This document shows, piece by piece, positions 1 through 30,325 of a DNA stretch of 30,325 bases (position 1 is the stretch's first letter; every line of letters begins with the position of its first letter). The notes under the pieces were generated by a model. That model worked only from the letters and a program-made list of their open reading frames with translations. It was not told the origin of the DNA and made no database searches. A program made the translations under genes and the position numbers. The stretch covers positions 1-30,325 of the IMG/VR virus record IMGVR_UViG_3300042364_000409; one strand, given 5' to 3'. The stretch comes from a virus.

Positions 1-294
1 CATCCGCGAGTAGTTAGCGCCAGACAACTCGACCAACGTATCTTGACCAGCGCTGAGAGGGTCTTTGCTGATGACGAGATACGAAGCGGCTGCCGCGTTG
101 CCGTCAACAAACACCAAGTCACCCGTGCCGCGGGATTCAACCCATCGCCCGGCTGTCGGATCGTAAGCCTCAAATGCTTCGCGGAACTTGCCGCTGATGT
201 TGCCCGCGACCGAGACCACTTCGGCAAAGGTGCCGTCGTTTCGGTCAACGTTCATCCGGTTGACTTGATCCCGGCTCTTGATCAGGTTCGACAT
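1..294 (-). CDS. virion-region protein, partial (3' end outside window)
   Basis: Open frame starting at ATG 294 and running to base 1 without a stop, giving 98 visible residues beginning MSNLIKSRDQVNRMNVDRND. It lies four bases downstream of the 98-residue gene and follows the head genes in the same direction, so it is probably a head-completion or tail-accessory protein. The visible part has no motif I recognise. The family is not identified; the assignment rests only on position. The reading frame is free of stops and shows normal high-GC codon use. Confidence 0.6.
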   Translation of the reverse strand, partial: MSNLIKSRDQVNRMNVDRNDGTFAEVVSVAGNISGKFREAFEAYDPTAGRWVESRGTGDLVFVDGNAAAASYLVISKDPLSAGQDTLVELSGANYSRM

Positions 295-298
295 GGTG

Positions 299-595
299 TT
301 ACTCGCTCGCGGCCATGGCCGCATTGATCTTGGCTAGCAGGGTGTCATCGCTCCAGCGCTTGTCAACCTTGATGCCCAGCTTCTCGGCCTGCTCCAGCAT
401 TTCATCGCGCGTCGGCGGGGCTTCGTCGGCCAAAGCCTCGGCCGGAGCTTCGGCCAGACCCACAGCCACGAGAAAGTCGGTATGCCAGCCTTCGGCCAGC
501 GCATCCGCCAGCGCTTCAGGCTCCACGCCCTTGCAATCGTAGGTCTTGCCGGGCGGGCCAAAGTGCGGACCGGGGGAGCGATAGACAGCGATCAC
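299..595 (-). CDS. small virion-region protein, 98 aa
   Basis: The start is a GTG that overlaps the stop of the 55-residue gene upstream (GTGA), typical of translational coupling in this late operon. The N-terminal half (IAVYRSPGPHFGPPGKTYDC) looks globular. The middle is Ala/Glu-rich and the C-terminal 40 residues (RDEMLEQAEKLGIKVDKRWS) look like a SAP/HeH-type helix-extended-loop-helix segment, which is common in small phage head-region proteins. No catalytic motif is seen. The role is unknown; a structural or DNA-proximal head protein is the simplest reading from context. Confidence 0.65.
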   Translation of the reverse strand: MIAVYRSPGPHFGPPGKTYDCKGVEPEALADALAEGWHTDFLVAVGLAEAPAEALADEAPPTRDEMLEQAEKLGIKVDKRWSDDTLLAKINAAMAASE

Positions 596-759
596 TTCTT
601 GCCCTTCGGCGCTTTGCCAGGCTTGCCGGCTTTCATGGCAGCCGTGCGGGCCGTGTTCAGTGCAATGGCGACGGCTTGCTTTTGGGGCTTGCCAGCCTTC
701 ATCTCTTTCGAGACGTTCTTAGAAATGGACTTTTGCGAATAGCCCTTGGTCAGCGGCAT
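592..759 (-). CDS. small basic DUF6496-like protein, 55 aa
   Basis: ATG 759 to TGA 592. The product begins MPLTKGYSQKSISKNVSKEM and continues with Lys/Ala-rich helices ending KAGKPGKAPKGKK. The pattern 'S-x3-I-S-x-N-x3-E-x4-G-x3-x-Q-A-x-A-I-A' is what I know from short phage proteins of the DUF6496 type, found near structural genes. It is strongly basic, so DNA or capsid-interior binding is possible but unproven. It overlaps the next gene by four bases. Confidence 0.7.
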   Translation of the reverse strand: MPLTKGYSQKSISKNVSKEMKAGKPQKQAVAIALNTARTAAMKAGKPGKAPKGKK

Positions 760-772
760 GGTTCACTCCATG

Positions 773-808
773 AAAAAGGCGGGCGGTAGCTGCTCACCAC
801 CACCCGCC
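773..808 (-). terminator. rho-independent terminator after the coat-associated gene
   Basis: Read on the minus strand, a 10-base stem with one G-T pair (GGCGGGTGGT / ACCGCCCGCC) and an 11-base loop is followed directly by TTTTT. It lies just after the stop of the 205-residue gene and before the 55-residue gene. It would lower expression of downstream genes relative to the coat protein. Confidence 0.8.
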
Positions 809-826
809 TATTCTGCACGAGGCCAA

Positions 827-1444
827 TCAGGCCACGCGGTAGGTCACGAAGGTATCGGCCGCTGTTTTGCGGGTGCGGAACCGCGCGGCAGAACCAGACG
901 TTGCCGCCGTGGCGCCAGAACCCACGAGCGTATGGCTCGGGGAGTTTTGCGTCACGGTCAGGGCGAACGCGGCCAAGGTGATCAGCGACCAGTCAATGGA
1001 GTCGTTGACAGCGAACTCGCTGGCAAGATCCATCGTCGCACCCAGCGGAAGCTGGATGTTACGCGCCGCCGTCGGGGTCGCCGTCACGATTCCCGACAGC
1101 AGGCTGGCCGGGGTGAACGCCATCGAGCCACCGTCGGCGATGTTGGTCTGGGCATCCTGGAACTGCGAATTCAGGCGGCCTTGCTGCACAGCAGGCGAAG
1201 TCCCGACTTCGTAGAACACAGGGAAACCGCCGACCGACGCGATGGTGATGGTCGCACCCGACGCATACGGTCCGAAAACCGCCTGCCCGCTGGTGACCGT
1301 GCCCAGCAGCGTGGTCTGATCGGGGTAGTTCGGGAACCCGAGGACTCGGGAAACCTGCGCCTGACCTTGGCAGAAAACCGCCACGGATTCATTTGCAGGG
1401 ACGGTGACGAGCGCGAGCCCGTTAGCGAGAACCACATTCGACAT
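827..1444 (-). CDS. coat-associated structural protein, 205 aa
   Basis: It starts at ATG 1444, 18 bases after the coat stop, and begins MSNVVLANGLALVTVPANES. The sequence is rich in Ala, Thr, Gly and Val with short beta-like stretches and no Cys-rich or catalytic motif, as expected for a head decoration or head-tail protein. It sits directly downstream of the P22-like coat gene and ahead of a strong terminator, so it is probably made in quantity with the coat. A decoration protein is an inference; I do not recognise the family with certainty. Confidence 0.75.
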   Translation of the reverse strand: MSNVVLANGLALVTVPANESVAVFCQGQAQVSRVLGFPNYPDQTTLLGTVTSGQAVFGPYASGATITIASVGGFPVFYEVGTSPAVQQGRLNSQFQDAQTNIADGGSMAFTPASLLSGIVTATPTAARNIQLPLGATMDLASEFAVNDSIDWSLITLAAFALTVTQNSPSHTLVGSGATAATSGSAARFRTRKTAADTFVTYRVA

Positions 1445-1462
1445 GATCGTGTCCTTTCGTGA

Positions 1463-2737
1463 TCAGGGCTGCGCGAACATCACGATGCCGGTCATTTCCG
1501 GCTGCTTGTTCACCACGCCGTAGAGCGTGTCAAGCCGGTACTTCGTGCGCATCGTGTTGATGTCGTACTGCTTCGTCATCACCAGTTCAATGCCCTGGTC
1601 CGTCGAAGCACGCATCACAGCGGCGCCAGCATCGCTCGGCACCGCATAGCGGCCCGGCAGCAACTCGATGGCGTCCTTGTGCCAGAATGGGTTCATGAAG
1701 CCCGCAGCGGTGTTCAGGAACGTGATGGGCGCCGTTGCGCTCTGGGTCGTCACGACGCAGTTTTGGTACTGCGCTTCAGCATCCGATCCGCCCTGGTTGG
1801 AGATGATCGGCGGGCTGATGACGAGGGTCGTGCCGCTCGGCACTGCCACGACTCGGAACGGCTTCAGGATGCCCGTGCTCTGCTTCGTGATCAGGTGCAC
1901 CTGGAACACGTTGCCGATGGTGAAGGCATCGCCCGGCTGGATGTTGGCCGTACCGTTGACCGTGATGGTCTGGTAACGGTTATCCACGTTGGACGTTTCG
2001 CCGGTAGCGGAAACCGTGGTCGCCTTCGGAACCCAGTAGTTACCCGCAGCGGTGAGCGTGCTCATTTGCACGCCAGCGCCACCAGCAGCCGCAGCCTTGC
2101 GCAGACCGTAGTCCATCTTGTACGTCTCGAACGAGGCAATCTGCCCCACGAACGCACGGCGCAGGGCGCTGTCGCTAATGTCGTTGCCGAAGCTGCGGGT
2201 GCTCTTCGCCAGGTCAGACGCCATGCCGTTGTAGTCGCGGGTCGAAAGCGCCAGGTATCGGCTGTCCTGCTGAACGCCACGCTCGTTCATGGCCGCTTCG
2301 ATTTCTGCCACGTCGTCGAAGCCCGAGGCAGCGGCGGTGCGCTTCACGAAGATCGTTCCCTGCAGGGCGGCGACGTTCATCACCGACACGTTGATGTCGC
2401 TGGCGAGCTTTTGCTTCGCAGCGTCACCGAGCCGGCCCTCTTGCAGAGAGTCGCGCAGTTCAGTCGCGGTCATGACCCACGGCACCGAGCGCCCGAAGCC
2501 GATGGTGGCCGGCACGGTAAGCTGGGTGTAGGCGTCGAAGTTCGCCGTCATGTCAGTGCCGCTGTAGGACACCGAGATGTAAGGCTGCGGACGCCAGAGG
2601 ATGTTGTTCGTGCGCTCCATCATCGTCTGATCGGTGTTGAAAACCGCGACGTTGCGAGACAGCACCAGCGCATCTTGAAAGCCTTCGAGCAGGTTCTCGA
2701 AAGCGATGCGCTCTTCCTTGGAAAACGAGTTAGACAT
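1463..2737 (-). CDS. major coat protein, P22 gp5-like, 424 aa
   Basis: Major capsid protein of the HK97 fold with a P22 gp5 layout. The length (424) is close to P22 coat (430). The N-terminus (MSNSFSKEERIAFENLLEGF) is a helical arm followed by the 'MMERTNNILWRPQPYISVSY' stretch that is typical of this family. The segment around residues 235-330, with repeated turns and beta strands, fits the telokin-like inserted domain. It follows scaffold and portal in the same order as P22. A promoter with an inverted repeat lies between scaffold and this gene. Confidence 0.9.
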   Translation of the reverse strand: MSNSFSKEERIAFENLLEGFQDALVLSRNVAVFNTDQTMMERTNNILWRPQPYISVSYSGTDMTANFDAYTQLTVPATIGFGRSVPWVMTATELRDSLQEGRLGDAAKQKLASDINVSVMNVAALQGTIFVKRTAAASGFDDVAEIEAAMNERGVQQDSRYLALSTRDYNGMASDLAKSTRSFGNDISDSALRRAFVGQIASFETYKMDYGLRKAAAAGGAGVQMSTLTAAGNYWVPKATTVSATGETSNVDNRYQTITVNGTANIQPGDAFTIGNVFQVHLITKQSTGILKPFRVVAVPSGTTLVISPPIISNQGGSDAEAQYQNCVVTTQSATAPITFLNTAAGFMNPFWHKDAIELLPGRYAVPSDAGAAVMRASTDQGIELVMTKQYDINTMRTKYRLDTLYGVVNKQPEMTGIVMFAQP

Positions 2738-2766
2738 TGTTGGCCCCTTGATGAGTTACGGATGAC

Positions 2767-2779
2767 CCCGCCTAGCGGG
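2767..2779 (-). repeat. short hairpin in coat leader
   Basis: CCCGC-CTA-GCGGG inverted repeat in the roughly 160-base gap between scaffold and coat genes. It has no T-tract, so it is more likely a leader stem than a terminator. Confidence 0.4.
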
Positions 2780-2863
2780 TTGCCTTCAGTTACTCACGCA
2801 TCAGAGCCGCGTGGCCGCTCTACAGGTCTGCTCTGCCATTTGTGGCTGGCGAAACCATGCAGA

Positions 2864-2898
2864 CGGGCCGAATATACACCATCCGGCCCGCGTTGCAA
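2864..2898 (-). promoter_or_regulatory. candidate sigma70 promoter with inverted repeat, coat gene
   Basis: On the minus strand TTGCAA (2893-2898), a 16-base spacer and TATATT (2871-2876) form a good -35/-10 pair just after the scaffold stop. The -10 lies in the loop of a 7-base inverted repeat (CGGGCCG 2864-2870 / CGGCCCG 2884-2890). The arms could be an operator or a 5' stem of the transcript. This would boost coat over scaffold. Confidence 0.5.
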
Positions 2899-2901
2899 TA
2901 C

Positions 2902-3741
2902 CTAGCGTTTCTTGGCCTTAAGCTGCTGCTTGTAGCGGATCACTTGCGTCATGTCGCCGGTCTTTGCAGCCTGTTCGCGCAGCCGCTCCAGCGTGGCATC
3001 GGCGGTACCGCTGACGGGAGCAGTGCCAACTGGAACGGAACGCTCGGGGGCCGGGGGTTTCGCGCGGGGGACGATCTTCAATTGAGACTCCAGTTTCGCA
3101 ACGGCGAACGCAAACCGCACAGGGTCTGCGATAGCTGCCAGTTCCTTGGCCTTCTTCGGATTCTTCCCGAGGGCGTAGACCACCATGGCAGGGTTATCCG
3201 CACCATGCAGCATGACGCCCTGCTGCGTTTGGTTGAACGCCTCCAAGACCACCGCCTCGGCGTCGTCGAAGTCCCGCACCTTCAGGTCGGCCTTGGCCTT
3301 GCCGTAGGTGTCTAGCCGGCTTTTCCACGCCCGCTCGGCCTCTTCCGCCTGGGCCTTAGCCTGAGCCTCAATCTTCGAGTGCTCGTCGCGCTGGCGATAC
3401 CACGCTTCTAGGGATCGCTCATAGCGTTCGGTGTCGTAGTCGTGCTGCTCAAGCGTCGGCTTAGGCCCGAGGGCCTGCGGCTTCGGAGCTACCTGTTCGC
3501 GGGCCTCGTACTCGCGCACCTTGCGCTGTAGCTCGCGGTGTTGTTTGCGAAGGTCGCGCACCCACTCTGGGGCTTTTTCGTGCTCTTCCTCGGCCGGTGT
3601 TTCGTCACCGATAGCGACGGTGATTTCCTCAGGCTCGGCTGGCGTATCGGGCGCTTCGGGCTCTACAGCTTCCGGCTCTGCTGGTTCTACAGCCTCAGGC
3701 GTCTCGATTTCCTCTTCAGTGGGCGTGTCTACGTCTTGCAT
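2902..3741 (-). CDS. capsid scaffolding protein, 279 aa
   Basis: ATG 3741 is chosen because AGAGGAAACCC lies just upstream; an open frame continues further 5' but has no better site. The first 70 residues are extremely acidic and proline-rich (repeats of EPEAVEPEAP type), followed by a long charged coiled coil (EWVRDLRKQHRELQRKVREY) and a basic C-terminal tail (MTQVIRYKQQLKAKKR). A basic C-terminal helix that binds coat is the known design of P22 scaffold. Position between portal and coat agrees. It has the same architecture as P22 gp8 but is not obviously close in sequence. Confidence 0.85.
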   Translation of the reverse strand: MQDVDTPTEEEIETPEAVEPAEPEAVEPEAPDTPAEPEEITVAIGDETPAEEEHEKAPEWVRDLRKQHRELQRKVREYEAREQVAPKPQALGPKPTLEQHDYDTERYERSLEAWYRQRDEHSKIEAQAKAQAEEAERAWKSRLDTYGKAKADLKVRDFDDAEAVVLEAFNQTQQGVMLHGADNPAMVVYALGKNPKKAKELAAIADPVRFAFAVAKLESQLKIVPRAKPPAPERSVPVGTAPVSGTADATLERLREQAAKTGDMTQVIRYKQQLKAKKR

Positions 3742-3784
3742 GGGTTTCCTCTCGCGCATTGACGGCTGCGCGGTTGCCGTGGCA

Positions 3785-5731
3785 TCACTTGACGCCGATT
3801 TCGCTAAGGGTCTGCGCGGCCCTTGCATCAGACAGGCGCGCGTCAGACTGCGCCTTTTCGGCCTTCGCCATCGCCTCGGTAGCTGCGGCGCGCATCAGTT
3901 CCGCGTTCGGGTCAGGCTGCGCCTTAGCCTGTTGCATGGCCTCGGCCTCTGCGTCCGTGGGCTTGAGCACGCCCAGCATCACCAGTTGTTTGCGGAAGTG
4001 CTCGTTGATGTCCTGCAACCCTTGGCCTTCCATGTTCATCAGCGCCGCAGCCTGCAGAATCTTCTGCGTCTCGGGGTCTTGCGACAGCGCCATCATCTGC
4101 GTCAGCGCCCTGACTGTAGCCGCGCGTTTGCTGCTGCTGCTGGGGCCGACCTCCACCGCGACGTCGTATTGCGCCTCGGACAGGTCATTCTCGTATTCAA
4201 TCTCGCCCTCTTCGCCCACGATGGGGCGCATGAGTTCGACCGTGCTGGCCTGGCCCTGCGCGCCGATGCCCTTCATCTTTCGGCCGGGCTCGACGTAAAG
4301 CTCGCGGGCCATGCCTAGCCACACCTCGCCGCATCGGCGGATGGCTTTGGCGAAGTTGGACATGTAGATGTACGTCTGCATGTCCAGCCGCTGCTGCACC
4401 ATCTCAACGGCCTTACCCGACACATTGGCGACGATCTTGTCGCCTTGCTCTTGGTTGCCGAGTACATCCTTGATGTCCTGCTCCACGATCTGCAGCAGGG
4501 CGGCCATCGCGGGCGGGATTTGCGGGCTCTTGGTGTAGGCAACAGGCCCGCCGGGCTGCTGTGAGCCATCCGGGCCGGTCAGGGGATTGATGAGCAGATA
4601 CGGGTACTGCTTGACGTTGTCCTCTGCCCACATCATCTGGTGGCCGGCGATCTGCTCGGGCAACAGAATCGGCTTCTCAACGCTGGATAGCGCGCTGATT
4701 TCTGCCAACTTGCTGCGCTGCATGTTCGCCAGACGCTGCGCGTCCTTTGCGAGCCTGACGTGGCCCATACACCTCTCGATGTTGTCCACGAACCACCGCT
4801 TGCCATAGGTGACGATGATGGGGATATGCCGGCCGGCGACGTATCCGCAGTCCTCCAGCACCTTGGACCCGCTCAGGATGTATTTGCGCACCTTGCGCAC
4901 CTTGATGCGCTTCTCGCCCACCTGGCGCGAGCCAATGGCCTCAAGCTGGGCGATTGTCTCGTCGTCTAGCTCGCTCTCGCGGTACCGCTCTTCCTCGCCG
5001 TCCAGGCCCTGGTAGATGCGGACCGTCTCTGACCGCTCCTCGACGCGGTAATACTCGGCCACGTAGACGACATCCGGCGTCGCCCAGTCGAATTCGTGCT
5101 GGTGGATTTCCTTCGGCCAGCTAGACGGGTCATCGCCCCATGCCTCGATATAGGCATCGTGCGTCATGCTCGTAAGCACGAAGCACCGCTTGGCGTCGCC
5201 CTTGTCTTGGCGCTTGGCCTGCAGGTCGAAAAAGACAGACGAATCCGCGTCAAAGATCGGCTCGATCTTGATGCGCTGCCGCTCGTCCTCGTCGTCCTCT
5301 TCGCTCTCGTACACCGCTCGCAAGCGCCACGCGCCGATACCGCCGCCGACGGACTCCTCGAAAGCGTTGTCGTAGGCTTCCTCGGCGCTCGAATCCTGCT
5401 CGTCTGCCCGGTATAGGTCATCACACGCATCGGCTAGGGAGTCGTACTCCGCGCCTTCCTTTGACACGAAGTCAACCGTGACCCGGTTTGCGCGATACTC
5501 GGAAAAGATGCGTTGGACCGCAAGCGCGATCTTGTTCACCTCCATCTTCGGCTTGTTCTCGAACTGCGCACCGAGCGGGCCTTCCCACTGCGCACCGGCC
5601 AGCGAGTAGAACCGCCGATCCTGCAGACACTGCAGCCGCTCATCGCGCACGGCGCTCTGAATGGCGTCGAATTCCCGCATCGCCTCGGCGTGAATGCGGT
5701 TAAGTCGCTGCTCGATGGATTCGCGGGCCAT
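3785..5731 (-). CDS. portal protein, P22 type, 648 aa
   Basis: Dodecameric portal of the P22 gp1 family. It begins MARESIEQRLNRIHAEAMRE, followed by the 'RRFYSLAGAQWEGPLGAQFE' and 'VNKIALAVQRIFSEYRANR' stretches that mark this family. A central region has many Tyr/Trp residues (YVAEYYRVEERSETVRIYQG). The C-terminal 120 residues are helical with Gln/Ala-rich heptads, as expected for a barrel or its remnant. The length fits the family (P22 725). It is 36 bases after the large terminase and in the same operon. Confidence 0.92.
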   Translation of the reverse strand: MARESIEQRLNRIHAEAMREFDAIQSAVRDERLQCLQDRRFYSLAGAQWEGPLGAQFENKPKMEVNKIALAVQRIFSEYRANRVTVDFVSKEGAEYDSLADACDDLYRADEQDSSAEEAYDNAFEESVGGGIGAWRLRAVYESEEDDEDERQRIKIEPIFDADSSVFFDLQAKRQDKGDAKRCFVLTSMTHDAYIEAWGDDPSSWPKEIHQHEFDWATPDVVYVAEYYRVEERSETVRIYQGLDGEEERYRESELDDETIAQLEAIGSRQVGEKRIKVRKVRKYILSGSKVLEDCGYVAGRHIPIIVTYGKRWFVDNIERCMGHVRLAKDAQRLANMQRSKLAEISALSSVEKPILLPEQIAGHQMMWAEDNVKQYPYLLINPLTGPDGSQQPGGPVAYTKSPQIPPAMAALLQIVEQDIKDVLGNQEQGDKIVANVSGKAVEMVQQRLDMQTYIYMSNFAKAIRRCGEVWLGMARELYVEPGRKMKGIGAQGQASTVELMRPIVGEEGEIEYENDLSEAQYDVAVEVGPSSSSKRAATVRALTQMMALSQDPETQKILQAAALMNMEGQGLQDINEHFRKQLVMLGVLKPTDAEAEAMQQAKAQPDPNAELMRAAATEAMAKAEKAQSDARLSDARAAQTLSEIGVK

Positions 5732-5767
5732 TGGTAGATTCCCTATTGCGCGTGGTGGCCGATTATG

Positions 5768-7102
5768 CTACCGGCTCCAATGGTGCGCCATAGGCAGCGG
5801 CGCGGCGGCTACCACCTTGGCCGGTGCGGTCACGGCCGGGAATAGCGCAGTCAGGCCCCAGATAAGCGCGTCGGCCCTGTTCGGGCTGCGTGAGCCGGTG
5901 AATCCTGACGTGCTGAAGCCCGATAGCTCGTCCTCAAGCTCTGGGAACATGCCGACGTGCCTTACCTTGCCCTGCTCGTACAGGGCGGAACATGGCTCGG
6001 CGCGCACAGCCTTACCTCGGCTGGCCGTCACGGCACGGAACGGCGTCCGGGGCCTAGCCGTCTCGATCACTTGGCGCACCATCGCCCCGCCGAAGTTGGT
6101 TTCGGCCACCACGCAGTCGGCTTTGTGCCGGTCAAATGCGGTAGTCGCCACCTTGCCCCATGTCGCCGGGCCAGCCTTTACCGTCAAGTCCTCAAGGACG
6201 TAGCACGCGCCGTCGGTGCCTAGACCCACCACGACAATGCCGATGGCGTCGTTGTCCGACGATGCCTCGTCATCCGCCCCGCTCGGGTCAACCGCGACCA
6301 CGACCCGCACTAGGTCAGGCACGCGGCCATCTAGCACGCGCCATCGGTCGATATGCTCTTCCGGGAACAGGGCGTTCGGGTTCGCGTCCGAGAATCGCCC
6401 CTCAAGGAATCGCGCCCTCATCCTGGCCGGCAAAGATTCCAGCATGCGCAGGTACTCAGGCGATAGGTTCGCTGAGTTGTCGGCCGGGTTGATGCTGAAC
6501 GCCTCGTAATCCTCCGGCCTGGGCAGACCTAGCCGGGTTTCCGGGTCGCGCTTTTCGACAAAGCGCCGATAGGTCCAATGCGTCTTAGACGGCGGATTGC
6601 AGTCATAGTAGGCCCGTAGCCTGAGCGGCTGCGGCTCTGCGCCCTCGACCTGCTGTGTGGCTTTCTGCGCCAGCCGGGTAAGCGCCGTGTCAACGCTGGT
6701 CAGCGGGATCTGGCTGCACTCGTTGAAGTAGAGCGTGGCGAATTCCTGGCCGAGAATCTTCTCGGTGCGGTCTTTGTCGTCCAGGCCGGCAAACCATATC
6801 TGAGAGCCCCCAGGCAGACTGGCGTATCCGTCCTGCTGGTGTACCTGATACTCGACGCCCGCAAAGGCGGTACGCATCACCTTCGGGAACGTGTCCAGAA
6901 TCACCGATGCCCTCAGGTGGTTATAGCGGAACCTGAAGATCGCGTGCCGGCTGTTCGGCGCCTTGAGAGCCCGCATCACCACGTTACGGGTGAGCAGGAA
7001 CGTCTTACCGCTGCGGCTGCCCCCGAATAGCATGCAGTGCGTAGCCGGCCCGGCTAGCACCCTCTGCGCCTGCTGCTGCCGCTCGGTGAGGGCGAACGTC
7101 AC
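5768..7102 (-). CDS. terL: terminase large subunit, 444 aa
   Basis: ATP-driven DNA packaging motor and nuclease. Walker A is GGSRSGKT at residues 27-34, Walker B with the catalytic Glu is LYFNECSQ near 125, and the C-terminal RNase H-like nuclease begins with VAVDPSGADD (first metal Asp). VAETNFGG supplies a second acidic residue and NRADALIWGL the last Asp. The length is normal for a headful-type TerL. The start overlaps the small subunit stop by four bases (ATGA), so the two are coupled. Confidence 0.93.
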   Translation of the reverse strand: MTFALTERQQQAQRVLAGPATHCMLFGGSRSGKTFLLTRNVVMRALKAPNSRHAIFRFRYNHLRASVILDTFPKVMRTAFAGVEYQVHQQDGYASLPGGSQIWFAGLDDKDRTEKILGQEFATLYFNECSQIPLTSVDTALTRLAQKATQQVEGAEPQPLRLRAYYDCNPPSKTHWTYRRFVEKRDPETRLGLPRPEDYEAFSINPADNSANLSPEYLRMLESLPARMRARFLEGRFSDANPNALFPEEHIDRWRVLDGRVPDLVRVVVAVDPSGADDEASSDNDAIGIVVVGLGTDGACYVLEDLTVKAGPATWGKVATTAFDRHKADCVVAETNFGGAMVRQVIETARPRTPFRAVTASRGKAVRAEPCSALYEQGKVRHVGMFPELEDELSGFSTSGFTGSRSPNRADALIWGLTALFPAVTAPAKVVAAAPLPMAHHWSR

Positions 7103-7431
7103 AGGCTACGGTCGTCCGGACCGGCAACGATCCGCACCGGGCCGCCACCGTCGCCTACATGCTCCATGCGCGACAGCTTAGGCGCGGCGTACTCGGCCAG
7201 CTTCGCCATGAGGTCTAGCGCGCGGGCTGGATCGGCGGGTTTTTGTCCGACTCCCTCAGCCACCTGCTGCAGCCAAACCTGCACATTTGCAGCATTCGCC
7301 TCTAGTAGCTGGCGCACCGTGTCCCTGAACTCGGTCGTGGAGCGGTTTGGCACTCCCTTTTTGCGGCCTGGACCGGGTGTTCCATCGCCAACCTTGCGTT
7401 TTTGCAAAGTCTGTTTATCGGCGTCGCTCAT
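7099..7431 (-). CDS. terS: terminase small subunit, 110 aa
   Basis: Small, basic protein ending four bases inside the terminase large gene. The N-terminus carries GRKKGVPNRSTTEFRDTVRQ, the 'G-R-x-K-G-x-x-N' start of phage small terminases that leads into helices. The C-terminal half has the ARALDLMAKLAEYAAPKLSR helix and a flexible tail. It recognises the packaging start site and regulates the large subunit. It heads the late structural operon; upstream is the terminator of the preceding unit. Confidence 0.85.
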   Translation of the reverse strand: MSDADKQTLQKRKVGDGTPGPGRKKGVPNRSTTEFRDTVRQLLEANAANVQVWLQQVAEGVGQKPADPARALDLMAKLAEYAAPKLSRMEHVGDGGGPVRIVAGPDDRSL

Positions 7432-7472
7432 TCCTGCATTGTCGCCCTTTTGGCTTTTTTTGTCCAGAAAGC

Positions 7473-7495
7473 AAAAAGCCCCCGGTCAGGGGGCC
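7473..7495 (-). terminator. rho-independent terminator
   Basis: On the minus strand GGCCCCC-TGACC-GGGGGC is followed by TTTTTG. It ends the small unit at 7726-7516 before the terminase operon. Confidence 0.85.
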
Positions 7496-7515
7496 TTCTG
7501 TGTGTGAGTGGCTAC

Positions 7516-7581
7516 TTACATGCGACCCCAAATTAGGTCTTTGGCGAGGTCGGTTGCTGCATAGCGGCGGTTAGCGCTCAT
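7516..7581 (-). CDS. possible 21-aa peptide
   Basis: ATG 7581 to TAA 7516, product MSANRRYAATDLAKDLIWGR plus M. It overlaps the end of the 51-residue gene by 11 bases and lies before the terminator. No clear Shine-Dalgarno. It may be translated by coupling, or be chance. Confidence 0.25.
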   Translation of the reverse strand: MSANRRYAATDLAKDLIWGRM

Positions 7582-7726
7582 GTAAGACGATGCTGTCGGG
7601 GTTCTTGAGGCCGATCTGAGCGGCGCGCCGCCGGGCCGCCTCGATGTCGGGCGCCACCACGACGGCAGACGACCGGCCTTGGATGACGCGCCAGCGGCGC
7701 GCGGCGGCTGTGAAAATCTGGTGCAT
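7571..7726 (-). CDS. small protein, 51 aa, with cassette-type leader
   Basis: ATG 7726, product starting MHQIFTAAARRWRVIQGRSS and continuing with AVVVAPDIEAARRRAAQIGL. It is a small alpha/beta protein with basic helices; I do not recognise the family. The leader upstream contains CATCGCAACACACAGACCCGGAGC, which is almost the same as the leader of cassette genes at 17193, 19792 and 22572. An earlier in-frame start (7837) would read through the promoter and is rejected. It forms its own transcription unit, with a promoter element and a terminator. Confidence 0.7.
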   Translation of the reverse strand: MHQIFTAAARRWRVIQGRSSAVVVAPDIEAARRRAAQIGLKNPDSIVLHER

Positions 7727-7733
7727 GTTTTGA

Positions 7734-7805
7734 GCTCCGGGTCTGTGTGTTGCGATGTAGCTACTATGCCAGACGCCTAAACCTTTGGCATCGGGACAAA
7801 CCCTA
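7734..7805 (-). promoter_or_regulatory. TAGGGTTT-type promoter element plus shared leader
   Basis: Minus strand: TAGGGTTTGTCCCGATGCC (7787-7805), 18 bases, then CATAGT (7763-7768) as a possible -10, then CTACATCGCAACACACAG and the GGAG of the ribosome site. The first TAG is also the stop of the upstream gene. This is one of six copies of the element in the window. Confidence 0.6.
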
Positions 7806-8003
7806 CCATCGCGCATCTTCTTCCGGCACCTGGCCATGCAGGTATCGGCTCGGCAGCTTGGTGCAAAGGCTGCGGGCCACGCTCACAGGCGGGCTCGGGA
7901 AAGGCCAGCCCGGCTTGATCACGGCTATCCGCAGCGTGTCGCGCGTCGCGCCGATTTCGATGCCCTCGTGTCCCCCGGGCAACTGCCACCTGTCCCCGTT
8001 CAT
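7803..8003 (-). CDS. hypothetical phage protein, 66 aa
   Basis: ATG 8003 overlaps the stop of the Cys-rich gene (ATGA), so this start is chosen over 8021. The product begins MNGDRWQLPGGHEGIEIGAT and contains KPGWPFPSPPVSVARSLCTK. A short beta-rich protein with Trp and Pro; it resembles small phage proteins of unknown role that I have seen near replication genes, but I cannot name a family. Probably co-translated with the gene before it. Confidence 0.7.
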   Translation of the reverse strand: MNGDRWQLPGGHEGIEIGATRDTLRIAVIKPGWPFPSPPVSVARSLCTKLPSRYLHGQVPEEDARW

Positions 8004-8275
8004 CGGCAGACCGTCACCCACTCATGCCGGCCGAGGTGCGGCTGGAATACCGGCACCTTGCGGCATGCTGTGGTCCCGATGGGCGGGATTGTCAACGGTG
8101 GCAGCGGCTGGATTGACGGCGGCACCAGCGGGCAAATCTGCGGCGCGCACAGAGGGGGGAGGTCCAGCGTGCTACGGCACAGGGGCTGCACCGCGCCATT
8201 GACGCAGCGGCAGACGCATTGGGCGTGGGCGCTGGTGCTGGCCAGCAGGGCTAGGGCGATGAGGATGCGGCGCAT
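8000..8275 (-). CDS. secreted Cys/Pro-rich small protein, 91 aa
   Basis: Starts at ATG 8275 with GGAG eight bases upstream. Residues 1-18 form a signal peptide (MRRILIALALLASTSAHA) with an AHA|Q cleavage site. The mature part has seven or more Cys and many Pro (LCAPQICPLVPPSIQPLPPL). Similar Cys/Pro-rich exported proteins are frequent in phages and prophages with no known role. There is no lipobox, so it is not an Rz1. Export to the periplasm is likely; function unknown. Confidence 0.75.
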   Translation of the reverse strand: MRRILIALALLASTSAHAQCVCRCVNGAVQPLCRSTLDLPPLCAPQICPLVPPSIQPLPPLTIPPIGTTACRKVPVFQPHLGRHEWVTVCR

Positions 8276-8313
8276 GGTGACTCCAAAACTTTCAGCTTAC
8301 AGACAAAAACGCG

Positions 8314-8356
8314 AGCGTAGGCGGGCGCGCTCACTTTTCCATCGGTGAAAACCCTA
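8314..8356 (-). promoter_or_regulatory. TAGGGTTT-type promoter element
   Basis: Minus strand TAGGGTTTTCACCGATGGA (8338-8356) lies inside the 3' end of the RusA-like gene. After 18 bases comes TACGCT (8314-8319). It precedes the secreted Cys-rich gene. It matches 17 of 19 positions of the copy at 13839, but overlap with coding sequence makes it less sure. Confidence 0.4.
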
Positions 8357-8666
8357 TCTCCACCGCCCACGGCCCCCGGCGCTGCTCGTAGACGTAACGA
8401 ACCCGCTCGCGGTCCCGGTCGTCTACGCCTAGCCACGCTGCCACTGAATCTCGAATTGCCTTTAGGCTGCCAGCGAGATTATCGTCATCCAGGCCGTTGC
8501 TCGGGGCGATGCGGGTCAGGATCACCCTGCACGGTAGCTCGGGCTTGACCTGGCTCTGCAGCAGCCACGCGGCGGCCTCTTTCTCGGCCTTGACCCGGCG
8601 GGCGCGGGCGAAGTGATGCTCGCGGGAGTTTTGCCCTCGCTCGGTGCGGATGGGAACGACTATCAC
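8331..8666 (-). CDS. RusA-like Holliday junction resolvase, 111 aa
   Basis: Short endonuclease-type fold with the family's conserved block: GLDDDNLAGSLKAIRDSVAA followed by WLGVDDRDRERVRY. The D/DN, K and later DD residues match the metal-binding acidic cluster of RusA (D70, D72, D91 type). RusA proteins cut four-way junctions and help replication or packaging. The start ATG 8666 overlaps the HTH gene upstream by four bases. It sits at the end of the leftward replication operon, as RusA does in many phages. Confidence 0.7.
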   Translation of the reverse strand: MIVVPIRTERGQNSREHHFARARRVKAEKEAAAWLLQSQVKPELPCRVILTRIAPSNGLDDDNLAGSLKAIRDSVAAWLGVDDRDRERVRYVYEQRRGPWAVEIGFSPMEK

Positions 8667-8881
8667 CAGGCCTCCCGGTATGCCATCAGGGCGTCGCGCA
8701 GCTTGTCGCGATCGTCGGTGCCGAAGTGCGCCTCCAGCCGCTGCCGTACCCGGTGCGCGAGGCTTTGCGATATCCCCATGGCCTGCCCGGTTTGAGCTAG
8801 CGTCTTGCCCATTAGCAGGCAGTCGGCTACCCCGCAGGCTAAGGCGTGCCAGTGTTCGCGCTGTCGGCCGGCTCTGTTCAT
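8663..8881 (-). CDS. helix-turn-helix protein, 72 aa
   Basis: ATG 8881 overlaps the stop of the 56-residue gene (ATGA); a longer frame to 9001 exists but reads through that gene. The product begins MNRAGRQREHWHALACGVAD. Residues 28-50 (GKTLAQTGQAMGISQSLAHR) fit a helix-turn-helix with the 'G-I-S' turn, followed by a charged helix. Similar to small phage DNA-binding proteins that resemble sigma region 4 or a resolvase HTH. It may regulate late genes, but that is inference. Confidence 0.7.
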   Translation of the reverse strand: MNRAGRQREHWHALACGVADCLLMGKTLAQTGQAMGISQSLAHRVRQRLEAHFGTDDRDKLRDALMAYREAW

Positions 8882-9048
8882 GGCTTCTGCGCGTAGCCTG
8901 GGCAGTGTTGTTTCAACTCGGCCAGCGCCCGGCTGATTTCCGCGCTCCACAGGGCTGCGCGCTGGTGGTTGTTGCACCGCAGCGGCCGGTAGTGCTGGCA
9001 TGTCGTGCAGGTCACGCGCGGGTCAGTGTCGAGTTTGTTTTCTTCCAT
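8878..9048 (-). CDS. small Cys-rich zinc-binding-like protein, 56 aa
   Basis: ATG 9048, starting inside the end of the DUF6475 gene. The product starts MEENKLDTDPRVTCTTCQHY and carries C-x2-C, a third Cys (RCNNH) and a Cys near the end (HCPGYAQKP). This spacing suggests a zinc-binding fold like other short phage 'CxxC' proteins found after replication genes. It overlaps genes on both sides, as is usual for this operon. Function unknown. Confidence 0.7.
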   Translation of the reverse strand: MEENKLDTDPRVTCTTCQHYRPLRCNNHQRAALWSAEISRALAELKQHCPGYAQKP

Positions 9049-9604
9049 CTTCAAGCTCCAGTGCTTCCGATGCCCGTTTCCCGATCATCACCGGGCGGCC
9101 GGTCAGCAGCCCAGCGCCAGCGTTCGCCTGCTCGTGCATGCCCACCAGCCGGTCAGCGTGCGCCTCGTCAGGGCGCGAACTGTAGGCGCGGAATAGCTCG
9201 CAAAAACGGCGCTGCAGGAACGGCAGTTCATCCATCGGCGCTTGGCAGATAGCCGGCCAGCCGCCCATGTCCACGATAGCCGAGTGAATGGCCTTGTCCC
9301 CGAAGTCAGGCGACCCATACATGCCGACGCTGCCGATAGCCCGGTGGACAGTGCCCCATGCGACTAGGCTGCGGTCGGTATGGGTGCCGTGCAGGGCCTT
9401 GACGATATCCGCAGGCATGGGCGGGAATCGGCCGCGCTCCGGGTCCATCGCATGCGTCGTCAGGGCTTTGGATACCTGCTCCATGCTGTAACCCTTGCAC
9501 GCCTCCCACCAGACAGTGAGCGCGAACTCACTTAGATCCTGTTTCCAGAATGCCAGCGCCGAGGTCAACGTAGCCTCAAAACGCTCCATGTCCTGCTCAG
9601 TCAT
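9023..9604 (-). CDS. DUF6475 protein, helicase-loader-like, 193 aa
   Basis: The central block is diagnostic: FPPMPADIVKALHGTHTDRS, then AWGTVHRAIGSVGMYGSPDF, then AIVDMGGWPAICQAPMDELP and FLQRRFCELFRAY. I recognise this as the DUF6475 family of phage proteins. It directly follows an O-like initiator gene (overlap of eight bases), which is where lambda P-type helicase loaders sit. A role in loading the host helicase is thus a fair inference but is not shown by the sequence itself. Confidence 0.75.
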   Translation of the reverse strand: MTEQDMERFEATLTSALAFWKQDLSEFALTVWWEACKGYSMEQVSKALTTHAMDPERGRFPPMPADIVKALHGTHTDRSLVAWGTVHRAIGSVGMYGSPDFGDKAIHSAIVDMGGWPAICQAPMDELPFLQRRFCELFRAYSSRPDEAHADRLVGMHEQANAGAGLLTGRPVMIGKRASEALELEDGRKQTRH

Positions 9605-10436
9605 GCGCCTTCCCCTTCATGCTTTCCAGCCAACGACGGCCAACTTCCCGATTGCGCGCCTCTAGCGCCTCCTGCTTATTGAAGTTGGCACCCCCCGGCC
9701 TGGCGGAGCTAGTCAGCAGCCACTCGGCCTTGAACCCGGCCCAGCCTTCAGCGGCAGCCCGGCCGATAGCCTGCGCTAGCGTCATCCCGGCTTTGTCCGC
9801 TTCGGACTGCACGCCAGCCAAAGCGGCGCTCGTCAGGGGCAGGCGTTTGGCTTTCCGGGCAGCTAGCCAGCTAGCGGCGTCGGCTTCTTCCACGCCCATG
9901 GATGTGAGGTCCGACACAGACACCAGCGCCGCAGGCGCGTTTGTCTTTCTTTTCTTCCCTCCTTCTTTTGCTTCTTCTTCTGCTTCTGTCTCCTTCTTAG
10001 GTTGATTCTGTTGAGCGTGTTGAGTTTGTGTTGAGGTGGTTGAGTCGCTTGAGGCTGCTGCGGCCTTCGTTGAGCGTTTGTTGCGCCAGTATTCGCGGTG
10101 ATACTCGCGGCGGTCCTCCTCGCGCTTTAGCTCGCGATAGTGCTTGTAGTTGACGATGTGCCAGCCCCATGATCGGCCTTCGGACAGTGGCAGGATGCGC
10201 CGCCCGCCCTCTGTCGGCGTCCGACTCTCAGGGTCCGCCTCCAGCAGCGCCACAATGCCAGCTTCGATGATTTCTAGCGGGATGGTGGTCCTGCGCGCGA
10301 TGGCTGCGGCTGTCATGTCCACGTTTCCATCCGGGTCGGCCAAAACCAGAAGCTGCTGAAACGTGACCAGCGCCTGCCACGGGCCACGGGTGCAGAGCGT
10401 GCCATCGTAGATTTGCGCGAATACTTTAGCGTACAT
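9597..10436 (-). CDS. replication initiator-like protein (O-like), 279 aa
   Basis: The N-terminal 110 residues form a winged-helix domain of the kind seen in phage replication proteins: MYAKVFAQIYDGTLCTRGPW, then VLADPDGNVDMTAAAIARRT and a helix PLEIIEAGIVALLEADPESR. A low-complexity Ser/Thr/Gln/Lys/Glu linker (about 125-170) follows, then a helical C-terminal domain that could contact the loader. The layout is that of lambda O: DNA-binding head, flexible linker, partner-binding tail. An extended -10 motif lies 30 bases upstream. The origin, if inside this gene, is not evident from iterons. Confidence 0.7.
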   Translation of the reverse strand: MYAKVFAQIYDGTLCTRGPWQALVTFQQLLVLADPDGNVDMTAAAIARRTTIPLEIIEAGIVALLEADPESRTPTEGGRRILPLSEGRSWGWHIVNYKHYRELKREEDRREYHREYWRNKRSTKAAAASSDSTTSTQTQHAQQNQPKKETEAEEEAKEGGKKRKTNAPAALVSVSDLTSMGVEEADAASWLAARKAKRLPLTSAALAGVQSEADKAGMTLAQAIGRAAAEGWAGFKAEWLLTSSARPGGANFNKQEALEARNREVGRRWLESMKGKAHD

Positions 10437-10465
10437 GTCCGACCCTGCCGGTCTTGAGTCTCAAC

Positions 10466-10474
10466 ATTTTAGCA
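10466..10474 (-). promoter_or_regulatory. extended -10 promoter candidate
   Basis: TGCTAAAAT on the minus strand, an extended -10 with no good -35. It is about 30 bases before the start of the initiator-like gene. Confidence 0.4.
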
Positions 10475-10478
10475 CGAT

Positions 10479-10634
10479 CTAGGGGTTAACCACGCGCCAC
10501 GTCGTCAGATCGCTCCCGCCTACCCGCTTCGTGCCCTTCGTCAGCATCAATTCAGGCATCAGGCGCAGCGTCTCGACAACGCGCTTTTGGGGGCTCGTTG
10601 ACAGGCCCAGGCTGTGCATCTCCGCGTAGGTCAT
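10479..10634 (-). CDS. HTH-type phage regulator, 51 aa as read; 5' end may be frameshifted
   Basis: The frame from ATG 10634 gives MTYAEMHSLGLSTSPQKRVV and ends TTWRVVNP. The same frame is open further 5' and would give GRLIFEALKRRPMTYAEM, the expected first helix of this small HTH family (recognition of 'LTY-x-EM...SP-x-KR'). An ATG at 10689 overlapping the stop of the helicase gene encodes MNRK in the next frame. Removing one base in AAGAACCCAG would join both parts as MNRKTQGRLIFEALKRR. So the gene is either shortened, or has a one-base insertion. Function likely DNA binding. Confidence 0.6.
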   Translation of the reverse strand: MTYAEMHSLGLSTSPQKRVVETLRLMPELMLTKGTKRVGGSDLTTWRVVNP

Positions 10635-10685
10635 CGGGCGGCGCTTAAGGGCTTCAAAGATTAGGCGGCCCTGGGTTCTTGCGGT

Positions 10686-13205
10686 TCATGCGGCTTCCTT
10701 TGCGGGTTGTTCGCGGTCCAGCTCTTCCAAGTCAAACAAGCTGGGCATGCTGACCTGCTTTTCGGCAGACTTGAGGTAGTGGACTTGATCCATGAAATAG
10801 CCCGGGTTCAGCTCGCTCCCGCCACCACGGCGGCCCTTGATGATTGCCCTATAGGGCACGGTTCCGAGTCCGCAGAATGGGTCATAGACCAGTTCTCCCG
10901 GGTTGCTGTATCGCTCAATCAGCCGGTCCACGATGTCAAACTGCAGCGGGCAAACATGCTTCTCGACGGCCCGGCGCGACTGCTCGCTATTGAGCGTCAG
11001 CATGCGCGTAACGTCGTGCCAAACGTCCGGATGATGCGATCCTGGCGCAAGGCTCATAAACGTTGAAGGCAACGCGCCGCGCGCCTCCAACTCTTCACCG
11101 ATGCGGACGTGGAATTCGTAGTCATAGACCGACTGCAGGCTGTACTGCGTGAACAGGCTGGCCAGCTTGTCAGGTCCAAGACCGGCCAGATCCTCGGCGG
11201 TAATCTGGCGGTTTCCGCTGCTGCGCCAGAATGCGTGCGCGTCCACTTGCCAGTGTGCGCGGGTATATTCCGCTTTTGACTTCACAACCGGCACGTCAGC
11301 ATATCCGCGCGAGCGATCCGTCTGCGGCTTGCGGAACAGGACGACATACTCCGGTGAGCCTACGCCCATCTTCGTGCCGTCCTTGCACTGCTCAGACCAG
11401 CCGAGGCGATAGGTCTGGTTATTCTCACGAACCACATCGGTAACCACGGTGATTAGCCCCATGTAGTCGAAACCATGCTTTCGACCGTGCATGATGGCCT
11501 CGCAGTGGAACGGGCTGACAGTCGGAGCACCGGCCCCTGTGACGTTGCCAAACAAGATGCGGTCTTTGACGTGGCATGCGTAGACGCGGCCAGGCTTCAA
11601 GATGCGCAGCAGTTCGGGCGTCAGGTGATCCATCTGCTCCCAGAAATGGTCGTTGTTTTCCGTGTGTCCGAAGTCGTTATAGCTCGGGCTGTATTCGTAG
11701 TGATTCGCGAACGGGATTGACGTCACGATCAAGTCGACGTGGTTCTCAGGCTTGATCTTGGCCTCTTCCACGCAATCATTGTTTGCCACGCTGAACAGTT
11801 CGCCAGTGACTTCGATCCGCTCCACGCCGATGGAGCGCGCTAGCGTTTCCTGCATGGCCAACTGATTCAAACCGTACCGCTTGATGATGTCGCTCATGTT
11901 CTTAACCAGTTCCTCATGTTGCGCCCATTTGGCTTGAAGGGTTCGCAAAACCTCGCGCTCGGCTTCGCTGTAGATGATGTCGATTCGCACCGGGTGCGGC
12001 TGCTGGAATCTCTGAACGCGGTGTATCGCTTGTATGAAATCGTTGAACTTGAACCCGATGCCCGCAAAGATTTCCCGATGGCAGTGCCGCTGAAAATTAC
12101 AGCCGCTGCCAGCGATTACCGGCTTTGTCGAAAGCACGCGGAATTTCCCATCGCCAAAGTCAACGATGCGCCGTTCGCGCTCTTCCAGGTCTTGACTGCC
12201 CCAAACGCTGACGGCTTCAGGAATGGCCGCCTGCAGAGCATGCCGCTCAGTTTCTAGGTCGTGCCAGATAACAAAGTGATCTTCCGGCGCTTCGGCGACT
12301 AGCTGCGCAGCCACGGCGACTCGGCCCGGCATGCTGTCGCGCTTCTCACCGGCCGCCGCGCTAAGGCCCATGGCCGGATCTGTAAACATCAGGGCTTGAC
12401 CGTCGCGGTCAGTACCTGCCCGGCTGTAATCGCTCGGCACCTCGTGGTAACGAACGTCCAGCGGCGGCAGGTCATATCCATCGTCGCTATAGCCAAGGTC
12501 GCTCGGCTTTTGAACGAACACGGCCCACGATGACACCCAAAGCCAGAACTCTTGTTCCTTGTGCGGGTACAGCGTCAGGTTTCCGGCTTTCTCGCTATCG
12601 CGCTGGAAAAACCGCGTCAAGGCCTGGCCGGTATCCATGACGCCGAGAAATCCGGCGTAGTGGATCAACTCTTTTAACCGATTCGGGCTCGGAGTCGCTG
12701 TGTTGACCAGCTTAAACCGCACACCCTCAAACAGTGGCAAAAACTCTTGATAAGTTTTGGAGCCAAACGACCGGAGCACGCTGGCTTCGTCTAGGCTGAC
12801 CGCGGTGAACAGCGCCGGGTCTAGCTTACCGTCGCGGATCGTCTCGTAATTCGTGACGTAAAACCCACCGAAATCGCCCATCTCTGAAGCGCTGCGGATG
12901 AACTTCAAATCCATGCCCAGCATGGCAGCATCTCTAATCAATTCTTGACGCACACCAAGCGGGCACACGATCAACCCGTTGCCGCCGACTTGAATGATGA
13001 TCTGGCGCAGCCACTCGCACTGCATGACAGACTTGCCAAGGCCGAAGCTAGCGAAGATCGCACGGTTGCCCCCGAGCACGGCCCATCGCACAATGTCGCG
13101 CTGGTGCGGGTACAGACACGGATGCGCTGCTTCGGGCTTGATGTCAAAGCCTTTGAAGCTCGCCATCTTGATTTTGTCGCGCAGAAACGCGGCGTAGTCG
13201 CTCAC
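10686..13205 (-). CDS. SNF2-type helicase fused to DNA methyltransferase, 839 aa
   Basis: GTG 13205 overlaps the previous stop (GTGA) and is chosen over an upstream start. Residues 1-430 are a superfamily 2 helicase: Q-like LYPHQRDIV, Walker A GLGKS (55-59), DEAS box (139-142), TATP (169-172) and motif VI-like IHRVQRFQQ (394-402). Residues 460-839 are a beta-class N4-cytosine/N6-adenine methyltransferase: motif IV TSIPF (495-499) comes before motif I DPFCGLGT (775-782). Motif IV normally reads (S/D)PP(Y/F); here the first Pro is Ile, a variant I know from phage enzymes. It probably modifies phage DNA against restriction; the helicase may allow translocation. Confidence 0.85.
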   Translation of the reverse strand: MSDYAAFLRDKIKMASFKGFDIKPEAAHPCLYPHQRDIVRWAVLGGNRAIFASFGLGKSVMQCEWLRQIIIQVGGNGLIVCPLGVRQELIRDAAMLGMDLKFIRSASEMGDFGGFYVTNYETIRDGKLDPALFTAVSLDEASVLRSFGSKTYQEFLPLFEGVRFKLVNTATPSPNRLKELIHYAGFLGVMDTGQALTRFFQRDSEKAGNLTLYPHKEQEFWLWVSSWAVFVQKPSDLGYSDDGYDLPPLDVRYHEVPSDYSRAGTDRDGQALMFTDPAMGLSAAAGEKRDSMPGRVAVAAQLVAEAPEDHFVIWHDLETERHALQAAIPEAVSVWGSQDLEERERRIVDFGDGKFRVLSTKPVIAGSGCNFQRHCHREIFAGIGFKFNDFIQAIHRVQRFQQPHPVRIDIIYSEAEREVLRTLQAKWAQHEELVKNMSDIIKRYGLNQLAMQETLARSIGVERIEVTGELFSVANNDCVEEAKIKPENHVDLIVTSIPFANHYEYSPSYNDFGHTENNDHFWEQMDHLTPELLRILKPGRVYACHVKDRILFGNVTGAGAPTVSPFHCEAIMHGRKHGFDYMGLITVVTDVVRENNQTYRLGWSEQCKDGTKMGVGSPEYVVLFRKPQTDRSRGYADVPVVKSKAEYTRAHWQVDAHAFWRSSGNRQITAEDLAGLGPDKLASLFTQYSLQSVYDYEFHVRIGEELEARGALPSTFMSLAPGSHHPDVWHDVTRMLTLNSEQSRRAVEKHVCPLQFDIVDRLIERYSNPGELVYDPFCGLGTVPYRAIIKGRRGGGSELNPGYFMDQVHYLKSAEKQVSMPSLFDLEELDREQPAKEAA

Positions 13206-13366
13206 TTCGTCTCCTTCGGCTTCATGCAGTTCCCGCACTTGTACGGCGTGCGGCCTCGAAAAACGCCCGTCCGGTGCCGGTGGCCGCAAAGCCACAGCCG
13301 GCGGGTGTCCATCCCCACGCCGCGCCACTGCAGCGTGCTCGGATCGCGCTCAATCGGGTGCAGCAT
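13202..13366 (-). CDS. small zinc-ribbon-like protein, 54 aa
   Basis: ATG 13366, overlapping the stop of the winged-helix gene; stop overlaps the GTG of the helicase-methyltransferase gene. The product is MLHPIERDPSTLQWRGVGMD, continuing with WLCGHRHRTGVFRGRTPYKC and CGNCMKPKETK. The C-x-H-x-H and C-x2-C pairs could bind one zinc. It may be a partner or leader protein for the helicase-methyltransferase because of coupled translation. Family not recognised. Confidence 0.65.
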   Translation of the reverse strand: MLHPIERDPSTLQWRGVGMDTRRLWLCGHRHRTGVFRGRTPYKCGNCMKPKETK

Positions 13367-13616
13367 GGGGATACCACTTCGAGAATCGGCCCAGGTACTC
13401 GCACCGGACCAGGTTGTTTAGCTTCGCCGCCTGCAGGTGGATTCCGGCAGTACGGCCGGCGCATTCAAACCGCGCGGCCACTGCCTGCCGGCTGCAGCCT
13501 GGGTTATCGCGCACGAAGTCGGCCACCTCTTGCACGCGCTTGGTAAGCGGCGGGATCTTCGCTCGACGGGTGAACGGGCTGGATACCGTCCGGACAATCG
13601 CGGCCATCGCGTTCAT
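13350..13616 (-). CDS. winged-helix DNA-binding protein, 88 aa
   Basis: ATG 13616 (ATGA overlap with the upstream gene) gives MNAMAAIVRTVSSPFTRRAK. The helices PLTKRVQEVADFVRDNPGCS and RQAVAARFECAGRTAGIHLQ followed by the short wing NNLVRCEYLGRFSKWY form a compact winged helix. This shape is typical of small phage regulators that resemble ArsR/MarR or replication-associated HTH proteins. It likely binds DNA near the divergent promoters. The longer frame to 13859 is not used, as it reads through the upstream gene. Confidence 0.65.
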   Translation of the reverse strand: MNAMAAIVRTVSSPFTRRAKIPPLTKRVQEVADFVRDNPGCSRQAVAARFECAGRTAGIHLQAAKLNNLVRCEYLGRFSKWYPHAAPD

Positions 13617-13777
13617 TCGGCCCTCGCATCTTCGACAAGCTGGCGCAGGATCAGCGCTGCCTCTCGTCGAATATCTCGGTTGTCTTCCGGCTCCTCTAGG
13701 CGTGAAGCAATCCACTCCACGAAGTGCAGCCGGTGCTGTGCTCTCTGCCGCAAAGCGGCCAGGGTGTCGTCGTCCAT
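13613..13777 (-). CDS. small helical protein, first gene of leftward operon, 54 aa
   Basis: ATG 13777, product starting MDDDTLAALRQRAQHRLHFV and continuing as charged helices (EEPEDNRDIRREAALILRQL). It lies seven bases after a possible -10 of the leftward promoter element, so its mRNA may be nearly leaderless. It overlaps the next gene by four bases. Function unknown; not recognised. Confidence 0.6.
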   Translation of the reverse strand: MDDDTLAALRQRAQHRLHFVEWIASRLEEPEDNRDIRREAALILRQLVEDARAE

Positions 13778-13784
13778 GCAGCGA

Positions 13785-13825
13785 TGATGCCCCGTCGTCA
13801 AGCGGCGCGGTATAGGGACAAACCC
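13785..13825 (-). promoter_or_regulatory. leftward TAGGGTTT-type promoter element (variant)
   Basis: Minus strand GGGTTTGTCCCTATACC (13809-13825) resembles the copy at 7787-7805. After 18 bases comes GCATCA (13785-13790). It drives the leftward early operon if real; the -10 is weak. Confidence 0.45.
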
Positions 13826-13838
13826 GGGGTGGCCTAGG

Positions 13839-13881
13839 TAGGGTTTCCACCGATGCCAAAGTGCTAGGCGGCCGGTAGAGT
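13839..13881 (+). promoter_or_regulatory. rightward TAGGGTTT-type promoter element
   Basis: TAGGGTTTCCACCGATGCC (13839-13857), 18 bases, then TAGAGT (13876-13881). Together with the opposite copy it forms the divergent early control region (13778-13933). The first rightward gene starts at 13934. Confidence 0.6.
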
Positions 13882-13933
13882 CTCTACATCGGCCCATAGA
13901 TACACCGCATCTGCGGCGGGCCTGGAGACAGAG

Positions 13934-14410
13934 ATGGGACATATCCACGAAGTCGCGGAAGCCGAGCGCCAGCGCGCCATCTACGAAGCCGAGCGCGGCA
14001 CCGGATACGTGACGGCATCGCCCGTCGTCGTCGGCTACGTCAAGCCGGCCCCGGAAACTGACATCGAGGCCCGCGCCCGCCTGGCGCAAGAGGTCGGCCG
14101 GTTGGACGCGGAACTTCGACAGGCCCGCGCTGCCGCAACGAATGCGGCGCACGGCGATGCTGTCACGGCGCGCAAGCTGGGCGGTGATCCGATCACGCTG
14201 TCCGTGCGCGGTACGGACGTCACGTTGTTGATTGTCTCTGATGGCGACGAAGAAGATGACTGGTACATCGGCGGTCTTTGGACGGGCCTTGATTGGCTCG
14301 AATCCGACCTGCTCGACGAGCAATGGATCGACGATGCCATCAAAGCTGTACGCGCCGTTTGGCGTGACGATGAGATTGATTCCATCCCTGCACGGTACAT
14401 GGTGGATTGA
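13934..14410 (+). CDS. hypothetical early protein, 158 aa
   Basis: ATG 13934 with GGAG upstream. The product begins MGHIHEVAEAERQRAIYEAE. A coiled-coil stretch (residues 45-70, EARARLAQEVGRLDAELRQA) is followed by an acidic C-terminal domain with Trp residues (EEDDWYIGGLWTGLDWLESD). No family recognised. As the first gene of the rightward early operon it may act on the host soon after entry, but that is only from position. Confidence 0.7.
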   Translation: MGHIHEVAEAERQRAIYEAERGTGYVTASPVVVGYVKPAPETDIEARARLAQEVGRLDAELRQARAAATNAAHGDAVTARKLGGDPITLSVRGTDVTLLIVSDGDEEDDWYIGGLWTGLDWLESDLLDEQWIDDAIKAVRAVWRDDEIDSIPARYMVD

Positions 14411-14411
14411 C

Positions 14412-14579
14412 ATGAAGCCTACCCCCTTGCGCCGCTTGAACCCGTCCCGCCGCCTGATGCGCGACTACGGCCGGGCGTGGACTGCCACGAACGTTTGCCG
14501 CCTGATCGAGCGCGCAGTCTGCATCGCCTGCGTGTGCGCTATCGGCGTGATGCTTGCCAGGGCCTGTGTGCCCGTTTAG
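14412..14579 (+). CDS. small single-pass membrane protein, 55 aa
   Basis: ATG 14412, one base after the preceding stop. Product begins MKPTPLRRLNPSRRLMRDYG, a very basic N-terminus, followed by one membrane segment (residues 34-51, AVCIACVCAIGVMLARAC). Orientation would be N-in. Unknown role. The stop sits right at the AGGAG of the next gene. Confidence 0.6.
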   Translation: MKPTPLRRLNPSRRLMRDYGRAWTATNVCRLIERAVCIACVCAIGVMLARACVPV

Positions 14580-14588
14580 GAGTTGACC

Positions 14589-14822
14589 ATGTGGCCTGCT
14601 GACGATATCGGCGCTGGTTCGCGCAAGTATCACGACACCATCCCCATCATCCGCTGCAGCGGCGGTAGCTGCTGCCAGGGTCGTCGGCCCTGTCAGACGC
14701 CCGAGGCGTGCCAGGTGCCCGAGATCGAGGGGCGCGGCGTGGTGGCCGGGGCGATCTACGGGCTAGTCGCGTGGCTGGCCGTCGCGCTCTGCTTTGCGGT
14801 TGTCACGCTGGGGTCGCTGTGA
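14589..14822 (+). CDS. Cys-rich small membrane protein, 77 aa
   Basis: ATG 14589 with AGGAG seven bases upstream; a TTG at 14583 is less likely. The N-terminal half carries five Cys in CSGGSCCQGRRPCQTPEAC, a possible metal-binding knot. Residues 53-75 form a membrane helix (GAIYGLVAWLAVALCFAVVT). The C-terminus overlaps the next start (GTGA). Similar Cys + membrane proteins are common in early phage operons, without known role. Confidence 0.65.
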   Translation: MWPADDIGAGSRKYHDTIPIIRCSGGSCCQGRRPCQTPEACQVPEIEGRGVVAGAIYGLVAWLAVALCFAVVTLGSL

Positions 14823-15010
14823 ACGCGCCGCCGGGCTGGAAACTGGTGCCCATTGAGCCGACTATAGCGATGGTCGTCGCGGGAGGGCATGCGCTGCTAG
14901 CCGCGAGCTTTGGCGACCTAGACGGGGCCGAGTCCGAAACGCACGCAGCGTACAAGGCGATGCTTGCCGCAGCGCCGCACGATGCTAGGGTTTCCCCCGA
15001 TGCGCAGTAG
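14819..15010 (+). CDS. small hypothetical phage protein, 63 aa
   Basis: GTG 14819 overlaps the previous stop (GTGA), so it is chosen over an earlier start. It begins MNAPPGWKLVPIEPTIAMVV, the 'GWKLVP-x-EPT-x-x-M' start seen in many short phage proteins of unknown role. The C-terminal part AESETHAAYKAMLAAAPHDA is helical and fits that family, which often ends near AAP. It contains the third promoter element inside its 3' end. Confidence 0.7.
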   Translation: MNAPPGWKLVPIEPTIAMVVAGGHALLAASFGDLDGAESETHAAYKAMLAAAPHDARVSPDAQ

Positions 15011-15028
15011 CACTACAGCCGGCAACAT
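14986..15028 (+). promoter_or_regulatory. TAGGGTTT-type promoter element
   Basis: TAGGGTTTCCCCCGATGCG (14986-15004), 18 bases, then CAACAT (15023-15028), six bases before ATG 15035. The fixed spacing agrees with the other copies. The hexamer is poor and the mRNA would be nearly leaderless. Confidence 0.5.
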
Positions 15029-15034
15029 AGCTGC

Positions 15035-15208
15035 ATGAACACGCCGCCAAACAGCTATACCCCCGCCGTGAGGGCAGCCCTTGCGCCGCTCCCGATGCCC
15101 AGCATGCTGCGATTTCAGCGGCTGTGCCGGATCGGACTGCGCAAGCTCACCAACGAAATCGGCCAGCGGTACGCCGCCGAGCAGGCTGCAGGGCAGGGCT
15201 TCAACTGA
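15035..15208 (+). CDS. small basic protein, 57 aa
   Basis: ATG 15035 to TGA 15206-15208. Product starts MNTPPNSYTPAVRAALAPLP and continues with a basic helix (MLRFQRLCRIGLRKLTNEIG) and a helical tail. The stop overlaps an ATG of the next gene (TGATG). Not recognised. It follows directly after a promoter-like element, and lies just ahead of the annealing protein gene. Confidence 0.6.
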   Translation: MNTPPNSYTPAVRAALAPLPMPSMLRFQRLCRIGLRKLTNEIGQRYAAEQAAGQGFN

Positions 15209-15219
15209 TGGAGACGACA

Positions 15220-15900
15220 ATGCAACTCCCGAATCTTGCAGGCGTTGCCACTGCTGATCTGGTCGAAAAGATCGGCGGCGGCAACTTCTCGGCCAGCTAC
15301 ATTAACTGGTCGCGCACGATGCACCTGTTGCGCACCCACGCGCCCGGCTGGCTGCCGGAACTGGTCGAAGCCCGCGACGGCGGCATCTTGCACGCTGCGC
15401 CAGTGGGCTGCTACCTGCTGATCCGTTTCCGCCATGGCGACATCGCCACGCCGCCGGTCCCGCAGGCGGTGATGGACACGAGCAACGCCGCGATCCCGCG
15501 CGACAAGATCACGGCCCGCGACCTGACCGACACGCACCGCCGGGGCGTCTGCATGGCCGCTGCGATGACCTTTGGCCTAGCCTATGAGCTTTGGGCGAAG
15601 ATGCCGCTTGAGTCAGGCTATGAGCATGAGCCTGAGCCCGAGCGGCCGACGGAGAAAGCCCACCTCGGCCTGACTCCCGCCCGCGCGAAGATCGTTCGCG
15701 CCGTGGCTGCTGCGGCGATCCAAAAGCACAACGAGGGCAACGAATGGGGCGCCTTTGAGGAAGTTTCTGGCATCACCGACAGCGACGAGAAGATGGCGCT
15801 GTGGGAAGTGCTCAAGCCCCACTCTGACCTACGCGCCTGCATCAAGCGCTTGGCCGCCGAAGCCGGGCGCAATCAACCCACTGAGGAAACCACGGAATGA
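15220..15900 (+). CDS. candidate single-strand annealing protein (Rad52/DUF1071-like), 226 aa
   Basis: ATG 15220 has GGAG six bases upstream; ATG 15208 is possible. The N-terminal domain has the shape of phage annealing proteins: VEKIGGGNFSASYINWSRTM, then HAAPVGCYLLIRFRHGD, and AIPRDKITARDLTDTHRRGV followed by AAAMTFGLAYELWAKMPLES. This mirrors 'YLSWA...I...N-x-A-x-x-R-x-LTK-x-x-A-x-FGLG-x-Y-x-Y-x-G-E-D-L' of DUF1071/Sak-type proteins. A low-complexity linker and helical tail follow. An SSB-like gene overlaps its end by four bases, the usual partner. Family call is from memory of the pattern. Confidence 0.55.
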   Translation: MQLPNLAGVATADLVEKIGGGNFSASYINWSRTMHLLRTHAPGWLPELVEARDGGILHAAPVGCYLLIRFRHGDIATPPVPQAVMDTSNAAIPRDKITARDLTDTHRRGVCMAAAMTFGLAYELWAKMPLESGYEHEPEPERPTEKAHLGLTPARAKIVRAVAAAAIQKHNEGNEWGAFEEVSGITDSDEKMALWEVLKPHSDLRACIKRLAAEAGRNQPTEETTE

Positions 15901-16196
15901 AGATCGGCATTGAACACCACGGCGAACAATTCAACGTCACGCTGACCGGCAGCGGCGAGGAGCCGTTTCTCACCATTAAGGGCTGCCGCATCGTGCAGGG
16001 CCAAAACGGGCCGTTCGTTAGCTGGCCCAGCCGCAAGCTGGACAGCGGCAAATACTGGCAGCACGTCTACGCCTCGCGCGCCTTTGGCGACGCTGTGCTG
16101 TCGGCATATAACAAGAGCAAAGCCGCAGAGGCGCCCGTGCGCAAAACGCCGCCGAAGGCTGCGCCGGCTGACTTTGACGACGACATCCCTTTTTGA
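15897..16196 (+). CDS. SSB-like single-strand DNA-binding protein, 99 aa
   Basis: ATG 15897 overlaps the upstream stop (ATGA). Residues 1-70 are beta-rich (PFLTIKGCRIVQGQNGPFVS then WPSRKLDSGKYWQHVYASRA). The last residues, DFDDDIPF, are the acidic 'DDDIPF' tip that bacterial and phage SSBs use to recruit partners. Between is a Lys/Pro-rich linker. The body also resembles SpoVG-type strands, so the fold is not certain. The pairing with an annealing protein supports an SSB role in recombination or replication. Confidence 0.6.
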   Translation: MKIGIEHHGEQFNVTLTGSGEEPFLTIKGCRIVQGQNGPFVSWPSRKLDSGKYWQHVYASRAFGDAVLSAYNKSKAAEAPVRKTPPKAAPADFDDDIPF

Positions 16197-16199
16197 GCC

Positions 16200-16382
16200 A
16201 TGAAGTCAGGCCAAGTACCAAAAGGCGACGTTCGGCTGACGCTGAACGTCCGAGAGGAACTGCACCAGAAACTCAAAATCGCCAGCGCCATGACGCGCAC
16301 GACGATGGGGCAACTGGTTGAGCAGTTGATCGCTGAGAAGTTGAACGAGATGCTACGTGCTGGCATCAGACCGCTGCCATAG
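16200..16382 (+). CDS. ribbon-helix-helix protein, Arc-like, 60 aa
   Basis: ATG 16200 three bases after the SSB-like stop. The strand DVRLTLNVREEL and helices HQKLKIASAMTRTTMGQLVE, QLIAEKLNEM form the ribbon-helix-helix fold of Arc/MetJ-type repressors. Strand residues alternate polar and hydrophobic as needed for DNA contact in a dimer. Likely an early regulator of this operon or of the cassettes. It ends TAG two bases before a GTG start. Confidence 0.75.
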   Translation: MKSGQVPKGDVRLTLNVREELHQKLKIASAMTRTTMGQLVEQLIAEKLNEMLRAGIRPLP

Positions 16383-16384
16383 CC

Positions 16385-16667
16385 GTGCAGAGCCGCAACA
16401 AGCCCGCACCCACCGCCGCCGAGCGCCGCCGAGCGCCGCCATATCAAGCGCATCAAAGCGATGGCTTGCGTGCTGTGCGATGCGCCAGGGCCGAGCGAGT
16501 GCCATGAGATAGAGCAGGGACAGTGGTTCCTATCGGTCCCGCTGTGCCCTGACTGCCACCGGGGCAGCGTGAACGGGCTACACGGCCAGCGGCGGCTGTG
16601 GAGCGTGCGCAAGTGGTCTGAGCTTGACGCGCTGAACGAGACGCTACGGAGGGTGTTTGAACATTGA
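16385..16667 (+). pseudogene. Ref/HNH-like zinc nuclease gene, apparent 10-bp frameshift
   Basis: From GTG 16385 the frame reads MQSRNKPAPTAAERR and then goes out of frame. The downstream frame reads AAERRHIKRIKAMACVLCDA and goes on with GPSECHEIEQGQWFLSVPLC, then PDCHRGSVNGLHGQRRLW. The join is a perfect 10-base tandem repeat (GAGCGCCGCC at 16421-16430 and 16431-16440). Removing one copy restores one ORF of about 90 residues with the C-x2-C...H...C-x2-CH pattern of phage Ref/HNH-like recombination nucleases. As it stands, only a shorter protein from ATG 16461 (68 aa, nearly all of the zinc domain) could be made. May be a real slip, phase variation or sequence error. Confidence 0.6.
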
Positions 16668-16983
16668 TCCTGAAAAGGCTCTGGCAACGCTGCACAAATG
16701 CGGACCAGAATACGCGCAAGCCAAGGGCGCCCGCGTGCTGCTTGAGGAATCGCTAAAAATCGTGCGCGCCGAGCAAACTGCTAGGTCGGATGGCGCATCA
16801 GTCGCAGCGCGAGAGTTGTTGGCATTAGCAAGCCCTGAATACAAAGCAGCGGTCGAGTCCTACGCTCACGCCGTTGAAATTGAGGAAGGGCTACGGCGAC
16901 GGCTCGCAACTGCTGAAGCTGCGATTGAGCTATGGCGCAGCCAAGAGGCTTCCAATCGGCGCATGGATCGCTCGGCTGCGTAG
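16657..16983 (+). CDS. helical phage protein, 108 aa
   Basis: TTG 16657 overlaps the previous gene's end and has GGAGG seven bases upstream. The product reads MNIDPEKALATLHKCGPEYA and is nearly all helix, with ESYAHAVEIEEGLRRRLATA and EAAIELWRSQEASNRRMDRS. This 'A-x-E-x-E-E-x-L-R...IE-x-WR-x-QEA...R-x-DR' ending is shared by many small phage proteins next to recombination genes. Role unknown. It is the last gene before the cassette array. Confidence 0.75.
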   Translation: MNIDPEKALATLHKCGPEYAQAKGARVLLEESLKIVRAEQTARSDGASVAARELLALASPEYKAAVESYAHAVEIEEGLRRRLATAEAAIELWRSQEASNRRMDRSAA

Positions 16984-16990
16984 TGCTGGC

Positions 16991-17033
16991 TAGGGTTTCC
17001 ACCTATGGCAATGGTGAGATGTGCGGATGATGA
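16991..17033 (+). promoter_or_regulatory. TAGGGTTT-type element directly before the first attC
   Basis: TAGGGTTTCCACCTATGGC (16991-17009), 18 bases, then TGATGA (17028-17033), two bases before R'' of the first attC. Weak -10. By place it could serve as a Pc-like promoter reading into the array. Confidence 0.45.
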
Positions 17034-17034
17034 T

Positions 17035-17086
17035 GCCTAACGATTGAGGAAAGCCGCCGAAGGTCTGCTGGAACGAAGTGTTAGCC
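17035..17086 (+). repeat. attC site 1, 52 bp
   Basis: R'' GCCTAAC 17035-17041 and R' GTTAGCC 17080-17086. Inner arms AAAGCC / weak. The R'' and R' do not match each other fully, as expected between different cassettes. Same length and core (GCCGCCGAAGGTC) as site 7. Confidence 0.85.
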
Positions 17087-17186
17087 CGCCCCACCCCAAG
17101 CGCGCAGATGTAACAGTGCAAATAGTGCTTGCGTGAGTGCTCACGATAGACTAGTATTCAGTCATCGCAACACGCAACCCGGAGCA
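17083..17186 (+). promoter_or_regulatory. cassette 1 promoter with palindrome and shared leader
   Basis: TTGCGT (17129-17134), 17-base spacer, TAGTAT (17152-17157). The spacer and -35 hold CGTGAG-TG-CTCACG (17132-17145), an operator-like inverted repeat. The leader CATCGCAACACGCAACCCGG follows, with GGAG before ATG 17193. From 17081 to 17145 the sequence matches cassette 6 at 63 of 65 bases. Confidence 0.7.
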
Positions 17187-17192
17187 AGCAAC

Positions 17193-17408
17193 ATGGACCT
17201 GATCTACACCCCGCGCACAGTGACTGTGCAAGCCACGCGCCTGTGGCGCACGGATGGCGGCGTTGGGCAAACGCTGGTTGACGATGCGGGCAACGTTGTT
17301 GGCACGATGGCCGATGTGTGGCGCGGCAAGACCGCCGCTCCGGTGGGCCGCATCTTCTGCGGCGGCGGCGGCCGCTACCCGACCTACTGGCTCAAGACGG
17401 AGGCCTGA
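17193..17408 (+). CDS. cassette 1 gene a, 71 aa
   Basis: ATG 17193, ten bases after GGAG; an earlier GTG-frame start would read through the promoter. The product is MDLIYTPRTVTVQATRLWRT and continues with a beta-rich, Gly-rich body (GRIFCGGGGRYPTYWLKTEA). No recognised family. It is first of five genes in cassette 1, which together form an operon with its own promoter. Small beta-rich proteins with this style occur in phage early regions. Confidence 0.65.
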   Translation: MDLIYTPRTVTVQATRLWRTDGGVGQTLVDDAGNVVGTMADVWRGKTAAPVGRIFCGGGGRYPTYWLKTEA

Positions 17409-17410
17409 CC

Positions 17411-17590
17411 ATGTACCGCATTGTTGAAACATACCAAGGCCACCTGCTTTATACGCAGCCCAGGGCATACGAAACGCTGCAACAAGCTGCAGAAAGCCTG
17501 CGCGCACAAGTGGCAGACGGTCAAGTACACCGCAGCCTAGCAATCAAGTGCGGCCACAACTACGTGCCGCGCAAGGAGTGGCAGCAATGA
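17411..17590 (+). CDS. cassette 1 gene b, 59 aa
   Basis: ATG 17411, two bases after the previous stop. Product begins MYRIVETYQGHLLYTQPRAY then ETLQQAAESLRAQVADGQVH: two beta strands, one helix and a basic end. The alpha/beta order resembles many tiny phage proteins, but the family is not identified. It overlaps the next start by four bases (ATGA). Confidence 0.65.
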   Translation: MYRIVETYQGHLLYTQPRAYETLQQAAESLRAQVADGQVHRSLAIKCGHNYVPRKEWQQ

Positions 17591-17781
17591 AAGTGCTGCG
17601 CGTTCGGATCGGTGAGTTCTGGTGCGAAGCGCTTGCGGAAGATGGTGAGCGCGTGCTGGTGCGCGACCCGATTCACTACTGCCTGCCGATAGACCGCAGG
17701 CCGCGCAGGCCGCCGAAGATTTGGGTTTACCTGCATCGGTGCAAAGAAGTAACTCATGGGCAAAGGAGCAAATCATGGTGA
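17587..17781 (+). CDS. cassette 1 gene c, 64 aa
   Basis: ATG 17587 overlapping the upstream stop. Begins MKVLRVRIGEFWCEALAEDG and has a very basic centre (PIDRRPRRPPKIWVYLHRCK). Two Cys residues. Role unknown; the basic segment could bind nucleic acid. The stop overlaps the next start region by seven bases. Confidence 0.6.
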   Translation: MKVLRVRIGEFWCEALAEDGERVLVRDPIHYCLPIDRRPRRPPKIWVYLHRCKEVTHGQRSKSW

Positions 17782-17993
17782 AGAAAGAAGACCTTGTCGC
17801 GCGGCTTGAAAAAGCAGATCAAGACGTGCGCCAAGCGTGGGGCACACGCGCTGGCAATTTGTACGGAGAAGCCGCCGCCAGTCTGAGGCGCTGGCAATGG
17901 TTGAAGGAAGACGCAACTTCGGCGCAGTGGGAGCGAGCCAGCCGCGCGCTTGACGTTGAAAAGGAAATTGACGCAATGATGCGTGGTTGCTAA
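17775..17993 (+). CDS. cassette 1 gene d, 72 aa
   Basis: ATG 17775 with AAGGAG seven bases upstream. All-helical: MVKKEDLVARLEKADQDVRQ then AAASLRRWQWLKEDATSAQW. No known motif. Its stop TAA overlaps the start of the next gene (TAATG). Expected to be cytoplasmic. Confidence 0.65.
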   Translation: MVKKEDLVARLEKADQDVRQAWGTRAGNLYGEAAASLRRWQWLKEDATSAQWERASRALDVEKEIDAMMRGC

Positions 17994-18166
17994 TGGCTTC
18001 AGCAAAGACCGCAGCCCAGCGGCAAGCCGAACGCAAAGCCCGCGAGCTTGCCGCCGGCCGAGTGCAGTGGAAGCGCTGGGTGCACCCCGACGATGTGCCA
18101 GCGCTGACGGAGTACGCCGACAAGCTGGCAAGGAAGAGAGCCCGTGCCGAACAGAAGGCGGGCTAA
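17993..18166 (+). CDS. cassette 1 gene e, 57 aa, near-copy of 20251 gene
   Basis: ATG 17993. Product begins MASAKTAAQRQAERKARELA and continues AGRVQWKRWVHPDDVPALTE, then a basic helical tail. The 'KRW-VHP-x-DVPAL-x-x-Y-x-x-KLA' centre is seen in small phage proteins, likely DNA-binding. It is identical to the cassette 6 product at 54 of 57 residues. Its stop TAA is part of the R'' box of attC 2. Confidence 0.75.
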   Translation: MASAKTAAQRQAERKARELAAGRVQWKRWVHPDDVPALTEYADKLARKRARAEQKAG

Positions 18167-18259
18167 CGATAGTTTGAGCCGCCAAGGAGGCGCAGATGAA
18201 ACATGAAGACGCACAGGTGCCGCCCGCCGACGCGGGTCGGCTCGAAACGCCAGTTAGGC
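18161..18259 (+). repeat. attC site 2, 99 bp, with embedded RBS and ATG
   Basis: R'' GGCTAAC 18161-18167, R' GTTAGGC 18253-18259. L'' TTTGAGCCG against L' CGGCTCGAAA gives a perfect stem with one extra base. The terminal part holds AAGGAGG (18184-18190) and ATG 18196. Confidence 0.92.
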
Positions 18260-18582
18260 CATGCGCGTGGCTGCGTGAGCAACGCGGCGAGTACGAAGGG
18301 CCAGCCACTTTGGCGCCGCTGATGATTCTTGGGCACAGCAAGGTGCGGCCTCATGCAAGCAACCACGGGGCGACATATGAGCCGCTGTACGATCAGGCCG
18401 CGCTAGACGCCGCGCTTGCCCTTTGGCCGCGAGACTGCCGCTTGTGCGCGCACTACCGCGATGGATTGACGCATGCCGCGCACTGCGTGAGCGTTCTGCG
18501 CTGCGAGGACAGCAGCGCTTACAGGGCCACGCAGCCGGTGCAGTTTTGGGAGAAGCGGCCCGCAGAACAGGCGCCGTTTTAG
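18196..18582 (+). CDS. cassette 2 gene, 128 aa, start inside attC 2
   Basis: ATG 18196 has a perfect AAGGAGG five bases upstream, both inside the attC. The first 20 residues (MKHEDAQVPPADAGRLETPV) are encoded by attC. No other in-frame start precedes residue 40. The rest contains a block of Trp, Cys and His (LWPRDCRLCAHYRDGLTHAA then HCVSVLRCE), which might bind zinc. The stop TAG is two bases before R'' of attC 3. Function unknown. Confidence 0.65.
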   Translation: MKHEDAQVPPADAGRLETPVRPCAWLREQRGEYEGPATLAPLMILGHSKVRPHASNHGATYEPLYDQAALDAALALWPRDCRLCAHYRDGLTHAAHCVSVLRCEDSSAYRATQPVQFWEKRPAEQAPF

Positions 18583-18583
18583 G

Positions 18584-18679
18584 GCCTAACGTAGAAGTTA
18601 AGCCGATGACCCTAGCAACGGAGGAACGATGACCACAGAAGCAACGCCGGGGGCACTCGGCTCGAACGACCAGTTAGGC
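18584..18679 (+). repeat. attC site 3, 96 bp, with embedded RBS and ATG
   Basis: R'' GCCTAAC 18584-18590, R' GTTAGGC 18673-18679. L'' GTTAAGCCGA and L' TCGGCTCGAAC pair with one extra base. GGAGG (18620-18624) and ATG 18629 lie in the terminal part. Confidence 0.9.
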
Positions 18680-18964
18680 GCGTGGGTGCCGGTAGCTGAC
18701 CGACTACCAGAGCCGGGCGCTGCCGTGCTGGTGGCGTGTGGCAAGTTTGTGATGCGCGCAGTGCATGTGCCGCACATGGCATTTTGCGAAGCTACGCACG
18801 GCTACTTTGAGCCAGAAGGCGCTGCGTACTACGACGAGGGCACCGACAAGGCGTATTGGCCCGCAGGCTGGTACGAGTGGAATCAGCACGAAGAAACGCA
18901 TTGGGCGCTTGACGACGAGCCGACGCACTGGATGCCCCTGCCGCCCGCGCCTGAGAGCGCCTAA
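18629..18964 (+). CDS. DUF551 protein of cassette 3, 111 aa, start inside attC 3
   Basis: The domain starts at WVPVADRLPEPGAAVLVACG and ends THWMPLPPAPESA, which I recognise as DUF551, a phage/enterobacterial family of unknown role that has these two ends. The centre has AYYDEGTDKAYWPAGWYEWN. The first 16 residues (MTTEATPGALGSNDQL) come from attC 3, so the domain begins almost exactly at the cassette edge. No credible start occurs after R'. The TAA stop lies within R'' of attC 4. Confidence 0.85.
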   Translation: MTTEATPGALGSNDQLGAWVPVADRLPEPGAAVLVACGKFVMRAVHVPHMAFCEATHGYFEPEGAAYYDEGTDKAYWPAGWYEWNQHEETHWALDDEPTHWMPLPPAPESA

Positions 18965-19045
18965 CGATAGTTTGAACGGCGGCGCATAGGTGCTGCCGAA
19001 GCGGGACGGTGCCGTTGCGCCGTCCGTTCGAAACGCCAGTTCGGC
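18959..19045 (+). repeat. attC site 4, 87 bp
   Basis: R'' GCCTAAC 18959-18965, R' GTTCGGC 19039-19045. L'' TTTGAACGG pairs with L' CCGTTCGAAA with one extra base. R' is a rare variant. Confidence 0.9.
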
Positions 19046-19079
19046 TTCACTGGTGAACGAAGCCACAACTAGGAACACC

Positions 19080-19274
19080 ATGAAGACCAAGATCGTGGAA
19101 CACATCGCCGGCAATGCGCGCCAGGCGCTGACCGAAGTAGAGAACGAGGTGATTCGCCTACGGGACAGCAACCAAGCTGTTTTCTCCAACACGCGAGAAG
19201 GCGCCGGCCTGGACCTGGCTGTGCTGCGCGAGAAGTTGAAGGCGGCGCAGGACTTGGTTGACCTGCTGCTGTGA
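19080..19274 (+). CDS. cassette 4 gene, 64 aa, helical
   Basis: ATG 19080 with AGGA upstream. A longer frame from GTG 18990 would start inside attC 4 but has no good ribosome site. The product begins MKTKIVEHIAGNARQALTEV and is helical to the end (LREKLKAAQDLVDLLL), a likely coiled coil. No family recognised. The TGA stop is one base before R'' GCCGAAC. Confidence 0.7.
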   Translation: MKTKIVEHIAGNARQALTEVENEVIRLRDSNQAVFSNTREGAGLDLAVLREKLKAAQDLVDLLL

Positions 19275-19275
19275 A

Positions 19276-19338
19276 GCCGAACGCTTGAGTTAAGGCCGCG
19301 TGCCGTAGGCACGTCGCGCCTTGAACGAAGTGTTAGGC
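19276..19338 (+). repeat. attC site 5, 63 bp
   Basis: R'' GCCGAAC 19276-19282, matching the TTCGGC start of cassette 4; R' GTTAGGC 19332-19338. L'' GTTAAGGC pairs with L' GCCTTGAAC with one extra base. Confidence 0.9.
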
Positions 19339-19358
19339 CATGTAACCGGAGCGAGACG

Positions 19359-19646
19359 ATGGACCGAAAGACAGAGGCGCAACTGCGGCAAGAACTGGCC
19401 GATGTGTGGGCGCTGCTAGAGGCGGAGCGGTCTGGGCGAGCAGCCGCCGTGGCCGCAGAGCGCGAGCGTTGCAAGGTGTTGGCACGCTGGATGATTGAAG
19501 CGACCGCGCTGCTGGCCGAGTACGAGCAAACGGACGATTCAGAAGACGGCGGCGCGACGGCGAGGGATTTGCGCTGGCGAGGCGAGCGATTGGTGCAGGC
19601 CGTGTTGGACCCAGGGCCTAACGTTCGAGGAAACCTGCCACCCTAG
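19359..19646 (+). CDS. cassette 5 gene, coiled-coil protein, 95 aa
   Basis: ATG 19359, 20 bases after R'. The product is MDRKTEAQLRQELADVWALL then EAERSGRAAAVAAERERCKV, a long charged coiled coil. The reading frame passes through R'' of attC 6 and ends at TAG 19644 inside that site, so the last ten residues (PGPNVRGNLPP type) depend on attC sequence. No family recognised. Confidence 0.65.
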   Translation: MDRKTEAQLRQELADVWALLEAERSGRAAAVAAERERCKVLARWMIEATALLAEYEQTDDSEDGGATARDLRWRGERLVQAVLDPGPNVRGNLPP

Positions 19647-19687
19647 GCCGCAGGCCGGAGGGGGTCAGGTTGTGCGAGCAGTTAGCC
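19616..19687 (+). repeat. attC site 6, 72 bp
   Basis: R'' GCCTAAC 19616-19622, R' GTTAGCC 19681-19687. Inner arms AACCTG / CAGGTT. Imperfect outer arms. The stop of the cassette 5 gene lies inside. Confidence 0.85.
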
Positions 19688-19788
19688 CGCCCCACCCGAA
19701 GCGCGCAGATGTAACAGTGCAAATAGCGCTTGCGTGAGTGCTCACGCTGCGCTAGAGTACATACATCGCAACACACAACCCGGAGCAA
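19684..19788 (+). promoter_or_regulatory. cassette 6 promoter with palindrome and shared leader
   Basis: TTGCGT (19730-19735), 17-base spacer, TAGAGT (19753-19758). Palindrome GCGTGAG-TG-CTCACGC at 19732-19747 overlaps -35 and spacer. The leader CATCGCAACACACAACCCGG is shared with cassettes 1 and 12 and with the core gene at 7726. Confidence 0.7.
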
Positions 19789-19791
19789 GCA

Positions 19792-19962
19792 ATGTTCAAG
19801 ATCATCATCACCCAGCGCGGCGGCGATTTCGCCAAGATCGCGGAGTTTTCAGCCAAGAGCCGCGAGGCTTGTTTTTCGTGGGCCGAGCGCAACTACGGTG
19901 GCGACAAGTTTAACTGGTCGGTGAACTGGCTTGAAACCGGGACTCCCGGGGGGCGCGTTTGA
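19792..19962 (+). CDS. cassette 6 gene a, 56 aa
   Basis: ATG 19792, nine bases after GGAG. Product starts MFKIIITQRGGDFAKIAEFS and continues AKSREACFSWAERNYGGDKF. A compact alpha/beta protein, unlike the first gene of cassette 1 despite having the same promoter and leader. The stop TGA overlaps a TTG start of the next frame. No family recognised. Confidence 0.65.
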   Translation: MFKIIITQRGGDFAKIAEFSAKSREACFSWAERNYGGDKFNWSVNWLETGTPGGRV

Positions 19963-20060
19963 AGGCGCGAGCTGACGGGTGGCTGCTTGCTGCAGCCGCC
20001 ATTTACCTTGCAAACATGATTGGGTGGTTGGTGTACTTCTGCGCAAAAGGATTGGCATGA
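19959..20060 (+). CDS. cassette 6 gene b, 33-aa single-pass membrane peptide
   Basis: TTG 19959 overlaps the previous stop (TTGA). The sequence is KARADGWLLAAAAIYLANMI then GWLVYFCAKGLA: a basic N-terminus and one membrane helix. Stop overlaps the next ATG (ATGA). Both junctions look like coupled translation, which supports a real gene in spite of the small size. Confidence 0.5.
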   Translation: MKARADGWLLAAAAIYLANMIGWLVYFCAKGLA

Positions 20061-20254
20061 ACACAAGTTGGCGCATTGTGATGGTTCAAGAAACAGGCGA
20101 GCGCACGCAATACGGGCGCGGCTGTTTTCAGACAAGCGAGGCGGCTTGCGATTGGATAAACCAGGAGCGGCTTGAAAGCCAGCACCCAGAATGCCGGTTC
20201 TTTGTAGAGCCTGACATTTTGGCGCCTTGGGCTTCCAACACGTTCTGGCAATGA
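20057..20254 (+). CDS. cassette 6 gene c, 65 aa
   Basis: ATG 20057. Product begins MNTSWRIVMVQETGERTQYG and continues with CFQTSEAACDWINQERLESQ. Strand-strand-helix-strand order, two to three Cys. Looks like a small alpha/beta phage protein; not recognised. Stop overlaps the next gene start by four bases. Confidence 0.65.
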   Translation: MNTSWRIVMVQETGERTQYGRGCFQTSEAACDWINQERLESQHPECRFFVEPDILAPWASNTFWQ

Positions 20255-20424
20255 GCGCCGCTAAAACGGCAGCCCAGCGCCAAGCCGACCGCAAAGCCCG
20301 CGAGCTTGCCGCAGGCCGTGTGCAGTGGAAGCGCTGGGTACACCCTGACGACGTGCCAGCACTGACGGAGTACGCCGACAAGCTGGCTAGGAAGAGAGCC
20401 CGTGCCGAACAGAAGGCGGGCTAA
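20251..20424 (+). CDS. cassette 6 gene d, 57 aa, near-copy of 17993 gene
   Basis: ATG 20251. MSAAKTAAQRQADRKARELA, then the same sequence as the cassette 1 gene; only three residues differ. Basic, helix-rich, probably DNA-binding. The TAA stop is in R'' GGCTAAC of attC 7, the same arrangement as in cassette 1, so the gene and its attC form one conserved 3' module. Confidence 0.75.
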   Translation: MSAAKTAAQRQADRKARELAAGRVQWKRWVHPDDVPALTEYADKLARKRARAEQKAG

Positions 20425-20470
20425 CGTTCGAGGCAAGCCGCCGAAGGTCGGCTTGGGCGAGTAGTTAGGC
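20419..20470 (+). repeat. attC site 7, 52 bp
   Basis: R'' GGCTAAC 20419-20425, R' GTTAGGC 20464-20470. Inner arms CAAGCC / GGCTTG. Same length as site 1. Confidence 0.88.
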
Positions 20471-20499
20471 GTCTCTATCCGAAGCGAAAGGAAGCAACG

Positions 20500-20703
20500 A
20501 TGAAACTTGTAATCGATCACTCTGAAACGAAGCGCACCATTGATGGCGCGTTCGGCATTTGCGGAAGCCGCCGCGACTTGTTGGCACTTGTCGCGCAACT
20601 TCAGGCGCGGCTGGACGACGAGTCGTGGAGCTACGGCTGGGTTACGGTACACCCGACGCTCCAGCAGAAGGCAAACACACCGCCCAAGGACTGGGACGCC
20701 TAA
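20500..20703 (+). CDS. cassette 7 gene, 67 aa
   Basis: ATG 20500 with AAGGA upstream. Product starts MKLVIDHSETKRTIDGAFGI then CGSRRDLLALVAQLQARLDD and SWSYGWVTVHPT. A strand-helix-strand protein of a style common in phages; family not identified. The TAA stop is inside R'' of attC 8. One gene per cassette with a short leader. Confidence 0.7.
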   Translation: MKLVIDHSETKRTIDGAFGICGSRRDLLALVAQLQARLDDESWSYGWVTVHPTLQQKANTPPKDWDA

Positions 20704-20760
20704 CGTGGGAGCTAAGCTGACCGCGCGCCAGCGCGGGTCAGCTTGAGCGAGTGGTTCGGC
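20698..20760 (+). repeat. attC site 8, 63 bp
   Basis: R'' GCCTAAC 20698-20704, R' GTTCGGC 20754-20760. GCTAAGCTGACC pairs with GGTCAGCTTGAGC: perfect apart from one extra base. Core almost the same as site 9. Confidence 0.93.
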
Positions 20761-20815
20761 TGCGGCCGGAGCGCGTGAATTCAACAACGGGCGGAGTGCC
20801 CAGGAAAGTCAAGAA

Positions 20816-20965
20816 ATGGACTACAACGATTTGGAGCGCAAGGTTCTGCTCTTCTTCAGCGACACCTCGCGTTCGCCCGGCGAGACGAAGCGCGACCTGC
20901 TGGCGCTGGCCGAGAAGTGCCAAGACCTTGCGGAAACCATAGACGCGGAGGAGGCTGACGACTGA
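20816..20965 (+). CDS. cassette 8 gene, 49 aa
   Basis: ATG 20816 with AGGAA upstream. Product starts MDYNDLERKVLLFFSDTSRS and continues with an acidic helix (CQDLAETIDAEEADD). Small acidic protein; acidity could suit a DNA mimic, but this is speculation. The TGA stop is one base before R'' GCCGAAC of attC 9. Unusually small cassette (269 bp). Confidence 0.65.
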   Translation: MDYNDLERKVLLFFSDTSRSPGETKRDLLALAEKCQDLAETIDAEEADD

Positions 20966-20966
20966 A

Positions 20967-21029
20967 GCCGAACGTGGGAGCTAAGCTGACCGCGCGCCAG
21001 CGCGGGTCGGCTTGAGCGACAGGTTAGGC
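20967..21029 (+). repeat. attC site 9, 63 bp
   Basis: R'' GCCGAAC 20967-20973, R' GTTAGGC 21023-21029. Shares over 40 consecutive core bases with site 8 except one. L''/L' differ by one extra base. Confidence 0.93.
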
Positions 21030-21056
21030 AGCAGTGGTGACGAAGCGAAAGGAACT

Positions 21057-21227
21057 ATGAGCACCTACACCGTACAGATACAGCACGACGACGACGGCGA
21101 ACTAGACGTGAGCATCACGGACGCAGGCAGCAGCGAGCAGGACCGCGCCGCGATTGAGTGGGCGCTGCGCGAAGCCGCGCGCATGGTGGAAGAAGGCTTG
21201 CCGATTGAACGGGGCATGTTTTCGTGA
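21057..21227 (+). CDS. cassette 9 gene a, 56 aa
   Basis: ATG 21057 with AAAGGA upstream. MSTYTVQIQHDDDGELDVSI then an acidic helix (QDRAAIEWALREAARMVEEG). Small acidic alpha/beta protein. Overlaps the next gene by four bases (GTGA). No family recognised. Confidence 0.7.
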   Translation: MSTYTVQIQHDDDGELDVSITDAGSSEQDRAAIEWALREAARMVEEGLPIERGMFS

Positions 21228-21439
21228 AGCGACAGATGCTGTTAAGCGTGCGCGACAAGAGCGGCGCTGAGTGGGGCTTTGAGGTGCGCGCGGACCCGGC
21301 GCACTTGCCCGAGTGGCGCGCTGCTGGGCTTGAGGTGTACGAGCTTGCGGCCAGCGTGCCGGCCTGGGCTGCTTCGCTGGGCCTTGGGCGGCTTTGGGCC
21401 GCAATTCAAGGCGCATGGCAGTGGCTGCGGGTTTTCTGA
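21224..21439 (+). CDS. cassette 9 gene b, 71 aa
   Basis: GTG 21224 overlapping the upstream stop. MKRQMLLSVRDKSGAEWGFE, then LPEWRAAGLEVYELAASVPA and the end GLGRLWAAIQGAWQWLRVF. This 'VPAW-x-x-x-x-GL-x-R-x-W' end is shared with small phage proteins I have seen in early regions; the role is unknown. The amphipathic tail may touch a membrane. The TGA stop is one base before R'' of attC 10. Confidence 0.7.
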   Translation: MKRQMLLSVRDKSGAEWGFEVRADPAHLPEWRAAGLEVYELAASVPAWAASLGLGRLWAAIQGAWQWLRVF

Positions 21440-21440
21440 T

Positions 21441-21540
21441 GCCTAACGTTCGAGCAAAGCTGCCAAGGAGGCGCTGATGAGTAGCCGAGACGAGACGATG
21501 CCACCCGCCGACGCGGGTCAGCTTGAGCGAGGGGTTGGGC
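21441..21540 (+). repeat. attC site 10, 100 bp, with embedded RBS and ATG
   Basis: R'' GCCTAAC 21441-21447, R' GTTGGGC 21534-21540. Arms AAGCTG / CAGCTT. AAGGAGG (21465-21471) and ATG 21477 in the terminal part, homologous to site 2. Confidence 0.9.
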
Positions 21541-21965
21541 GGCTGGAGCCGGAGCGCGATGACATTGGCATGCTGAAGGCCGCAGCCGACGCGCTGGGCC
21601 TGCAATACGAGTGGCACCACGGCTGCGGCGATGCGTTGCACCTGACAGCATCCGACGCGACAGCGATTTACTGGAACCCGCTGCGCAGCGATGCCGACGC
21701 GCTTGCGCTGGCGGTCCGCATGGAGATGGACGTATTTGTGCGCGCCGGCCGATGGAGCGAGGCTGTGCGCCCGATGGGGCCGGCATGCAAGGAGCCGCAT
21801 GCAGGCGACCCGCTGGCTGCGACACGGCGGGCCATCGTGCGCGCCGCTGTAGAGGTTGCCACGCATGCGCTGCCGGAAGACGACTGGCGCGCAAAGCCTA
21901 ACCAGCCATTGCCGAACCGCCGCAAGACGCCCAACGCCAGGTTAAGCGGGAGACAACGGCCGTGA
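21477..21965 (+). CDS. cassette 10 gene, 162 aa, start inside attC 10
   Basis: ATG 21477 has AAGGAGG five bases upstream. The first 21 residues (MSSRDETMPPADAGQLERGV) are attC-encoded. An internal ATG at 21570 (MLKAAADALGLQYEWHHGCG) has no ribosome site and marks where the recognisable part begins. The motif AIYWNPLRSDADALALAVRM resembles the 'WNP-x-x-x-x-DA-x-x-L' segment of short phage proteins found beside DUF551 genes. The frame runs 30 bases beyond R'' of attC 11. Confidence 0.7.
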   Translation: MSSRDETMPPADAGQLERGVGRLEPERDDIGMLKAAADALGLQYEWHHGCGDALHLTASDATAIYWNPLRSDADALALAVRMEMDVFVRAGRWSEAVRPMGPACKEPHAGDPLAATRRAIVRAAVEVATHALPEDDWRAKPNQPLPNRRKTPNARLSGRQRP

Positions 21966-22029
21966 CGCTGCCGACGAAGCGCACAGGTGCGGATAGCCGT
22001 TGGCTCTCCGCTTGAACCGACAGTTAGGC
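21929..22029 (+). repeat. attC site 11, 101 bp
   Basis: R'' GCCCAAC 21929-21935, matching the TTGGGC start of cassette 10; R' GTTAGGC 22023-22029. L'' GGTTAAGCGG and L' CCGCTTGAACC pair with one extra base. Confidence 0.9.
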
Positions 22030-22053
22030 GTCACTGGCGCCGGAAAGGAAATG

Positions 22054-22401
22054 ATGAGCGAAGCCACTACTACCTGGGAGAAGTTGCCGGCCATTGAAGG
22101 CAAGCACGGCGGCTGTTTGAACTGCGGCCCGCGCCCCAGCTACTTCCCGGCTGACGGGATCATTGCGGTGGGCTTTGGCTATGCCGCGCTGCACCGCGAC
22201 GGCGAGCCGGTTTACACCGAGCCGAACGAAGCCGAGAACGACGACGCCTACATGACGGGCGCGCAGGCCGAGGCGATGGCCGCCGCAGACCCTGACCACG
22301 ACTGGCGCATCGTTCTGGAGGCGCCGCTGTCGTCGCGCACGTACCAGCGGCACGGCTCCGACCAGTGGGCGCTGGTGGAGCAGGGCATGGGCTTTGCGTG
22401 A
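22054..22401 (+). CDS. cassette 11 gene, phage protein, 115 aa
   Basis: ATG 22054 is favoured over 22051 by its spacing from AAGGA. Product: MSEATTTWEKLPAIEGKHGG then CLNCGPRPSYFPADGIIAVG, FGYAALHRDGEPVYTEPN, and the end WALVEQGMGFA. The 'ADGIIAVGFG...YTGAQAE...DWRI...PLSSRTYQRHG...W-x-LVEQGMGFA' layout is shared with hypothetical phage proteins I recognise, without known role. TGA stop is one base before R'' of attC 12. Confidence 0.75.
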   Translation: MSEATTTWEKLPAIEGKHGGCLNCGPRPSYFPADGIIAVGFGYAALHRDGEPVYTEPNEAENDDAYMTGAQAEAMAAADPDHDWRIVLEAPLSSRTYQRHGSDQWALVEQGMGFA

Positions 22402-22402
22402 C

Positions 22403-22462
22403 GCCTAACGGGCCGGGTGAGCCGCCCGCCAGCGGCGGGTCGGCTCGACCCGGGTGTTAGGG
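22403..22462 (+). repeat. attC site 12, 60 bp
   Basis: R'' GCCTAAC 22403-22409, R' GTTAGGG 22456-22462. CCGGGTGAGCC and GGCTCGACCCGG pair fully with one extra base. Confidence 0.93.
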
Positions 22463-22508
22463 CGCTGGTGCCGTAGCGTGACCATGTTTGCGTGTTACAA
22501 AATAGTTG

Positions 22509-22565
22509 TTGACGCTGGCGGTTAACGTGCTACAGTAACCCCATCGCAACACGCAACCCGGAGCA
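22509..22565 (+). promoter_or_regulatory. cassette 12 promoter with shared leader
   Basis: TTGACG (22509-22514), 16-base spacer, TACAGT (22531-22536). Leader CATCGCAACACGCAACCCGG starts at 22542. A different -35 region from cassettes 1 and 6 but the same leader. Confidence 0.75.
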
Positions 22566-22571
22566 GACGAC

Positions 22572-22805
22572 ATGACCACCACCTACCGCGCCGCTTACGA
22601 AGGCAAGACCTACACCCGCAAGACCGACCGCACCTATACGCATGCTGTCGGCTGCACGCTGGGCGCTGCTCGCGGCGACCGCGAAGGCGAGGAAGGCATC
22701 GTGGCTTGGTGTGGCACCGCCGCGCTGGCTGCCAAGGCCGCCAAGAAGTACGCCGCCGCGCAGTGGGGCTTCAGCAAGGTGCAGATCGTGGAGGTGCAGC
22801 AATGA
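22572..22805 (+). CDS. cassette 12 gene a, 77 aa
   Basis: ATG 22572 after GGAG. MTTTYRAAYEGKTYTRKTDR, then TYTHAVGCTLGAARGDREGE and a basic helix (AALAAKAAKKYAAAQWGFSK). Looks like a small alpha/beta phage protein. Role unknown. Overlaps the next gene by four bases. Confidence 0.7.
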   Translation: MTTTYRAAYEGKTYTRKTDRTYTHAVGCTLGAARGDREGEEGIVAWCGTAALAAKAAKKYAAAQWGFSKVQIVEVQQ

Positions 22806-22996
22806 GGTTCTGGCTAATCGAAGACAAGGTCGGCTCAGTTGTCGGCTGCGAACTGACCCGGCGTGAAGCTCACGAAACCGCTGCAGCGTTCGGTGTCGCT
22901 ATCGAGGAGTTCATTGTCTCGCCGCTAGACGTGGATGTGACCGCCGACAACGTGCGGCGGTTGCTTGGCGGGCTGGGCGGGTACGCAAAGCCATGA
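22802..22996 (+). CDS. cassette 12 gene b, 64 aa
   Basis: ATG 22802 overlapping the previous stop. MRFWLIEDKVGSVVGCELTR then REAHETAAAFGVAIEEFIVS. Strand-helix-strand with an acidic face, reminiscent of small phage proteins with 'REA' before a helix. No family named. Overlaps the next gene by four bases. Confidence 0.65.
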   Translation: MRFWLIEDKVGSVVGCELTRREAHETAAAFGVAIEEFIVSPLDVDVTADNVRRLLGGLGGYAKP

Positions 22997-23178
22997 CCGC
23001 CGACAAGAGCAAAGGCGGACGCCCGCCCGCCCCGCCCGGCCTGCGCCGGGTAAACGTGCCGCTGCGCCTTCCCGAGTGGCTGGTGGAGTGGATGGCAGAG
23101 CAGGCCGAGACGCCTGCGGAGTTGATCGAAGCCGCACTGCTGAAGGCGCACAAGCTGCGCCCGCCGCGTGCGCCCTAA
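22993..23178 (+). CDS. cassette 12 gene c, ribbon-helix-helix-like, 61 aa
   Basis: ATG 22993. MTADKSKGGRPPAPPGLRRV, then NVPLRLPEWLVEWMAEQAET and a second helix PAELIEAALLKAHKL. Strand followed by two helices fits ribbon-helix-helix DNA-binding proteins (CopG/Arc type). The N-terminal arm is basic and flexible. The TAA stop is inside the terminal R'' half-site CCCTAAC. Confidence 0.7.
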   Translation: MTADKSKGGRPPAPPGLRRVNVPLRLPEWLVEWMAEQAETPAELIEAALLKAHKLRPPRAP

Positions 23179-23179
23179 C
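23173..23179 (+). repeat. terminal R'' half-site of the array
   Basis: CCCTAAC, preceded by G, is the reverse complement of the GTTAGGGC at the start of cassette 12. No R' box is found in the following 100 bases. Confidence 0.6.
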
Positions 23180-23209
23180 TGAGCTATCGCCAAACCTCGC
23201 AAGCTCTGC

Positions 23210-23542
23210 ATGTACCGCAAACCATCCCCAAAGCGCCAGGCCGCCCACGTACGCAAGCTCGAATCCTTGCGCCGTGGACGCGACCGAGCGAACGCGAACA
23301 AGCCCGCGCGGCTGTACCCGCCGACGCTGCCTGACTTGCGCCGCGTGGTGACGGTGACGGACTTCGACGGCCCGGAGCCGGTGACGCACACGCTTGAGAT
23401 GCGGCGGACGAAGCGCGTGGACGTGTACGAAGTGCTGGCCGATGGCAAGCCGTGGAAGGTCTGCGGCTGGACGACGGCGCTTGAGGGGTTGCGCAAGAGC
23501 TATCAGCGTGTTCTGTCGCCGCGTAGCGACTTTTGGGAGTGA
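23210..23542 (+). CDS. hypothetical phage protein, 110 aa
   Basis: ATG 23210, without a clear ribosome site; the start may differ. MYRKPSPKRQAAHVRKLESL gives a basic N-terminus, then a beta-rich domain (RVVTVTDFDGPEPVTHTLEM then VDVYEVLADGKPWKVCGWTT). The style is that of a phage protein of unknown role. It is the first gene after the array and does not appear to lie in a cassette. Confidence 0.65.
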   Translation: MYRKPSPKRQAAHVRKLESLRRGRDRANANKPARLYPPTLPDLRRVVTVTDFDGPEPVTHTLEMRRTKRVDVYEVLADGKPWKVCGWTTALEGLRKSYQRVLSPRSDFWE

Positions 23543-23544
23543 CG

Positions 23545-23781
23545 ATGATCGACCTGATAAAGCGGCTGCGCTGCCCAAACGCCAGCGCTGCCGACTTGTG
23601 CGACCTGGCCGACGACGCCGCAGACGCCATTGAGCGCCTGACAGCCGAGCGCGATTCAGCCCGGCGTGACGGCATGAGCGCAGCGGCAAGCATCCTCGAA
23701 GCCGAGCACGAGAAGCGCTCGCACATCGACAACCATGCGGCGGTTTACGCGCGCATGATCCGCGAGGCCATCGGGAGATGA
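23545..23781 (+). CDS. small helical phage protein, 78 aa
   Basis: ATG 23545 with GGGAG eight bases upstream. MIDLIKRLRCPNASAADLCD then LADDAADAIERLTAERDSAR: the 'LI-x-RLR...L-x-EAADAIERL-x-AERD' pattern is frequent in short phage proteins (coiled coil). Last gene of the rightward operon; convergent with the spanin genes. Its role is unknown. Confidence 0.75.
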   Translation: MIDLIKRLRCPNASAADLCDLADDAADAIERLTAERDSARRDGMSAAASILEAEHEKRSHIDNHAAVYARMIREAIGR

Positions 23782-23788
23782 GCGGCAG

Positions 23789-23809
23789 CTGTCAAGGATT
23801 CCTTGACAG
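23789..23809. terminator. inverted repeat between convergent operons
   Basis: CTGTCAAGG-ATT-CCTTGACAG, nine-base perfect arms, at the meeting point of rightward and leftward operons. It covers the stop codon of the spanin gene. No T-tract, so termination strength is uncertain. Confidence 0.5.
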
Positions 23810-24268
23810 ATCACCTTGCTGCAGCCCCGCCGCATACGCCTGCAGCGCCCTTAGCTGCTCGGCGGTGCGATCAGCACTTGCTGCCACCGTTGCAAGAGCC
23901 GCCGCACACTCTCCGACCACTCCGACGAGTCGGGCGGCTGCATCAGCTCGGGCGGCGCTGGCGGCACCTTCGGCGGCGTTGGGGACACTGGCAAGGGTGT
24001 CGCGCAAGCGGTCAAGCTCAGAGCGAGCGCCGTCAGCGTCAGCACGGACGCGGGCCTTTTGGGTTGCATAGGTCTGCGCTGCCTTTCGTGTGTTCGCGGC
24101 CCATTCCTGCTCGACGGCTCGGGCGCGTTGCTCTGCTGCAGCCAGGGCCACGGCTGCGGCTTCCCGGTGCTCGCTCAGTGCGTCCTGCGCGGCGTCAAGG
24201 CGCCATGTCTGCACGCCGACCGCGACGGCTGACGCCAGCAGCGCGGCGCATAGGGCGCGAGTAATCAC
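23792..24268 (-). CDS. Rz: inner-membrane spanin (Rz), 158 aa
   Basis: GTG 24268 is the likely start, since the product then opens MITRALCAALLASAVAVGVQ, a membrane anchor, followed by a long periplasmic coiled coil (ALSEHREAAAVALAAAEQRA, then DADGARSELDRLRDTL). A start at ATG 24331 would add 21 residues overlapping the holin-like gene. The nested Rz1 frame inside confirms the call. It spans the periplasm with Rz1 to break the outer membrane in lysis. Confidence 0.85.
   Translation of the reverse strand: MITRALCAALLASAVAVGVQTWRLDAAQDALSEHREAAAVALAAAEQRARAVEQEWAANTRKAAQTYATQKARVRADADGARSELDRLRDTLASVPNAAEGAASAARADAAARLVGVVGECAAALATVAASADRTAEQLRALQAYAAGLQQGDLSRNP
23851..24069 (-). CDS. Rz1: outer-membrane spanin lipoprotein (Rz1), nested, 72 aa
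   Basis: Fully inside Rz in another frame, as in lambda. Begins MQPKRPASVLTLTALALSLT; the lipobox is LTAC, with Cys at residue 22. The mature part is proline-rich (ATPLPVSPTPPKVPPAPPEL), the hallmark of Rz1. Longer than lambda Rz1 (mature 40) but within the range of nested Rz1 proteins. Confidence 0.88.
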   Translation of the reverse strand: MQPKRPASVLTLTALALSLTACATPLPVSPTPPKVPPAPPELMQPPDSSEWSESVRRLLQRWQQVLIAPPSS

Positions 24269-24281
24269 GCCTCCCCCGTCG

Positions 24282-24500
24282 TCACGGCTGCCGCTCCGGG
24301 TGCAGCGCGGGCTGGTCAACGACCCGGCCAAGGATCGCCAGCGCCGCCAGCACGCCGGGCACGGCGTCGGGCGCGATGCCAGCCAGGCCGGCCAGGGCCG
24401 CTTGTTGCGCCTCGGGCAGGGCCACCCAGGCCAGGATGACGGCGCTGGCCTGCACCGAGAACATGCGCCACGCGCGGCGCCAGCTAGGGATGAGCTTCAC
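24282..24500 (-). CDS. holin-like membrane protein, 72 aa
   Basis: MKLIPSWRRAWRMFSVQASA, then VILAWVALPEAQQAALAGLA and GIAPDAVPGVLAALAILGRV, ending with a hydrophilic tail. The 'WR-x-FSVQ...LP-x-x-x-QAAL...P-x-x-x-P-x-x-LA-x-L-x-x-x-GR-x-x-DQP' pattern matches a holin-type family common in proteobacterial phages. It lies just upstream of Rz, the expected place. It would form pores that trigger lysis. Confidence 0.75.
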   Translation of the reverse strand: MKLIPSWRRAWRMFSVQASAVILAWVALPEAQQAALAGLAGIAPDAVPGVLAALAILGRVVDQPALHPERQP

Positions 24501-24823
24501 TTCGGCGTCCTCTCAATCCAGCGGAACACTTCTAGCACGATGCCAAACGCCGCCGCGCCACCAGCTACAGCCGCGCACGCGACCATGAACTTGCGAATCA
24601 GCGTGCCCGGCTTGGACTGGTGAACCTCGTCGCGGATGGCCTTAATCTCCGCAGCGACTTCAGCCTTGGTAGCCAGCTGCGCCATGGTGGCTTCGATGCG
24701 GGTGATGTCGCTTTTTGTCGCCATACCTTGCATCACATGCGCTATGTCTGTCAGTCGTGACTGCACGTTACCTAGGTGGATGTCCAGTTCCCCGATGGTC
24801 TGTGCTGGCCGTCTTTCGCTCAT
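24497..24823 (-). CDS. coiled-coil membrane-anchored protein, 108 aa
   Basis: Begins MSERRPAQTIGELDIHLGNV; residues 15-70 form a coiled coil (SDITRIEATMAQLATKAEVA), then one membrane helix (FMVACAAVAGGAAAFGIVLE) and a short tail. The N-in coiled coil plus single helix recalls holin-associated or antiholin proteins (XhlA-like). Position next to the holin-like gene agrees. The overlap with the holin-like start is four bases. Confidence 0.65.
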   Translation of the reverse strand: MSERRPAQTIGELDIHLGNVQSRLTDIAHVMQGMATKSDITRIEATMAQLATKAEVAAEIKAIRDEVHQSKPGTLIRKFMVACAAVAGGAAAFGIVLEVFRWIERTPK

Positions 24824-24850
24824 TTTCTCACCCGTGCTTGTCTTTGGTAG

Positions 24851-24866
24851 CTATCAACTTTGATAG
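24851..24866. repeat. perfect inverted repeat at a stop codon
   Basis: CTATCAA-CT-TTGATAG, seven-base arms, covers the stop of the 117-residue gene. Possibly an mRNA stem. No T-tract. Confidence 0.4.
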
Positions 24867-25207
24867 GTGAGCCGGTACGCGACAAATGCCGCGAACAGGA
24901 GCCCCACGAATCCAACATCCACACCGGCCCACGCGCTGCACATGGGCTGTCCGGGCTCAATCGGCCACGGCTTGACCATGTACGCCGCCGAGCATAGAGC
25001 AGTCTGCCCGTACTCCCATGCCCCATAGGCGCACGCCAGCCAGACGGCCTTGCGGCGCCACGCTGCGGCGATCAACGCCAGGAACACGAGCGAGGCCAGC
25101 GCGCCTAGCATCTTGCTTGCCACGCCAGCTAGCTCAGGCGGGACGAAGCCCCAGCCGTAGTGCCTAGCCAGCACAGCTGCGACGACGACGCAGGCGACAG
25201 CCTTCAC
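24854..25207 (-). CDS. polytopic membrane protein of lysis region, 117 aa
   Basis: GTG 25207 overlaps the previous stop (GTGA). MKAVACVVVAAVLARHYGWG, then a second membrane segment (ALASLVFLALIAAAW), AVWLACAYGAWEYGQTALCS, and a third/fourth segment (VDVGFVGLLFAAFVAYRLTY). Three or four helices; Cys and Trp in loops. Unknown role, but the location in the lysis block suggests a holin/antiholin or superinfection-related protein. Confidence 0.65.
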   Translation of the reverse strand: MKAVACVVVAAVLARHYGWGFVPPELAGVASKMLGALASLVFLALIAAAWRRKAVWLACAYGAWEYGQTALCSAAYMVKPWPIEPGQPMCSAWAGVDVGFVGLLFAAFVAYRLTYQS

Positions 25208-25383
25208 AGCGGCTCGATAGGCCCACCGCCGCCGCGCAGTGGCTCTTTAGGGCCACCACCGCCGCGGAGAGGTTCCTTCGGGCCGCCCCCGCCGCGCAGG
25301 GGCTCGATTGGGTTGCCACCACCACGCAAGCGGCGGGCGATGCGTTCAAGCCACGATGCAAGGGTTTCTCGGATGCGCTGCAT
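25204..25383 (-). CDS. 59-aa protein with four LRGGGGPxEP repeats
   Basis: ATG 25383 has AGGAG seven bases upstream. The first 19 residues are helical (MQRIRETLASWLERIARR). Then four tandem repeats of about ten residues, LRGGGNPIEP, LRGGGGPKEP, LRGGGGPKEP and LRGGGGPIEP, followed by a final Leu. Stop overlaps the next GTG. No known family. The repeats could be a flexible linker or a peptide that binds a partner. It is cytoplasmic unless the N-terminal helix inserts. Confidence 0.7.
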   Translation of the reverse strand: MQRIRETLASWLERIARRLRGGGNPIEPLRGGGGPKEPLRGGGGPKEPLRGGGGPIEPL

Positions 25384-25419
25384 GGGTTCTCCTAGTGGTC
25401 AAAGTGTATCCGGACAAGC

Positions 25420-25662
25420 TCACATAACGGCCAAAACACCCCACGCAACCCACCCAGGCGCCGCCGTGACAACGGCATCCCACACATCAGGCTGCCCTTC
25501 CTTGCGCACCATCTGCTGCACTTCGTAGCCGACCCCGACGACAGTGGTGGTGTAGGCAAGGCAGGCGCCCAGGCCGAGTGCGCCGTAGATCACCAGGGCC
25601 ACCATCGCGCAGACGATGGCGATGAGGCCGAGGGCTAGGTGGAGGAGTTTGTCGCGGGGCAT
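25420..25662 (-). CDS. small membrane protein, 80 aa
   Basis: MPRDKLLHLALGLIAIVCAM, then VALVIYGALGLGACLAYTTT and a third hydrophobic end (TAAPGWVAWGVLAVM). The 'DK-x-x-H-x-x-x-G' start followed by two helices and a 'YE-x-x-Q' loop is shared by phage membrane proteins near lysis genes (VanZ-like in shape). A holin role is possible but other candidates are better. First gene after the tailspike. Confidence 0.65.
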   Translation of the reverse strand: MPRDKLLHLALGLIAIVCAMVALVIYGALGLGACLAYTTTVVGVGYEVQQMVRKEGQPDVWDAVVTAAPGWVAWGVLAVM

Positions 25663-25691
25663 GGTGGTTTAGGCAAGCACGTTGCAACTAA

Positions 25692-27272
25692 TTACAGAAA
25701 CGGCGAAGACAACACTACCGCTTTGACTTGGAGCGATCCAGAAGCCAAAGCAAGGCTCAAAGAAACACCCGAAAACGTATAGGTTCTAGCTGGCGGGGTG
25801 CCATAAGCCGTATTGCTGCTAATTACCCTGATGACCCCTCCAAAGGCAACGGCCACATCATCAACAAAACCACTTGACCCGTTGTCTCCAAATACCGTCA
25901 ATCTTGCGTATGTATAGCTACTGCCGGTAATGGTCGGATCGCCACTAAAGTTAAATATCTCCGTTGCCGACGTTCCTACCGTGACACGCAAGCCACCTTG
26001 CACAGTTCCAACGCCCGCATTACTGCCTACGCTGTAGCGGTCACGAAAAACTGAGTTTGTAGCGCTGCCAGTGATGAAGCCCCCAGATAGAGAACTCCAC
26101 GAATTACCTTCGGTAGTCAGGTAACTGATCCCTTGGGCGCCAGGAGTTGAGCAATTTAGAAACGCCCCGGAGCCCCCTTCAGCATCACATCCTTCAATCC
26201 AAATGTGTCGGCAGTTGGCGAATGTAAAAGCAGCCCCTACAGGATTCTGCATGGTGCAGCCAATGAAGTTCAGACCCCATGCTTCTGACACATAAAACTG
26301 CACGCAGCTTACATTGATGAAGTGAGTTGTTGTCCAAACATACTGCGCGGGGCCGAAGTCAAGACCATCAACCCTAATGCGCGAACCGTAGATGTTTTGA
26401 AACTTGCACAAACTCCCGGACTCATCCAGGTATACATGCGTGTTGTCAACAGGGCCGCCAAAAAACGCCAGATTCTTGAAATCGCAATTGGTGGCATTCC
26501 TGACGTACAGCCCGCACGTTGTAATGCCCGGGGTTGTCATGGCAGTCAGGTCAAATTGCAAGCCCTCAACACGAATAGCCCCAATGTTGATGGTCGGCCC
26601 TGATGTTTGAATGGCAAGAATCTTTGTGCATGCCGCCGTTCCGCGAAGCACAGCATGATCGCCGATTAGCTTAATGCCATTAACATAGCCGTTATTTGTG
26701 CTGGCATTGTTGCTAATTGCCAACCCGCTGACACGATACACGCCACGCGGAAAATAAATCGTTCCTCCGCATGTTCCCGCTGTCGGAGTTCCGGCCGGAA
26801 TTGAAAACAGGTTGATCGCCGCCTGAATCGCTGCCGTGTCATCCGCAACACCATCACCCATCGCCCCGAAATCGCGCACACTCACCACATCCCGCAGCTT
26901 CCCCTGCACCGTGCGAGTCACCGCACCAGCGCCAGCTTGCACAAAGAGCACGTCTTCAGAGCCGATATCCCCCAGCCGCTCCGTCGAATCTGGCGCCGAG
27001 TAAACCACCGATCCCTTGGCATCCTGCACCATGAGCGAGTAATCGCTGCCCACGTACAGCCGTCCAGGCGTGCCGCTATTGCTCGGGTAGCCGTTGATCG
27101 TGCGCACCGGCTGCGCTGCTGGCTGCGTCAGGGCAGCGTCCCAAAACACCGCGATGGGGTTGGTTTGCGGTGGCTGGTTTGCAGCGCCGATCCAGATGTA
27201 GCCGTTTTCCAGCGGCTGGCCGGCGCGGTCAGTGAAGATGGGGTACGCGGGGGAGACTGAGAGGGCGGTCAT
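25692..27272 (-). CDS. tailspike: P22-type head-binding domain + beta-helix, 526 aa
   Basis: Residues 1-95 are a P22 tailspike-type head-binding domain: YPIFTDRAGQPLENGYIWIG, then INGYPSNSGTPGRLYVGSDY and SLMVQDAKGSVVYSAP. Residue 125 onward has VSVRDFGAMGDGVADDTAAI, the start of pectate-lyase-like beta-helices of spikes. The rest is Asn/Gly/Ser/Thr-rich helix rungs. It probably cuts or binds a host surface polysaccharide. The gene overlaps the upstream ejection gene by four bases. Base content of the distal part is visibly richer in A/T than neighbours. Confidence 0.9.
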   Translation of the reverse strand: MTALSVSPAYPIFTDRAGQPLENGYIWIGAANQPPQTNPIAVFWDAALTQPAAQPVRTINGYPSNSGTPGRLYVGSDYSLMVQDAKGSVVYSAPDSTERLGDIGSEDVLFVQAGAGAVTRTVQGKLRDVVSVRDFGAMGDGVADDTAAIQAAINLFSIPAGTPTAGTCGGTIYFPRGVYRVSGLAISNNASTNNGYVNGIKLIGDHAVLRGTAACTKILAIQTSGPTINIGAIRVEGLQFDLTAMTTPGITTCGLYVRNATNCDFKNLAFFGGPVDNTHVYLDESGSLCKFQNIYGSRIRVDGLDFGPAQYVWTTTHFINVSCVQFYVSEAWGLNFIGCTMQNPVGAAFTFANCRHIWIEGCDAEGGSGAFLNCSTPGAQGISYLTTEGNSWSSLSGGFITGSATNSVFRDRYSVGSNAGVGTVQGGLRVTVGTSATEIFNFSGDPTITGSSYTYARLTVFGDNGSSGFVDDVAVAFGGVIRVISSNTAYGTPPARTYTFSGVSLSLALASGSLQVKAVVLSSPFL

Positions 27273-29251
27273 GGTTGGCCTGCTGCGGTTTTGGCTTTCT
27301 CTTCGATAGCCTCGGATTGCGTTTGGATGGTAGCGAATAGCCGCTTGGCGATCTGCTCTTCTTCAACGCTGCCGGGGGCGCTTTTGCCTAGCTTCAGCAT
27401 CAGATTGCGCACGGGCGCAGATTCGTAGACCCGCGCCAAACTTCCGATCCCGCCGGCCGCTGCAATGGTGCCGACGAGTGAACCGAAGAAACTTTGCAAC
27501 AGACCACCAGCCACAAAAGGCATCGTTTCCTGACCCGTGGCGGTTGTTACGCTAGCCTGAGAAGCCCTGCGCGTGAGGGTCAAAGCGCGCGACAGTCCTT
27601 CGACTTGATCACGTTCCGCGCCCTTGAAGAAGACTCCGATTTGTGGCTGCAGCCGCTTGATTTCAGCGTTGAATCGCTCCGGGCTGAACATCTTGGTTCC
27701 GTCCTCGACCTCGTATTCCGCCTTTTGAGCAGCGCGGGCAAGGATAGCCGTGCGAGCGTTGGCCTGACCGGCGGGCGTGAGGCTTGAGTAAAGCTGGCGC
27801 ACCTCGCTAGGCTTTGCAGAGAAGAGCAGCTTGTTCACATCCTCCGGGGTGGCGTTGCCGCTGCGCAGAACTGACTTCAGCGTGCCGAACTCAAGCTCAC
27901 CGGCAAGCTCAGACAGGCGCTTGTTTGCAACCGCCCACTTCGTCGCGTCGCGGGTTTCGCCGTTCGCCTTGATGAAGGCTTCCATATCCTGCTTCAGCGG
28001 GCCATAAATGGACGATAGCGACTTCTCGCCAGCACTGCGGATGGACGAAAGCTCGGGGGCACTAAAAGACTCTCCTACCTGTTTGCGCAAGGTTTCGACG
28101 TTGCGCAGGTTTTGCCCTTGAAGGCTGTTTTTCCAATCTTCCAGCGTACGGATGATGGGCGCGTACTGCTCAGACTTGAGCCCTTGAAGCCTGGAAATCT
28201 CGTTGTCAATCGCCTGCGTGGCGTTTGTTACGGGAACAGTGCCAGCATTACCAAGACGGTCGATGACCTCGTTTTTCAGCCCCGCGTACTTGGTCAGGTC
28301 GGCCGACCGTTTGCTGGCTAGGTCGCGCATCACGTCGTCGCTGACGTTCGCCGCGTCATCGGCCCCGAACTGCCTGAGAAGGTCTTTCACGGCATCGACG
28401 CGGGCCTGCTGCTGCGCAACTCGTACCGGGCCAGTACCTAGCACCGGGATACGTTCTCCCGTGCGCTGGCCGACTTGGCCGACAAACGTAGACGGCGGGA
28501 AGGCATCCGACGTCATCACCGGGATTCCGCGCTGCTCGGCTGCGGTAACGCCCTGTTGAAGGCCGGCGTTTGGAATGCGCGCAGCAGACGGAACCATCCT
28601 CGCGCCTAGCACTCCGCCAACGAGACTCGCGCCAATCTGCCCCCCAGGCGTTCCGCCGGCTTCCTGCGCCGCTTGCCCGGCAGCGCCCGCACCGGCACCG
28701 CCCGCCACTTGTGCCAAAGGCTGCGCGGCCAGCGAGCGGCCGACCTCGCGCGTTACGGGCGACGTAGCAGCGGCCTGCACGGCGCGGCCAGCCGATGCGA
28801 TGCCACCAGCGCCAGCGGCACCGGCAGCGGTTGATTGAACGATGCGCTCTGCCTGCGTCTTTGCTTCAGGCACACCCATACGGGTGAGCATGTTTTGCAT
28901 GGCTTCGGTCGGCCGCGTGAACTTCGTTCCGAACAGGTTGTTCACCGTGTCCACGATGGGATCGCCCACCAGCGGCGCCAAAGCAGCAGCGCCAGCCCCT
29001 GCGATAGCGCCAGGGATAGCCCCTACACCAGCGACAGGAGCGCCCAGCGCAGCCCCGATAGCAGCGCCGCCAGCGATAGGGCCAGCACCGCGCACGGCAG
29101 CGCCAGCTAGACCAGCGGCCGACGTTCCGCGCGGCTGTGCTTCTTGCGCCTTTGCAAGCTCATACGCCTGCACGACCGTATCAAAGTCGGGCGTGCCGCG
29201 CTTGTCGGCGTTTTGAACGATCCACGCGGCGTATTCGTCGGCCGTCGCCAT
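27269..29251 (-). CDS. DNA-ejection (internal virion) protein, 660 aa
   Basis: ATG 29251 directly follows the upstream stop; 29296 is an alternative 15 residues longer. The start MATADEYAAWIVQNADKRGT is followed by an exceptionally Gly/Ala-rich hydrophobic stretch (about 45-105: GAAIGAALGAPVAGVGAIPG) and a long helical body. Large Ala/Gly-rich helical proteins between other ejection proteins and the tailspike match P22 gp16/gp20-like internal proteins that form a channel for DNA. Family not named with certainty. Confidence 0.75.
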   Translation of the reverse strand: MATADEYAAWIVQNADKRGTPDFDTVVQAYELAKAQEAQPRGTSAAGLAGAAVRGAGPIAGGAAIGAALGAPVAGVGAIPGAIAGAGAAALAPLVGDPIVDTVNNLFGTKFTRPTEAMQNMLTRMGVPEAKTQAERIVQSTAAGAAGAGGIASAGRAVQAAATSPVTREVGRSLAAQPLAQVAGGAGAGAAGQAAQEAGGTPGGQIGASLVGGVLGARMVPSAARIPNAGLQQGVTAAEQRGIPVMTSDAFPPSTFVGQVGQRTGERIPVLGTGPVRVAQQQARVDAVKDLLRQFGADDAANVSDDVMRDLASKRSADLTKYAGLKNEVIDRLGNAGTVPVTNATQAIDNEISRLQGLKSEQYAPIIRTLEDWKNSLQGQNLRNVETLRKQVGESFSAPELSSIRSAGEKSLSSIYGPLKQDMEAFIKANGETRDATKWAVANKRLSELAGELEFGTLKSVLRSGNATPEDVNKLLFSAKPSEVRQLYSSLTPAGQANARTAILARAAQKAEYEVEDGTKMFSPERFNAEIKRLQPQIGVFFKGAERDQVEGLSRALTLTRRASQASVTTATGQETMPFVAGGLLQSFFGSLVGTIAAAGGIGSLARVYESAPVRNLMLKLGKSAPGSVEEEQIAKRLFATIQTQSEAIEEKAKTAAGQP

Positions 29252-29252
29252 G

Positions 29253-30325
29253 CTATCTGCCTCCGCGGATGATTTGATCGGCGCGGGATCGAACATCGCC
29301 GGCCGGGGCTTGAGTGGCTGGCGGTGCCATCTCTGGCATTGGTGAAACGCTTTCCAAGAACATTTGCGCCGTTTCCGACTTGGTGGCCGCCGACCTTAGA
29401 AGCCTAGTGTTTTGAGCGTACTGCGCGCGGGCTGACCGCTCAAACACATTGAACAGGGTTTCTAGTTCGCCCTTGGTAAATGTAATGTCACCGGCCTTAG
29501 CTTTGATCAGCAGCTTCTGTTCATTTTCAGTAATGGCACCCTGCCCAGACAAAAGCGACCGGGCGTTAAGCGCCATCTCTGCATTGCCTTGGATTAGTTC
29601 CGTGGTGGCGTTGACTGCTTTGTCACCAGTGAACCCAAGCGCAGACGCTACCCGCGCAACCACCAGCCTTTGCTCGGCACCAGGGCCGACGATGGCGGAT
29701 TGCAGCGCCTGCCGGTATCGAGGAATGTCGTTTAGTTGTCCGACAGCCGCGTTGGCTTTCTCGTACAGCACAGGCGCCAGCTTTCCAAGCTCTGCGGATG
29801 CGCCCTTTTCGATGTTGGACACCTCAATCTTAGTAACAGGTTGCCGCAGAATCTGCGTATTCCTGAACGTCTGTTGTTGGCTCGGCGTCAGTTTCTCAAA
29901 CTCGATGGCCTCAAGAATCGACGACGGCATGCCCTTGCGCCGTTCAGCTTGTTCGACCAGCGGCTGAAGCACTGCGGCACGTCTTTCCTCTAGGGCTTTG
30001 TTGACGCCCTCTAGCACTTCTTTCCCGCCCTGCAAACGAGCAATCATCGGCGCCAGCGTAACGCGCGCCATCTTCGGGTCTTGTTCGATCAGGTTGGCCT
30101 GAAGCTCAAAGCCTTTGGCGTCGGCTTCGTTGCCCTTGTTGCGCTCGGCCGTTGCGCGCTCGCGCAGCAGGTTTACAGCGACCTCGGGCTTTGTTTCGGC
30201 AGCCGACAGGACTTGCCCGTTAAAGGCCAGAAGGTTGCCCTGCTCTTCTTTGCTCCGAGTGTTAAACCAGTTGAGCATGGCCTCCGAGCGGTCCTTCGGC
30301 AGAAACATCGCCAGGTTCTCATAGT
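29253..30325 (-). CDS. DNA-ejection (internal virion) protein, partial at 5' end
   Basis: The frame is open to the window edge: the residues before MFLPKDRSEAMLNWFNTRSK are YENLA, so the true start lies beyond base 30325. About 357 residues are visible. Almost wholly helical with Gln/Arg/Lys-rich stretches (EAIEFEKLTPSQQQTFRNTQ) and little hydrophobic core, as in P22 gp20-like ejection proteins. It ends with RSRADQIIRGGR. Next gene follows after one base. Confidence 0.75.
   Translation of the reverse strand, partial: YENLAMFLPKDRSEAMLNWFNTRSKEEQGNLLAFNGQVLSAAETKPEVAVNLLRERATAERNKGNEADAKGFELQANLIEQDPKMARVTLAPMIARLQGGKEVLEGVNKALEERRAAVLQPLVEQAERRKGMPSSILEAIEFEKLTPSQQQTFRNTQILRQPVTKIEVSNIEKGASAELGKLAPVLYEKANAAVGQLNDIPRYRQALQSAIVGPGAEQRLVVARVASALGFTGDKAVNATTELIQGNAEMALNARSLLSGQGAITENEQKLLIKAKAGDITFTKGELETLFNVFERSARAQYAQNTRLLRSAATKSETAQMFLESVSPMPEMAPPATQAPAGDVRSRADQIIRGGR

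Follow-up and report, generated by a model that had tools for sequence, protein, structure and literature searches.

An attC array with inverted, integron-type gene cassettes in the genome of a P22-like phage

The window analyzed here, the complete 30,325-nucleotide stretch of the IMG/VR record IMGVR_UViG_3300042364_000409, comes from a P22-like podovirus that encodes P22-type coat, scaffold, portal, terminase and DNA-transfer proteins (PF11651, E = 1.1e-83; PF16510, E = 2.3e-151; PHROGs 648, 979 and 770). Sequenced phages have in common with the window only part of a helicase/methylase gene. Positions 17035 to 22462 are spanned by 12 attC sites with complementary R boxes that delimit cassettes of one to five genes, mostly small and functionally unknown. 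An initial annotation, made from the sequence alone, described this region as an array of integron-type cassettes carried by a phage, and the count of sites, their positions and the gene numbers that it gave are all borne out.

A simple search for R''/R' pairs yields 13 in the region, compared with a mean of 0.97 and a maximum of 4 in 200 dinucleotide shuffles. The covariance model R2, which was built from bacterial attCs only, all in the correct orientation, recovers all 12 sites, every one on the minus strand, with scores from 58.9 to 9.8 bits; the initial annotation had expected about 12 hits on one strand from such a check. The E-values are below 0.001 for 10 of the 12, the two weak sites being attC 4 (18959–19045; 15.7 bits, E = 0.037) and attC 11 (match at 21931–22027; 9.8 bits, E = 1.6, weak if taken alone). 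When folded as single-stranded DNA, nine of the 12 sites beat shuffled sequences at z ≤ −2, and those at 17035, 18161 and 21441 do not. The attC sites are near-palindromic and can be aligned in either direction. Rfam gave no match to the window at gathering thresholds, and a window site used as a query had no hit among sequenced phages. In the terms used for CALINs, which call for at least two clustered attCs detected by an attC model and located on a single strand, the window holds 12 such sites, two of them weak, all on the minus strand by R2.

Because the sites are on the minus strand, the crossover is assigned to the left end of each (GCCTAA^C). Each mobile unit extends from this crossover, in the R' box of the minus-strand site, to the next crossover and comprises the entire attC together with the gene or genes behind it. 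Each attC therefore sits at the 5′ end of its own gene or genes, sometimes contributing their ribosome-binding site and start codon, with the stop codon often supplied by the next R' box.

The attC sites listed below are all on the minus strand, and the units and genes are all on the plus strand. The first site (17035–17086; 30.3 bits; predicted cut after 17040) opens unit c1 (17041–18166), with a promoter-like leader at 17163 and five open reading frames with ribosome-binding sites (17193–17408, 17411–17590, 17587–17781, 17775–17993 and 17993–18166), the last of which is 92–94% identical in the viral contigs L250 and L186. The second (18161–18259; 22.4 bits; predicted cut after 18166) and the third (18584–18679; 42.3 bits) each hold the ribosome-binding site and ATG, at 18196 and 18629, respectively, of the next gene: that of c2 (18196–18582; 128 aa) has no PHROG or Pfam match, and that of c3 (18629–18964; 111 aa) encodes a DUF551 protein (PF04448) and ends with a TAA that is the R' box of attC 4. 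The latter site (hairpin z = −2.97) precedes the c4 gene (19080–19274; 64 aa), and attC 5 (19276–19338; 42.4 bits) the c5 gene (19359–19646; 95 aa), which shows 55% identity over 55 aa to DNA of the IntI-bearing phage contig G047. With attC 6 (19616–19687; 41.1 bits) begins c6 (19622–20424; leader at 19764; genes 19792–19962, 20057–20254 and 20251–20424), its last gene being a near-copy of the last gene of c1. There follow attC 7 (20419–20470; 49.5 bits; predicted cut after 20424) with c7 (20425–20703; gene 20500–20703), attC 8 (20698–20760; 58.9 bits; predicted cut after 20703) with the c8 gene (20816–20965; 49 aa), and attC 9 (20967–21029; 50.8 bits; predicted cut after 20972) with c9 (20973–21446; genes 21057–21227 and 21236–21439). 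The tenth site (21441–21540; 38.7 bits; predicted cut after 21446) again holds a ribosome-binding site and the ATG, at 21477, of the next gene, a member of phrog_5086 carried by c10 (21447–21934). With attC 11 (21929–22029; hairpin z = −3.67) begins c11 (21935–22408), with a gene (22054–22401) whose product is 92% identical in contig L273, and attC 12 (22403–22462; 38.6 bits; hairpin z = −6.1; predicted cut after 22408) leads into c12 (22409–23178; leader at 22542; genes 22572–22805, 22802–22996 and 22993–23178).

Searches against PHROG and Pfam assign the cassette genes, apart from the single DUF551 protein, at most to a few PHROGs of unknown function. The leader common to three cassettes is also located upstream of one backbone gene in related phages. 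Relatives of the cassette proteins are encoded in other viral arrays and in none of the bacterial integron loci compared; for the c10 protein, only weak matches (29–53% identity) were obtained, in 7 of 300 genomes from the order of a Rubrivivax genome, and no attCs were found near these seven.

All sites point the same way, as had been annotated; what the annotation missed is that this direction is opposite to that of the genes. In the window, the genes run against attC (sites minus, genes plus) in 10 of 10 inter-attC segments, and the same holds for 20 of 20 segments in close relatives and for all 225 scorable segments in other IMG/VR viral contigs, whereas in bacterial arrays the two directions agree in 112 of the 128 scorable segments and are opposite in 16. 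As controls, the published phage TJE1 scored as normal, and in both bacteria and phages attC is directed away from intI. The inversion of genes relative to attC is thus systematic, and the window lacks the canonical bacterial cassette, in which the gene follows the attC direction and attC is 3′ of it. The presence of attC in phages is already known and the inverted form appears to be new: no report of inverted phage arrays was found in the literature searched, which took in few subscription papers or preprints.

Both ends of the array are constant. At the left boundary (16988–17041, minus), which is the 3′ end of the array in the attC direction, blastn and sequence comparison show that the backbone is conserved in the related contigs G001, G002 and G003 up to the R' box GCYTAAC, beyond which the attC bodies differ; the relatives use the identical insertion locus with other cassettes, so that its position is kept across the lineage and its contents change. 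The initial annotation had counted it against its own reading if the sites never differed in related phages, and since the arrays do differ between related phages, this objection falls away. The right boundary (23173–23215, minus) is attI-like, with a cut at 23178/23179 where a variable ...CCTAA is followed by the constant CTGAGCTATCGCCAAACC. It recurs after different cassettes in G003, G004, G057, L202/L231 and L194, thereby behaving like attI in six array contexts, and its sequence has no convincing match to bacterial attI. The adjoining conserved gene (23210–23542, plus; 110 aa) is 80–97% identical in G003, G004 and G057.

Evidence for movement of cassettes comes from G057, a phage contig with a backbone other than that of the window. 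Cut by the GCCTAA^C rule, c7, c9, c10 and c12 recur in it whole, in a different order, with an offset of 0 nt and 99.8–100% identity: c7 matches in 279 of 279 nt (100%) and adjoins the attI-like boundary there, c9 is 99.8% identical, and c10 and c12 are each 100% identical. Unit c11 is precisely missing, and at the resulting c10/c12 junction a hybrid box, GCCCAA^CGGGCC, is present; this precise junction confirms the cut of attC 11 after 21934. In 59 of 144 partly non-independent cases, homology stops close to the R' cut, compared with 3 in which it stops at the opposite end of the site. Four complete units and the hybrid box amount to movement as units delimited by the R' crossover G^TTRRRY, a further hallmark of CALINs, as read from metagenome assemblies. 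Given that near-identical cassettes are reshuffled base-exactly in another phage, it seems that phages have a version of the integron of their own, by which they trade genes.

No intI was found among the annotated genes of the window or by search in the relatives G001–G005, records that may be fragments, and accordingly the intI beside attI that defines a complete integron was not found in this lineage. True IntI genes are present in six other phage contigs; they form one clade, separate from the IntIs used for comparison, 13 bacterial and class 1 sequences (a small sample), and these contigs carry inverted arrays as well. In some phages, arrays of the inverted type stand beside intI and attI, and in G047, G023, G059 and L452 intI and the cassette genes are transcribed in one direction. 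In addition, one bacterial genome contains a prophage with the boundary gene and inverted attCs, together with three IntI genes. The initial annotation proposed a host IntI as the likely enzyme. Action in trans is indeed likely because no intI was found in this lineage, but the enzyme does not have to be that of the host, as an intI of their own is found in other phages that carry arrays of this kind.

Building on the sites, their orientation, the units, the exact exchange between phages and the recurrent boundary, all read from the sequences, we are confident, as far as sequence comparison allows, that the window carries an integron-type array that would be recombined by IntI in trans and would draw on a phage-specific pool of inverted cassettes. 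The integron integrase would cut at G^TTRRRY, excise units and put them back in, for the most part next to the attI-like boundary at 23178/23179, the enzyme being provided probably by a host integron or by a co-infecting phage with its own IntI. As the genes lie against attC, expression is expected from phage promoters present in some cassettes and from read-through, not from the integron Pc; a benefit to the phage seems plausible.

That repeated sites instead recombine by homology or microhomology and so shuffle the cassettes, through a phage annealing recombinase or template switching during replication, with no integrase and with passive sites, is improbable. The attC boxes are indeed short repeats within the array, intI was not found in this lineage, and annealing recombinases are often encoded by phages (none was identified here), but the 7-mers are equally conserved at both ends of the sites, yet the ends of homology cluster at one of them, and complete units are joined with no offset at the base expected for IntI. 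Alternatively, the sites could have a different role, either as hairpins that regulate translation or the ends of transcription or as packaging or origin signals, their resemblance to attC being a relic; this would fit the start codons inside some sites and the fact that the strand that folds into hairpins is also of the mRNA sense. This reading would not lead one to expect complete units exchanged to the exact base at the position where IntI cuts, or arrays beside intI and attI in phages, and we regard it as very unlikely as a substitute, although recombination and regulatory roles of the sites could coexist.

Passive capture of a piece of a host chromosomal integron, as in Vibrio anguillarum phages, has a precedent in the known capture of integron pieces by phages (PMC9892861) and would account for the similarity of the window attCs to those of Burkholderiales chromosomes. 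It was rejected on the gene orientation, which is unlike that of bacterial cassettes, and on the absence of homologues from the bacterial integron loci compared, the cassette proteins having their relatives in other viral arrays; furthermore, the leader of three cassettes is found ahead of a backbone gene in related phages as well, and the insertion locus is conserved in the lineage with variable content. We accordingly give this origin very little credence. Least probable of all, to the point of being negligible, is an artifact of assembly chimeras or misclassified bacterial contigs. All the viral contigs were assembled from metagenomes, and assemblers can be misled by short repeats, but the c10/c12 junction and that between c12 and the next unit have too few common bases for mis-joining, dozens of contigs show the pattern, as does the neighborhood of a prophage in one bacterial genome, and contaminating bacterial DNA would show the normal gene orientation.

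Beyond this lineage, a broader scenario is somewhat more likely than not, in which phages would maintain an integron system of their own, consisting of an IntI clade, attI sites and a communal pool of inverted cassettes. Phages lacking intI would borrow the enzyme from their host or from a co-infecting phage, and small accessory genes, DNA methyltransferases among them, would be shared and rearranged between unrelated phages one cassette at a time. Bacteria are known to capture genes by means of integrons; the examples known so far from phages were limited to short arrays and captured pieces. If the scenario is correct, the turnover of small-gene regions in many environmental phages would be site-specific, with base-exact units, and therefore the points of gene entry and exit would become predictable. 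The inverted orientation would serve as a simple mark that tells phage cassettes from bacterial ones, and the question arises whether phage integrons do without the Pc promoter, the starts and stops of genes being built into the recombination sites.

The closest known counterparts are the phage CALINs, attC arrays without intI in phage genomes, such as those of Tetrasphaera phage TJE1, Pseudoalteromonas phage PH101 and Polaribacter phage P12002L (PMC9892861). The initial annotation took phage attCs to be known from few computational surveys, which overlooks experimental work: Qi et al. (2023) described 17 phage CALINs, attCs of this kind recombine with attI1 by IntI1, and five of six phage attCs did recombine with IntI1 (PMC9892861). 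TJE1 and PH101 are typical in direction (PMC9892861), and TJE1 has three attCs oriented as its genes, whereas the window combines 12 sites, inversion of all genes, exchange from phage to phage and an attI-like boundary that recurs. Sedentary chromosomal integrons of Burkholderiales (Rubrivivax, Methyloversatilis and others) have R and L boxes and spacers nearly identical to those of the window attCs, and attI of the G047-type phage resembles that of a Rubrivivax genome; however, their genes run with attC (in 112 of the 128 scorable bacterial segments), many of their attCs are 129 nt long, and their arrays have intI next to them. Temperate phages with captured integrons likewise contain intI, attI and cassettes, and the integrons of Vibrio anguillarum phages, Shewanella M16-3 and P1 have been described as pieces of host or class 1 integrons (PMC9892861); the phage IntIs identified here differ in forming a separate clade (in the small sample of 13 IntIs compared) and in adjoining inverted cassettes. 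Finally, the reverse integron of Treponema denticola is defined by the direction of intI relative to the cassettes (PMC4909258) and resembles the arrays of G047, G023, G059 and L452 in that intI and the cassette genes are co-directional; compared by intI direction only, the difference is that in the phages the geometry of intI, attI and attC is normal and it is the genes that are turned.

The window covers an entire 30,325-base virus record. It encodes P22-like podovirus proteins (P22 coat, scaffold, portal, large terminase, tail spike and DNA-transfer protein). An O-like replication protein and a helicase/methylase are encoded as well, and 12 attC-like sites (17035-22462) are set between these backbone genes. 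The helicase/methylase (10686-13328, minus strand), an 880-aa protein in which a helicase part is joined to an N6/N4 DNA methylase, has close relatives in many IMG/VR contigs, isolate proviruses among them, and is alone among the window genes in matching sequenced phages at the DNA level.

A plain R''/R' search returned 13 hits in the region, against a mean of 0.97 (maximum 4) in dinucleotide shuffles. The attCs are nearly palindromic, and their strand was assigned with an attC set independent of the window, drawn from plasmid-borne class 1 integrons and from bacterial genomes. Placement on the plus strand came from one covariance model (R1) in which the Burkholderiales sites stood reversed, and was rejected; once reversed, these sites align nearly gap-free to class 1 attCs (TCGTTCAAGCCGAC vs TCGCTCAAGCTGAC), and genes and attC are mostly codirectional in the eight bacterial arrays examined. 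A model built from bacterial attCs only, in the correct orientation, recovers all 12 window sites, two of them weakly, on the minus strand. Their number and common direction agree with the initial annotation, which had described twelve sites in one direction in a phage genome. A weight matrix applied separately supports 11 of these sites and yields one weak extra match at 16241. By the definition tested, the array is an attC cassette array without an integrase.

The window cassette genes, most with ribosome-binding sites, all lie on the plus strand and the attCs on the minus strand; the genes therefore run against their attCs, and the array departs from the usual orientation of cassette genes. 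When gene strand between neighbouring attCs was scored by codon use, bacterial loci gave 112 segments in the same direction as the attC, 16 opposite and 47 without a call, compared with 0, 225 and 25, respectively, for other IMG/VR viral contigs among the matches listed, 0, 20 and 2 for close relatives of the window, and 0 same and 10 opposite for the window itself. The DNA pattern used to collect these loci is uninformative on gene direction. The strand assignments are backed by two controls: TJE1, a published phage array, scores as normal, and wherever an integrase gene is present the attCs are directed away from intI in bacteria and phages alike. The count of phages with inverted arrays is a lower bound.

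Since the attCs are on the minus strand, the predicted crossover G^TTRRRY falls at the left end of each site, where the plus strand reads GCCTAA^C. Close relatives carry other cassettes at the same insertion place: in three of them (G001, G002 and G003) conservation of the left flank extends to the R' box, beyond which the sequences diverge, and the G002 backbone is 99% identical to the window over 5.6 kb despite the different cassettes. The initial annotation had regarded invariance among related phages, together with failure of the sites to recombine, as evidence against its reading; the relatives do differ. Across 74 array-bearing contigs with 356 attCs, 144 homology ends, not all independent, fall within arrays; 59 lie no more than 12 nt from a cut in one or both partners (33 in both), compared with 3 near the other end of the site (2 in both) and about 6% per side expected by chance.

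The clearest case of exchange is the phage contig IMGVR_UViG_3300042879_004103 (G057), whose resemblance to the window is confined to the array, 384 bp of right flank and weakly similar proteins. Four window cassettes, numbered from the left, are complete there with zero offset from cut to cut: c7 (279/279 nt, 100%), c9 (474/474 nt, 99.8%), c10 (488/488 nt, 100%) and c12 (770/770 nt, 100%). They are arranged there as c9-c10-c12-new-c7: c11 is cleanly absent, c7 has been relocated to adjoin the right boundary, and a hybrid box, GCCCAA^CGGGCC, forms the c10/c12 junction. A repeat-driven assembly error behind these junctions was considered and rejected, as they have too few bases in common.

In 112 of the 356 sites, the R' box TAA serves as the stop codon for the upstream gene and ends exactly at the cut, and an ORF starts inside the site in 131; in the window, the ATGs at 18196, 18629 and 21477 lie within attCs and have good ribosome-binding sites. 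In three window cassettes there is a promoter-like sequence and a 24-nt leader, which is also found ahead of a gene outside the array in G001-G003. The array contains near-duplicates, the last genes of c1 and c6 (18002-18168 vs 20260-20426, 93%) and their leader regions (17053-17191 vs 19654-19792, 83%); the last-gene duplicate stops exactly at the R' box, beyond which the attC bodies differ. Relatives of the last gene of c12 (22993-23178), at 91-100%, occur in several other viral contigs, and in about eight contigs the end of this gene is again found where a cassette ends, with a different attC after each. Cassette proteins are mostly of unknown function; relatives of several occur in other viral arrays, and none was found in the bacterial integron loci compared.

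The variable part ends ...CCTAA at 23178/23179, where the constant CTGAGCTATCGCCAAACC starts, followed by gene 23210-23542. Boundary and gene recur after different cassettes in G003, G004, G057, L202/L231 and L194, with additional cassettes between c12 and the boundary in G057. This behavior suggests an attI-like site; comparison with bacterial attI gave no convincing match. The 110-aa product of 23210-23542 (plus strand), wherever present (51-97% identity), always follows the attI-like boundary, and its gene occupies the position held by intI in the phages that encode an integrase; the protein may be connected with recombination or regulation. A 51% homologue adjoins two inverted attCs, next to a methyltransferase gene, in a prophage (L465 13440-14849) whose contig encodes a tape measure, a primase and a tyrosine recombinase. 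The respective bacterial genome belongs to the same order as a Rubrivivax genome and has three IntI genes above the curated cut-off, so that IntI is at least available in trans there. Judging from this prophage and the attC type, the host of the window phage is likely an environmental Burkholderiales bacterium.

No intI was found among the annotated genes of the window or, by search, in its closest relatives, which may be fragments. IntI exceeds the curated cut-off in 3 of 50 array-bearing viral contigs, and protein search added more. Integrase genes adjoining attI and inverted cassettes were located at L406 1489-2529, L404 1-1035, L408 15129-15865 and in L450-L452, with no attC in the stretch of L450 examined. 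The terminase and head or tail genes in two such contigs (G023 and G059) belong to different phage types. In this group the intI-attI-attC layout is normal, the cassette genes are directed towards intI, and the attI cores (CGAATTGATG^TTAGGC and similar) resemble attI of a Rubrivivax genome. In a small tree with 13 bacterial and class 1 IntIs, the six phage IntIs group as one supported clade (97/97). Several cassettes of these phages encode DNA methyltransferases, at least four in separate cassettes of the G059 array (L408 7917-15056; three N6_N4_Mtase and one MT-A70), which would fit protection from restriction.

The attCs of phages and their recombination by IntI1 are already known (PMC9892861), beyond the few computational surveys to which the initial annotation had referred, and the window array is therefore not a new kind of element. 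In the TJE1 phage array, however, genes run with the attC, whereas those of the window run against it. As far as the literature searched shows, this consistent inversion would be new, as would base-exact cassette exchange between phages whose backbones differ, an attI-like boundary recurring in phages with no intI, and the putative group of phage IntIs with the same inverted arrays.
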